Shown: positions 1 through 47,015 of the stretch, piece after piece | Numbering within the stretch: position 1 is the first letter of the stretch | Layout of the letters: each line of letters begins with the position of its first letter | DNA from: Phycisphaerales bacterium | GTDB taxonomy: Bacteria > Planctomycetota > Phycisphaerae > Phycisphaerales > SM1A02 | DNA: 47,015 nucleotides | Assembly (NCBI GenBank): GCA_009692045.1 | Contig: SIAA01000013.1 | Location: forward strand, 1 to 47,015 | Reading direction: 5' to 3' | The notes under the pieces: generated by a model | Told to the model about the DNA's origin: nothing | The model's input: only the letters and a program-made list of their open reading frames with translations | Database searches by the model: none | Program-made: the position numbers and the translations under genes

Positions 1-2246
1 GGCGACTCGGCGTTGGCAGTGCCGGTGGGTTGCGTGGTGCCATTCTTGCGACCGCTGGAGAAGAAGTCTGAACCGCCTCCCATGTTGACAATGAGGCTGA
101 AAGAGAGAGCGCCCGTGGATCCGAAGTGATACTCGTTGGTTCCTGACTCACCCTGTGCGGGCATTCCAGCTGCGAGGAAGTGGTCGTCGCCGGTTAGGTC
201 GATCAACATTCCCATCGCTTGCTGCGCCGCGGATCCTTGCGCCAGGATGTCGCCTCGGTACTGATCGTTGCCACTCTGATCCACGAGTACCCCGATTCCC
301 AGATCCCACGCGCAGCCTTGCGCCGCAGAGAGTGCGGCCTGGTAGCAATCGTCACCGCCATCATCGAGCAAGACGCCGGATGCCTGGTGCACTCCTGTGC
401 CCTGAGCGTAATGATCGCCGTTGTATCGATCTCTGCCGCTGCCATCATGCAGGATTCCGAGAGCGCGGAAGTATCCAGCGCCCTGAGCGTGTTCGCCTGC
501 GACATACAAGTCGTCTCCACTGAGGTCATCAAGAATCCCCACGCCACCGGCGGCGTAATGACGGATGCCGAAGCCGCTTCCTTGACCGAACGATGCCCAC
601 GCGCCTGCGGTGCCGTGAACACTGCTGGCGAAGGGGCCGGCCGAATAGGTGTCATTGCCAGCGGCGTCAATCAGCGCTCCCACGCCACCAGGGCCGCCCG
701 CGCCCTGACAGAACACGCCGCCGCGATAGGTGTCGTTTCCCGCTAGATCAATGAGTACCCCGGCTCCCACAAATGCCGCTCCCATCGACCACGACTGCGA
801 CTCATAGCGATCATCACCAGCGCGATCAAGCAAGAGCGCACTTCCTAGGAGTGCAGCTCCGCAACCGAAGCAGTTGGCTGAATACTCATCGTTGCCGGCG
901 TGATCATCGATGAATGACAAACCCAGCAGGGCACCGGCTGGGCCCTGACTCCTGCCTCCCCAGTATCGATCGTTGCCTGCGATATCAATGATTCCCTGGT
1001 TTCCGATCCAGGGATCCGACCACTGATAACTATCATTGCCTCCGGGGTCGAACACAGCAGCGATTCGAGACATGTCATAGCGGTTGTCTTCTCCAGTTCC
1101 CACTACTACCCATCCAAGTTGATCGATCTGTTCCGCGATGATCACCGCTCCCTCGACGGCACCTGCGAGTTCGTCGGGCAGTGGCATGATCGCTTCCATC
1201 TTGGCGTAGTCGATCTCCGGCTGCACCAGCACATCAATGTGCTTGAGAGCATGCACGAACACCTCGGGAGGAATCGTCGCGGAGAAACGGAGGGCAGCGC
1301 AGGCTGCCTCCACCTGATCGGGATTGGCTGCCAAACCTTCGGTGGCGATGGCGGCTAGCGATTGAACTGTCTCTACCAAACTGAGGTCGGTCGTCGGCGA
1401 TACGCGGAGATCTTGAAAGAACTCACGGGCCCCGTTGAGCAGAAAGTCCATCACGAATACCGGTGACATTGGGCCATTGAAGGGAAGCGATCCCTGCGAA
1501 CCAAGCTCAGGCGGTGCGGTTCCCAAACAGCGCGCGACCAGCGTCGCCGCCGTGTGCTGCGGTCGCGTAGCGCAAGAGTCGTTTGGCTCCCTGATCCAGC
1601 GCGCGATGTCTGCCGTAGCGAGTGGTGACTGGGCACACGCGCGGACAACGAAAGGCTCGAGTCCGTCGGGTGTCGCCGTGGACTTTGCAGCCAGCGTCGC
1701 AGTGAGCAGCCGCAGCGGTCCATCCATCTTTGCCGCTGCCACGGCCTCAAGCGCGATTGACTGCCACGCCAGTGGGTCTGCCGCTACCGAGGGCACGACC
1801 TGCGCGGGGTCAGTGGCCCGAAACGGGAGCATCAATGTGCCGGTGAACGCGATCTTGTCCTTGAGTTGGATTGACACGGTGACCGCGGGATTCGATCTGT
1901 CCACCGCCACGGGAATGCGCCACGATCGAGTGCCTGCGGGTCGATAGATGAGTTCGATGTGATCGCCCTCTGACTTGGCGGCGAGTACTCGCGCCAACGC
2001 CGCTGCGCTCGCTGGTTGCCCATCGATTGATTCCAGACAGTCAGGTCGGCAGAGAGTCGGCGACTCAATGCCAGTTCCCCCGAGAGGACCGGGAAGGATA
2101 TTGCTCACGATGCAGCCACCGGGCAGATCGCGCACCTGAAGTCCCAGCCAGGCATCGCCTGCGGCGGCGCGAGCGGCGGTAGTCATACCGAGGGCAATCA
2201 GCGCAAAAAGGGCTGATGCGGCCTGATTGCGGGAGATTGTCCTCAT
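1..2246 (-). CDS. Exported PDZ-like protein with DxxGNDxY tandem repeats, C-terminus cut by window edge
   Basis: The frame is open from ATG 2246 to base 1 with no stop, so at least 748 residues are coded and the end lies outside the window. Residues 1-28 look like a signal peptide (hydrophobic ALFALIALGM, then AARAAAG). Residues about 28-115 resemble a PDZ domain (WLGLQVRDLPGGCIV, then an ESIDGQPAS turn). A helical, Ala-rich middle follows. From about residue 400 there are about eleven repeats of 26-28 residues with consensus D-x2-G-[ND]-D-x-Y, then QG-x-G, then G-[VIA]-L-[IL]; one copy carries an insertion. Such short Gly/Asp repeats suggest a beta-solenoid, possibly calcium-binding, by analogy with RTX-type repeats, but the period differs from the RTX nonapeptide. 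No catalytic motif was seen. Function unknown; a cell-surface or periplasmic structural role is inference. It is divergent from the pseudouridine synthase gene, 42 bases away. Confidence 0.85.
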   Translation of the reverse strand, partial: MRTISRNQAASALFALIALGMTTAARAAAGDAWLGLQVRDLPGGCIVSNILPGPLGGTGIESPTLCRPDCLESIDGQPASAAALARVLAAKSEGDHIELIYRPAGTRSWRIPVAVDRSNPAVTVSIQLKDKIAFTGTLMLPFRATDPAQVVPSVAADPLAWQSIALEAVAAAKMDGPLRLLTATLAAKSTATPDGLEPFVVRACAQSPLATADIARWIREPNDSCATRPQHTAATLVARCLGTAPPELGSQGSLPFNGPMSPVFVMDFLLNGAREFFQDLRVSPTTDLSLVETVQSLAAIATEGLAANPDQVEAACAALRFSATIPPEVFVHALKHIDVLVQPEIDYAKMEAIMPLPDELAGAVEGAVIIAEQIDQLGWVVVGTGEDNRYDMSRIAAVFDPGGNDSYQWSDPWIGNQGIIDIAGNDRYWGGRSQGPAGALLGLSFIDDHAGNDEYSANCFGCGAALLGSALLLDRAGDDRYESQSWSMGAAFVGAGVLIDLAGNDTYRGGVFCQGAGGPGGVGALIDAAGNDTYSAGPFASSVHGTAGAWASFGQGSGFGIRHYAAGGVGILDDLSGDDLYVAGEHAQGAGYFRALGILHDGSGRDRYNGDHYAQGTGVHQASGVLLDDGGDDCYQAALSAAQGCAWDLGIGVLVDQSGNDQYRGDILAQGSAAQQAMGMLIDLTGDDHFLAAGMPAQGESGTNEYHFGSTGALSFSLIVNMGGGSDFFSSGRKNGTTQPTGTANAES
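120..1050 (-). repeat. Tandem protein-coding repeats, about 81 nt period
   Basis: About eleven in-frame units coding D-x2-G-[ND]-D-x-[YF] every 26-28 residues lie inside the partial exported protein. DNA copies are diverged, so the repeat is clear at protein level but not as identical DNA. Most units also have a QG-x-G turn 8-10 residues after the Asp cluster and end in a small hydrophobic strand. Confidence 0.8.
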
Positions 2247-2256
2247 CGCACGAGCG

Positions 2257-2278
2257 TACACGCGCTGTCAGGCGTGTA
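2257..2278. promoter_or_regulatory. Perfect 7-bp inverted repeat between divergent starts
   Basis: TACACGC at 2257-2263 and GCGTGTA at 2272-2278 are perfect inverted copies with an 8-base spacer. They sit in the centre of the 42-base gap between ATG 2246 (minus) and ATG 2289 (plus). That place suits an operator or a small RNA hairpin, but no -35/-10 pair is clear. Could be chance. Confidence 0.4.
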
Positions 2279-2288
2279 GATTGGCGCG

Positions 2289-3245
2289 ATGGCACGCCGA
2301 GGCAAGCAACCAACCCATCCTTTCACCAAGGCAGCCCGCGGGATCCGCTTGCAGAAGGCGCTTGCCGCCGCGGGCATTGATAGCCGCCGCCGCTGTGAGG
2401 AGTTGATTGAGCAGGGTCTCGTGCAGGTGAATGGCCACTTCATTGACGCGCTTCCAGCTTGGGTTGATCCCGAAAAAGACTCAATCTTGGTCGAAGGCAA
2501 GCCGCTGCGCAAACAGCAGAGGGGCGTCTATGTAATGCTCTTCAAGCCCAAGGGTGTACTGAGTACGGTAAGAGACCCCGAGGGCAGGCCAGGCGTTCTC
2601 GACATGGTCGAGCATTACAGTAAGGCGCGGCTATTCCCAGTGGGACGATTGGACATCGACGCTTCCGGGCTTATCTTGCTCACGAATGATGGCGAACTGG
2701 CGAACCGACTCACTCATCCTCGCTATGAGATGACGAAGGGCTATGAACTGACCGTGAAGGGGGAGGTTGGTGCCGATTCCATCCGCAGGATTGAACAGAA
2801 GTTGTTCGTGACGGCTGAGAGTCGAGGCACGGCTCGTGGGACCACCTCGAGCCTGGAGATCATTACCCGGGATCGGGATCGCACCATCCTGTATATGGAG
2901 TTGCGGGAGTCGCGCAACCGAGAGATTCGTCCTGTGATGCTGGCACTTGGTCATCCAGTGACCAAGATGCGGCGAGTTCGAATCGGACCTCTCGAGCTGA
3001 AGTCGCTAGCAGTAGGCGAGTGGCGAGACCTGACAACTGAGGAACTTGGTCGCCTTCGCAAGGAGGCCTTTGCCGATGCCGCCACCATCTTCCGTCGGCG
3101 CAGCGCCGCCGAGCAGAAGGCTAAGAGCCGTAACGAAGCCAGCCCCCCATCTGCCGTGGCATCGGCGGCGCCCAGAGCCGCCCCCAAGTCGGACGAATCG
3201 AGGTCACGCCGCCCGTACCGCAAGACGCGCACGCGCCTAAAGTAG
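2289..3245 (+). CDS. RsuA/RluB-family pseudouridine synthase
   Basis: 318 residues. An S4 RNA-binding domain lies at about residues 19-65 (IRLQKALAAAGIDSRRRCEE). The catalytic domain follows, with the family motif GRLDIDASGLILLT at residues 119-132, whose Asp122 is the expected nucleophile. RESRNREIRPVM near residue 208 is the second conserved block. These enzymes isomerise a specific uridine of 16S or 23S rRNA (RsuA, RluB) or of tRNA (RluF); which target applies cannot be told here, though length and the S4 domain fit RluB best. The last 60 residues are a basic Ala/Pro/Arg tail beyond the usual domain, probably disordered. The ATG at 2289 has no obvious Shine-Dalgarno. It is the first gene of a four-gene plus-strand run; the next gene starts 14 bases later. 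Confidence 0.93.
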   Translation: MARRGKQPTHPFTKAARGIRLQKALAAAGIDSRRRCEELIEQGLVQVNGHFIDALPAWVDPEKDSILVEGKPLRKQQRGVYVMLFKPKGVLSTVRDPEGRPGVLDMVEHYSKARLFPVGRLDIDASGLILLTNDGELANRLTHPRYEMTKGYELTVKGEVGADSIRRIEQKLFVTAESRGTARGTTSSLEIITRDRDRTILYMELRESRNREIRPVMLALGHPVTKMRRVRIGPLELKSLAVGEWRDLTTEELGRLRKEAFADAATIFRRRSAAEQKAKSRNEASPPSAVASAAPRAAPKSDESRSRRPYRKTRTRLK

Positions 3246-3259
3246 TTGGAGAGTTCCCT

Positions 3260-3490
3260 ATGCCGCAGTATGAATACATTTGTGAAAAAGATGGCGAAGT
3301 CTTGACCCTCCTGCGTCCCATGCGCGACGCCGATGCACCGGTTGCAGACCCTAAGGCTCTTGGACGCGTGTTCATCCGCAAACACTCGGTATTCGGCGTG
3401 GCCGGATCAAGCTCTGGAGGTGGTCATGTCCACTCAGGTCCCTCCTGCCCCTGTGGAAAGCCGCAGTCCTCATGTGGCTCGCGCAACTGA
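3260..3490 (+). CDS. Small FmdB-like zinc-ribbon protein, degenerate
   Basis: 76 residues starting MPQYEYICEKDG, which matches the start of FmdB/CxxC-type regulatory zinc ribbons (usually MPxYEYxCxxCG). Here Asp11 stands where the second Cys would be, so the first knuckle has only Cys8. Three further Cys lie near the end (Cys63, Cys65, Cys72) in a Gly/Ser/His-rich tail. Metal binding is therefore possible but not by the normal pattern. GGAGAG six bases before the ATG is a good ribosome site. The stop TGA overlaps the next gene's ATG by one base (TGATG), so the two are probably translationally coupled. Members of this family are poorly understood; no function is assigned. Confidence 0.75.
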   Translation: MPQYEYICEKDGEVLTLLRPMRDADAPVADPKALGRVFIRKHSVFGVAGSSSGGGHVHSGPSCPCGKPQSSCGSRN

Positions 3491-5121
3491 TGTGGGCTCA
3501 GGTGTCTGAGCGACTTTTCAAGCGACTGCGGCGCGCGACCATGGCCGCTGTGCTAACTGCACTGGGATCGATCACTGCCACCGCACATTGCCAAAGTTTG
3601 CCCCAGTCCAGTTCTCTTCTAGTCATTGCCCACTCGCCGGAGCTAACGGAGGTGGCGCAAGAGTGGCAGAGCTACCGCGCGGCCCAGGGGTGGCGCGTTG
3701 AGCGGATCGAACTCAGAGCGGATGACTTCCCCGAGCCTCTTCGAGCGCGCATTCGTCTTCATCTCGATGGCGTGGAGCAGGGATGTTCGAAAGCAGTCCT
3801 GCTGCTGGGTGACGCCGATGCAGTTCCCTGCTTCCTCGTAGAGCAGACCGAGCCAAGCATCGCCGAAGGAAGCCCACCTCAGTACGCCACTGACCTTCCT
3901 TATGGATGCGCCGATGGGATCGATTTCCCCGATGCGGCAGTGGGAAGGGTCCCGGCGCGCACACCACTGGAGGCACGAACTGTGCTTCAGAAGGTGAAGC
4001 GATATGAGATGGCGCCGAGCGGCGACTGGCGACGCCGCATCGAACTCGTTGCTGGCGAGGGCCACTTCGGGGGCTTCGACACCCTGCTCGAGACGCTCTC
4101 GCAGGGACTGCTGACCGAGGGAGTCCCTGCCAGCATGTCGCTGCGTGTTTCCTATTGCAAACCAGGATCACCGTGGTGTCCTGCCCCATCAAAACTGCGC
4201 CAGACCGTAGATGCCCAGTTGGCTGCGCCCTCTTTACTGTTCAACTACATGGGTCACGGAAGTGATCGATCCCTCGATCAGATGCGGGTCGGAGCTAGGA
4301 AGATTCCCATTCTCCGTGTCGAGGACTTGCCCCCGGGGCCGAGCCTCGAGTTGCCCTCTCGTCTCCCCATTGCGATTCTCGTCTGCTGCAGCGCGGGTCA
4401 CTTTGATCGGACGGATGCCATGCCGTGTCTAGCCGAATCAATGCTCTTTGCTCCGACTGGGCCAGTCGGAGTAATCGCTGGCAGCAGACCAACTCATCCA
4501 TATGCCAACGCCATTCTCGAACGAGATGCGTTGACGGCGCTCTGCTCGGGCCGTGTCAAAGAACTTGGCAAACTCGATCTGTACATTGACACTTCACTTT
4601 CCAAGCCATCGCAGGGCGACATCATTGACGCGATTGCGACGCCCATCGCCCTCGCACAGGGATGGAAGACCTCGCTGCCGCAACTGAGGCAGATGCACGC
4701 CGGGCTCTACAACCTCCTCGGGGATCCGTGTACCCGTTTGGCGCTACCGCCAGATCGTTCCACAGTGACACAACTGCAGATTGCCGGAGGGATGATTCGC
4801 GGTCGAGTTCCCGGCATGACATCAGGTGAGGTGACGATCGATGTGGAGAGGGCGCGCCAACTGGTTCCCGGCCTGATTCCGGTGGATGGCGAGCGTGACA
4901 AACAACTTGAGGAGAAGTGTCTGGCCAACTGGGAGAGAGCGAATGCGCCACTGCTACTGCAGATCAAGTGTGCAGTAGTTGATGGCTTGTTTGAGGCGCC
5001 GTTTGAGACGCTGGCCTCTCCCCGCTGGGCCGCCATTCGTGTCTCAGCCGTGGGTGAATCGGAGTCCGGCGGCGAGGTCGAAGGGCTAGGTTGGGCCGCT
5101 GCGCCTATCCTCGCCCCATGA
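3490..5121 (+). CDS. Exported gingipain-like cysteine peptidase (family C25)
   Basis: 543 residues from the ATG that overlaps the upstream stop (TGATG); a longer start at 3472 is less likely. The N-terminus (KRLRR, then AAVLTALGSITATA) is a signal peptide. The Rossmann-like start SLLVIAHSPELTEVAQ and the active-site blocks NYMGHGSDRSL (His256) and VCCSAGHFD (Cys300 as likely nucleophile), followed by AMPCLAES, match the caspase-like fold of gingipains. These proteins cleave peptide bonds after basic residues in Porphyromonas; many bacterial relatives have other roles, including type IX secretion. No type IX gene or C-terminal sorting domain is visible here. A beta-rich C-terminal part of about 120 residues follows the peptidase domain. 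Catalytic residues look intact, so an active peptidase is likely; specificity is unknown. Its end overlaps the next ORF by four bases. Confidence 0.88.
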   Translation: MWAQVSERLFKRLRRATMAAVLTALGSITATAHCQSLPQSSSLLVIAHSPELTEVAQEWQSYRAAQGWRVERIELRADDFPEPLRARIRLHLDGVEQGCSKAVLLLGDADAVPCFLVEQTEPSIAEGSPPQYATDLPYGCADGIDFPDAAVGRVPARTPLEARTVLQKVKRYEMAPSGDWRRRIELVAGEGHFGGFDTLLETLSQGLLTEGVPASMSLRVSYCKPGSPWCPAPSKLRQTVDAQLAAPSLLFNYMGHGSDRSLDQMRVGARKIPILRVEDLPPGPSLELPSRLPIAILVCCSAGHFDRTDAMPCLAESMLFAPTGPVGVIAGSRPTHPYANAILERDALTALCSGRVKELGKLDLYIDTSLSKPSQGDIIDAIATPIALAQGWKTSLPQLRQMHAGLYNLLGDPCTRLALPPDRSTVTQLQIAGGMIRGRVPGMTSGEVTIDVERARQLVPGLIPVDGERDKQLEEKCLANWERANAPLLLQIKCAVVDGLFEAPFETLASPRWAAIRVSAVGESESGGEVEGLGWAAAPILAP

Positions 5122-5873
5122 TCATTCATGGAGTTGACTTCTCTGGGGCCGACTCAGGCGCCACTTCACGGATTCGCATTGCCAGCCGCACTCTTGGCTC
5201 CCGTGGTGGCGAATCAGTTAGGGTTGAGCGCGTCGATCGAAATACGCTCCTCCGTCTGATTCGTGCCAGTTCGTTGGATGGAGGCAGGCATTTGTGGCGA
5301 GTCAATGCCGCGATGGGGTTGCCGCTTGAGGCGGTCTCCAAACATGAGGTTGCGCTCGACTGGCTGGAGGTCGCGAGGTGGATGAATGCCTTTGGCGCAC
5401 CCAGGCCTTGGCGAACGGCCATGCGACTGACTGAGCGCGCGGAGCCCCGCCGCACCGCAGATCGGGAGTTTCGAACTCCCATGGCTCCCATGAATCTGCG
5501 CTCGTTCAAACAAACCTGGGTGTTCATTTGTCAGGTGCTTCTTCCGCTGGCGGAAGAGGGCCAGGTGAGCATCAGCCCCTGCCGCGTTGTTGGAGGTGCG
5601 GCATGCACCCTCGCTGAGGGTTGTCCATCGTGGGTGCTGCGGGCTCGAAACTTGCCCGCCAAGGGATACACCGGAGATAGCGCTGGCCCAAAGCGGGCTC
5701 GCGCGGGCATCGTTGCCGCGCTCGCCGAATGCGGCATCCTGCTTGATACGCGCGTGTCTACCGAGGCCATTGATGAACCGAGCGGCGAACTTCTTGACGC
5801 TGTCCTCCTCTCTACTGATCCCGTCGAGCGATCTTCCCCTGAAGTGGCAAGGCTCGAGGGTTGGATTTGCTAG
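5118..5873 (+). CDS. DUF429-like protein (possible RNase H-fold nuclease)
   Basis: 251 residues from the ATG in ATGA, which overlaps the peptidase stop; a start at 5091 is possible but ignores this coupling. The first strand MIIHGVDFSGA, with Asp7, resembles the opening beta-strand of DUF429 proteins, and a late EPSGELLDAVLLS block, with an Asp, resembles their closing helix. Between them are REFRTPMAPMN and KGYTGDS, rich in basic residues. DUF429 members are predicted nucleases of the RNase H fold, mostly uncharacterised. The match is by eye and moderate. It is the last gene of the plus-strand run, ending 19 bases before the convergent queE. Confidence 0.6.
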   Translation: MIIHGVDFSGADSGATSRIRIASRTLGSRGGESVRVERVDRNTLLRLIRASSLDGGRHLWRVNAAMGLPLEAVSKHEVALDWLEVARWMNAFGAPRPWRTAMRLTERAEPRRTADREFRTPMAPMNLRSFKQTWVFICQVLLPLAEEGQVSISPCRVVGGAACTLAEGCPSWVLRARNLPAKGYTGDSAGPKRARAGIVAALAECGILLDTRVSTEAIDEPSGELLDAVLLSTDPVERSSPEVARLEGWIC

Positions 5874-5892
5874 GGCCCCCAGCAGAGTTGCC

Positions 5893-6594
5893 CTAGACGC
5901 CGCGAGTCTGAGGATCCCAGATGACCTTGTGCATCTGCACCTGCATCCGCACCGCCAACCGATCGGCTAGTACCCACTCAGCCAAGACCCGAGGGTTCAG
6001 TCCCTCATGGCCAGCGATGTCCAAGCCAGCCGCTTGCCTAAACACCGGCCCCATTAGTACGGCCTTGCACCTGCTGATAAGCGAGTGTTGCTCGATCATC
6101 GACTTGGCCCAGTCATAGTCAGCGCGATCCCCAATGACGAATTTCACTTCATCCAACGAGTTCAGTTGAGGGATGTTTGACCAGAGATTCTTCTCTGTCT
6201 CGCCGCTGCTTGGACACTTGAGATCCATAATCCGAATCACCCGAGGGTCGCAAGCTGAGATATCCAGCGATCCGGAAGTCTCTAGCAATACAGTCAGCCC
6301 GCGGTCGCACAGGCCATTCATCAGACCATGCACCGCTCTCTGTGCCAGCGGCTCGCCGCCCGTTACTTCCACCAGCGGACATCCGAAAGCGCAGACCTGC
6401 TCGATGATCTCGATGACGGCACGCGTGACCCCCTCGCGGAATGCATAGGCGGTATCGCAGTAGGCGCAGCGCAGAGGGCAGCCGGTTAGTCGAACGAACA
6501 CGCATGGCTCGCCCACCCAGGTGCTCTCCCCCTGAATCGAGTGGAAAACCTCATTGATGCGGACTGTTGGTTCGGAGGGGAGAGGGAGAGTCAT
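5893..6594 (-). CDS. queE: 7-carboxy-7-deazaguanine synthase (radical SAM)
   Basis: 233 residues from ATG 6594. VRINEVFHSIQGES followed by GCPLRCAYCD gives the radical SAM cluster site Cys39, Cys43, Cys46 (CxxxCxxC spacing typical of QueE). VEVTGGEPLAQ is the SAM-binding GGE motif, and LLETSGSLDI is also conserved. QueE converts 6-carboxytetrahydropterin into 7-carboxy-7-deazaguanine, a step of queuosine and 7-deazaguanine biosynthesis. A longer form from GTG 6633 would add 13 residues, but that GTG lies inside the tRNA terminator hairpin, so the ATG is preferred. No queC, queF or queuosine transporter lies next to it. The only PTPS homologue in the window (36190) has a motif unlike QueD. Confidence 0.92.
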   Translation of the reverse strand: MTLPLPSEPTVRINEVFHSIQGESTWVGEPCVFVRLTGCPLRCAYCDTAYAFREGVTRAVIEIIEQVCAFGCPLVEVTGGEPLAQRAVHGLMNGLCDRGLTVLLETSGSLDISACDPRVIRIMDLKCPSSGETEKNLWSNIPQLNSLDEVKFVIGDRADYDWAKSMIEQHSLISRCKAVLMGPVFRQAAGLDIAGHEGLNPRVLAEWVLADRLAVRMQVQMHKVIWDPQTRGV

Positions 6595-6614
6595 CGGTGA
6601 ACACGCTACTGCGC

Positions 6615-6646
6615 AAAAGAAAGGTCGCCGCACAATGCGACGACCT
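6615..6646 (-). terminator. Intrinsic terminator of tRNA-Leu
   Basis: On the minus strand a 10-bp stem (AGGTCGTCGC with GCGGCGACCT, one G-U pair) closes a five-base loop ATTGT and is followed at once by TTCTTTTG. It begins four bases after the tRNA 3' end, as expected of a Rho-independent terminator. It would separate the tRNA from queE transcription. Confidence 0.85.
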
Positions 6647-6650
6647 CAAA

Positions 6651-6734
6651 TGCCCAGAAGAGGACTTGAACCTCCAAGGGATTGCTCCCACCAGCACCTC
6701 AAGCTGGCGCGTCTGCCGATTCCGCCACCTGGGC
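6651..6734 (-). tRNA. tRNA-Leu(GAG)
   Basis: 84 nt folding as a class II tRNA. The acceptor GCCCAGG pairs with TCTGGGC, and discriminator A73 is the leucine identity base. The D-arm region GGCGGAATCGGCAGAC is typical of tRNA-Leu, the anticodon stem CCAGC/GCTGG carries loop TTGAGGT (anticodon GAG), there is a long variable arm, and the T-arm is GGAGGTTCAAGTCCTC. The 3' CCA is not encoded (TTTG follows), so it must be added after transcription. Reads CUC/CUU codons. Confidence 0.97.
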
Positions 6735-6819
6735 AAGGCTCCCCCACCCATGGGTCTGGGTCGACCCCTGAGGTGGGGCGGGGATTATAGCGTTGTCTAC
6801 TGAGATCCGACTCGGACAC

Positions 6820-8811
6820 CTAGTGCCAGTTGGAGAGCAACAGGCTCAAGTCATCGCCGTTGGTAAGGCCATCCCCATCGATATCGCCAATCGGCGTTCC
6901 CCACGCCGCGAGCAAGAAAGAGAGATCGTGGCCGTCGATCAAGCCATCATGATTCAAGTCAACATTCTCATGGCACATGTCGAGGCGTCCATCGTTGTTG
7001 AGGTCGAGAGCCGGCTCATCGATGATTTCACAGGAGTCAAGCCATCCGTTGTTGTTGCAGTCCCGAGTGGCATCGCCGCTTATCTCCAGAGCATCATCGA
7101 TCCCATTTTCATTGCAGTCAGCTGATAGTGAGTAGATGAACACCATCCCCGACGCACCGCCGCCGATGTCGCTCATTGGTGCGCTGACAGCGAGTGAGGT
7201 TCCATGCAGGGCGATCGCTCGTCCATAGGTATCGAACGCACCGGCTATGTCGGCTGTCAGTACAGCCTGCCGATTCCAGGACCCATTGCCTCTTCGAATG
7301 AAAACCTCGGCTGACCCGGCATCGATTATCGCTGAGCCCTCCGGCCCAATGTCAGCGTTCCATGCGCCGATGACGGCGCGAGGTCCGGAAACTGCGAGAT
7401 GCCAGCCGAAGCGCGCCTCAGCTTCGATGTTGGCGCTGACCAGTGGAGAGCTGCCAAAGAGCCAGGTGCCGTCACTGGCGAGAGTGCAGGTGTAGGCACA
7501 TCCACAGTTGACGACACCGCTGATATCCCTTCCCTGAGCCGAGATCAGAAGCGAGTTGCCATCGCTGGAGACAGCCTCACCGAACAGGTCGTTGGCGGCT
7601 CCATCTGGTGCCGTGATCTGGGCGCTATGTATCCACAATCCATCGACTTCAACAAACTCGTGAACAGACCCCTGGTTGCTCACGGTGCCGACATCATCTC
7701 TAGGGGCTCCCACAAACAGGCGGCCACCATCAACGGTCACAGCTTCGCCGAACCGATCACCAGCCGCCAACGCCGGAGACTGAAGTGACTGCACTTCAAT
7801 CCATCCACCAAGCCCATCGGAGTGAAACACGGCCAGACGGCCCGAATCTGTGGCACCAAAGTTCGAGCGCGGGATGCCAATGAAGATCCAATCGTCAAAG
7901 GCAGCGACTGCCCATCCGGCCAAATCATCGGCATCAAGGGCGGCCGGTGCAATCACCATAGGTTCGCTCCACTGCCCATCAATGGCACGCTCGATCGCGT
8001 AGGCACCCCCCGAATCGGCTCCGGCGGGGGTATCTCGATAGGGAGCACCGATCACGGCCAGATTGCGGTGTGTAGCAATGGCGCGCCCGAATTTGTCGCC
8101 CGATTGACCATCAGGTGCGGTTATGTGTGCATTGAGCTGCCAGGCTCCAGTTGAGGTCTTGCGATACGCGTCCACCGCACCGGCAGCGGGCGCGCTCGAG
8201 CCAGCAGCAACGGATGCCCCGATCAACATGGCATCGTCACTCATTGCCAAGCCCACACCGAACTCGCTGCCACTTACAGGAAGAGATGAACTCTGCAGAA
8301 CTTGAGTGTTACAGATCTTGCGTGTGTAGCTCAAATTGGCCTGCGCGGATCCCAAGCTGCCCTGACAGTCATAGCCGACATCGCTTGATGCAACGATTCG
8401 GATCGTTGCGTAACCCTCAGGCACGAGGAGACTGAAGTAGCTGCCCGAGATGGTGATATCGGCCTGGCTATCGACGCAAGAGACACCCGAGGATGCGGTG
8501 CCAATTAAGGTCCCATTCAGATAGACCGAGACGAATTCAAGAGCCGGATTATCGAAGTCTCCGCGCAGCCGCAATCGAACTGTCACATCGCCGGAGGGTT
8601 CTGGAACTCCCCATGACGAACTCTCATATCCGGTGTACGACAATGGCACCCCCGAGAAGCTCCTGACAAATGGGCAATCAGCTCGCGCCTCTGTTGAGAG
8701 CGCGGTGCTGGTAACGACAGCAAGCACTGTGCTGCAGTGCCTCGCCGCGATGAACGATTTGACGACTCTTGAAAACATAGTTGGCGCTCTCGAAACCGAT
8801 GGATCCGACAT
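6820..8811 (-). CDS. Secreted seven-bladed FG-GAP-like propeller with dockerin-type tail
   Basis: 663 residues. ATG 8811 and ATG 8778 are both possible; the signal peptide (VLAVVTSTALSTEARA) follows the second. Residues about 45-155 form a beta-rich domain. Then come seven copies of an FG-GAP-like strand pair: GSEFGVGLAM, GDKFGRAIAT, DDLAGWAVAA, GDRFGEAVTV, NDLFGEAVSS, EARFGWHLAV and FDTYGRAIAL, each followed by a (V/L)xIGAP-like strand, as in integrin-type propellers. The tail has DCNENGIDD and DCNNNGWLD repeats and then two EF-hand-type loops, DLNHDGLIDGHDLSFLL and DIDGDGLTNGDDLSLLL, as in type I dockerins. Such tails are common on secreted planctomycete proteins and may anchor or sort them. 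The protease upstream has the same tail. Molecular role unknown; surface adhesion or structural role is inference. Confidence 0.88.
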   Translation of the reverse strand: MSDPSVSRAPTMFSRVVKSFIAARHCSTVLAVVTSTALSTEARADCPFVRSFSGVPLSYTGYESSSWGVPEPSGDVTVRLRLRGDFDNPALEFVSVYLNGTLIGTASSGVSCVDSQADITISGSYFSLLVPEGYATIRIVASSDVGYDCQGSLGSAQANLSYTRKICNTQVLQSSSLPVSGSEFGVGLAMSDDAMLIGASVAAGSSAPAAGAVDAYRKTSTGAWQLNAHITAPDGQSGDKFGRAIATHRNLAVIGAPYRDTPAGADSGGAYAIERAIDGQWSEPMVIAPAALDADDLAGWAVAAFDDWIFIGIPRSNFGATDSGRLAVFHSDGLGGWIEVQSLQSPALAAGDRFGEAVTVDGGRLFVGAPRDDVGTVSNQGSVHEFVEVDGLWIHSAQITAPDGAANDLFGEAVSSDGNSLLISAQGRDISGVVNCGCAYTCTLASDGTWLFGSSPLVSANIEAEARFGWHLAVSGPRAVIGAWNADIGPEGSAIIDAGSAEVFIRRGNGSWNRQAVLTADIAGAFDTYGRAIALHGTSLAVSAPMSDIGGGASGMVFIYSLSADCNENGIDDALEISGDATRDCNNNGWLDSCEIIDEPALDLNNDGRLDMCHENVDLNHDGLIDGHDLSFLLAAWGTPIGDIDGDGLTNGDDLSLLLSNWH

Positions 8812-8981
8812 CCAATCAATACGATGCGCCCAGATACTCCGCCCTATTTTCTGAAAGACTTGTAAAAATATAGTGTGTGGATAGCCAGTAGGCGCCCGCA
8901 GCCTGCAAACCCCGCTGAGCGGTTATGGGATTGCCCAGTGTTATAGGTCTGCCTAGCTGATCGCCTTCACTAACTCGCGAA

Positions 8982-11780
8982 TCAGGACCAGTTAGCGACT
9001 TGAATGGCCAGATCTACTCCGTCGGTCACGCCATCGCCGTTGATGTCTCCTCCTGCGCTAGAGCCGAAAGCTCCTAGAAGGATCGCCATGTCGGTGCCGT
9101 TGACTAGACCGTCACCATCGAGATCGCCGGGGATGCTCGGTGCGGAGCACTGCAGACCTGTGATCTCCACATCATCGATCGCCGCTTCTACGAGTGAACC
9201 AGAACCAAAGTCCTGAGCGCGAACTCGGAACCGAACACTCGCGGTAGGAGCCACGAAGTTCGACACTCGATAGGTCTTCTTCACCCAGGCATTGGTACTG
9301 CCATCGGTGGGGATGGTCTCCAGCGCCACCCACGTGGTGCCGCCGTTGTTAGAGATTTCTATGGGCAGCACATCTGCTGCCGCGCCGCCGCCGGTGTTAT
9401 TGGAGTACCACAGCCAGAAGGAGAGGTCAGCACCCGATTGCCCTGCCATGTTGTAAGTTGGCGAAGTCAGCGTGGTGATGCCGCCGTCGATATCATTACT
9501 GCCTGCGCCACCGCTTACATGTTGACCGGTGATCCAGCAGTTCGTGCCGGCCGCCGTGTGGTCATCGCCAGGCTGGGCACTGGTTGCGACAGGATCGGCG
9601 TTGACCCAAATGCCAGTAGTAGCAGCATCATCAGACGCGCCAACTACCCATCCACCACTCGTTTCACAGTAATCAGAGACTAGAGTTTCCACCCCAGTCG
9701 CGCTGCTAGCGGCATAGACCAAAGTCGGAGCAGTCAGTGGACTTGCCACCACTCCACCATTCGAGTTCGAGGTGAAGTAGTACTGCAAGGCTGACCCGCA
9801 GGTGGTGGCGGGAATCTGCACGGTGTAGGAGTTAGAAACTGTCTGCGTCATGTTCACCACCGCATAGGCACCGGTTCCGCCCACGCGCCAATACAGCTTG
9901 CCCGTACCGGCAACTGGAGTCGAACCATTGGTAGCGACTTGCATGGAAATCGTTGTGTTGCCCGCGGGGGATACCAAAGCTGGCAGCCCTCCCGGGAAGG
10001 TGAAGGAAAGAGGAGAAATCATCGGCCCAGGGAGCCCGTGGGCGCTGAAGCCGGAGTTGATCTGCGCAAAGTGCGGCGATCCATTAGAGAGGTTGCCGTC
10101 GTTATCGTCGAGGGTGAGCCAATCGATCGTGATGTCGGCGTTAATCAGGCTTCCGGTATGGAGCAGGATCGAGTTCACCGCCAGATTAGCCAGCACGTCG
10201 CGGAAGTTAGGAACTCCTGCTCCGTACAGATACTGGCGCACATCCCACACGCAACCGGAAAGCAACTGCCCGCAGGCGTGGATCTCGCTGCCGCAAGTGG
10301 AGCATCCGGAGGCGCTGTACATGCAAGTATTGTTGGCATCACGAATACCGGAGGAACAGGACTGGAATCCGATGCCCACAGAGGTGTTCTCAGTGATGAG
10401 CAATCCCATCACATCGCCTAAACCTTCGCCATAGGCACCTTGGCCGCTGCCTGCGACCGCGACCAGGTGATGGCCATACTCGTGGTGGACCACTGACGAG
10501 AATGCCGTGTTGTTGCAGCCGCCTCCCGAGGAGTAAAAGTTGATCGATGTGCCGTTGTAGTAGGCATTGCAGGTGGATGCCAGGTTCACATTCACGGGGA
10601 AACTGGTCTGGCCGGCAATGGTTGGATAGTTAGGGTTGTAGGCGAGAGTGAAGTCTCGAACCACATTCGAGTGCAGGTAGGCGTTGACGGCCGCGCGAGA
10701 CTGCTCACTCGAGTTTGCCGCATTGAACAGGAATGATGCGGTGCCGTTGCCGGGAGCGTCGGTTGTCAGAGACTCATTGCTGCCACTCTGGTTGTAGGTA
10801 ACGAAATACTGTCCGCCTACCGAGGCTGACAAACTCACTGTTTCCGTTCCGATTGCGGTGGCATCGAACTGTCCCAGCGAGTTGGCAAATGAACTGCCGT
10901 TGGGACCAGTCACTGACACATATGGAAGGGGTGTCGAGGTCTCGAGGCCACAGGCATCTGCGGCCGGCCCCACCGTGGCCATGCCACTAACCACACCAGT
11001 TACGTTGTAGCAAATCTGGTCTTCTTCGAAGAGCACCTCGCCGGATTCGACATCGGCGACATAGAGGAGTTTCTGCAAGTCGATACCAGCGACGCCACGC
11101 TCGATGATGAAACTAACGGCGAGGCGTGGCGCAACCGATTCGTTATCCGTACCCGCAAAGATCACCATCTGGGGGCTCGTGATCGCAGGCGCGTCACGGA
11201 ACTGAGCCAGGGCGCCCTTGGCATAGACGCGCGAATCCAGCCGAGAGGGAGGCAGAGCCTTCCCGCGCACGCTGTCGGCAAACCCGCCGAGGTCGCGCAG
11301 ATCGGCTGCCGCGAGCACGAGGGGGAAACCGGCCTCGTTGCGAACAAGCAACTTGAGCTGACTGCGAAACACCGGGATGCCCTCAACCTGCTGAGTGAAC
11401 GCCACCAACATGAACTCGTACGAGCCTGATTCATCATTCCACTTCACGGGCTGAATGTGGCGGCTGTCATCGAATGGTCCGATGGGAACAAGGTGCTTGG
11501 CTGGCACGCCGAACATTCCGGAGTGCTGAGTCACGAACCGATTCGCGGTATCAACTGGGCTGGAACCTGAACCGAATGGCACGCCGTATACGCGGGTGAT
11601 CCGACCTGACGACTCGCTGAATGACACGCCGGGCGAGTGAGCCTCAAGTGTGTTGATGATCGGGGACGCAGAGGTTCCGTTCACCACTGTTGGCGAGACC
11701 AGTTCTGAGGAAAACGCCAGCGCAGAGAGTGTCAGGATGGTGCTAAGGGTGATCGTCGCGGCAGCACGTGTTGTGGGCAT
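8982..11780 (-). CDS. Secreted M36-like (fungalysin/thermolysin-type) metalloprotease with dockerin-type tail
   Basis: 932 residues. Signal peptide at the start (TITLSTILTLSALAFS). Residues about 60-260 form an FTP-type propeptide. The catalytic domain has VHHEYGHHL, where His433, Glu434 and His437 form the HExxH zinc site, followed by GEGLGD with Glu452 as the probable third ligand; this pattern (HEYGH, then GEGxxD) matches family M36. Many Cys lie just after (CSSGIRDANNTCMYSASGC), suggesting disulfides. Two beta-sandwich regions follow, one with a jelly-roll look (about residues 690-875). The C-terminus has two EF-hand loops, DLDGDGLVNGTDMAILL and DINGDGVTDGVDLAIQV, of dockerin type. Catalytic residues are intact. 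Probable role is extracellular protein digestion; substrate unknown. 170 bases separate it from the propeller gene downstream. Confidence 0.9.
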   Translation of the reverse strand: MPTTRAAATITLSTILTLSALAFSSELVSPTVVNGTSASPIINTLEAHSPGVSFSESSGRITRVYGVPFGSGSSPVDTANRFVTQHSGMFGVPAKHLVPIGPFDDSRHIQPVKWNDESGSYEFMLVAFTQQVEGIPVFRSQLKLLVRNEAGFPLVLAAADLRDLGGFADSVRGKALPPSRLDSRVYAKGALAQFRDAPAITSPQMVIFAGTDNESVAPRLAVSFIIERGVAGIDLQKLLYVADVESGEVLFEEDQICYNVTGVVSGMATVGPAADACGLETSTPLPYVSVTGPNGSSFANSLGQFDATAIGTETVSLSASVGGQYFVTYNQSGSNESLTTDAPGNGTASFLFNAANSSEQSRAAVNAYLHSNVVRDFTLAYNPNYPTIAGQTSFPVNVNLASTCNAYYNGTSINFYSSGGGCNNTAFSSVVHHEYGHHLVAVAGSGQGAYGEGLGDVMGLLITENTSVGIGFQSCSSGIRDANNTCMYSASGCSTCGSEIHACGQLLSGCVWDVRQYLYGAGVPNFRDVLANLAVNSILLHTGSLINADITIDWLTLDDNDGNLSNGSPHFAQINSGFSAHGLPGPMISPLSFTFPGGLPALVSPAGNTTISMQVATNGSTPVAGTGKLYWRVGGTGAYAVVNMTQTVSNSYTVQIPATTCGSALQYYFTSNSNGGVVASPLTAPTLVYAASSATGVETLVSDYCETSGGWVVGASDDAATTGIWVNADPVATSAQPGDDHTAAGTNCWITGQHVSGGAGSNDIDGGITTLTSPTYNMAGQSGADLSFWLWYSNNTGGGAAADVLPIEISNNGGTTWVALETIPTDGSTNAWVKKTYRVSNFVAPTASVRFRVRAQDFGSGSLVEAAIDDVEITGLQCSAPSIPGDLDGDGLVNGTDMAILLGAFGSSAGGDINGDGVTDGVDLAIQVANWS

Positions 11781-12009
11781 CTGTGGTTCCAGGCGGGTGG
11801 GGTGGTCAGGATTAGCCGATTCCGATGGTCGTTCGCCAAGTGGGGGCGCGAGTGCACGCCTGATATATGTTTAGCCCAAAGGCGGAAAAGACAAGCAAGA
11901 ATAGGCGAGTACCAATCAAAAAGCCACAATTGGGTGTGCATTTGGGGAGTTTGGGACACCTAACCCTGGGGATGCCCGAGCTCACTGTTTTGCATAGCCT
12001 TGACCAGCC

Positions 12010-12486
12010 ATGGGTAAAGAGAAAGGAGCTCGAGAACCGACCATCGAGAATAGGCGGGCGAGGCACGACTATTCGATCGGCGACACCATCGAATGCGGCC
12101 TTGAGCTTCTCGGAACTGAGATCAAGTCGATCAGGGATGGCCATGTATCTCTGGGGGAGGGCTGGGTCCTGGCGCAGGAGGTGCCTCCTACTGCAGAACT
12201 TCATGGAGTCCACATCGAGGTCTATGCGCCGGCTGGTGCGGCGCGTCAGCATGAGCCCACCCGGGTTCGGCGCCTGCTAGTTCACAGGCGAGAGATCGTG
12301 CGTCTGGCAACTGAGGTAAAGGCCAAGGGTGTCACACTGGTTCCGCTGAAGATTTACTTCGTTCGGGGACGGGCCAAACTTCTAGTAGGAATCGCCACGG
12401 GGCGGCGCAAAGAGGACAAGCGGCAAGCCATCAAGGAGCGCGAGACCAAGCGTGAGATAGATCGGGCAATGAACAAGCGTCGCTAG
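12010..12486 (+). CDS. smpB: SsrA-binding protein SmpB
   Basis: 158 residues. The N-terminus has ENRRARHDYSIGDTIECGLELLGTEIKSIR and later VPLKIYFVRGRAKLLVGIATGRR, the core of SmpB's OB-fold, and the C-terminal tail is basic (KRQAIKERETKREIDRAM), as needed to mimic the missing tRNA stem in the decoding site. SmpB binds tmRNA and delivers it to stalled ribosomes (trans-translation). Residues about 62-95 (AELHGVHIEVYAPAG...) replace the usual AYAxxxxGELWLxxxHI block with a rather diverged version. No tmRNA gene was found in the window. The gene converges on the dehydrogenase gene and their ends overlap by four bases. Confidence 0.92.
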   Translation: MGKEKGAREPTIENRRARHDYSIGDTIECGLELLGTEIKSIRDGHVSLGEGWVLAQEVPPTAELHGVHIEVYAPAGAARQHEPTRVRRLLVHRREIVRLATEVKAKGVTLVPLKIYFVRGRAKLLVGIATGRRKEDKRQAIKERETKREIDRAMNKRR

Positions 12487-13235
12487 CGCAGCGATTCGGT
12501 GTCGATCACGACGGCGCGTCCCTCATCCTCGGCTCGCCGACCTTCGATGCAATCCAGAACTATCCGGGCCACCTCGTCGGGAGAGAGGCAGTTCGCAGGC
12601 GGCGCTTGCCGGGTGTCGAAGAGTGTCCGCATGGATGCGGTCTCGGCAAGGCCCACATCAAGAGCAAAGCACCTAATCCCCAGCCCTCTGGCTTCGACCG
12701 CTGCCGAGCGCATGTATGAATCCATGGCGGCCTTGCTCGCGGCGTAGGCAAAGAATCCAGGAAAGGGATCGAATGCCGCCTTGCTTGAGATGTTGATGAT
12801 GCATCCACTCTTGCGTTGGCAGAAGCCGGCCCAGCAGGCAAGGGTCAGGTCGGCAGCTGAAAACGCGTTGTTGCGCATGGTTTCGCGCACCAGCTGCGGG
12901 GTGGTGGCACTCATGCTCGCGCTGGGCATCGTTCCCGCATTGTTTATGAGATTGTCAATGGGGCCTAGTTCAGCCTGCACTCTCTCGACGATGGCGTAGG
13001 CCAAGTCGGGGTCCCCGAGAGTGCCTTCAACAATTAGCGAGTTCCGTGGCCACTGGCTGAAGTCGCGAGCCGCGCCGCGGGAATGAGCCAGCGATTCGAT
13101 TTCTTGGACGACACCTTCCAGCTTTGTTCGAGTGCGGCCGCTCAGCGCCACTAAATGCCCTTGTGCTGCAAGGAGCATGGCGGTTGCCCGGCCGATTCCC
13201 GTTCCGGCTCCTGTGATCAGGGAAACAGCGGGCAA
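12483..13235 (-). CDS. Short-chain dehydrogenase/reductase
   Basis: 250 residues with a complete classical SDR signature: TGAGTGIG at residues 8-15 (cofactor binding), NNAG at 98-101, a Ser at 150/151 (NISS) and Tyr164-x3-Lys168 (YAASK). Oxidises or reduces an alcohol/carbonyl with NAD(P); LSGRTR after the second strand, with Arg, hints at NADPH. The substrate cannot be told. It starts seven bases after the stop of the site-2 protease gene and is the last gene of the rng-dxr-rseP run, so it is probably cotranscribed. Its end overlaps that of smpB. Confidence 0.87.
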   Translation of the reverse strand: MPAVSLITGAGTGIGRATAMLLAAQGHLVALSGRTRTKLEGVVQEIESLAHSRGAARDFSQWPRNSLIVEGTLGDPDLAYAIVERVQAELGPIDNLINNAGTMPSASMSATTPQLVRETMRNNAFSAADLTLACWAGFCQRKSGCIINISSKAAFDPFPGFFAYAASKAAMDSYMRSAAVEARGLGIRCFALDVGLAETASMRTLFDTRQAPPANCLSPDEVARIVLDCIEGRRAEDEGRAVVIDTESLR

Positions 13236-13242
13236 TGGAGCA

Positions 13243-15408
13243 TCATCCGATCAGGCGGGCAATGTCGTTGTAGAAAGTAATGAGGAATACGCCGCCTAGG
13301 AGGGCGATTCCCGCCATCGTTGCGATGTTCTGGAACGCCGCCGATGGCGCCTTGCCCGACAACTTCTCATAGCACAGGAAGAGCATGTGACCACCATCAA
13401 CCACCGGCAGAGGCAGGAAGTTAAGAACCGCAAGATTGACGCTGATCATCGCAAGGAAGAACATTAGGTAGGTCGGACCTCGATCTGCGGCGCGTGTCCC
13501 GATGTGCACGATTCCCACCGGCCCCCGTAACTGCTCTACCCCGACAGTGCCGCGGAAGAGTCGATCAAGAGTGAGATAGGTGAGCACGGCGACCTTCCAC
13601 GACTCGTGCAACCCCATTTGCACCGCTGTGATGGGATTGCCATTGGCGCTGAGTGTGACAAGCAGCGGCTCGAACCAAATCTCTTCGATAGGAACACTCC
13701 AGCCGATGGAGTCGATCGCAGTTTGCTGCGGCGCACTCACATGGATTTCGGCGGAGACAGCGGCGGCTGTGGCATCAGCGGAGGGGAAACGCGCCGTCAC
13801 AGCCACCGAAGTGCCGTCGACTTGTGTCGTGGTTGCCGAGGCTGCTGTGGCCGCTGCGGTTGAGTTTCGTAGTGCACCCAAAATATCTAGCCAGTTGGAG
13901 ACGGGCTTCCCATTGACCGATTCGATTCGAGTCAGCGGGGGAAACCGCAGCGCAGCCGCGGGCGTGGTTTCATCCGATCCATCCGGCCCAAGCAAAGTGG
14001 AGTATGTCTGGCCGATTGTGGGATTACTCCAAGCCGGAGAAAGCATCACGCCCAGCATTCCCCTGCGATCGACGGTAGCCTCAACCAGCACCTGCTGCCC
14101 CAGCCGATCCACGGTCAGGCTGATGGTCTTGCCGGCATGTGCTTGAGCGTGGGCTCGAAGCTGACCAGCATCGGGGCCGACCGTATCACCTACGCGCAAG
14201 ATCATGTCGCCTATGACAAGCGCCCCAAATGCTGAGGAGTCGGGCGAAACCAACTCGATCCGCAGCAAGGGAGCCCAGCCGAGAAGACCAAGACTTCCCC
14301 GATCTTCCGCTCGCGAGGCGCCATCAATCTGCGTGGGCCACTCAGGAACTACCGATAGCAACAGCGCGACTGAAGCAGATTCCGTAACTCCTGAACCGCG
14401 AGAGAGCTTCCAAGTTGTAAGGAATGGATTGCCCTGCGACTCCCGAGCACCTTGTCGAAGCGAGGCATATGAACTCGCGTTCACTCCGTTGACTGAAAGG
14501 AGGTTCGCACTCAGAGTTCTCCCGGCGAAAACCGCTTCACTTGGGGCGCCGCCATCAACTAACCATTCTGCTGGGAGGTTGGCACAGTTCCCCGCGTTCG
14601 ACCAGAATCCCGCCCGCAACAGGGCGCGATAGACGCTAGGTCCCGTCTCGGCGGTCAGGTCGAGCGTGCAGCCACTAGCAGGCCACGCGCCCAGCGCCCG
14701 CATGCCTCCGTCCTGTTTCGGAGTGGCTGCAATCACCTGCGGTGTGCCAGCGCGATCTACATCGATGGTCAGGCGCTGGTCTTCTGTGCTCAATGCCGAA
14801 GCAATCTGCAGATCTGCGAAAGTCTGGATCGGTGCTCCATCAATGGCAACGATGCGGTCGCCCGCCTTCAACCCCGCCGCCGCCCCCGCGCCGTTTGCCT
14901 GGAGGGCGCCGATTACCGGCGCTTCAAAGCGAACACCCACCATGAAGGCCACGATGAACATGATGAACGCGGTGATGATGTTGGCGATGACGCCGCCACT
15001 GATGACCACCATGCGCTTCCCTATGGGCGCGTGTTGGTAACTGCGAACATGATTGCTGGTTGCGCCTGGGTTCAGATCATCCTGCCCGAGCATCTGCACG
15101 AAGCCGCCGAGGGGCAGAGCGCGCAGGGTGTATTCCGTTTCATTGATCCCGGCCGAGGCCAGCTCCTCATCGGTCACTTCAATGGGCGGCTTCCCGAATC
15201 TCGCCACGATGGCGCGGGTGGTTGTGCCAACTTTGAGGCCGATCCCTCCCCGATATGAGACCACAACAGGCCCCATGCCAATGGCGAAGTTCTCGCATCT
15301 GATTCCCGCCCACTTGGCGGCGAGCAGATGCCCGAGTTCGTGAATGACTATGAGAAAACCGAACCCCAGAATCACGAATAGCAGATTGGCGCCAGCGAGG
15401 AAGTCCAT
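13243..15408 (-). CDS. rseP: Site-2 metalloprotease of RseP family (M50) with extra PDZ domains
   Basis: 721 residues, much longer than the roughly 450 of E. coli RseP. The first membrane helix carries HELGH (His23, Glu24, His27). A second membrane segment lies at about residues 135-158, and the C-terminal NFLPLPVVDGGHML (NxxPxPxxDG) near residue 668 completes the zinc site. Between them are one clear PDZ domain (about 165-245, AAAGLKAGDRIVAIDG), a second (about 375-455, FGALVIGDMILRVGD) and a degenerate third (about 470-530, TRIESVNGKPVSNWLDIL). The family cleaves transmembrane segments, classically anti-sigma factors after a first cut, and signal-peptide remnants. The window holds one sigma/anti-sigma pair (26327-27886) but nothing links them. 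The gene follows dxr by 45 bases, as often seen in bacteria. Confidence 0.93.
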   Translation of the reverse strand: MDFLAGANLLFVILGFGFLIVIHELGHLLAAKWAGIRCENFAIGMGPVVVSYRGGIGLKVGTTTRAIVARFGKPPIEVTDEELASAGINETEYTLRALPLGGFVQMLGQDDLNPGATSNHVRSYQHAPIGKRMVVISGGVIANIITAFIMFIVAFMVGVRFEAPVIGALQANGAGAAAGLKAGDRIVAIDGAPIQTFADLQIASALSTEDQRLTIDVDRAGTPQVIAATPKQDGGMRALGAWPASGCTLDLTAETGPSVYRALLRAGFWSNAGNCANLPAEWLVDGGAPSEAVFAGRTLSANLLSVNGVNASSYASLRQGARESQGNPFLTTWKLSRGSGVTESASVALLLSVVPEWPTQIDGASRAEDRGSLGLLGWAPLLRIELVSPDSSAFGALVIGDMILRVGDTVGPDAGQLRAHAQAHAGKTISLTVDRLGQQVLVEATVDRRGMLGVMLSPAWSNPTIGQTYSTLLGPDGSDETTPAAALRFPPLTRIESVNGKPVSNWLDILGALRNSTAAATAASATTTQVDGTSVAVTARFPSADATAAAVSAEIHVSAPQQTAIDSIGWSVPIEEIWFEPLLVTLSANGNPITAVQMGLHESWKVAVLTYLTLDRLFRGTVGVEQLRGPVGIVHIGTRAADRGPTYLMFFLAMISVNLAVLNFLPLPVVDGGHMLFLCYEKLSGKAPSAAFQNIATMAGIALLGGVFLITFYNDIARLIG

Positions 15409-15453
15409 TACACGGCAGGGTAGCGCATCGAGTGTCCGGAGCTCACGCGCCGA

Positions 15454-16605
15454 TTACACCAATGACTCGATCTGTCGAGCCGCATAACTGCGCGCCTCCG
15501 CATCAGCGGCCAATACAGCCTCGAGCGAGGAGGCGGGGCCGGACTTTACGGTGCCCAGGGCCTCCGCAGCGATGCGAGCAACCATCGGGAAAGTGATACG
15601 GCCACAAAGAAACGCCTCCACGGCAGTTTCGTTCGCAGCGTTCAGAATCGCGCCTGCCGTGCCCCCGGCACGTATGACCTGGTGCGCGAGGCTGACCGCC
15701 GGGAACCGTTCAGGGTCGATGGCGCTGAACTCAAGTTGTCCCAACTGCGACCACTCCAGCCTCTTCGCGCAACCGAGCACACGCTTCGGCCAAGTGAGGG
15801 CGTACTGGATGGGGAGCTTCATGTCGGGGGGAGAGAGTTGGGCGATAGTGCTGCCATCTACGAACTCAACGAATGAGTGCACAATCGACTGAGGATGAAG
15901 GACAGCATCGATCTGCTCCGCGGCGAGGCCAAAGAGCCAGTGAGCCTCGATGATTTCCAGGGTCTTGTTCATCATCGTCGCCGAGTCGATGGAAACCTTG
16001 CGTCCCATCTTCCAAGTGGGGTGGCGCAGAGCTTGCGCCGGTGTGGCCTGCTCCATCTCTGTGAGCGTGGCCTGGCGAAATGGGCCACCCGAAGCGGTGA
16101 GAACGACGCGAAGAATCTCCTGCTCGCAATCGGAGCTGCGCAAACACTGATGCACCGCACTATGTTCACTGTCGATGGGAAGCAGATTCACATCCATGCG
16201 CCGAGCGGCCTGGGTGACTATCGAGCCCGCGGCAACAAGCGTCTCCTTGTTCGCGAGTGCGATGTGGCAACCCCTCTCAATCGCCGCGAGTGTCGGGGCA
16301 ATCCCCGAGGCACCAACCATGGCACCGACCACGATGTCACCCGGTCTGGCGATGGCATCGATGAGTTGCAGGGCCGACTGCGGCCCGGTGAATGAGCCTG
16401 GGAGAACTGGGCTAGTCGGCGAGGTGATCGCAGTGGGGCAGTTTCCCCAGCGCGCCGACTGTTGGCTGATGAGCGCTTGACTGGAGTAAGCCGCCAGTCC
16501 GACAACTTGAAACTGTTCTTCGCCCTCTCTGTTGAGATGCTCAATCACCTGCAGCGTGCTTACGCCAATCGAGCCTGTTGACCCGAGGACGATCACTCGT
16601 CGCAT
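15454..16605 (-). CDS. dxr: 1-deoxy-D-xylulose 5-phosphate reductoisomerase
   Basis: 383 residues, normal length. The NADPH-binding start VIVLGSTGSIGVSTLQVI, ALANKETLVAAG, the metal and substrate motif DSEHSAVHQCL and SGGPFRQ are all present. Converts DXP to MEP with NADPH, the second step of the non-mevalonate isoprenoid pathway, in the cytosol. It begins two bases after the stop of the RNase E/G gene and precedes rseP; the dxr-rseP order is widespread in bacteria. Confidence 0.97.
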   Translation of the reverse strand: MRRVIVLGSTGSIGVSTLQVIEHLNREGEEQFQVVGLAAYSSQALISQQSARWGNCPTAITSPTSPVLPGSFTGPQSALQLIDAIARPGDIVVGAMVGASGIAPTLAAIERGCHIALANKETLVAAGSIVTQAARRMDVNLLPIDSEHSAVHQCLRSSDCEQEILRVVLTASGGPFRQATLTEMEQATPAQALRHPTWKMGRKVSIDSATMMNKTLEIIEAHWLFGLAAEQIDAVLHPQSIVHSFVEFVDGSTIAQLSPPDMKLPIQYALTWPKRVLGCAKRLEWSQLGQLEFSAIDPERFPAVSLAHQVIRAGGTAGAILNAANETAVEAFLCGRITFPMVARIAAEALGTVKSGPASSLEAVLAADAEARSYAARQIESLV

Positions 16606-16607
16606 GT

Positions 16608-19600
16608 CTACTCGTCCCTGTTCTTCGCGGAACTGCTGCGGCCAAGCCCAAGCTTGCGGATCACTGATCCGTAGAGGGATCGCCTAGCCGGTGCCGGTGG
16701 CGCGGGCACGGCCCCGCCGGCACTCGGCGCGCTGGCAGGAGTACTGCTGGGGGGGGGCACCACGGGAGCGGGGGCGGATGTCGATGTCGGCTGTGGTTGT
16801 TGAGGCGTACTGCCTCTATTGGCATTGCTGCCATTAGAGTGGTCGCCATGCGAGCTCTCGCCCTCATGTGAGCGTCCTCGTCCCCGACGGCCGCGACGCC
16901 GATTACGGGATCGCCCGCCGCCCGCGCCGTCACTTCGATCCGACCTGTCGCCTTGAGGAGCGTCTCCACCTGAGGACTTCGCATCGCTAACGCCATCTGT
17001 TCCCCCATCGCTATCCGCCGCGGAGCTGCCGCCGCCATCACTATCACTCGGAGTGGCATCACCGCCGCCAGAGTCAGTCGCCCATCGCGGGGAGTGGAGG
17101 AATCTTGCTTGAAGAACAAGTTCCGGAGTGAAGTCTGCGATGTCATCGGTAATGGTGGCAGCCGTGGCCTCATCTAGCGAGCAGCGCAGGTGGTCGAGTA
17201 ACTCACCAAGCCCAACGCCGCACTCATCTGCCACGGCCATGGCCGGTACGGGGCCATCGGGTGCAGGGAGATTCATGAGATTGCCTCTGCTGCGGCGGCG
17301 CCGCCTGCGACCATGGCGATCATCAGTATCCGGAGTTCGTGGTGCCCTCGGGGCTGGTTCGGGGCGCATGGTGTTGCGAAGGAACGCCGCGTTGTCACCA
17401 CTGAGTTCCGTCGAGTCATCGTTTAGATCTGTTAGATCCAGAGGGGGTACGGCTTCACGCAATCGGGTCAGCATGGTGGCGCGGTCGGTCCGGAGTTCGG
17501 TCGCTAGTGTTGCAAAACTCACGCTCTTGCGCCGGCGTCGTCTCTGATTGCGACCTCTACCACGGCCCTCACTTCGCGGAGCGTTTGCGCCGATTGCGAG
17601 GGAACGATTGCCGTTGCGTTGTTGCGAGGATTGAGAACCGCGGGGTGCTGGCGCCTCGTTGCCCGCCGACTCCGGCTCATCATCCTCGAGTTCATCCAGA
17701 ATGGGAGCTTCGGTGTCGTCGACTTCGGGTAGATCATCGAATCCGCCTGCCAGAGCGATCGCGGTGGCGTCGGCAGGAGCCGGATTGCGACGGCGGCGGC
17801 GGCGGCGCAGAACAGACTCGTCACCATCTCCATCCTGGTCGGCTGCCTCTACCGGCTCTCTGGGAAGATCGTCCAACACCGGCACAGGAAGCGCGGGCAA
17901 TCGGTCTATTTCAATGTCGCTGTTCCGGTCGTCCGCAGCGTATACCTCGGTGCGGTCGATGGAGAATGCTTCGCTGATGCGCACATCGATGTGCTTGCCA
18001 AATCTCATCTCAAGATCGTGCATGGCGCGACGCTTGGTTGAAAGCAGTTCGGTGGCGACCCGAGCCGAGCACACTAGTTCAACGCGGCGCACGCGGTCGT
18101 GCGCGAACAGGAGGGCGATGCGGCGCAGGGCCTCGGCAGCTACGGTGTCGGGCAGGCGCAGTTCTCCGTGACCGGTACAGTGGGGACAGTCAAAGTAATG
18201 CGTCTTGCGCAGGCTGGGCCGCATGCGCTGCCGAGTCATTTCGATCATGCCGAAATCACTGATGGGAAGGAAGGTGGTCTTGGCGCGATCGCGCTTGAGT
18301 TCCTCGCGCAGTTTGTCCTCGACGGCGCGCCGATTTTGATAGGAGCGCATATCGATGAAATCCATCACGATCAGACCGCCTAGGTCGCGAAGCCGCAGCT
18401 GTCGGCACACTTCGTTCACGGCCTCGATGTTGGTATTGAAGGCGTTGGTCTCACTATCGCGGGCACTTCGGCTCTTGCCGCTGTTGACATCGATAGCGAC
18501 CAGAGCCTCGGCCTGATCGAACACCAACTCGCCGCCGGATCGAAGCGGCACTGCCCTAGCGTGGATCTCGTCTACCTGACGCTCCACGGAAAACGCTTCA
18601 AAGAGCGGGTAGGGGCGGTCCCAGAACAGAATCTTCGGTGCGGACCGAGGCGCGACAATCTCTAGGAATAGCTTGGCACGCTCATAGGCGCTACTGCTGT
18701 CGACCACGATTGCCTCAATAGCCGGATCGGCAAAGTCGCGCAGTGTGCGGATGAGCAAGTCGCTCTCGGTGTAGAGCCCGCAGGGTGCGCCGGTGCGGTC
18801 CATGCGCTTCTCCATCGCCTTCCACAGTCGTGTTAGATAGGCGGCATCGCGCTGCAGCTCTGTCTTGGTTCGATCGAAGCCGGCCGTTCGCAATATGAAT
18901 CCGAATCCATCGGGCAGATCGAGAGAGTCAAGAATCTTGCGCATCTGGCGGCGCTGATCCTCGTCTTCGACCTTCCGGCTCACACCTACCCGATCCATGT
19001 CGGGCATCATCACCAAGAGCCGTCCGGGAATGGAGATGTAAGAAGTGACGGTGGGTCCCTTGCTGCCCAAGCCCTCTTTGATCACCTGCACGACGATTTC
19101 TTGGCCGCGTCTCAGCGCCTCCTGAATGAGCGGGCGATCGCGGCGCGGGATTTTTCTGCCCACCCGCTCAGTTCGCTCGCTGCGCTCGTTACCGGGGAAA
19201 TACTTGGGGTGCAGGTCGCTGATGTGGAGAAACCCGTTGGCACCGGTTCCAAAATCCACGAAGGCTGCTTGGATCGCGGGCTCAATGTTGATGACGCGAC
19301 CCTTGTAGATGTTGCCGACATTCGTGGCCGTCGAAGCGCGCTCAGCAAAGTAACTCTGAAGTTTCTTGCTCTCGAGCACGGCTATGCGGCACTCCTCGGC
19401 CGGTGTGTCATTCACCAGAATCAGCATCGGCTCGCTCGAGCGCACCTGTCTGATGGTGCGCTTGGCCGGAGCAGGAGTAGGGGTTGTTTGCGGCTGAGGT
19501 GCAGGAGCCGACTCTTCGGCAACCTTTGTCGCCTGTTTGCCGCGCCGTGAGCGTCCGCGTGTTGTCTTCTTGGCAGCAGGCGCAGCCTCTGCGCCGTCAG

Positions 19601-20066
19601 CTACCGGAGTGGCTTCCTCGGAACGATCCTCTCCATCTATGGCAGGCGTGTGCTCATCTGACTCGAGGGCTACAGTCGCACCATCGCCATCAGGATCACT
19701 GCCCTCCTCGATACCGCCATCATCCAAAGATTCATCTCCAGCAGCGATGATGTCCGCCTCGGCGGACTCCTCAGACCGCTGATCTGATGCGGCCGCGTCG
19801 CCCCTAGGCAGATGATCTTCCAGATCGGTTCGCTCCCTGTTGGTCAGACGGATGTCCGAAGGAGCGGCATCGTCGAACCCGATTGCTGAGAAGGACCGCT
19901 CGGCGGCGTCCTCCACCTCGCGAGTTATCCCGGCATCGTCCTGACCGTCATGATCTGGCTGCGTGGCGTCAGTTTCTGGGGTCCCGACCCCGGCGTCTTC
20001 GTGGCTGTCGCCGCTGTGATTATTGCCAGTTGCGCCGTCAGCGGCGTGTAGTTCCTCGTCCGTCAT
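16608..20066 (-). CDS. rng: Ribonuclease E/G with long acidic head and modular basic tail
   Basis: 1152 residues. Residues 1-200 are acidic and low in complexity. The S1 domain lies at about 245-340 (NIYKGRVINIEPAIQAAFVD). The catalytic core has VAIDVNSGKS (Asp526) and GGLIVMDFIDM, the two metal-binding Asp sites of RNase E/G, and FDCPHCTGHGE (Cys627, Cys630), the zinc link that joins subunits. After about residue 715 there is a tail of more than 400 residues with four or more Arg-rich clusters (for example RRRRRRR) and two short helical modules at about 850-880 and 938-975 that resemble the N-terminal IF2 repeat (LATELRTDRATMLTRL, AVADECGVGLGELLDHL). The tail would serve RNA binding and degradosome assembly by analogy with RNase E; the actual partners are unknown. 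The enzyme cuts single-stranded AU-rich RNA in rRNA and mRNA processing. First gene of the run leading to dxr. Confidence 0.93.
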   Translation of the reverse strand: MTDEELHAADGATGNNHSGDSHEDAGVGTPETDATQPDHDGQDDAGITREVEDAAERSFSAIGFDDAAPSDIRLTNRERTDLEDHLPRGDAAASDQRSEESAEADIIAAGDESLDDGGIEEGSDPDGDGATVALESDEHTPAIDGEDRSEEATPVADGAEAAPAAKKTTRGRSRRGKQATKVAEESAPAPQPQTTPTPAPAKRTIRQVRSSEPMLILVNDTPAEECRIAVLESKKLQSYFAERASTATNVGNIYKGRVINIEPAIQAAFVDFGTGANGFLHISDLHPKYFPGNERSERTERVGRKIPRRDRPLIQEALRRGQEIVVQVIKEGLGSKGPTVTSYISIPGRLLVMMPDMDRVGVSRKVEDEDQRRQMRKILDSLDLPDGFGFILRTAGFDRTKTELQRDAAYLTRLWKAMEKRMDRTGAPCGLYTESDLLIRTLRDFADPAIEAIVVDSSSAYERAKLFLEIVAPRSAPKILFWDRPYPLFEAFSVERQVDEIHARAVPLRSGGELVFDQAEALVAIDVNSGKSRSARDSETNAFNTNIEAVNEVCRQLRLRDLGGLIVMDFIDMRSYQNRRAVEDKLREELKRDRAKTTFLPISDFGMIEMTRQRMRPSLRKTHYFDCPHCTGHGELRLPDTVAAEALRRIALLFAHDRVRRVELVCSARVATELLSTKRRAMHDLEMRFGKHIDVRISEAFSIDRTEVYAADDRNSDIEIDRLPALPVPVLDDLPREPVEAADQDGDGDESVLRRRRRRRNPAPADATAIALAGGFDDLPEVDDTEAPILDELEDDEPESAGNEAPAPRGSQSSQQRNGNRSLAIGANAPRSEGRGRGRNQRRRRRKSVSFATLATELRTDRATMLTRLREAVPPLDLTDLNDDSTELSGDNAAFLRNTMRPEPAPRAPRTPDTDDRHGRRRRRRSRGNLMNLPAPDGPVPAMAVADECGVGLGELLDHLRCSLDEATAATITDDIADFTPELVLQARFLHSPRWATDSGGGDATPSDSDGGGSSAADSDGGTDGVSDAKSSGGDAPQGDRSDRSDGAGGGRSRNRRRGRRGRGRSHEGESSHGDHSNGSNANRGSTPQQPQPTSTSAPAPVVPPPSSTPASAPSAGGAVPAPPAPARRSLYGSVIRKLGLGRSSSAKNRDE

Positions 20067-20317
20067 GTGATTGCTCCGCCGCGTTATCGCGGCAAGTCAT
20101 GGCGGATCGAGTTCGCTCCACTTGGCAGGCAAGGACAACAAGAGAGTCGCCCGAGGGCGTCCCGATTGTTGAAACCAGTACATCTACTTCAAGTGAGGGC
20201 AATTCGTCGTTCCACCCGCGCATCAGCGTCGTCCTCGTCCACCTGCATTTCCGCAGGGAGGGGAGCGCAACTCAGCGCCTAGTTTGAAAAAGTTCCGTGC
20301 AAAGTGGGCGGTTGTGT

Positions 20318-20335
20318 GGTTCAGTCTGTTGAACC
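20318..20335. other. Inverted repeat over the ptsI stop codon
   Basis: GGTTCA and TGAACC form a perfect 6-bp stem around a 6-base loop; the ptsI stop lies in one arm. No T-run follows on either strand, so it is not a clear terminator. The remaining 254 bases up to the RNase E/G start show no gene; a promoter for the rng run should lie here but none is distinct. Confidence 0.35.
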
Positions 20336-22081
20336 GACAAGCGCTTCAGGGTCGATCCTTCGTAGTTCATCGCGCAGGAAACTTGTTACCTGGCGTTCGG
20401 ATTCAAATGAGCCCACTCTGCGGGCGAGCAACTCGCATCGCGGAATGTCCACCAACCGCAACACCCGTTTTATGACAGGAATTTGCGCCGGAGTCATGGA
20501 GAGTGTACGGACCCCCATGCCAATAAGCAACATGGTGAAGAGGGGGTCGCCCGCGATCTCGCCGCAAACGCTTACCTCACGCGAGGAGTGGCGGGCAGCG
20601 CGTACTACCGACTTCACAAGGCTGATAACCGCAGGATCCGCTGCAGTGTACAGGCTGGCAACCCGCTCATTTCCTCGATCGACGGCTAGGGTGTACTGGG
20701 TCAGATCGTTGGTGCCGATGGAGAAGAAGTCCGACTCCCCAGCAAAGACGCGAGCCATGATCGCGGCACTTGGCACCTCGATCATCATGCCCATCTGTAT
20801 GTTCGGATCAAAGGCGATTCCCTCCTCGGCCAGTTCCTCGCAGAGGTCGCGCACGATCAACTTGGTCCGCCTCAGCTCCATGAGATTGCAAATGAGCGGG
20901 AACATCATGCGCAGAGGTCCGAGGGCGGATGCGCGGAGGATTGCTCGCAGCTGCGTCTTGAACAGACCAGGATGGCGCAGGCAGTACCGGATGCTCCGGA
21001 GCCCGAGGAATGGATTGCGTTCCTGTTCGGCCGAGTGTTCCTGGGTGTACTTGTCTGCTCCGAGATCCAGCGTTCGCAGGGTCAGCGATCGTCCCTGCAG
21101 CAGTTCCAGAGTGCGGCGGTATGCCTCGAAGTGATCCGTCTCGGTCGGTGCCGTGTGGGAAGTCAGATGGAGGAACTCAGTTCGGTAGAGCCCAACGCCA
21201 TCGCCGCCGTTATCGAGAGTCGCTCGAACCTCCTCGGGGAACTCAATGTTTCCCATCAGGCGCATCTGCACACCATCCAGCGTGACCGAAGGGAGCGCGG
21301 CTACCTCCTGGAGTGACTGATGGCGCGCCCGGATTCGGTCGCGGTCGAGGCGGTACCTCGTCAGCGTCTCTGCATCCGGTCGGGCAATCACCGTTCCCAA
21401 TGAGCCGTCGACGATCACTTCATCGCCATCGCTAATTAGTTGCGTCGCCGTGCCGCAGCCCACGACTGCGGGAACACCCAGGGCCCGCGCGATGATGGAA
21501 GTGTGCCCAGTCAGACCGCCGCCGTCGATCACAAAGCCCAGGGCACCGGCATGGTGAAACTGTGAAGCTTCGCTGGGAGTCAACTCGTGGGCGATGATGA
21601 TGGCAGGTTCCGTCGTGGATCCCCCCAGCCGCTTGAGGTCGATGGCATCACCGGCCAACTTGCCCACCAGTCGCCGCTCCAGATCAACAACATCGTTGGC
21701 CTTCTGTTGAAACACTTCATTGGTAGCGCTGCGGAAAGTGTCCGCCAATTTTTGCAGCGTCTCGCTTACCGCGTACTCCGCTGTCACGTTTTCGCGGGCG
21801 ATGTCGGCTCGGATCGGATCAATGAGGGCGCGATCTCGCAGCAGCCCTATGTGAAAGTCAAAAATCTTGGCAGCATCCTTGTCGCGCTCGCGGGTGCGAT
21901 CGCGCAGGGTCTCAAGATCGCGGAGAGACTCACTCACAGCACGATCAACGCGCGCGTGCTCGGTCGCCACCTCCGATGGATCAACAGTGCGATAGGAAAC
22001 GCGACCGACCCCCTCGGTGAGCACCCAAGCCTTGCCGATGGCGACCCCAGGACTGACAGCTATGCCTCTGATGGAGTTCAT
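20321..22081 (-). CDS. ptsI: Phosphoenolpyruvate-protein phosphotransferase (PTS enzyme I)
   Basis: 586 residues, typical length. The N-terminal HPr-binding and swivelling phospho-His domain ends in GGGLTGHTSIIAR with His193 as the phosphorylated residue. The PEP-binding TIM barrel has GLYRTEFL, FSIGTNDLTQYTLAVDR and VSVCGEIAGDP with the catalytic Cys. It transfers phosphate from PEP to HPr. No ptsH, EIIA or sugar permease is nearby, so it may belong to a regulatory (nitrogen-type or kinase-linked) phosphorelay rather than sugar uptake; the N-terminal GAF domain of EI-Ntr is absent. Same strand as dnaK upstream, with a probable terminator between. Confidence 0.95.
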   Translation of the reverse strand: MNSIRGIAVSPGVAIGKAWVLTEGVGRVSYRTVDPSEVATEHARVDRAVSESLRDLETLRDRTRERDKDAAKIFDFHIGLLRDRALIDPIRADIARENVTAEYAVSETLQKLADTFRSATNEVFQQKANDVVDLERRLVGKLAGDAIDLKRLGGSTTEPAIIIAHELTPSEASQFHHAGALGFVIDGGGLTGHTSIIARALGVPAVVGCGTATQLISDGDEVIVDGSLGTVIARPDAETLTRYRLDRDRIRARHQSLQEVAALPSVTLDGVQMRLMGNIEFPEEVRATLDNGGDGVGLYRTEFLHLTSHTAPTETDHFEAYRRTLELLQGRSLTLRTLDLGADKYTQEHSAEQERNPFLGLRSIRYCLRHPGLFKTQLRAILRASALGPLRMMFPLICNLMELRRTKLIVRDLCEELAEEGIAFDPNIQMGMMIEVPSAAIMARVFAGESDFFSIGTNDLTQYTLAVDRGNERVASLYTAADPAVISLVKSVVRAARHSSREVSVCGEIAGDPLFTMLLIGMGVRTLSMTPAQIPVIKRVLRLVDIPRCELLARRVGSFESERQVTSFLRDELRRIDPEALVGSTD

Positions 22082-22164
22082 TGGAGGGCGGAAGGCGCGA
22101 GCTGAGATCCTTCCGGCAACGAGCCCGAGGGATCGAGAGCTGCGGTCCGATCAATGACACCATA

Positions 22165-22198
22165 GCAAAAGCCCCCAAGGCTTGGAAGCATTAGGGGC
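22165..22198 (-). terminator. Probable intrinsic terminator after dnaK
   Basis: On the minus strand GCCCC (22198-22194) pairs with GGGGC (22175-22171), an inner CCAAG/CTTGG palindrome lies between, and TTTTGC follows directly. It lies about 60 bases past the dnaK stop. The two stems compete, so strength is uncertain. Confidence 0.45.
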
Positions 22199-22257
22199 GG
22201 AGATTTGCCAGGAGCCCAGAGTTTGCTGCGGGAGGTGGAGCCCGCGGCGCGGCAGCC

Positions 22258-24150
22258 CTACTTGCCGTCTTTTACCTCATATTCGGCATCGATCACATCG
22301 TCCTTGGACTTGGTGGCACCATTGGCGCCAGCCCCGGCCGACTGCTCCTTAGCGGCCTCATAGGCGATCTTGCCGAGTTCCATGGCGGCATCATTCAGGG
22401 TTTTCATGGCGGCTTGAATCGCAGCCTTGTCATCTCCCTTGGCAGTTGATTCGAGATTGGAGATCGCCGACTCGACCTTGCTGCGCAGTTCGGCAGAAAC
22501 CTTGGCGCCGTGCTCCTCTAGGGACTTGTGGGTGGCGTGGGCGGCCTGCTCGGCCTGATTGCGCAAGTCGACCAGTTCACGGCGAGCCTTGTCGGCATCG
22601 GCGTTCTGCTCCGCCTCGCGCTTCATCCTCTCGATCTCATCCTTGCTGATGCCGCTCGAGCCGGTGATGCGAATCTCTTGCTTCTTGCTGGACGCTTTGT
22701 CGGTGGCTGACACATTGAGAATCCCGTTGGCATCAATGTTGAACTCGACTTCGATCTGCGGCAATCCCCGTGGAGCCGAAGGGATGCCGGTGAGGTCAAA
22801 GCGGCCCAAGCTGCGGTTGTCGCTGGCGAACTCGCGCTCACCCTGGAGCACATGAATCGTCACTGAGGTCTGATTATCACTCGCGGTGGAGAATGTCTCC
22901 TTCTTGCTGGTGGGGATGGTGGTGTTCTTCTCGATCAACCTGGTCAGAACGCCGCCGAGAGTCTCGACGCCAAGTGAGAGTGGCGTGACATCGAGAAGCA
23001 ACACATCCTTGACCTCGCCCTGGAGGACGCCGCCCTGAATGGCCGCGCCCACGGCGACGACCTCATCGGGGTTGATGCTCTTGTCCAGTTCCTTGGCTTG
23101 GAAAATGTCCTTGGCAATCTCCTGCACCTTGGGAATGCGAATGGAGCCGCCGACCAACACGACTTCTTGAACATCCGTGGGCTTGAGTCCGGCATCCTTG
23201 AGGCAGGTTTCGCAGGGGGCGCGCAGGCGAGCAAAGAGATCGCTGCAAAGTGACTCGAAACTGGCACGCGTAATCGTCACCTGCAGGTGCTTGGGTCCGC
23301 TCTGGTCCGCGGTTATGAAGGGCAGATTGACCGTGGTCTCGAGCTGGGTTGACAGTTCGATCTTGGCCTTTTCCGCTGCCTCCTTGAGGCGCTGCAGTGC
23401 CATCGGGTCCTTGCGGACATCAATGCCCTCGTGCTTGCGGAAGTCTTCGGCTATGTGGTCGATCAACTTCTGGTCGAAGTCGTCACCGCCAAGGTGACCA
23501 TCGCCGTTGCTGGAGAGAACTTCGAATACCCCATCGCCAACATCGAGGATCGAGACATCGAACGTGCCTCCTCCGAGATCAAAGACTGCGATGCGGGCGT
23601 TCTTCTTCTTCTCCAGTCCATAGGCCAGAGCGGCAGCGGTCGGCTCGTTGATGATTCGCTCAACCTTCAGGCCAGCGATTTCGCCAGCGTCCTTTGTAGC
23701 CTGCCTCTGACTGTCGTTGAAGTAGGCGGGAACGGTGATGACGGCGCGATCGACCTTCTCACCCAGATAGTCCTCGGCAACCTTCTTCAACTCCTGCAGG
23801 ATCATGGCGCTGATCTCGGGGGGCGTGAAACTGCGCCCACGGATGTTGACCTTTACCAGGTCAGTAGGACCGCCCTCGACCGTGAATGGCACAATCTTCT
23901 CTTCGTGCTGCACTTCATCGTGGCGACGGCCCATGAATCGTTTGATGGAGAACACGGTGTTCTTGGGATTGGTCACCTGCTGGTGGCGAGCAGGTTGCCC
24001 GATCAGTCGGTCACCCTTCTCCGTGAAACCAACTACGCTCGGAGTCGTGCGCTGCCCCTGCGAGTTGATGAGCACCTTGGGCTGGCCGCCCTCCATGATG
24101 GCAACCACGCTGTTAGTTGTGCCTAGGTCGATTCCGATGATCTTTGACAT
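22258..24150 (-). CDS. dnaK: Chaperone DnaK (Hsp70)
   Basis: 630 residues from ATG 24150, where [18 protein letters not shown] begins and AAGGA lies upstream; the frame stays open further upstream but has no homology there. Conserved blocks are [49 protein letters not shown], the substrate-binding domain ([18 protein letters not shown]) and the C-terminal [13 protein letters not shown]-driven folding chaperone of the cytosol working with DnaJ and GrpE, neither of which is in the window. No CIRCE operator (TTAGCACTC...GAGTGCTAA) was seen upstream. Replaced at its 5' side by a 253-base divergent gap to the EEP-family gene. Confidence 0.98.
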
Positions 24151-24171
24151 TGTTGCTGAGGTCCTTTCGAT

Positions 24172-24185
24172 GTCCGCTTTCGGAC
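24172..24185 (-). promoter_or_regulatory. Small hairpin just upstream of the dnaK ribosome site
   Basis: GTCCG-AAAG-CGGAC is a perfect 5-bp stem with a tetraloop on the minus strand, ending 21 bases before the dnaK ATG and just ahead of AAAGGA. It could stabilise the leader or affect initiation; this is inference. The rest of the divergent gap (to 24403) shows no gene. Confidence 0.3.
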
Positions 24186-24403
24186 GGTTGTGCATGGCAA
24201 GCCCCGTGCCAATCGGCAGCGCCCGTCGCAGGCTGCTTGCAGGAACTCGGGGGGCCGATTGCCGCCAAAGCCTCACTGCATCGCGGTCAAGCCTCGGTCA
24301 TTACAAATGGCGAGCCGTCGCGCCTCGCGTTCTGGGCAGATGCCGCGGTGTTGCAACTGTTTGCCTGCCAACTTGGCACAATCCTGCCGCTGAATACTGA
24401 TCC

Positions 24404-25384
24404 ATGATGGTGCCAAGTCCAACCACAGGGAAGCACTTGCGAAGAGTGACCGGCTCGCTGCTGTGGTGGGCGCTCTTCAGTTGCGCCTTCATCACCACGG
24501 TCGCGTGGCTAGTTGGCGCAATCGTCGGAGATCGATTCGCCCTCACTCAAGGACTCTCTTGGATTCCCGTTGAGCTGGTGTCTATCTCCCTCGCGGCGCT
24601 CGGCACCGCTGCAACTGTTTGTCGTCGCAGCAGCGAGGTGAAGTGGGCGTGCTGGCTCGGTGCGATCGGGCTGGGGCTGTGGGCCGTGACGGAGGATGTG
24701 GGGTTCAGTCGGCGCCCGAGCGATGGGGCGTTTACCAAGGTGTGCTTCGTAAACGCTCAGTGGCCCGGCCAAGAAGCCGCCGAATCTGTGGCGACATCCC
24801 TGGCATCGCTGACATTCGATCTGCTCATCGTGACTGATGCCGGGCCGAGATTGCTCCCGCGACTAAACATGCTTGCTGAGACTCGGGGTGATCGCCTCAT
24901 CACTGTGGGGCAGTTCGCGGTGGTAACTCGGTTAGAGGTTTCCGGTGTGCGAACACTCTTTGCGGATGGGCTGTCGACGGTAGCAGAGTTGAACGCCATG
25001 ATCGGTGCGCAGTCAGCCCTTAGGGTTGCGATCTTCAACCTGCCCTCTCATTGGAATCGACCGAGGATGTTGCTAGCAACGAACTTGCATCGGTCGCTGT
25101 CATCGCTCGGCACTGACAGCGCCGACTTGGCGGTTGGAGACTTCAATATGACCAATGGACCGGCACTTGCTGCGCTACTGCCAGCCATGCGAGATTCCTT
25201 CACTTTGGCGGGAAGTGGCTGGCGCGGAACCTATCCCAGTTCACTACCTCTGTGGCAGAGTGACCACATTTTCGTTGGGTCCTCTTGGGAATGTGCCTAT
25301 TCCGCGGGTATCACCCTGCGGGGCACACCTCACCGTGCCCTTGAGGTATGGGTCAGGCCCAAGCGTGGACCGCTACCTCGATGA
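24404..25384 (+). CDS. Membrane-anchored endonuclease/exonuclease/phosphatase-family protein
   Basis: 326 residues. Three hydrophobic segments at the start (about 20-40, 50-70 and 82-98) are followed by a soluble EEP-fold domain. LAVGDFNMTNGP (Asp246, Asn248) and QSDHIFVGS (Asp287, His288) are the characteristic late motifs, but the early Glu-containing motif (usually QE) is replaced by FVNAQW and VTDAG, so activity is uncertain. The layout (N-terminal helices, then EEP domain) resembles YafD-type proteins. Substrate unknown: DNA, phosphoinositide-like or sugar phosphate have all been found in the family. Its 3' end overlaps the pseudopilin gene by 12 bases on the opposite strand. Confidence 0.75.
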   Translation: MMVPSPTTGKHLRRVTGSLLWWALFSCAFITTVAWLVGAIVGDRFALTQGLSWIPVELVSISLAALGTAATVCRRSSEVKWACWLGAIGLGLWAVTEDVGFSRRPSDGAFTKVCFVNAQWPGQEAAESVATSLASLTFDLLIVTDAGPRLLPRLNMLAETRGDRLITVGQFAVVTRLEVSGVRTLFADGLSTVAELNAMIGAQSALRVAIFNLPSHWNRPRMLLATNLHRSLSSLGTDSADLAVGDFNMTNGPALAALLPAMRDSFTLAGSGWRGTYPSSLPLWQSDHIFVGSSWECAYSAGITLRGTPHRALEVWVRPKRGPLPR

Positions 25385-26191
25385 ATCCATCTGTTTCCAG
25401 AGATTGGCGTACCTGATGACCATCTCAGGCGTTGACTGATCAGTGGCGTTCTGGGGGACTGCCTCATTGAACAGGAAAGTAGAGTCCTTCCACCAGCGCA
25501 CGGACAGATCGCAGCGCAAGAGGTTTGCACCAACTACATGATTGATGTCCGCCTTAGAGCGCATGCCATCTGCAACTAGCGTGACTTCGCTCGGTGCGCC
25601 ATCGGTAATGCGCCGGAATGAGCCGTCAGTCTTGAGGTCGCCGCGGTAGTGATAGTTCGTGAAGGCGGCGAAAGCACCAGACGGGAACCCGCCGCCATCA
25701 CCATGATTCGCCACAAAGGAGTGCACGCCTCGATGGCAGGGGCAGTAAAGGATCCGAGGGTTGTCGATGTATGAGTTAGTGGCATCGATCAGCCGACCCA
25801 GACCCTCCGCCCGATTCTGAGTGACCGTTTCTCCTTCATCGGAAATGAATGTCATGAGTCCAGTGGAGGCCGCCATCATCTCTTGGGGCTTGCACTCATC
25901 ACCTGGAAGACCAAAGTAACTCGCGGGAAGTCTGTCATCGCGCTCACTCACATACAGGTTGATCCCGATCCCGATCTGGCGCATGTTTGACATGCAGGTC
26001 ACGCGCCGAGCGTTCTCTCTAGCCGACTTGAATGCCGGCATCATCATGGAGGAGAGGAGGGCGACAATGGAGATGACAATTAACAACTCCACGAGCGTAA
26101 ATGCACGCACGAGTCGCGGGCGGAGGGGATTGTCTTCAAAAAACTGCAGAGAAACGCCTTTCAGCTTGATATCTCGCGTGGTCTGAACCAA
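25373..26191 (-). CDS. Type II pseudopilin-like protein (prepilin N-methylation motif)
   Basis: 272 residues. RAFTLVELLIVISIVALL is a class III (prepilin) signal: cleavage expected after Ala30, Phe31 methylated, Glu35 at position +5. The leader of 30 residues is long. A globular domain follows with CPCHRG and several Cys. Near the end HVVGANLLRCDLS, where His is nine residues from an Asp, is close to the H-X9-DG motif that marks large families of planctomycete pseudopilins (here DL instead of DG). Such proteins are thought to be exported by type II-like machinery; the secretin at the right edge could be part of it, but they are 18 kb apart. Divergent from the sigma factor gene, 135 bases away. 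Confidence 0.85.
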   Translation of the reverse strand: MVQTTRDIKLKGVSLQFFEDNPLRPRLVRAFTLVELLIVISIVALLSSMMMPAFKSARENARRVTCMSNMRQIGIGINLYVSERDDRLPASYFGLPGDECKPQEMMAASTGLMTFISDEGETVTQNRAEGLGRLIDATNSYIDNPRILYCPCHRGVHSFVANHGDGGGFPSGAFAAFTNYHYRGDLKTDGSFRRITDGAPSEVTLVADGMRSKADINHVVGANLLRCDLSVRWWKDSTFLFNEAVPQNATDQSTPEMVIRYANLWKQMDSSR

Positions 26192-26326
26192 CTCGATCTA
26201 CAGAAGAGTGCCACAAAAACGGTTGCAGGGGAAGTGCAATAAAACGGACTTTTTATCTTGCGTAGCGATTCTGTCGCGATACCTTGTATCTGTTCGGTAG
26301 GGCTTCGTAACAAAGTGGGTGGGAAA

Positions 26327-26893
26327 ATGGGAACACAGCACGAAGAATGGTCTCTTATGCAGCGCGTCTCACAAGGAGACGAAGCCGCGATCCACACGCT
26401 CTATGAGCGTTTTGGGGCGCTGGTTTATAAAACAAGTTATCAGACCACCGGGTCCCGTGTGGAGGCCGATGACTCCGTTCAAGAGGTGTTCATTCAGTTG
26501 TGGCGTACTTCGGATCGATTCGATCCGTACAAAGCCAAGTTGGTTACCTGGGTAATGCTAATTACTCGGCGGTTCCTGATAGATCGGCTTCGCAGGAAGC
26601 AGAGCAGGCCTACAGCACTGTCTTTGGATACCGAATCGGTAGCTTCTGCGGCGAACCTATCAACCACAGATGTCGCAAGAATCGAATCGGACTCGTCCTT
26701 GATGAAGGGCTTGCGCGACCTTCCCGAGCTTCAGCGGGATGTGATCGAGCGGGTCTACCTTCAGGGCTTCACCCTTCGGGAGGTGAGCGAGCAGCTGAAC
26801 TCGCCACTAGGGACCGTCAAGTCAGCGCTGAGCCGAGGCCTCACCCGCCTGCGGTCCCGCCTGGCGGACGATCGGGCGCACGAACGGTTGTAG
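26327..26893 (+). CDS. ECF-type RNA polymerase sigma factor
   Basis: 188 residues from ATG 26327 (preceded by GGTGGG). Region 2 has ALVYKTSYQTTGSRVEADDSVQEVFIQLW, with the DSVQEVF core, and region 4 has LRDLPELQRDVIERVY and an HTH of LREVSEQLNSPLGTVKSAL. Region 3 is absent, as in ECF factors. It directs polymerase to a small regulon, normally controlled by an anti-sigma factor; the next gene fits that role. A TTG start 69 bases earlier is not favoured. The 135-base gap before it probably holds promoters for both this gene and the divergent pseudopilin, but I cannot place them firmly. Confidence 0.93.
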   Translation: MGTQHEEWSLMQRVSQGDEAAIHTLYERFGALVYKTSYQTTGSRVEADDSVQEVFIQLWRTSDRFDPYKAKLVTWVMLITRRFLIDRLRRKQSRPTALSLDTESVASAANLSTTDVARIESDSSLMKGLRDLPELQRDVIERVYLQGFTLREVSEQLNSPLGTVKSALSRGLTRLRSRLADDRAHERL

Positions 26894-27019
26894 TTCTCGG
26901 ACTACAGGTCATCGAGCAATCATGCAACCGATTTCACAGGTGTTGCGTATCTAGAACTTGCGTGGAGGGGCGGTCAGCCAGTGTTGGAGACCGAAGTATT
27001 GGGGTTTTCGGAGTACTCG

Positions 27020-27886
27020 ATGTCTGCCCACAAGCCCGCCCACGAAGAACTATTCGAACTTGCACAGTTAGAACTCATCGGAGCCCTCGATCCAATCGAG
27101 TTGGCACGGTTTGACAAGTTGATGCGCGAATCATCCCCTGCTCTGGCAGAAGAGGTGCGAGTCGCTCAGGCAATCCTTGCCGCCGACGAAACACTTTTGC
27201 CCGGTGTCACTCCAGATCCATCTTTGAAGTTCCGCGTGATGGCTGCCGTCGGCGAGGAGATCGCCGCTCGAGATGCCCGACTAGCCCCCCTCGCATCAAT
27301 CGGTGGATCTGTCGCCGTTGGGCGCGCGGGTCGGCGATCAGACGCTGATCGGGATGAGATGCCCGCGTCCGTCTACGCCTTCGAGAGTAAGCGCGATGCG
27401 GTTCGCTGGAGGCGCTCGAGTGCCCTATGGCGCGCCGCCAGTTTTGTGCTCACTGGTGGATTGGTTACTTCGCTTTACTTCTATTCCCAGATCAGCGGGG
27501 AGTCGACAAAACTCTTCACCGCCCTGCACTCTGAGTCGGTTCAGCGCGAGGTGAACGCGCGGGCGCCCGGATTCGAACTAACAATGTTGGATCGTCCGCG
27601 AGTCGTTGGACTGTCAGCCACTGCGGCTGGCGGTAATGCTGCTGTGATCCTCCTAGTGGATACGCTCAAGGGGCGTTTGCTGGCGATGGGAGTCGGTGGC
27701 ATCGACGGAAATGAGTACGAGTTTTACAGCCTCGATGCCAGCAAGACTCGGCATCTTCTCGGCTCGCTCACGATCCGAGGCACCGTCACCTCTGTCAGCT
27801 TTGATATTGGTGGTCTCCCTGCCGGAGCTCTCAACTCATTCGAGATTGTTGACCGAATGGGCGAAGTTCTCTTTACCAGCAGCTGA
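27020..27886 (+). CDS. Probable anti-sigma factor, RskA-like, single membrane helix
   Basis: 288 residues from ATG 27020, which has GGAG seven bases before it (a GTG at 26981 is possible). The N-terminal ELFELAQLELIGALDPIELARFDKLMRE matches the sigma-binding helix start of RskA-type anti-sigma factors; there is no zinc HxxxCxxC motif. A single membrane helix lies at about residues 137-157 (ASFVLTGGLVTSLYFY) and a beta-rich domain of about 120 residues faces the outside. The last part (GNAAVILLVDTLKGRLLAMG, FEIVDRMGEVLFTS) resembles the RskA C-terminal domain. It would hold the ECF factor at the membrane until released, perhaps by proteolysis. It follows the sigma gene by 126 bases. Confidence 0.82.
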   Translation: MSAHKPAHEELFELAQLELIGALDPIELARFDKLMRESSPALAEEVRVAQAILAADETLLPGVTPDPSLKFRVMAAVGEEIAARDARLAPLASIGGSVAVGRAGRRSDADRDEMPASVYAFESKRDAVRWRRSSALWRAASFVLTGGLVTSLYFYSQISGESTKLFTALHSESVQREVNARAPGFELTMLDRPRVVGLSATAAGGNAAVILLVDTLKGRLLAMGVGGIDGNEYEFYSLDASKTRHLLGSLTIRGTVTSVSFDIGGLPAGALNSFEIVDRMGEVLFTSS

Positions 27887-27904
27887 TCAGCGCTGCGCGC
27901 CGTT

Positions 27905-27919
27905 CGAGGCTTAGCCTCG
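27905..27919. terminator. Hairpin between convergent genes
   Basis: CGAGGC-TTA-GCCTCG is a perfect 6-bp stem with a three-base loop. The loop is the TAA stop codon of the minus-strand gene. It lies 19 bases beyond the anti-sigma stop, so it may act on both strands, although no T-run directly follows. Confidence 0.4.
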
Positions 27920-28795
27920 GGGCACATTCTTTCCGTCGCATGTCCAGAGAAACGCCAGCGTTACCCGTTTTTGCGGAGGCAGCAGCAGGAACGCAAGCAA
28001 TCTGCTTAGGGGCCGGGCGAGGTAGACACTGAGGAGTGCCATGAACATCTGCAGTAGCGCAGTGGCTGCCAGGAAGGGATCGACGAAGTGAGAGGCTCCC
28101 GGAACGATTGATCTGAGCACACCGCTCTGCAGATAGCTGATAAAAATCTGCCGCTCCACCCAGAAAAAAGCCCAACTACCGAGGGAGCCGAGCGCAATCA
28201 TGGAGATGGTCACCAACAACACGGCCCTTCGCTTTCGTGAGATGAGGATCAAGCTCCAGAACCAACCGCAGATGAATGCGGCAACCAGACACGCGGGCAT
28301 GTAGAGCGCCCATCTTGTCCACGCCAGTCGAACCCCCTCTTCATCGCTCCAAACTCTGTTGACGAGATCAGACTCATTCCAGCGCTGGAGTCCCAGAGAA
28401 GGACTCGGGTCTCTGTTTCCACCATCAGCTTCCGCCAGCGTCTGCGCGATTCGTGTCAGCGGTCGGGAGGCGTGCCTTGCCGTTAGTTCCGAAGCAGCGC
28501 CGACTCCAATCATGCCCATGATGAAGCAGAGCCCCAGTCCTGCGAGAGTCAACGCGGCTAAAATTCGTCCCAGTCGGCGCACCCATGGGGCCGCGATGGG
28601 ATAGTCCTGCAGGCTGGTGATGACGCCACACTCGGGACAACGAATGATGAGAAGGCCGTAAACCGGTTCGCGCTCTATCTTCTGGCCATGCAGCTCATAC
28701 AGGCAACCGGGGCAACGAGTGTGACCGTCGAGAATTCGATCGAGGTCTGGTCGCGGGCGCGCCACCGGCTCGGTTGGTTTGGTGGAATCACTCAT
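27911..28795 (-). CDS. Zinc-ribbon membrane protein, unknown function (second of pair)
   Basis: 294 residues. The cytosolic head has CPGC (about residues 28-31) and CPEC (about 53-56), a rubredoxin-like zinc ribbon. Four to five hydrophobic segments follow: one near 78-100 (LAALTLAGLGLCFIMGMIGVG) and the rest in the second half (YMPACLVAAFICGWFWSLIL, VTISMIALGSLGSWAFFW and near the end). No enzyme motif was found. It starts within the stop of the upstream gene (ATGA overlap), which codes a protein of the same plan, so the two are probably made together. Function unknown. Confidence 0.78.
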   Translation of the reverse strand: MSDSTKPTEPVARPRPDLDRILDGHTRCPGCLYELHGQKIEREPVYGLLIIRCPECGVITSLQDYPIAAPWVRRLGRILAALTLAGLGLCFIMGMIGVGAASELTARHASRPLTRIAQTLAEADGGNRDPSPSLGLQRWNESDLVNRVWSDEEGVRLAWTRWALYMPACLVAAFICGWFWSLILISRKRRAVLLVTISMIALGSLGSWAFFWVERQIFISYLQSGVLRSIVPGASHFVDPFLAATALLQMFMALLSVYLARPLSRLLAFLLLPPQKRVTLAFLWTCDGKNVPRG

Positions 28796-29469
28796 CGTCG
28801 GCGCTCCTTGCGAGCAAAGGCCAACTTTCGCCGCAGCCGGGCTGAGTCGATGAGTTTGTAGGTGTAGGGCGCAAGATCGGCGAGGGGGATGAGGGCGATA
28901 GTGCCGACTGCGGCAGCAATCAAGCCGCCGACGAGAATCGCGGAGTGCTCCACCGCGAAGTTGTCAGATCTGAACTGTTGCTCTGGCGTCGAGTTGATGT
29001 GCCACGACAGAATCGTGACCAGGTAGTTGGCCACTGCAACGAGACACAGGAGCGTGCCCCATGTGAAGATCATGTGCCTGGGCCGAAGATGCTGGAGGGT
29101 CAGCGAGGCAAACCAGGAAACAGCAAGGGCGATTCCGCAAAAACGCGCGAGCCCCGTGAGTTCTAGGCGCTCGATGAGGCTGGAGTGTCGACCATCGACC
29201 AATCCCACCAACGGGACACTGCCGGCTCCGAGGTAGATCAGCCACGCTGCCATCGATAGGAGCAGAAAGAGGCGCCAGACCAAAGCCCGCTCGGCGGCCC
29301 GGCGGCGCACGAACCACCTCCACAGTGCCTCAAATGCCGGCATGCAGCGGTTGCTGACGGCGCCGCACGCGGGGCACAAGACGATGGCTAGGGATGGGTA
29401 GGTGTGCCTGTCGGCGCTGATTCGGCACAGTTCTACTCCGCATGCTGCGCAGGGGTGCGTACCGATCAT
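28792..29469 (-). CDS. Zinc-ribbon membrane protein, unknown function (first of pair)
   Basis: 225 residues. The head has CAAC (residues 7-10) and CPAC (about 32-35), a zinc ribbon like that of the next gene. A basic stretch (RWFVRRRAAER) precedes three or four membrane helices (LFLLLSMAAWLIYLGAG, FCGIALAVSWFASL, IFTWGTLLCLVAVANYLVTI, AILVGGLIAAAVGTIALIPL), and the tail is basic (RLRRKLAFARKERRR). It overlaps its downstream partner by four bases. Divergent from the aminotransferase gene, 48 bases away. Not recognised; no function assigned. Confidence 0.78.
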   Translation of the reverse strand: MIGTHPCAACGVELCRISADRHTYPSLAIVLCPACGAVSNRCMPAFEALWRWFVRRRAAERALVWRLFLLLSMAAWLIYLGAGSVPLVGLVDGRHSSLIERLELTGLARFCGIALAVSWFASLTLQHLRPRHMIFTWGTLLCLVAVANYLVTILSWHINSTPEQQFRSDNFAVEHSAILVGGLIAAAVGTIALIPLADLAPYTYKLIDSARLRRKLAFARKERRR

Positions 29470-29517
29470 CGGTGGACGATAGCACTGGGGTAGGTCAAGC
29501 GCGGCTAATCTCGACGC

Positions 29518-30390
29518 ATGACAGTATGGATCAATGGCTCATTCGTCGAGGAGTCAGATGCCCGCGTATCGCTCTTTGACGCGGGGCTTCAACATGGCGT
29601 CGGACTCTTCGAGACCATGTTCGCCGAGAACGCCAAGGTCTTCCGACTTCGACAACACATCGAACGATTGTGTGAATCCGCGCTTGTCCTTCGGCTGTCC
29701 CAGGAGCTGCGAGTCGATCCCTTCTGTGAAGCGGTGGAACTTGCGTTGAAACGGAGCGCCTTGGATTCGGCCCGCATCAAGCTCACTCTCACCGGTGGTG
29801 GGCTGAACATGTTGCATACGAAACCCGTAGAGGGGCGAAGTGGTGCCCGTCCCGCGGATCCGACTATCGCCATCACTGTGCAACCTCGCCTCAGTTACCC
29901 CCATGAGCTATATGACTCGGGAGTGCGCGTGAGTGTCGCCACTGGTCGCATCGACAGCACGGATCCCTTCAACTCACACAAGACCCTGTGGTACTGGCGC
30001 AGGCTGCGGGCACTGCAAGACGCGGCGTCGGCTGGTTGCGCCGAGGCAATATGGTTCGACATCGCAGGAGGTCTCTTCTCTGCCTGTGTTGGCAATGTGC
30101 TGGTGATTAGCGCAGGGAAGGTGAGGGCGCCGAGGGCGCTCCCGGGCATCACTCGCAACTGCGTCCTGGATGCTCTGAGAGCCGTGGGGGTGGAGTATGA
30201 ACCCTCGCCCATGACAGTTGATGACCTGCTGGGCGCCGATGAAGTGTTCTTGACGAGTTCCGGCTATGGGGTCCTGCCAGTAGTGGCAGTCGAAGCAGCG
30301 AACATCGCTGACGGCAGAGTTGGACCCATCACTCGGCAGGCGGTAGAGGCGTACCGATCGACCGTTGAGACTGAGTGCCCAGCGACTTGA
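29518..30390 (+). CDS. Class IV PLP-dependent aminotransferase/lyase
   Basis: 290 residues. WINGSFVEESDARVSLFDAGLQHGVGLFETM is the family's N-terminal block. NSHKTLWYW places the PLP Lys at 155, and ITRNCVLDAL with EVFLTSSGYGVLPV form the cofactor end. The fold covers branched-chain aminotransferase, D-amino acid aminotransferase and 4-amino-4-deoxychorismate lyase (PabC). Length below 300, DAGLQHG and an ordinary FETM pattern fit PabC or D-aminotransferase better than IlvE, but no decisive substrate residue was seen. No pabA or pabB is next to it. The last 62 bases overlap a small minus-strand gene. Confidence 0.88.
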   Translation: MTVWINGSFVEESDARVSLFDAGLQHGVGLFETMFAENAKVFRLRQHIERLCESALVLRLSQELRVDPFCEAVELALKRSALDSARIKLTLTGGGLNMLHTKPVEGRSGARPADPTIAITVQPRLSYPHELYDSGVRVSVATGRIDSTDPFNSHKTLWYWRRLRALQDAASAGCAEAIWFDIAGGLFSACVGNVLVISAGKVRAPRALPGITRNCVLDALRAVGVEYEPSPMTVDDLLGADEVFLTSSGYGVLPVVAVEAANIADGRVGPITRQAVEAYRSTVETECPAT

Positions 30391-30697
30391 TTGGGAGCTC
30401 GCTGGTCACACTCGCAACTCTTCGCCGGATCACCTCGCCGACGATCACCTCGCTATCCGCGGTGCGGCTGTGATCAGCGCGCCCTCGGAAGGGATTGCTT
30501 CCGAAGAGTCTGGATACGAATGCGAAGAGCATGAAAGCGACTCCCAGCACCACGGCGATGAGTATCGCCAGCAGCAGCAGCGGGAGACCGATCAGTACGG
30601 CTAGCAGCAGCCGAAGCGCTGTCCCCAACCCATGTCGGGGGGCGGCATCTAACTTCCAGGCGCGCGTAACTCTATAGGTTCCAAGACTGTTGCTCAT
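30329..30697 (-). CDS. Small membrane protein, unknown
   Basis: 122 residues. A long hydrophobic stretch of about 36 residues (about 28-64), enough for one long or two short helices, follows a short basic head (YRVTRAWKLDAAPRHG). The tail is polar and basic. No known family. Its last 62 bases lie antisense to the end of the aminotransferase gene, which lowers certainty, but the hydrophobic segment lies wholly outside that overlap and the start is a normal ATG. The promoter region of dnaE lies just upstream on the other strand. Confidence 0.6.
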   Translation of the reverse strand: MSNSLGTYRVTRAWKLDAAPRHGLGTALRLLLAVLIGLPLLLLAILIAVVLGVAFMLFAFVSRLFGSNPFRGRADHSRTADSEVIVGEVIRRRVASVTSELPIKSLGTQSQRSIGTPLPPAE

Positions 30698-30734
30698 AGA
30701 TGATTAGTGGACCATAGTAGGGCGGAGCTCCCCA

Positions 30735-30764
30735 TTTCAAGCATTCCTGTCGGTGTCCTAATAT
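30735..30764 (+). promoter_or_regulatory. dnaE: Candidate promoter of dnaE
   Basis: TTTCAA and TAATAT are 18 bases apart, 30 bases before the dnaE ATG. The -10 matches four of six consensus positions and the -35 only three. GGGGAG follows six bases before the ATG as ribosome site. Confidence 0.35.
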
Positions 30765-30794
30765 AGAAGCACCCTCGAGGCAGGGGAGCAAGCC

Positions 30795-34682
<3,888 letters not shown>

Positions 34683-34689
34683 GCGGCGG

Positions 34690-36105
34690 TTACAGGCGCA
34701 AGCCCGCTACCCTCGCGCAGCGAACACATAGCGCTTGGGCGGTTGCTGCGTCTTTTGCCTCGGCGATCAGTCGAATGATTGGTTCTGTATTCGACGCGCG
34801 CAGATGAACCCAGCCGCAAGCAAGATCAATCCGAACGCCATCTGTGCGGTCGATTCTCTCACCAGCGTAGGCCTCGCAGACTCGCGCCAGCGCTGGTTGC
34901 ACTGCCGCCGCGCCACCAGCATCGGCGAGATTCATCTTGCGCTTGATCATGGTGTATTGCGGGATTCCTGCCACCAACTGCGACAACGGCAGCCGCGAGA
35001 GTGCCATCGACTCCAGCACCAGCGCCATCGCTCCCAGAGAGTCTCTGATAGAGCACACCGCTGGCCAGATGACTCCGCCATTGCCCTCGCCCCCAATGGC
35101 ACCATCGCACTCCCGCAGAGCAGCGACCACATGCGCCTCCCCGACGGCAGTGCGGCGCACAGAACTGGGCGGAAACTGAAGTGCCACATCGTCAATCATG
35201 CGGCTCGAACTCAGATTCGTCGCGAGCGTTGCCGAACCAACCCGTTGGAGAATCCGCTGGGCGCATAGGGCGAGCGTGTACTCCTCCCCTACGAAGCGGC
35301 CTCGCTCGTCTACGAGGGCCAGGCGATCCGCATCGGGATCTTGGGCGAATCCCACAGAGGGTGATGACGCTGCGCCGGCACCAGAGGAGGCGAAATGAGC
35401 CACCGCTTGGCAAAGGCTCGACAGGTTTGCCTCTATCGGCTCGGGAGTGCGCTCGAAGTAACCCAGTGGTTCTCCGTGGATCTGAGTGACGCTCACTCCG
35501 AGGCTCTCCAGCAGCATGCATCCACTTCTGCTCCCCCCTCCGTTACAGGAGTCGATGGTGGCGTGGATTCGCGCCGAAGCAATGGCATCGCGGTCTACCA
35601 GAGACAGCACCCGAGCAACATGAAGTGAGTCAGCGTCATCGCGCCCACCCGAGACTCCTCGACAGTCCGCACTGGAGTCTGGAACTGCTAAACCTGATTG
35701 AAACCTAGTGATGATCCTTCGGGCCAATGCCGCCGCTGGCGCGGCTCCGCTAGAGTCGATGAACTTGATGCCGTTCCACTCGATGGGATTGTGGCTGGCA
35801 GTAATCACAACAGCGCCGTGGGCGCGCGTGTGTTCCACCATGAATCCCGCCGTGGGGGTGGCGACGATTCCCAGGTCCTCGCAGTCGCAGCCGCAGGCTG
35901 TGAGCGCCTCCTTGCATGCGCGCAGCAGTTCAGTTCCGCTCGCACGACCATCTCTTGCCAGCAGGAGTCGGGGTCGGGAGACTCCACTCTCTCGAAGAAC
36001 TCCCACGAAAGCGCGGCACAGCAAGGACACGACCGGGCTGGTCATTGATGCTCCAACGATTCCTCGTGCGCCAGATACCGACAACATCAGAGGAGCCTGT
36101 TCCAT
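34690..36105 (-). CDS. Phosphohexomutase (phosphoglucosamine/phosphomannomutase family)
   Basis: 471 residues. The four signature loops of the alpha-D-phosphohexomutase family are present: TASHNP with phosphoserine Ser104, the metal loop DPDADR (Asp256, Asp258, Asp260), the sugar loop GGEGNGG (338-344) and the phosphate loop RASNTEPIIR near the end. It interconverts 1- and 6-phospho sugars via a bisphosphate intermediate. The GGEGNGG sugar loop differs from the GGEQSGH usual in bacterial GlmM and looks more like archaeal/Bacteroidetes-type mutases, so the substrate (glucosamine, mannose or glucose phosphate) is open and glmM is not assigned. Divergent from the PTPS gene 84 bases away. Confidence 0.92.
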   Translation of the reverse strand: MEQAPLMLSVSGARGIVGASMTSPVVSLLCRAFVGVLRESGVSRPRLLLARDGRASGTELLRACKEALTACGCDCEDLGIVATPTAGFMVEHTRAHGAVVITASHNPIEWNGIKFIDSSGAAPAAALARRIITRFQSGLAVPDSSADCRGVSGGRDDADSLHVARVLSLVDRDAIASARIHATIDSCNGGGSRSGCMLLESLGVSVTQIHGEPLGYFERTPEPIEANLSSLCQAVAHFASSGAGAASSPSVGFAQDPDADRLALVDERGRFVGEEYTLALCAQRILQRVGSATLATNLSSSRMIDDVALQFPPSSVRRTAVGEAHVVAALRECDGAIGGEGNGGVIWPAVCSIRDSLGAMALVLESMALSRLPLSQLVAGIPQYTMIKRKMNLADAGGAAAVQPALARVCEAYAGERIDRTDGVRIDLACGWVHLRASNTEPIIRLIAEAKDAATAQALCVRCARVAGLRL

Positions 36106-36189
36106 TCTGTAGCACTCTAACGCCCCTGAGCCCGCAATTCTGACCCCCGAACCGCCCCGAACCCTCGGCGAGCCCTATACTCGCCTGCC

Positions 36190-36612
36190 ATGTTCGAGGC
36201 GGAAGTGTGCAGCGAGTTTTCGGCGGCGCATGCCATCACGGTTGCTGGGCAGACTGAGCCGATTCATGGGCATGAATGGCACGTCACGGTAGTTGTGGGG
36301 CGCGAGCAGCTTGATAGTGATGGCCTCGTTATCGACTTCCACGAGTTGGAGCAGGTTCTGCGCGACATTCTCAGTCCGCTTTGTCACCGAACACTCAATG
36401 AAGTACCTCCTTTTACTCTCGTCAACCCGACAGCCGAGGCGGTGGCGCAGTTCATCGGCACCGAACTGGCGGCCAGACTCCCCACCGGCGTTGAACTGCG
36501 TACCGTTCGAGTGACGGAGGCTCCGGGTTGTGCCGCCCGCTTCGTTCCCCAGCGGGATGCCGAGCAGGGGAGCGTGCGGCACCACCGAGCAGAGAGCGAA
36601 GCCAGAGCATGA
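36190..36612 (+). CDS. 6-pyruvoyltetrahydropterin synthase-family protein with ExxHGH motif
   Basis: 140 residues. The zinc His are His14 (FSAAH), His26 and His28 (HGH), and the base pair CHRTLN with Glu110 is present (VTEAPG). The residue where QueD has its catalytic Cys (CxxxHGH) is Thr22; instead Glu23 gives E-P-I-HGH, that is ExxHGH. From the literature on COG0720 this motif marks PTPS-III, which replaces dihydroneopterin aldolase (FolB) in folate synthesis, whereas QueD acts in queuosine synthesis. Folate synthesis is thus the better guess, but a QueD role is not excluded. A short extra tail follows residue 120. The gene ends overlapping ppk1 (ATGA). A TATACT lies eight bases before the start. 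Confidence 0.85.
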   Translation: MFEAEVCSEFSAAHAITVAGQTEPIHGHEWHVTVVVGREQLDSDGLVIDFHELEQVLRDILSPLCHRTLNEVPPFTLVNPTAEAVAQFIGTELAARLPTGVELRTVRVTEAPGCAARFVPQRDAEQGSVRHHRAESEARA

Positions 36613-38873
36613 GTAAGAGGCGGCAACAGAAGTGGAGCGGCGTCGATGCTGAGCCGGCCGCGGCTCCTTCTACCCAGGGTGGCGTAGCGGCGGTGAGGCC
36701 GCAAACAGATGAGGCCGCCGCCGCCGCGACAGCCGCCGCCGCGACTGGCGGCCACGAACCCAGCCAGATGACCCAGCGCGAATGGCTAGCTGCCCCCGCG
36801 CGATTCTTGCCGCGCGACATCGAGTGGTTGGAGTTCAACGCTCGTGTTCTGAGCATCGCCGAAGAACCAAGCACTCCACTGCTGGAACGAGTGCGATTCC
36901 TTTCCATATTCGGCAGCAATCTCGACGAGTTCTTCATGAAGCGTGTGGGGCATCTGCGCCGTGCCGTTGCCACAGGTCGCCCGCTGCTTGGCGCCGAGAC
37001 ACTCTCTCCAGCTCAGCTCATGCACACGGTTCGCACGATGGTGCAGGGACTTGCTCACAGGCAAACCCGCTGCTGGCACGAAGAACTGCGACCCCAGCTT
37101 CGTAAGGCCGGCATCGAGGTTGTCTCTTGGGAGGAGCTGAGCCAGGGAGAGCGAGATGAGGCCCAAGCATGGTTCGCTGCCAGCATCTTTCCCATTCTCA
37201 CGCCTCTGGCCGTGGATCCCGGCCATCGTTTCCCCTTCATAAGCAATGGCAGTGTTTCGCTGGGACTGGTGGTGCGGCGCCCTGGGGAGCAAGAAGCACT
37301 CTTTGCTCGGGTAAAGGTTCCTGTCACGAGTCCGCGCATGTATCAGTTCCGCGCCGGGCGGCGTTTCATTTCCGTGCGCCAGATCATTGAACACAACCTT
37401 GATGAACTATTTCCCGGTATGGAAGTGGTGCAGGTGATGCCTTTCCGTGTGACTCGCGACGCGGAGATTGATGCTTCGGATGACGATCATGACGATCTGC
37501 TTCATGTGATGGAGCGTGCCCTCAAGGAGCGGCGATTCGCGCGGGTTGTCCGCTTGGAAATTGCTGCGGGCGGTAGCCCCCGTATTCAGCGATTCCTTTG
37601 TGAAGAGTTGGAGATTGGGCCAGAGGATGTGTACGAGTGCGAGGGCCCGCTCGATTGGAACGCGCTGGCGACGATTGCCGACCTCGACCTCCCCGAGCTT
37701 CGATATCCGCGCTGGACTCCTCTTCCGCCTCGGGGCCTTGAGGAGGATGATGCCAACATTTTCGCGCAGATTCGCAAGGGCGACATTCTTCTGCATCATC
37801 CCTATGACTCGTTTGAGCTGAGCGTAGAGCGGTTCATTGAGCAGGCTGCCCTTGATCCCAAGGTGCTCTGCATCAAGCAATCCCTTTATCGAACTAGCGG
37901 CGACAGCCCCTTTGTCGAGAGCTTGGCTCGCGCCGCCGAGAGCGGCAAGCAGGTCGCGGTGCTGGTGGAACTCCGCGCGCGCTTCGACGAAGAGCGCAAT
38001 ATTGAGTGGGCCCGTAGGCTCGAAGATGCCGGGGCGCATGTGGCCTATGGCGTAGTTGGTTTCAAGACCCACACCAAGACTGCATTGGTGGTTCGACAGG
38101 AAGCCTCGGGACTGCGCTCCTACGGCCACATCGGCACGGGCAACTACAACTCGCGTACCGCCAGTCTCTATGAGGACATCGGGCTGCTCACCTGCGATCC
38201 GGCGATCACCGAGGATCTCATCGGCGTGTTCAACTACATGACGGGACGCTCTCGGCAGAAGGAGTTTCGAAAGCTTCTGATCGCGCCCATCTCGATGAAG
38301 CAGCGGTTTCTCGAGCTGATTGAGCGAGAGGCGGCACTGGCGGCTGCGGGCAGACCGGCGCGCATCATCGCCAAGATGAATCAGTTGGAGGACCGGGGCG
38401 TGATGGATGCTTTGTACCGAGCCAGCGCTGCCGGCGTGCGCATCGACCTGATTGTCAGGGGGTTCTGCTGTTTGCGTCCGGGAGTGCCGGGCCTGAGCGA
38501 GAACATCCGTGTCCGCTCAACTGTGGGAAGGTTTCTGGAACACAGCCGTATCTTCTATTTCTCGGCCGGTGCCGCCGACCCCACCGATGGTGAGTTCTTC
38601 ATCAGCAGTGCTGACTGGATGTACCGCAACTTGCAGACACGAGTGGAGGCTGCGGCACCGATTTCGCTTCTGGCGCATCGAGTGCAGTTGTGGCAGGTTC
38701 TCACCTGGGGCTTGGAAGACACAGCCCAGTCGTGGGAGATGAATGGTGACGGGAGTTATCGTCGCGCTGCCGGTCAGCCAAGGCCGAACGAGTTGGCCGA
38801 GTCTGGACTTCACAACAGACTCATGGAGGCCGCCTCAGCCTCCTACCAGCAGCGTCGCCTTAGCGAGTCCTAA
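36609..38873 (+). CDS. ppk1: Polyphosphate kinase 1
   Basis: 754 residues from the ATG overlapping the PTPS stop. About 55 residues of Ala-rich, low-complexity sequence precede the family start (WLEFNARVLSIAEE, NLDEFFMKRVGHLRR). FDEERNIEWARRLEDAG, YGVVGFKTHTK with His488 as the phosphorylated residue, and YGHIGTGNYNSRTASLYEDIG form the PLD-like active site; DRGVMDALYRAS and FLEHSRIFYF follow. Makes polyphosphate from ATP and can reverse. A membrane-associated cytosolic enzyme used in storage and stress. No ppx is nearby. Translationally coupled to the PTPS gene, an arrangement that I do not recognise as common. Confidence 0.97.
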   Translation: MSKRRQQKWSGVDAEPAAAPSTQGGVAAVRPQTDEAAAAATAAAATGGHEPSQMTQREWLAAPARFLPRDIEWLEFNARVLSIAEEPSTPLLERVRFLSIFGSNLDEFFMKRVGHLRRAVATGRPLLGAETLSPAQLMHTVRTMVQGLAHRQTRCWHEELRPQLRKAGIEVVSWEELSQGERDEAQAWFAASIFPILTPLAVDPGHRFPFISNGSVSLGLVVRRPGEQEALFARVKVPVTSPRMYQFRAGRRFISVRQIIEHNLDELFPGMEVVQVMPFRVTRDAEIDASDDDHDDLLHVMERALKERRFARVVRLEIAAGGSPRIQRFLCEELEIGPEDVYECEGPLDWNALATIADLDLPELRYPRWTPLPPRGLEEDDANIFAQIRKGDILLHHPYDSFELSVERFIEQAALDPKVLCIKQSLYRTSGDSPFVESLARAAESGKQVAVLVELRARFDEERNIEWARRLEDAGAHVAYGVVGFKTHTKTALVVRQEASGLRSYGHIGTGNYNSRTASLYEDIGLLTCDPAITEDLIGVFNYMTGRSRQKEFRKLLIAPISMKQRFLELIEREAALAAAGRPARIIAKMNQLEDRGVMDALYRASAAGVRIDLIVRGFCCLRPGVPGLSENIRVRSTVGRFLEHSRIFYFSAGAADPTDGEFFISSADWMYRNLQTRVEAAAPISLLAHRVQLWQVLTWGLEDTAQSWEMNGDGSYRRAAGQPRPNELAESGLHNRLMEAASASYQQRRLSES

Positions 38874-38884
38874 TCGAGTTGCCC

Positions 38885-39361
38885 TCACGGGGCAGGGGGA
38901 GTTGCCTCGGGCACCGAGCCGCTTCCACTCAGACTCACGGTGGGGTGTTGCACACCCATGTCAAAGAAAGTGTGGGCAAGTGTGTTGCGTGCGAGATAGG
39001 TGAGATCGCCCGAGAAACTCCAAGGTGCGCCGGTGGCAGCGGCATCGCCCAGAATCACGGCCGGGATTGACTCGTCGATCCTTCCGAAAGGCGGCACCGT
39101 CTTGGAGGCGGCCCAATTTCCGGTGTAGCTGCGACCGGAGACCGTAAGTGAGTAGGAGAACATGTCCAACTCGATTGGAGATTCACCGTTATTCACCAAG
39201 GTCAGATTGATGTGGTACTGCTGGCCAGCGTCAACCGCGATCGATCGATCTACGCCATTCACCTGAACCACTGGCGCGAGTGAGCAGCCGCCCAGAAGCA
39301 CTGCGGCGCTCGAAACCAAAATGGAGATTGAGGTGGAGGGCAAGAGGACAATGTAACCCAT
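38885..39361 (-). CDS. LEA14-like lipoprotein
   Basis: 158 residues from ATG 39361, which has GGAG five bases before it. The frame stays open upstream to 39730, but that part is antisense to the neighbouring gene. Signal peptide ends in LLGGC, a lipobox with Cys26 to be lipidated. The domain VNGVDRSIAVDAGQQYHINLTLVNNGESPIELDMFSYSLTVSGR has the strand order of the LEA14/WHy immunoglobulin-like fold (family LEA_2), linked to water stress in plants and found in many bacterial lipoproteins. Role unknown. It converges on ppk1 (11 bases) and diverges from the PQQ-like gene (45 bases). Confidence 0.72.
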   Translation of the reverse strand: MGYIVLLPSTSISILVSSAAVLLGGCSLAPVVQVNGVDRSIAVDAGQQYHINLTLVNNGESPIELDMFSYSLTVSGRSYTGNWAASKTVPPFGRIDESIPAVILGDAAATGAPWSFSGDLTYLARNTLAHTFFDMGVQHPTVSLSGSGSVPEATPPAP

Positions 39362-39406
39362 TTGCTCCAGTTCCAGTGATGGGCCATAGCATGACTTGGG
39401 CATCCC

Positions 39407-42400
39407 ATGAGTCATCCACCATCGCCAGTCATGTCCCTGATAGTCGGCGGCATCATGCTGTTGACTGTGCCTTGGCAGGCAAGGGGACAGGAACTGTCGG
39501 CTGTAGTCGTGGACGATTCTCCCAGTGCCGCACAAATGCTCCGTCAGGCCATCGATCTGAGCGCCACCAATGCCCCGGAGAGTGCCCGTCTTTGCGGGCG
39601 TTTGCTGGCCGAGTTCGGTGACAGACTCATCGCGACCGAGGCGGATGACGACCTCTTCGTGCGAGCCTCGCGCCGTGCTGCCGAGTTTTTGGTGGCCAAC
39701 CGAACCGTGCGCGATCTTCTGAGGCAGCAACAGGAATCCGAGTCCAAGCGTCGCCTCACCCGCGGAGATCTGCTTTGGACTGCAGAGTGCGCCCCGCTAA
39801 CAGCAGCTGGTCTCGATGCGGCGCTGGCGCTGGGAGAACAGCAACTTTCCGATGCTCACTTTGAGCCGGCACGAGCTTGGTTGGCATCGGTCGAGGGGCA
39901 CCCTGACCTTCACGGTCGGCGTGCCATTGACCGGGCGCGGCTCATGGGGATTGCCATGTGGGGACTTGGTGATGATTCCGCAGTTGGTGCCCTGGCCGCC
40001 GAGCTCTCTGCCGCTGAAGGTGGGCTTGAGTCATCTCAACTGCTCTCACGACTGAGAGCGAGCACGCCGCCAAAGGAGCCTAGCCTCATCGATCCTCTGA
40101 GTCCGGGCGAGTTTGGCGTAGGTCTGCCCTCCGACCTGCACATTGTGTGGCGGGAGAGCATGGCGGGATCACTGACCACTCGACTGTTAGCCGGAGTCGA
40201 TCAGCTGGGATTCATGCGGGGCGCACTGGAAGATGCCCCCAACACAGGCGCGCTTCTGACGATGCTTCCGACCGCGACTCCAGATGCGGTGCTGGTGGAG
40301 GATGGCAATTCGCTGATGGCATTCGAGCGCGAAGCGCCGCGTCAGCAATGGCAGTCGCGCCTGACCATTCCCACCAACCTTCGATTGGAGGGTGGAGTTG
40401 GCGACTTGAATGCAGTGGTTGTCTGGGGAGAGAGCGCCTTCGCGATTGACGGGCACGCTGGCGCTACCGAGCGACTGGGCTCGGGCTCGCTGATCTGTGC
40501 TGATAAGAAAACGGGACGGATCTTGTGGGAAACGCAGCCTCCATCCACAGTTGAGCGGCGCGGCGGAGATTTCTTTTTCCACGGAGCGCCCGTGATTGCC
40601 GATGGCGTTGTGGCCGTTCAAGCGCGCAAGGTGAGCAGCAGACTTGAGACCACGAGCGCGCTTTTTGGATTTGCCACTGATGATGGCCGCCATCTGTGGA
40701 CAACGCAGCTCGGCTCGTGTGCCGGTACGCGCATGGCAACTCTGCGCCCGTTTTCATCGCCACTGCGTGTGGGGGGTGATGTGATAGTCAGCACGGCCTC
40801 GGGGACGCTGGCGAGAGTCGCTCTAGGCAGCGGTGTCATCTCCTGGATCCGCCGCGGTCTGGTTCCCGTGCAGGAACCGCGATACCCGGCGTTTCCCTGG
40901 GAGATGTCCCGTCCCATATTGCTGGCAGGCAGGGTGTTCTCGATGGGCGCTGATGGAGTGACGATCGAAGAGGTCAATCCTGACACCGGGGCGTTAGTAG
41001 AGCGGTTACCCATCGGACCTGGGGAGCCATCTGGGTCTGCGCGTTACTTGTTGGTGAGTCCAGCCTGTCAGACAGTTCTAGCAGTCGGAAGTGACATCGT
41101 CGCCTTCAATCCTGCCAGCCTTCGTGATCCGCTCTGGTCCCTCTCGACCTTGCTGGCAGGAAAGGGTCCCGATCCTCAAGATCGAGCGTGGTTGCGAGGG
41201 AGAGTGCAGACAGGAACGCTCGCTGACGGAACAGGTGCGCTGGTGATTCCACTCGATGACTCTGTAGAACTTCGAGTGGCTCGCACTGGTGTGCTGCTGG
41301 GCCGACTGGAGCAGGCCGGGCCGAAGAATCCGCTCCTTAGTAACGGTTCGCTGTTCCTGTCTCAGGGTGATGGGCTCCTAGCGGCCATGAGTCCAGAGGG
41401 CGCCGCCAAACTGCTTGCGGCGCGGGTTGACAACAATGAGAGGGACGCGGCCGCTTCAGTCGCGCTGGCAAGGTTTGCCATCGCGACCGATCGAAGTTCT
41501 CTGGTGATAGAGCGCCTCGACAAGCTCACTCAGGCAGTAGTCAACCATGGCTCGGAGATGGATCGACTGCAGCTCATGGAGGCGGCGTTGACATTGGCGC
41601 GAGGGTCGCAAGCTGCGCGCGACCGTGAGCGACTCGTTGCCGCTGCTCGCATTCTGGCCCCCGACACGGCCAGCCGGGCCCAAGTCACAATCGCTCAAGG
41701 TGAGTTGGAGTTGCTCTCGGGCGATCAAGAGGCTGCGGCCCAAGCATGGATCGAGGTGATTTCGAGTGCCGAGATGTCCTCGGTACTGGGTCGATGGGGA
41801 GAGGTGCTCAGGCGGGCCGACATTGAAGCGAGGGCCAGGCTTCGAGCGATAGGGAGAGGTGCGCAAGCGGGAGTCGATGAACTTTCGGTGCCGGCAGCGG
41901 CGCGAAAGTCGCGACGACTGCCCCGAGTGTGGGGCGAACCAGGGAGTCCGATCGAGATCGATGGTCGACTCCCGACCTACACCGAGCGCGCCGATGCAAC
42001 CCGTCCGATGGATGTATTTCTTGTCGCTGACGGTAGGTCTATGACCCTTCTGGATGCCGCGGATCTCTCGGAACGCTGGCGCGTTTCCGCCACAGATCGG
42101 CAGCCGACGATTCTCCGCACGGATGAGGAAATGGTTCTGATGTGGCAGGACACGGCGCAGGAGCGCCCCTCGGTGACGCGCATTGATCCCGCCTCCGGCG
42201 AGGTGGCATGGAGCCGCGCGACAGTAGCTGACTGCTTTCCGGCCGAAAAAACTGACCTCTTTACCAAGGGCGACTTGCCTTACTTCGGTGAGCCTCTTCG
42301 CATCGAGCCATTCGTAGGTGATGATGATCTGGCACTCGTGCGTGGCGATGGCCATGCGGCATTACTGCGTCTTAGTGATGGGGGGAAAGTCTGGGCCACC

Positions 42401-43198
42401 GCCAAACTGTTCGATCAGGTGACTGCGGTTGTCTCCGACAGGGATTACCTAGTGATGGCCGGTCGCCGAAACCGGGGCGAGAGCATCGAGACCTGTTTCG
42501 CGGTGATCGCCAGAGCTGACGGCAGGATCAGCGGTCCGACGTGCACTCTGGACGGTCAGGACATCAAGTGGCTGCTGCTGGAGCGAAATCGTTTGTTCCT
42601 GGGGACGGCCTTGGGGATCGAGTGCTATGACGCTTCCGCGGAGCCGGCTCTGATGTGGCGTAATGAGAGCGCCTCGGCGCGGCAGACCGACTACGCCCTG
42701 CTAGAGGGAACCAGCCTCGTGGTCTTGGGGCTGAACCAGTCAGTCAAGTCATTCAGCGAAACGACCGGTGATTATCAGGACGAGTTGTTTCAATCTGATC
42801 CCCCGAATGTTTTTCCGGGGCGACCATCACGGTCGATAGCGTCAGGCGCAGCAGGGGTGCTGGTGTTCGATCATGAGCGCCTTCGAGAGTTCAGCCCGGC
42901 AGGGGCTCTGATCGGTCAGGATTCGGTATCGGAGGACCATGTCTACCGGGCGGCGGTAGAACTAGACGGCAGCGTCCTCTTGGCGGCCGTTGCCCCGTCC
43001 GGGCAAGTTCTGGCCGAGGCTCGGGGCCGAGCTGCCGTGCGACTTTGGCGGTTTGACACGCCTTCGGGGATGAAACTGGCTCATGATTCGGTCGATGTAT
43101 CCCTCCCGCTTCCCATGGAATCCATCTCGGCGGTGGATGGGTGGGTACTGCTGGGGTTATCGGGTAAGGTCTCAGCCATCCCGTTTGTCCACAAGTGA
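39407..43198 (+). CDS. Large exported PQQ-like beta-propeller protein
   Basis: 1263 residues. Signal peptide at the start (SLIVGGIMLLTVPWQARGQ). Residues about 30-200 are helical, TPR-like (Ala/Glu/Arg-rich, LADAHFEPARAWLASVEG-type). Then come PQQ-type blades such as LICADKKTGRILWETQ, FATDDGRHLWTTQLGS, ATVADCF and IARADGRISGP, in two separate blocks (about 250-650 and 850-1260) with a helical linker between. So it probably has two propellers, like BamB-type and PQQ repeat proteins that act as scaffolds rather than dehydrogenases. No PQQ or metal site was recognised. Function unknown; planctomycetes hold many such proteins. Confidence 0.78.
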   Translation: MSHPPSPVMSLIVGGIMLLTVPWQARGQELSAVVVDDSPSAAQMLRQAIDLSATNAPESARLCGRLLAEFGDRLIATEADDDLFVRASRRAAEFLVANRTVRDLLRQQQESESKRRLTRGDLLWTAECAPLTAAGLDAALALGEQQLSDAHFEPARAWLASVEGHPDLHGRRAIDRARLMGIAMWGLGDDSAVGALAAELSAAEGGLESSQLLSRLRASTPPKEPSLIDPLSPGEFGVGLPSDLHIVWRESMAGSLTTRLLAGVDQLGFMRGALEDAPNTGALLTMLPTATPDAVLVEDGNSLMAFEREAPRQQWQSRLTIPTNLRLEGGVGDLNAVVVWGESAFAIDGHAGATERLGSGSLICADKKTGRILWETQPPSTVERRGGDFFFHGAPVIADGVVAVQARKVSSRLETTSALFGFATDDGRHLWTTQLGSCAGTRMATLRPFSSPLRVGGDVIVSTASGTLARVALGSGVISWIRRGLVPVQEPRYPAFPWEMSRPILLAGRVFSMGADGVTIEEVNPDTGALVERLPIGPGEPSGSARYLLVSPACQTVLAVGSDIVAFNPASLRDPLWSLSTLLAGKGPDPQDRAWLRGRVQTGTLADGTGALVIPLDDSVELRVARTGVLLGRLEQAGPKNPLLSNGSLFLSQGDGLLAAMSPEGAAKLLAARVDNNERDAAASVALARFAIATDRSSLVIERLDKLTQAVVNHGSEMDRLQLMEAALTLARGSQAARDRERLVAAARILAPDTASRAQVTIAQGELELLSGDQEAAAQAWIEVISSAEMSSVLGRWGEVLRRADIEARARLRAIGRGAQAGVDELSVPAAARKSRRLPRVWGEPGSPIEIDGRLPTYTERADATRPMDVFLVADGRSMTLLDAADLSERWRVSATDRQPTILRTDEEMVLMWQDTAQERPSVTRIDPASGEVAWSRATVADCFPAEKTDLFTKGDLPYFGEPLRIEPFVGDDDLALVRGDGHAALLRLSDGGKVWATAKLFDQVTAVVSDRDYLVMAGRRNRGESIETCFAVIARADGRISGPTCTLDGQDIKWLLLERNRLFLGTALGIECYDASAEPALMWRNESASARQTDYALLEGTSLVVLGLNQSVKSFSETTGDYQDELFQSDPPNVFPGRPSRSIASGAAGVLVFDHERLREFSPAGALIGQDSVSEDHVYRAAVELDGSVLLAAVAPSGQVLAEARGRAAVRLWRFDTPSGMKLAHDSVDVSLPLPMESISAVDGWVLLGLSGKVSAIPFVHK

Positions 43199-43255
43199 GG
43201 TTGACAGCAGAGCCTCCAGCGAGGATATTCCCTCCCCGTAGTAATGGGAGCCCAA

Positions 43256-43516
43256 ATGGCAGTGATCCTCATCGATATCGACGAACTCAACCGACTATCA
43301 CATCAACTCACGCTGGGAGCGAAGGGTGACCCTACGCCTGGAGGCGAGGAGGACGGAATCGACGACGATGATTTCGACGATGACGATGATGAAGAAGATG
43401 ACGATGATGACGATGATGAGGAGGACGCCGACAGCGAGTTCGAGGACGCTGACGACGAGCTTGACGATGATGACGATGACGACATCGAGATCGACGACGA
43501 TGCCGCTGATGAATAG
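43256..43516 (+). CDS. Small polyacidic protein
   Basis: 86 residues from ATG 43256, which has GGGAG six bases before it (ATG 43244 is also in frame). Only the first 30 residues are of normal composition (MAVILIDIDELNRLSHQLT, probably a short helix); the rest is almost all Asp and Glu. The codons mix GAT/GAC/GAA/GAG, so it is not one simple DNA repeat. It lies 57 bases after the PQQ gene and on the same strand. From base 43303 it is the exact antisense of the minus-strand lipoprotein's tail, so one of the two may be spurious here. A metal-, cation- or nucleic-acid-mimic role would be guesswork. Confidence 0.6.
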   Translation: MAVILIDIDELNRLSHQLTLGAKGDPTPGGEEDGIDDDDFDDDDDEEDDDDDDDEEDADSEFEDADDELDDDDDDDIEIDDDAADE

Positions 43517-44709
43517 TCATCGCTCATCTGAATGATGGCGAACTCGAACTGCCCTTCCACTGGAGAAAACAGGAGGGCGCGGCCATCAGCTCCAGCGCAC
43601 AGTGGCACCCACTGTCCCGAAACGATTACCGTGCTGTCAATGCCGAGTGACTCGTCTTGGGAATAGACGAGCCGGTCATTCATCAGCAGTAGGTCATTGC
43701 CGGCGGCGAGTCGAAGAGCGCTTTCAGAACCAGTAGCAAAGTGCCGCGTTGAGTGGCGGAGAGGATCCCACTCCAGAAGGCCAGAGTGTGGTGTGGCCAG
43801 CAGGAAGGCACTGGGGCCGCGCCTGGCGCTTGATCCCAGCGGTACACAGGCGTGATATGCGGTGCGTACGGTGGCGCGATCGCTTAGGCGAAACCCGACA
43901 GCGCGTGCCAACAATTCCTCCGGCGTCGCTTGCGTGGAGGCGGTATCCACCCAGAGGGCATCCAACACACCATCTCGAAGTTGCATCATGCAAACCCCTT
44001 CTCCGCCCTGGGCCCAAGTGGGAGCGAGAAGTGCGCCGCCATCGGGAGGCAGAAACACCCGTTCGTTCTGCCCTTGGCGTACCACGACTTCCATCGAACT
44101 GTTTCGAGTTGAGGCGCCTGGGAGTGGGGCCGAAGATTGTGGTCGGATCCGTGACCAGCAGAGTGAGCCGTCAACTCCCAGCGCGGCGAGAGCATTGAAG
44201 GCGTTGTCCTGTACCAGCCACTTGGGTTCCCGTGTTTGCCAATCGACCATACCGATCCAGCGCGAGCCGTCCGGATTTGACCGCTCCACCAAGAACCCTT
44301 GAGCATCAGCGAACCGGCCGAGCAGCAGATTCGCGGGAGCGACTCCAAGGAATGTGATGTCAGTCTTGCCGACTTGGTACACCGAAACAGTTCCGATGGA
44401 GAGGGGGGCAATGCGGGCAGTTCCCCCGGAATCCTCGAGTCCGGTGCGATCCGACCACTTGCAGTTGCTCGTGGTCTGAACCGCGATAAAGCGCAAGTCG
44501 GGAGAAGCTAGAGGAGGAGTGAATCGGTCATAGGCAGCAGCGCCAATGCGCGCAACAGAGAATGAGAGATGCTTGGTTGGCAGGGGGGCTGCCGGTGTTG
44601 GCGGTGCCGAGGCCCGCGAGGCCTCGTTACTTCTGCGAGGCGGGGAACTGCATGCCGAGCCCAGAACAAGGGCAATCAGTGATGCGGCAGATAGTCCCCG
44701 CAAGATCAT
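43303..44709 (-). CDS. Probable lipoprotein, propeller-like, with Ser-rich tail
   Basis: 468 residues. The head GLSAASLIALVLGSACSS is a signal peptide with a weak lipobox (Gly at -3 rather than Leu). A Pro/Ala spacer follows, then a beta-rich body of about 350 residues with repeated strand patterns (SPDLRFIAVQ, VSVYQVGK, GSRWIGMVDWQTREP), consistent with a beta-propeller. No enzyme motif. The last 70 residues are almost pure Ser and are antisense to the polyacidic gene; the body without them looks complete, so the real stop may be functionally unimportant. The gene starts four bases inside the secretin stop (ATGA), so it probably works with the secretin, perhaps as a pilotin-like or accessory lipoprotein (inference). 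Confidence 0.7.
   Translation of the reverse strand: MILRGLSAASLIALVLGSACSSPPRRSNEASRASAPPTPAAPLPTKHLSFSVARIGAAAYDRFTPPLASPDLRFIAVQTTSNCKWSDRTGLEDSGGTARIAPLSIGTVSVYQVGKTDITFLGVAPANLLLGRFADAQGFLVERSNPDGSRWIGMVDWQTREPKWLVQDNAFNALAALGVDGSLCWSRIRPQSSAPLPGASTRNSSMEVVVRQGQNERVFLPPDGGALLAPTWAQGGEGVCMMQLRDGVLDALWVDTASTQATPEELLARAVGFRLSDRATVRTAYHACVPLGSSARRGPSAFLLATPHSGLLEWDPLRHSTRHFATGSESALRLAAGNDLLLMNDRLVYSQDESLGIDSTVIVSGQWVPLCAGADGRALLFSPVEGQFEFAIIQMSDDYSSAASSSISMSSSSSSSSSSSASSNSLSASSSSSSSSSSSSSSSSSKSSSSIPSSSPPGVGSPFAPSVS
43355..43512. repeat. Low-complexity GAN codon tract
   Basis: About 158 bases of GAC/GAT/GAA/GAG codons read as Asp/Glu on plus and, in the antisense phase, as TCN serine codons on minus. 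Because every GAN triplet gives TCN on the other strand, either reading stays low in complexity whatever the third base. Confidence 0.85.
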
Positions 44710-47015
44710 GGCGCCGCAGGTTCAACTGCAGGCGGTGACTCGTGGCTCTGCTGCGCCTTGTCTCCCGGAGCAGTGATCGGTGCTATCGGTGCCTTGGTAC
44801 CGGGACGGGGAGTGGGTACCAGCCCGCGCTTCTGCTGCCGCTGCAGCATGGCATCGCTCGACTCAGCCAGGGGGCGAGTAAGCGAGCGGAGGCGCTCCAG
44901 CTCCTCCACATTGAAGTTGTTGTCATTGGCATCAGGGTTCTCGATCACAATCGGAGTGATGAAGATCAAGAGCTCTTTGGCGAATGTCGTCTTCTCTTTG
45001 CTGGAGAAGATGAGATCGAGAATGGGAATGTCCCCGAGGATCGGGAACCCAGTTTTGTCGCTGGCTTCATTCTCGATGCGGATTCCCGAGATGAGGATGG
45101 TCTGCCCGTCCTTTACCGTGATCGTGGTGTTTGTCTGCCGGCGATCGATGACGGGGTTGTTACCCACGCCCAGTGGAGTCGTGCTATTGGTGTTGGAGAG
45201 AAGAACTTCGATTTCCATGGCGACATTTCCGTCTACCGTTATGCGCGGCCGCACATTCACTCCGATTCCCACGGCAATCTGCTCGAAGCTGGAAACCGTT
45301 GAGCCGCCCGTAGTTGATCCCTGCGACTGCGACGCCTGGAACGGAATGTCCTGTCCCTGGAAGAAAATGGCCTCCTTATTGTCGCTGGTCACGATGCGGG
45401 GCTGTTGCAGGATTCTCACGGCGGTGTCCTGATCAAGTGCCTGCAGCACAACCGTGGCATCCACTGCAAAGTCGAAGAGGAAGGCGTTGAATTCTTCGGG
45501 GAAGTCGGTGTCCCGAACTCCGTCAACATTAGTTCCGATTACCACGGCGTTATTTTGGTTGGCGGGCTTCACCGAGCCATCGGGGCCGAATCGCACGCCG
45601 TACTGCAACTGCTCACCCAGCTCGACCTCTGCAAGGATGGCCTCAATCATCACCTGACGGTCGGGCTTGTCCATCTGATTGATGAGAGAGATCAGTGACT
45701 CCTGAATCTCGGGAGGCGCCAGTACCAGTACCGAGTTCTGCGAAGCATTGGGCACCACTCGTGCCTTACCCACCAGGGCGCTCGGCTCGCGCTGAGTCGC
45801 TTCACCGCCTGCTCCTCTGCCACTCTGCCAGGGGAACTCGATAGTTGCGCCTTGCGCACGATCTTCCGTCGAACCGCCACCACTCGTGTCACCTGTGCCG
45901 CCACCAGCCGCTTGGAAATCGATTCCTGAAAGTCCCTGATCCGGAGCGGTGATGGTGGCGCCAGAACCAGCCTCGGCGAGAAGAGCATTCACGATCTCAG
46001 CGAGCTCGACACAGTTCTGATACTTCAGAGGTATCGAAATGGGCAGCCCGGCGTTGAGCGGCTGATCGATGCGGGCGATGACATCATCCAGCCAGCGGAA
46101 GTTGTCCGGGGTCTTCGTTACCACGATCAGTCGGTTGGAGTCAGGGTAAGCCTCGATCATGAAGATGTTGGCAACCGCCGCATCGGCTCCAGAATCACCG
46201 CCACCGCCCTGCAGCACCACGCGATTGGAGCCGCCGCGATTGCCGCCGGAGGTGGCACCACCGCTGGATCCCAGCAGCGTCCCTAGCAGTTCTTTCACCT
46301 TGAGCGGATCGGCATACTTCAGGTCATAAATACGGAATGGGTCGCCATCCACATTGATGGGAATGTCCCATTCTGTGTGAATGAGATTGCGAATCTCGCC
46401 CAGAATCTCCGGCTCGGCCCGCACGGTAACCGAGTTCGCTGATGGTTGAGTCGTTACTACCAGTTGCTCGCTTGTCCCCACGGCCTGCGCTTCGGCTGGT
46501 TGCCCTGCCTGCTGGGCGCGCCCTCCGCGGCTCTGTTGATTGGTGCGATTGCCTCCTGAGGATCCGGAACGAGTCGAGCCGAAGAGGGTGGAGATGTTGT
46601 CGGCCACCTGTTGAGCATCGGTGAATTCCAGGCGAAATGTCTCGGTGAGAACATCTACATAAGGCGGCACATCAAGCAGGTCGATGAGTGCCTGACAGCG
46701 TTTGGCCAATCCGGCATCACCCTCAAGAATGATCTGATTGGAGTTGCCGTCAACTTCGATGCGCGCGTACTCGGGAAGATTGGCGGAGAGTCGATCAAAG
46801 ATGCCCGTTGCCTTGGTGTTCTTTATCTTGTAAACCTTGATTACGACCTGACCCAGATCAGCCATCCGGCTGAGATCCACATCGGGCCCGAGCACGAGTG
46901 CGGGCTGAAGTGTCGTCAATGAAGTGATCAGATCAATCATGATCAGATCATCTGTCTCAACTACACCAAGTCCGTTGATGCGAAACGCTTGGAAGATCAG
47001 TTCCAAAGCTTTCTG
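44706..47015 (-). CDS. Secretin (GspD/PilQ superfamily), N-terminus cut by window edge
   Basis: More than 766 residues are visible and the frame runs open through base 47015 (QKALELIF before the first TTG), so the true start lies outside. Several N-type ring domains come first (for example TFRLEFTDAQQVADNISTLF, YDLKYADPLKVKELLGTLL, IPLKYQNCVELAEIVNALL), separated by Gly/Gln/Ser-rich linkers (GGNRGGSNR, GGGGDSG, QAAGGGTGDTSGGG). Then comes the secretin core: VLVLAPPEIQESLISLINQM, VMIEAILAEVELGEQLQYGV and the signature VKDGQTILISGIRIEN with GFPILGDIPILDLIFSS and ELLIFITPIVI. It forms the outer membrane channel of type II secretion or type IV pili. No gspE/F/G lies within view. The downstream lipoprotein overlaps its stop. 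Confidence 0.93.
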   Translation of the reverse strand, partial: QKALELIFQAFRINGLGVVETDDLIMIDLITSLTTLQPALVLGPDVDLSRMADLGQVVIKVYKIKNTKATGIFDRLSANLPEYARIEVDGNSNQIILEGDAGLAKRCQALIDLLDVPPYVDVLTETFRLEFTDAQQVADNISTLFGSTRSGSSGGNRTNQQSRGGRAQQAGQPAEAQAVGTSEQLVVTTQPSANSVTVRAEPEILGEIRNLIHTEWDIPINVDGDPFRIYDLKYADPLKVKELLGTLLGSSGGATSGGNRGGSNRVVLQGGGGDSGADAAVANIFMIEAYPDSNRLIVVTKTPDNFRWLDDVIARIDQPLNAGLPISIPLKYQNCVELAEIVNALLAEAGSGATITAPDQGLSGIDFQAAGGGTGDTSGGGSTEDRAQGATIEFPWQSGRGAGGEATQREPSALVGKARVVPNASQNSVLVLAPPEIQESLISLINQMDKPDRQVMIEAILAEVELGEQLQYGVRFGPDGSVKPANQNNAVVIGTNVDGVRDTDFPEEFNAFLFDFAVDATVVLQALDQDTAVRILQQPRIVTSDNKEAIFFQGQDIPFQASQSQGSTTGGSTVSSFEQIAVGIGVNVRPRITVDGNVAMEIEVLLSNTNSTTPLGVGNNPVIDRRQTNTTITVKDGQTILISGIRIENEASDKTGFPILGDIPILDLIFSSKEKTTFAKELLIFITPIVIENPDANDNNFNVEELERLRSLTRPLAESSDAMLQRQQKRGLVPTPRPGTKAPIAPITAPGDKAQQSHESPPAVEPAAP

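Follow-up and report, generated by a model that had tools for sequence, protein, structure and literature searches.

Convergent genes can come to overlap when one of them loses its stop codon and is extended at its 3' end, which is a published origin of such overlaps (Palleja et al., 2008, PMC2478687; PMC2174442). Convergent overlaps over 60 nt are rare and restricted to few species (PMC2478687); phase 123:213 has been reported as the rarest convergent phase (18%), and a stop codon mutation model expects 27% of it for E. coli (PMC2174442). The locus that we describe here is of the same kind as these long overlaps, a 3'-end extension after stop loss (PMC2478687); however, the overlapped gene is polyacidic and stop-free antisense, so that the extension becomes a long, homopolymer-like serine tail, and at least three changes have occurred at one locus, all of them in phase 123:213. 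Convergent overlap by stop loss is a known process, and it is the outcome and the repeated origin that are unusual here. Antiparallel coding frames on the same bases are also found in E. coli O157:H7 laoB (PMC5810103) and in a further report (PMC9927249); those frames are described as overprinted or as new in antisense, and as supported by transcriptome or ribosome-profiling data, whereas here an existing gene is extended, no new gene arises, and the case is known from sequence alone. Our literature search, which covered antisense pairs of polyserine and polyaspartate as well as acidic proteins of planctomycetes, found nothing relevant.

The features of the locus are given below in coordinates of the window, that is, the whole stretch of 47,015 nucleotides that was analysed, whose source genome comprises 2.17 Mb in 74 contigs.

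39407..43198, plus strand: PQQ/BamB-type beta-propeller gene, upstream of the acidic gene (PF13360, 4.9e-23; syntenic)
43201..43229, plus strand: promoter of sigma-70 type for the acidic gene, TTGACA-17-GATATT (agrees with the consensus at 10 of 12 positions)
43256..43516, plus strand: gene for the acidic protein of 86 aa, with a second possible ATG at 43244 (location and composition shared by 77 family genomes)
43346..43513, plus strand: Asp/Glu tract of GAN codons (from the sequence)
43511..43516, plus strand: junction GAA-TAG of the acidic gene, read as TAT (Tyr) on the minus strand (comparison with relatives that have a 4-nt overlap)
43303..43516, minus strand: Ser-rich C-terminal extension of the lipoprotein, identical with the overlap and antisense to the acidic gene (Ser content)
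43303..44709, minus strand: lipoprotein gene, 468 aa, beta-propeller-like, lipobox Cys20 (alignment of relatives, AlphaFold2 model)
44706..47006, minus strand: gene for a type II secretion secretin, lying upstream of the lipoprotein gene (PF00263, 3.4e-44; syntenic)

The overlap between the plus frame (43256-43516) and the minus frame (43303-44709) measures 214 nt (43303-43516) and runs from the minus stop codon at 43303-43305 to the plus stop codon at 43514-43516. Within this overlap, 45 of 70 plus codons encode Asp or Glu and 48 of 70 minus codons encode Ser; the first ~43 nt (43303-43345) are not acidic. The phase is 123:213 (plus position 3 opposite minus 3, plus 1 opposite 2, plus 2 opposite 1), and since the third codon positions thus face each other, GAN (Asp/Glu) on the plus strand reads TCN (Ser) on the minus strand. 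An antiparallel Asp/Glu-versus-Ser overlap of about 214 bases, with coincident third positions and a wobble shared between the strands, had been described in an initial sequence-only reading of this DNA, and both descriptions are borne out.

The gene order around the overlap is conserved: PQQ beta-propeller (+), acidic small protein (+), lipoprotein (-), secretin (-). GTDB relatives with this block are labelled as Phycisphaerales or as other Planctomycetota MAGs, and in one of them a GspK-like gene lies upstream of the secretin (T2SSK just below the Pfam cut-off). Searching relatives directly with the acidic protein was unsuccessful, probably due to low complexity, and synteny was used instead: the propeller and the lipoprotein were searched through the family, and the DNA between them was then read. 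The lipoprotein alignment held no conserved stretch for locus search, and the secretin alignment was used. For propeller homologs from further families within the order (G339, G318, G315, G256, G293, G226), the stretch examined contained neither an acidic gene nor the lipoprotein.

Several lines of evidence bear on whether the plus-strand gene is real. Its likely start is ATG 43256 rather than 43244, with GGGAG 5 nt upstream, and its promoter, which begins 3 nt past the propeller stop codon, is the sole promoter match within 43150-43650; the same promoter stands upstream of the acidic gene in G001, the window's genus-mate, and in many g42 and g39 genomes. Across relatives the protein consists of a variable N-terminus of ~25-50 residues followed by an acidic tract, the window copy lying at the short end of the size range, and the gene keeps its own stop in the 73 relatives that have no overlap or a 4-nt overlap. 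Conservation, position and promoter therefore support the plus gene as real, as first read, and from sequence it appears to be old within this Phycisphaerales family and to be transcribed on its own. Its presence in relatives that lack the long overlap indicates that it is older than the overlap.

The minus-strand gene encodes a protein with a lipobox (LGSAC) after a signal peptide, and Cys20 is invariant in alignments of relatives. Neither Pfam nor NCBIfam returned a family for it; the AlphaFold2 model is all-beta (pLDDT 81), and the PDB structures that match it best are propellers of the WD40, S9 peptidase and TolB types, all of them weak matches (TM-scores about 0.3-0.57). The last long strand of the model comprises residues 387-396, and the predicted fold ends at 396-398, where the overlap begins. 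Residues 400-468, which correspond to the overlap, have low confidence (mostly <50) and are predicted to be disordered. Homology in the alignment likewise ends with the last beta strand (FEFAIIQM in the window), at the start of the overlap; by homology end, predicted fold end and the stops of relatives, the lipoprotein exceeds its orthologs by exactly the overlap. As a separate observation, a conserved lipoprotein that follows the secretin could belong to a type II secretion system as an accessory component.

To place the overlap among relatives, we counted the 77 family (Phycisphaerales) genomes in which both the acidic gene and the convergent lipoprotein were readable. In 70 genomes 0-310 nt separate the lipoprotein end from the acidic stop, in three the two genes overlap by 4 nt (G048, G043 and G105; both stops are TAG, on CTAG), and only four carry a long overlap (214 nt in the window, 88 in G001, 49 in G015 and 94 in G038). 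G001 belongs with the window to genus g1, and G015 and G038 are one genome each of two other genera; G132, which shares genus g38 with G038, has a normal stop, a gap of 54 nt and no tail. A second pass through GTDB contigs, many from the same genomes, gave the same picture in 59 pairs. Thus a lipoprotein stop before the acidic gene, which the sequence-only reading had named as its refuting observation, is found in 73 of 77 genomes when the three with a 4-nt overlap are included. In a tree built on the lipoprotein without its tail, the long overlap takes at least three changes (genus g1, G015 and G038), for which separate gains are the natural reading, as one gain plus two losses would demand many tail losses elsewhere. 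Conservation of the overlap between species, with selection acting on either frame alike, is not what the genomes show: four of 77 carry it, after at least three changes. The family thereby offers a clean natural experiment on the origin of a C-terminal tail, in which one convergent pair is seen in many genomes in its ancestral state, as 4-nt intermediates and with long extensions of at least three separate origins. The G001 MAG carries the lipoprotein 3' end together with the acidic gene in two diverged versions (C156, loci L127 and L130; C270, locus L128), which are probably strain variants; the two contigs differ by two in-frame GAN codons in the tract, so tail and tract change length together.

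The length and composition of the tail follow from the acidic tract. The reverse complement of GAN codons is stop-free in every frame, and a new tail can consequently be as long as the acidic tract allows; phase 123:213 makes it polyserine. In the Ser phase, only plus NNY-TAN (Tyr or stop) and NNT-CAN (His/Gln) can give a stop on the minus strand. A Tyr codon of the acidic gene (GAC-TAC or ACC-TAC) ends each of the tails in G001, G015 and G038; the acidic protein of the window has no Tyr, and its tail therefore leaves the tract and ends at CAT-CAA (43301-43306). The plus strand also sets the serine codons of the tail, of which 45 are TCN and three AGY, against 35% AGY in 11 other genes of the window (p 5e-6). 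We considered the open minus frame itself as evidence of coding and rejected it: the acidic genes of relatives are open antisense in all three phases (median 104-139 codons), and in two phases the secretin 3' ends come close to the same openness. In the 4-nt overlaps a pyrimidine precedes the plus TAG and creates the minus TAG stop, and in the window GAA-TAG gives minus TAT instead. Judged from these codons, a tail in the Ser phase can be opened by one base change in the final wobble position of the acidic gene, and the window tail may have been opened in this way; the exact stop-loss mutation is not reconstructable, as the lipoproteins of the window and G001 are only about 35% identical.

We reasoned that the tail would most simply be a late addition. 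In the ancestral state the convergent lipoprotein would have ended before the acidic gene; its stop codon and the intergenic spacer would then have been lost in the window's genus, and translation, if the mRNA extends so far, would run antisense through the acidic gene to the first minus-strand stop, with the stop-free acidic tract determining tail length and phase 123:213 making the tail polyserine. Such an addition after loss of stop and spacer is what the coincidence of predicted fold end, homology end and overlap start points to, and we hold it very probable that an old acidic gene was read antisense in this way. On this evidence the C-terminal extension is recent and came about through loss of the stop or of intergenic sequence, and the two frames are not an ancient designed pair; of the two origins initially offered, a real overlapping pair or loss of the minus-strand stop, the latter is supported (73 of 77 relatives end before the acidic stop or at 4 nt), and a long-standing co-evolved pair (four of 77) is not. 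Both frames may be translated today, and the tail is presumably translated, soluble and tolerated rather than functional.

A selected tail, for example a flexible or modified C-terminal stalk in a functional overlapping pair whose shared wobble maintains both compositions, seems unlikely to us, and the evidence does not all run one way. The tail is present in both members of the window's genus despite their low lipoprotein identity, and all of the tree changes, at least three, fall in the Ser phase, in which only 15 of 70 gapped pairs lie. Against this, 73 of 77 genomes lack a tail, among them the genus-mate of G038, tail lengths vary widely (about 12 to 70 residues, in three cases fixed by where the acidic gene has its first Tyr codon), the serine codons are dictated by the plus strand, and the tail is predicted to be disordered. 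Still less probable is an assembly or sequencing error, in which a one-base indel near 43517-43530 would conceal the true lipoprotein stop at 43517 or 43524: stops in both other minus frames do lie only a few bases from where the folded domain ends, and the window is a single MAG, but these positions hold no homopolymer run that would favour an error, and the same kind of tail in the independent assemblies of G001 (two contigs), G015 and G038 makes error unlikely as a general explanation. The converse idea is that selection acted on a Ser-rich tail and that the acidic frame, rather than being a gene, results from it mechanically. This idea draws on the fact that GAN and TCN are the same bases and either frame could drive the other; its probability is close to nil, and it is refuted by the relatives, as 73 genomes have the acidic gene beside a lipoprotein that stops before it or at 4 nt. 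AGY serines, moreover, are almost missing from the tail.

The shared phase of the long overlaps calls for comment. The chance that three independent origins all fall in the Ser phase is 0.037 at equal phases, 0.02 at the 27% of the stop codon mutation model (PMC2174442) and ~0.01 at the 21% of gapped pairs, in a test that is post hoc and small (three origins); the 4-nt overlaps add no phase evidence because their Ser phase is set by geometry. The other two phases would give tails rich in Val/Leu/Ile/Phe or in Arg/His/Pro/Leu, and the figures are suggestive of a filter against them, by which such tails would have been purged. More broadly, it is conceivable, if doubtful, that polyacidic genes are stop-free landing strips for convergent neighbours, that selection keeps only read-through in the polyserine phase, and that Ser-rich tails thus recur and can become functional. 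The comparison suggests a simple rule, in which Asp/Glu codons are stop-free antisense, the phase picks a Ser, hydrophobic or Arg/Pro tail, and a Tyr codon of the acidic gene ends it.

The finding further draws attention to a conserved acidic protein, as yet uncharacterised, that is encoded next to a type II secretion secretin. The protein had no family match in Pfam or NCBIfam, and such a family is retained beside the secretin, lipoprotein and propeller block in 77 genomes. From its position, its promoter and the lack of a signal peptide, we speculate that it may be a well-expressed cytoplasmic polyanion. A motif like DDFGDEEFGDEDGF recurs in the acidic proteins of several genera. In genus g42 a long poly-Asp run is followed by a Lys/Ala-rich stretch (KKAKKAKKAKKAKEAL...), with DDDDIEE.DI as a frequent end; poly-Asp followed by the Lys/Ala-rich stretch is seen at L090:87-680, L092, L104, L106, L108, L109 and L124, and this arrangement of a polyanion and then a basic tail recalls histone H1.
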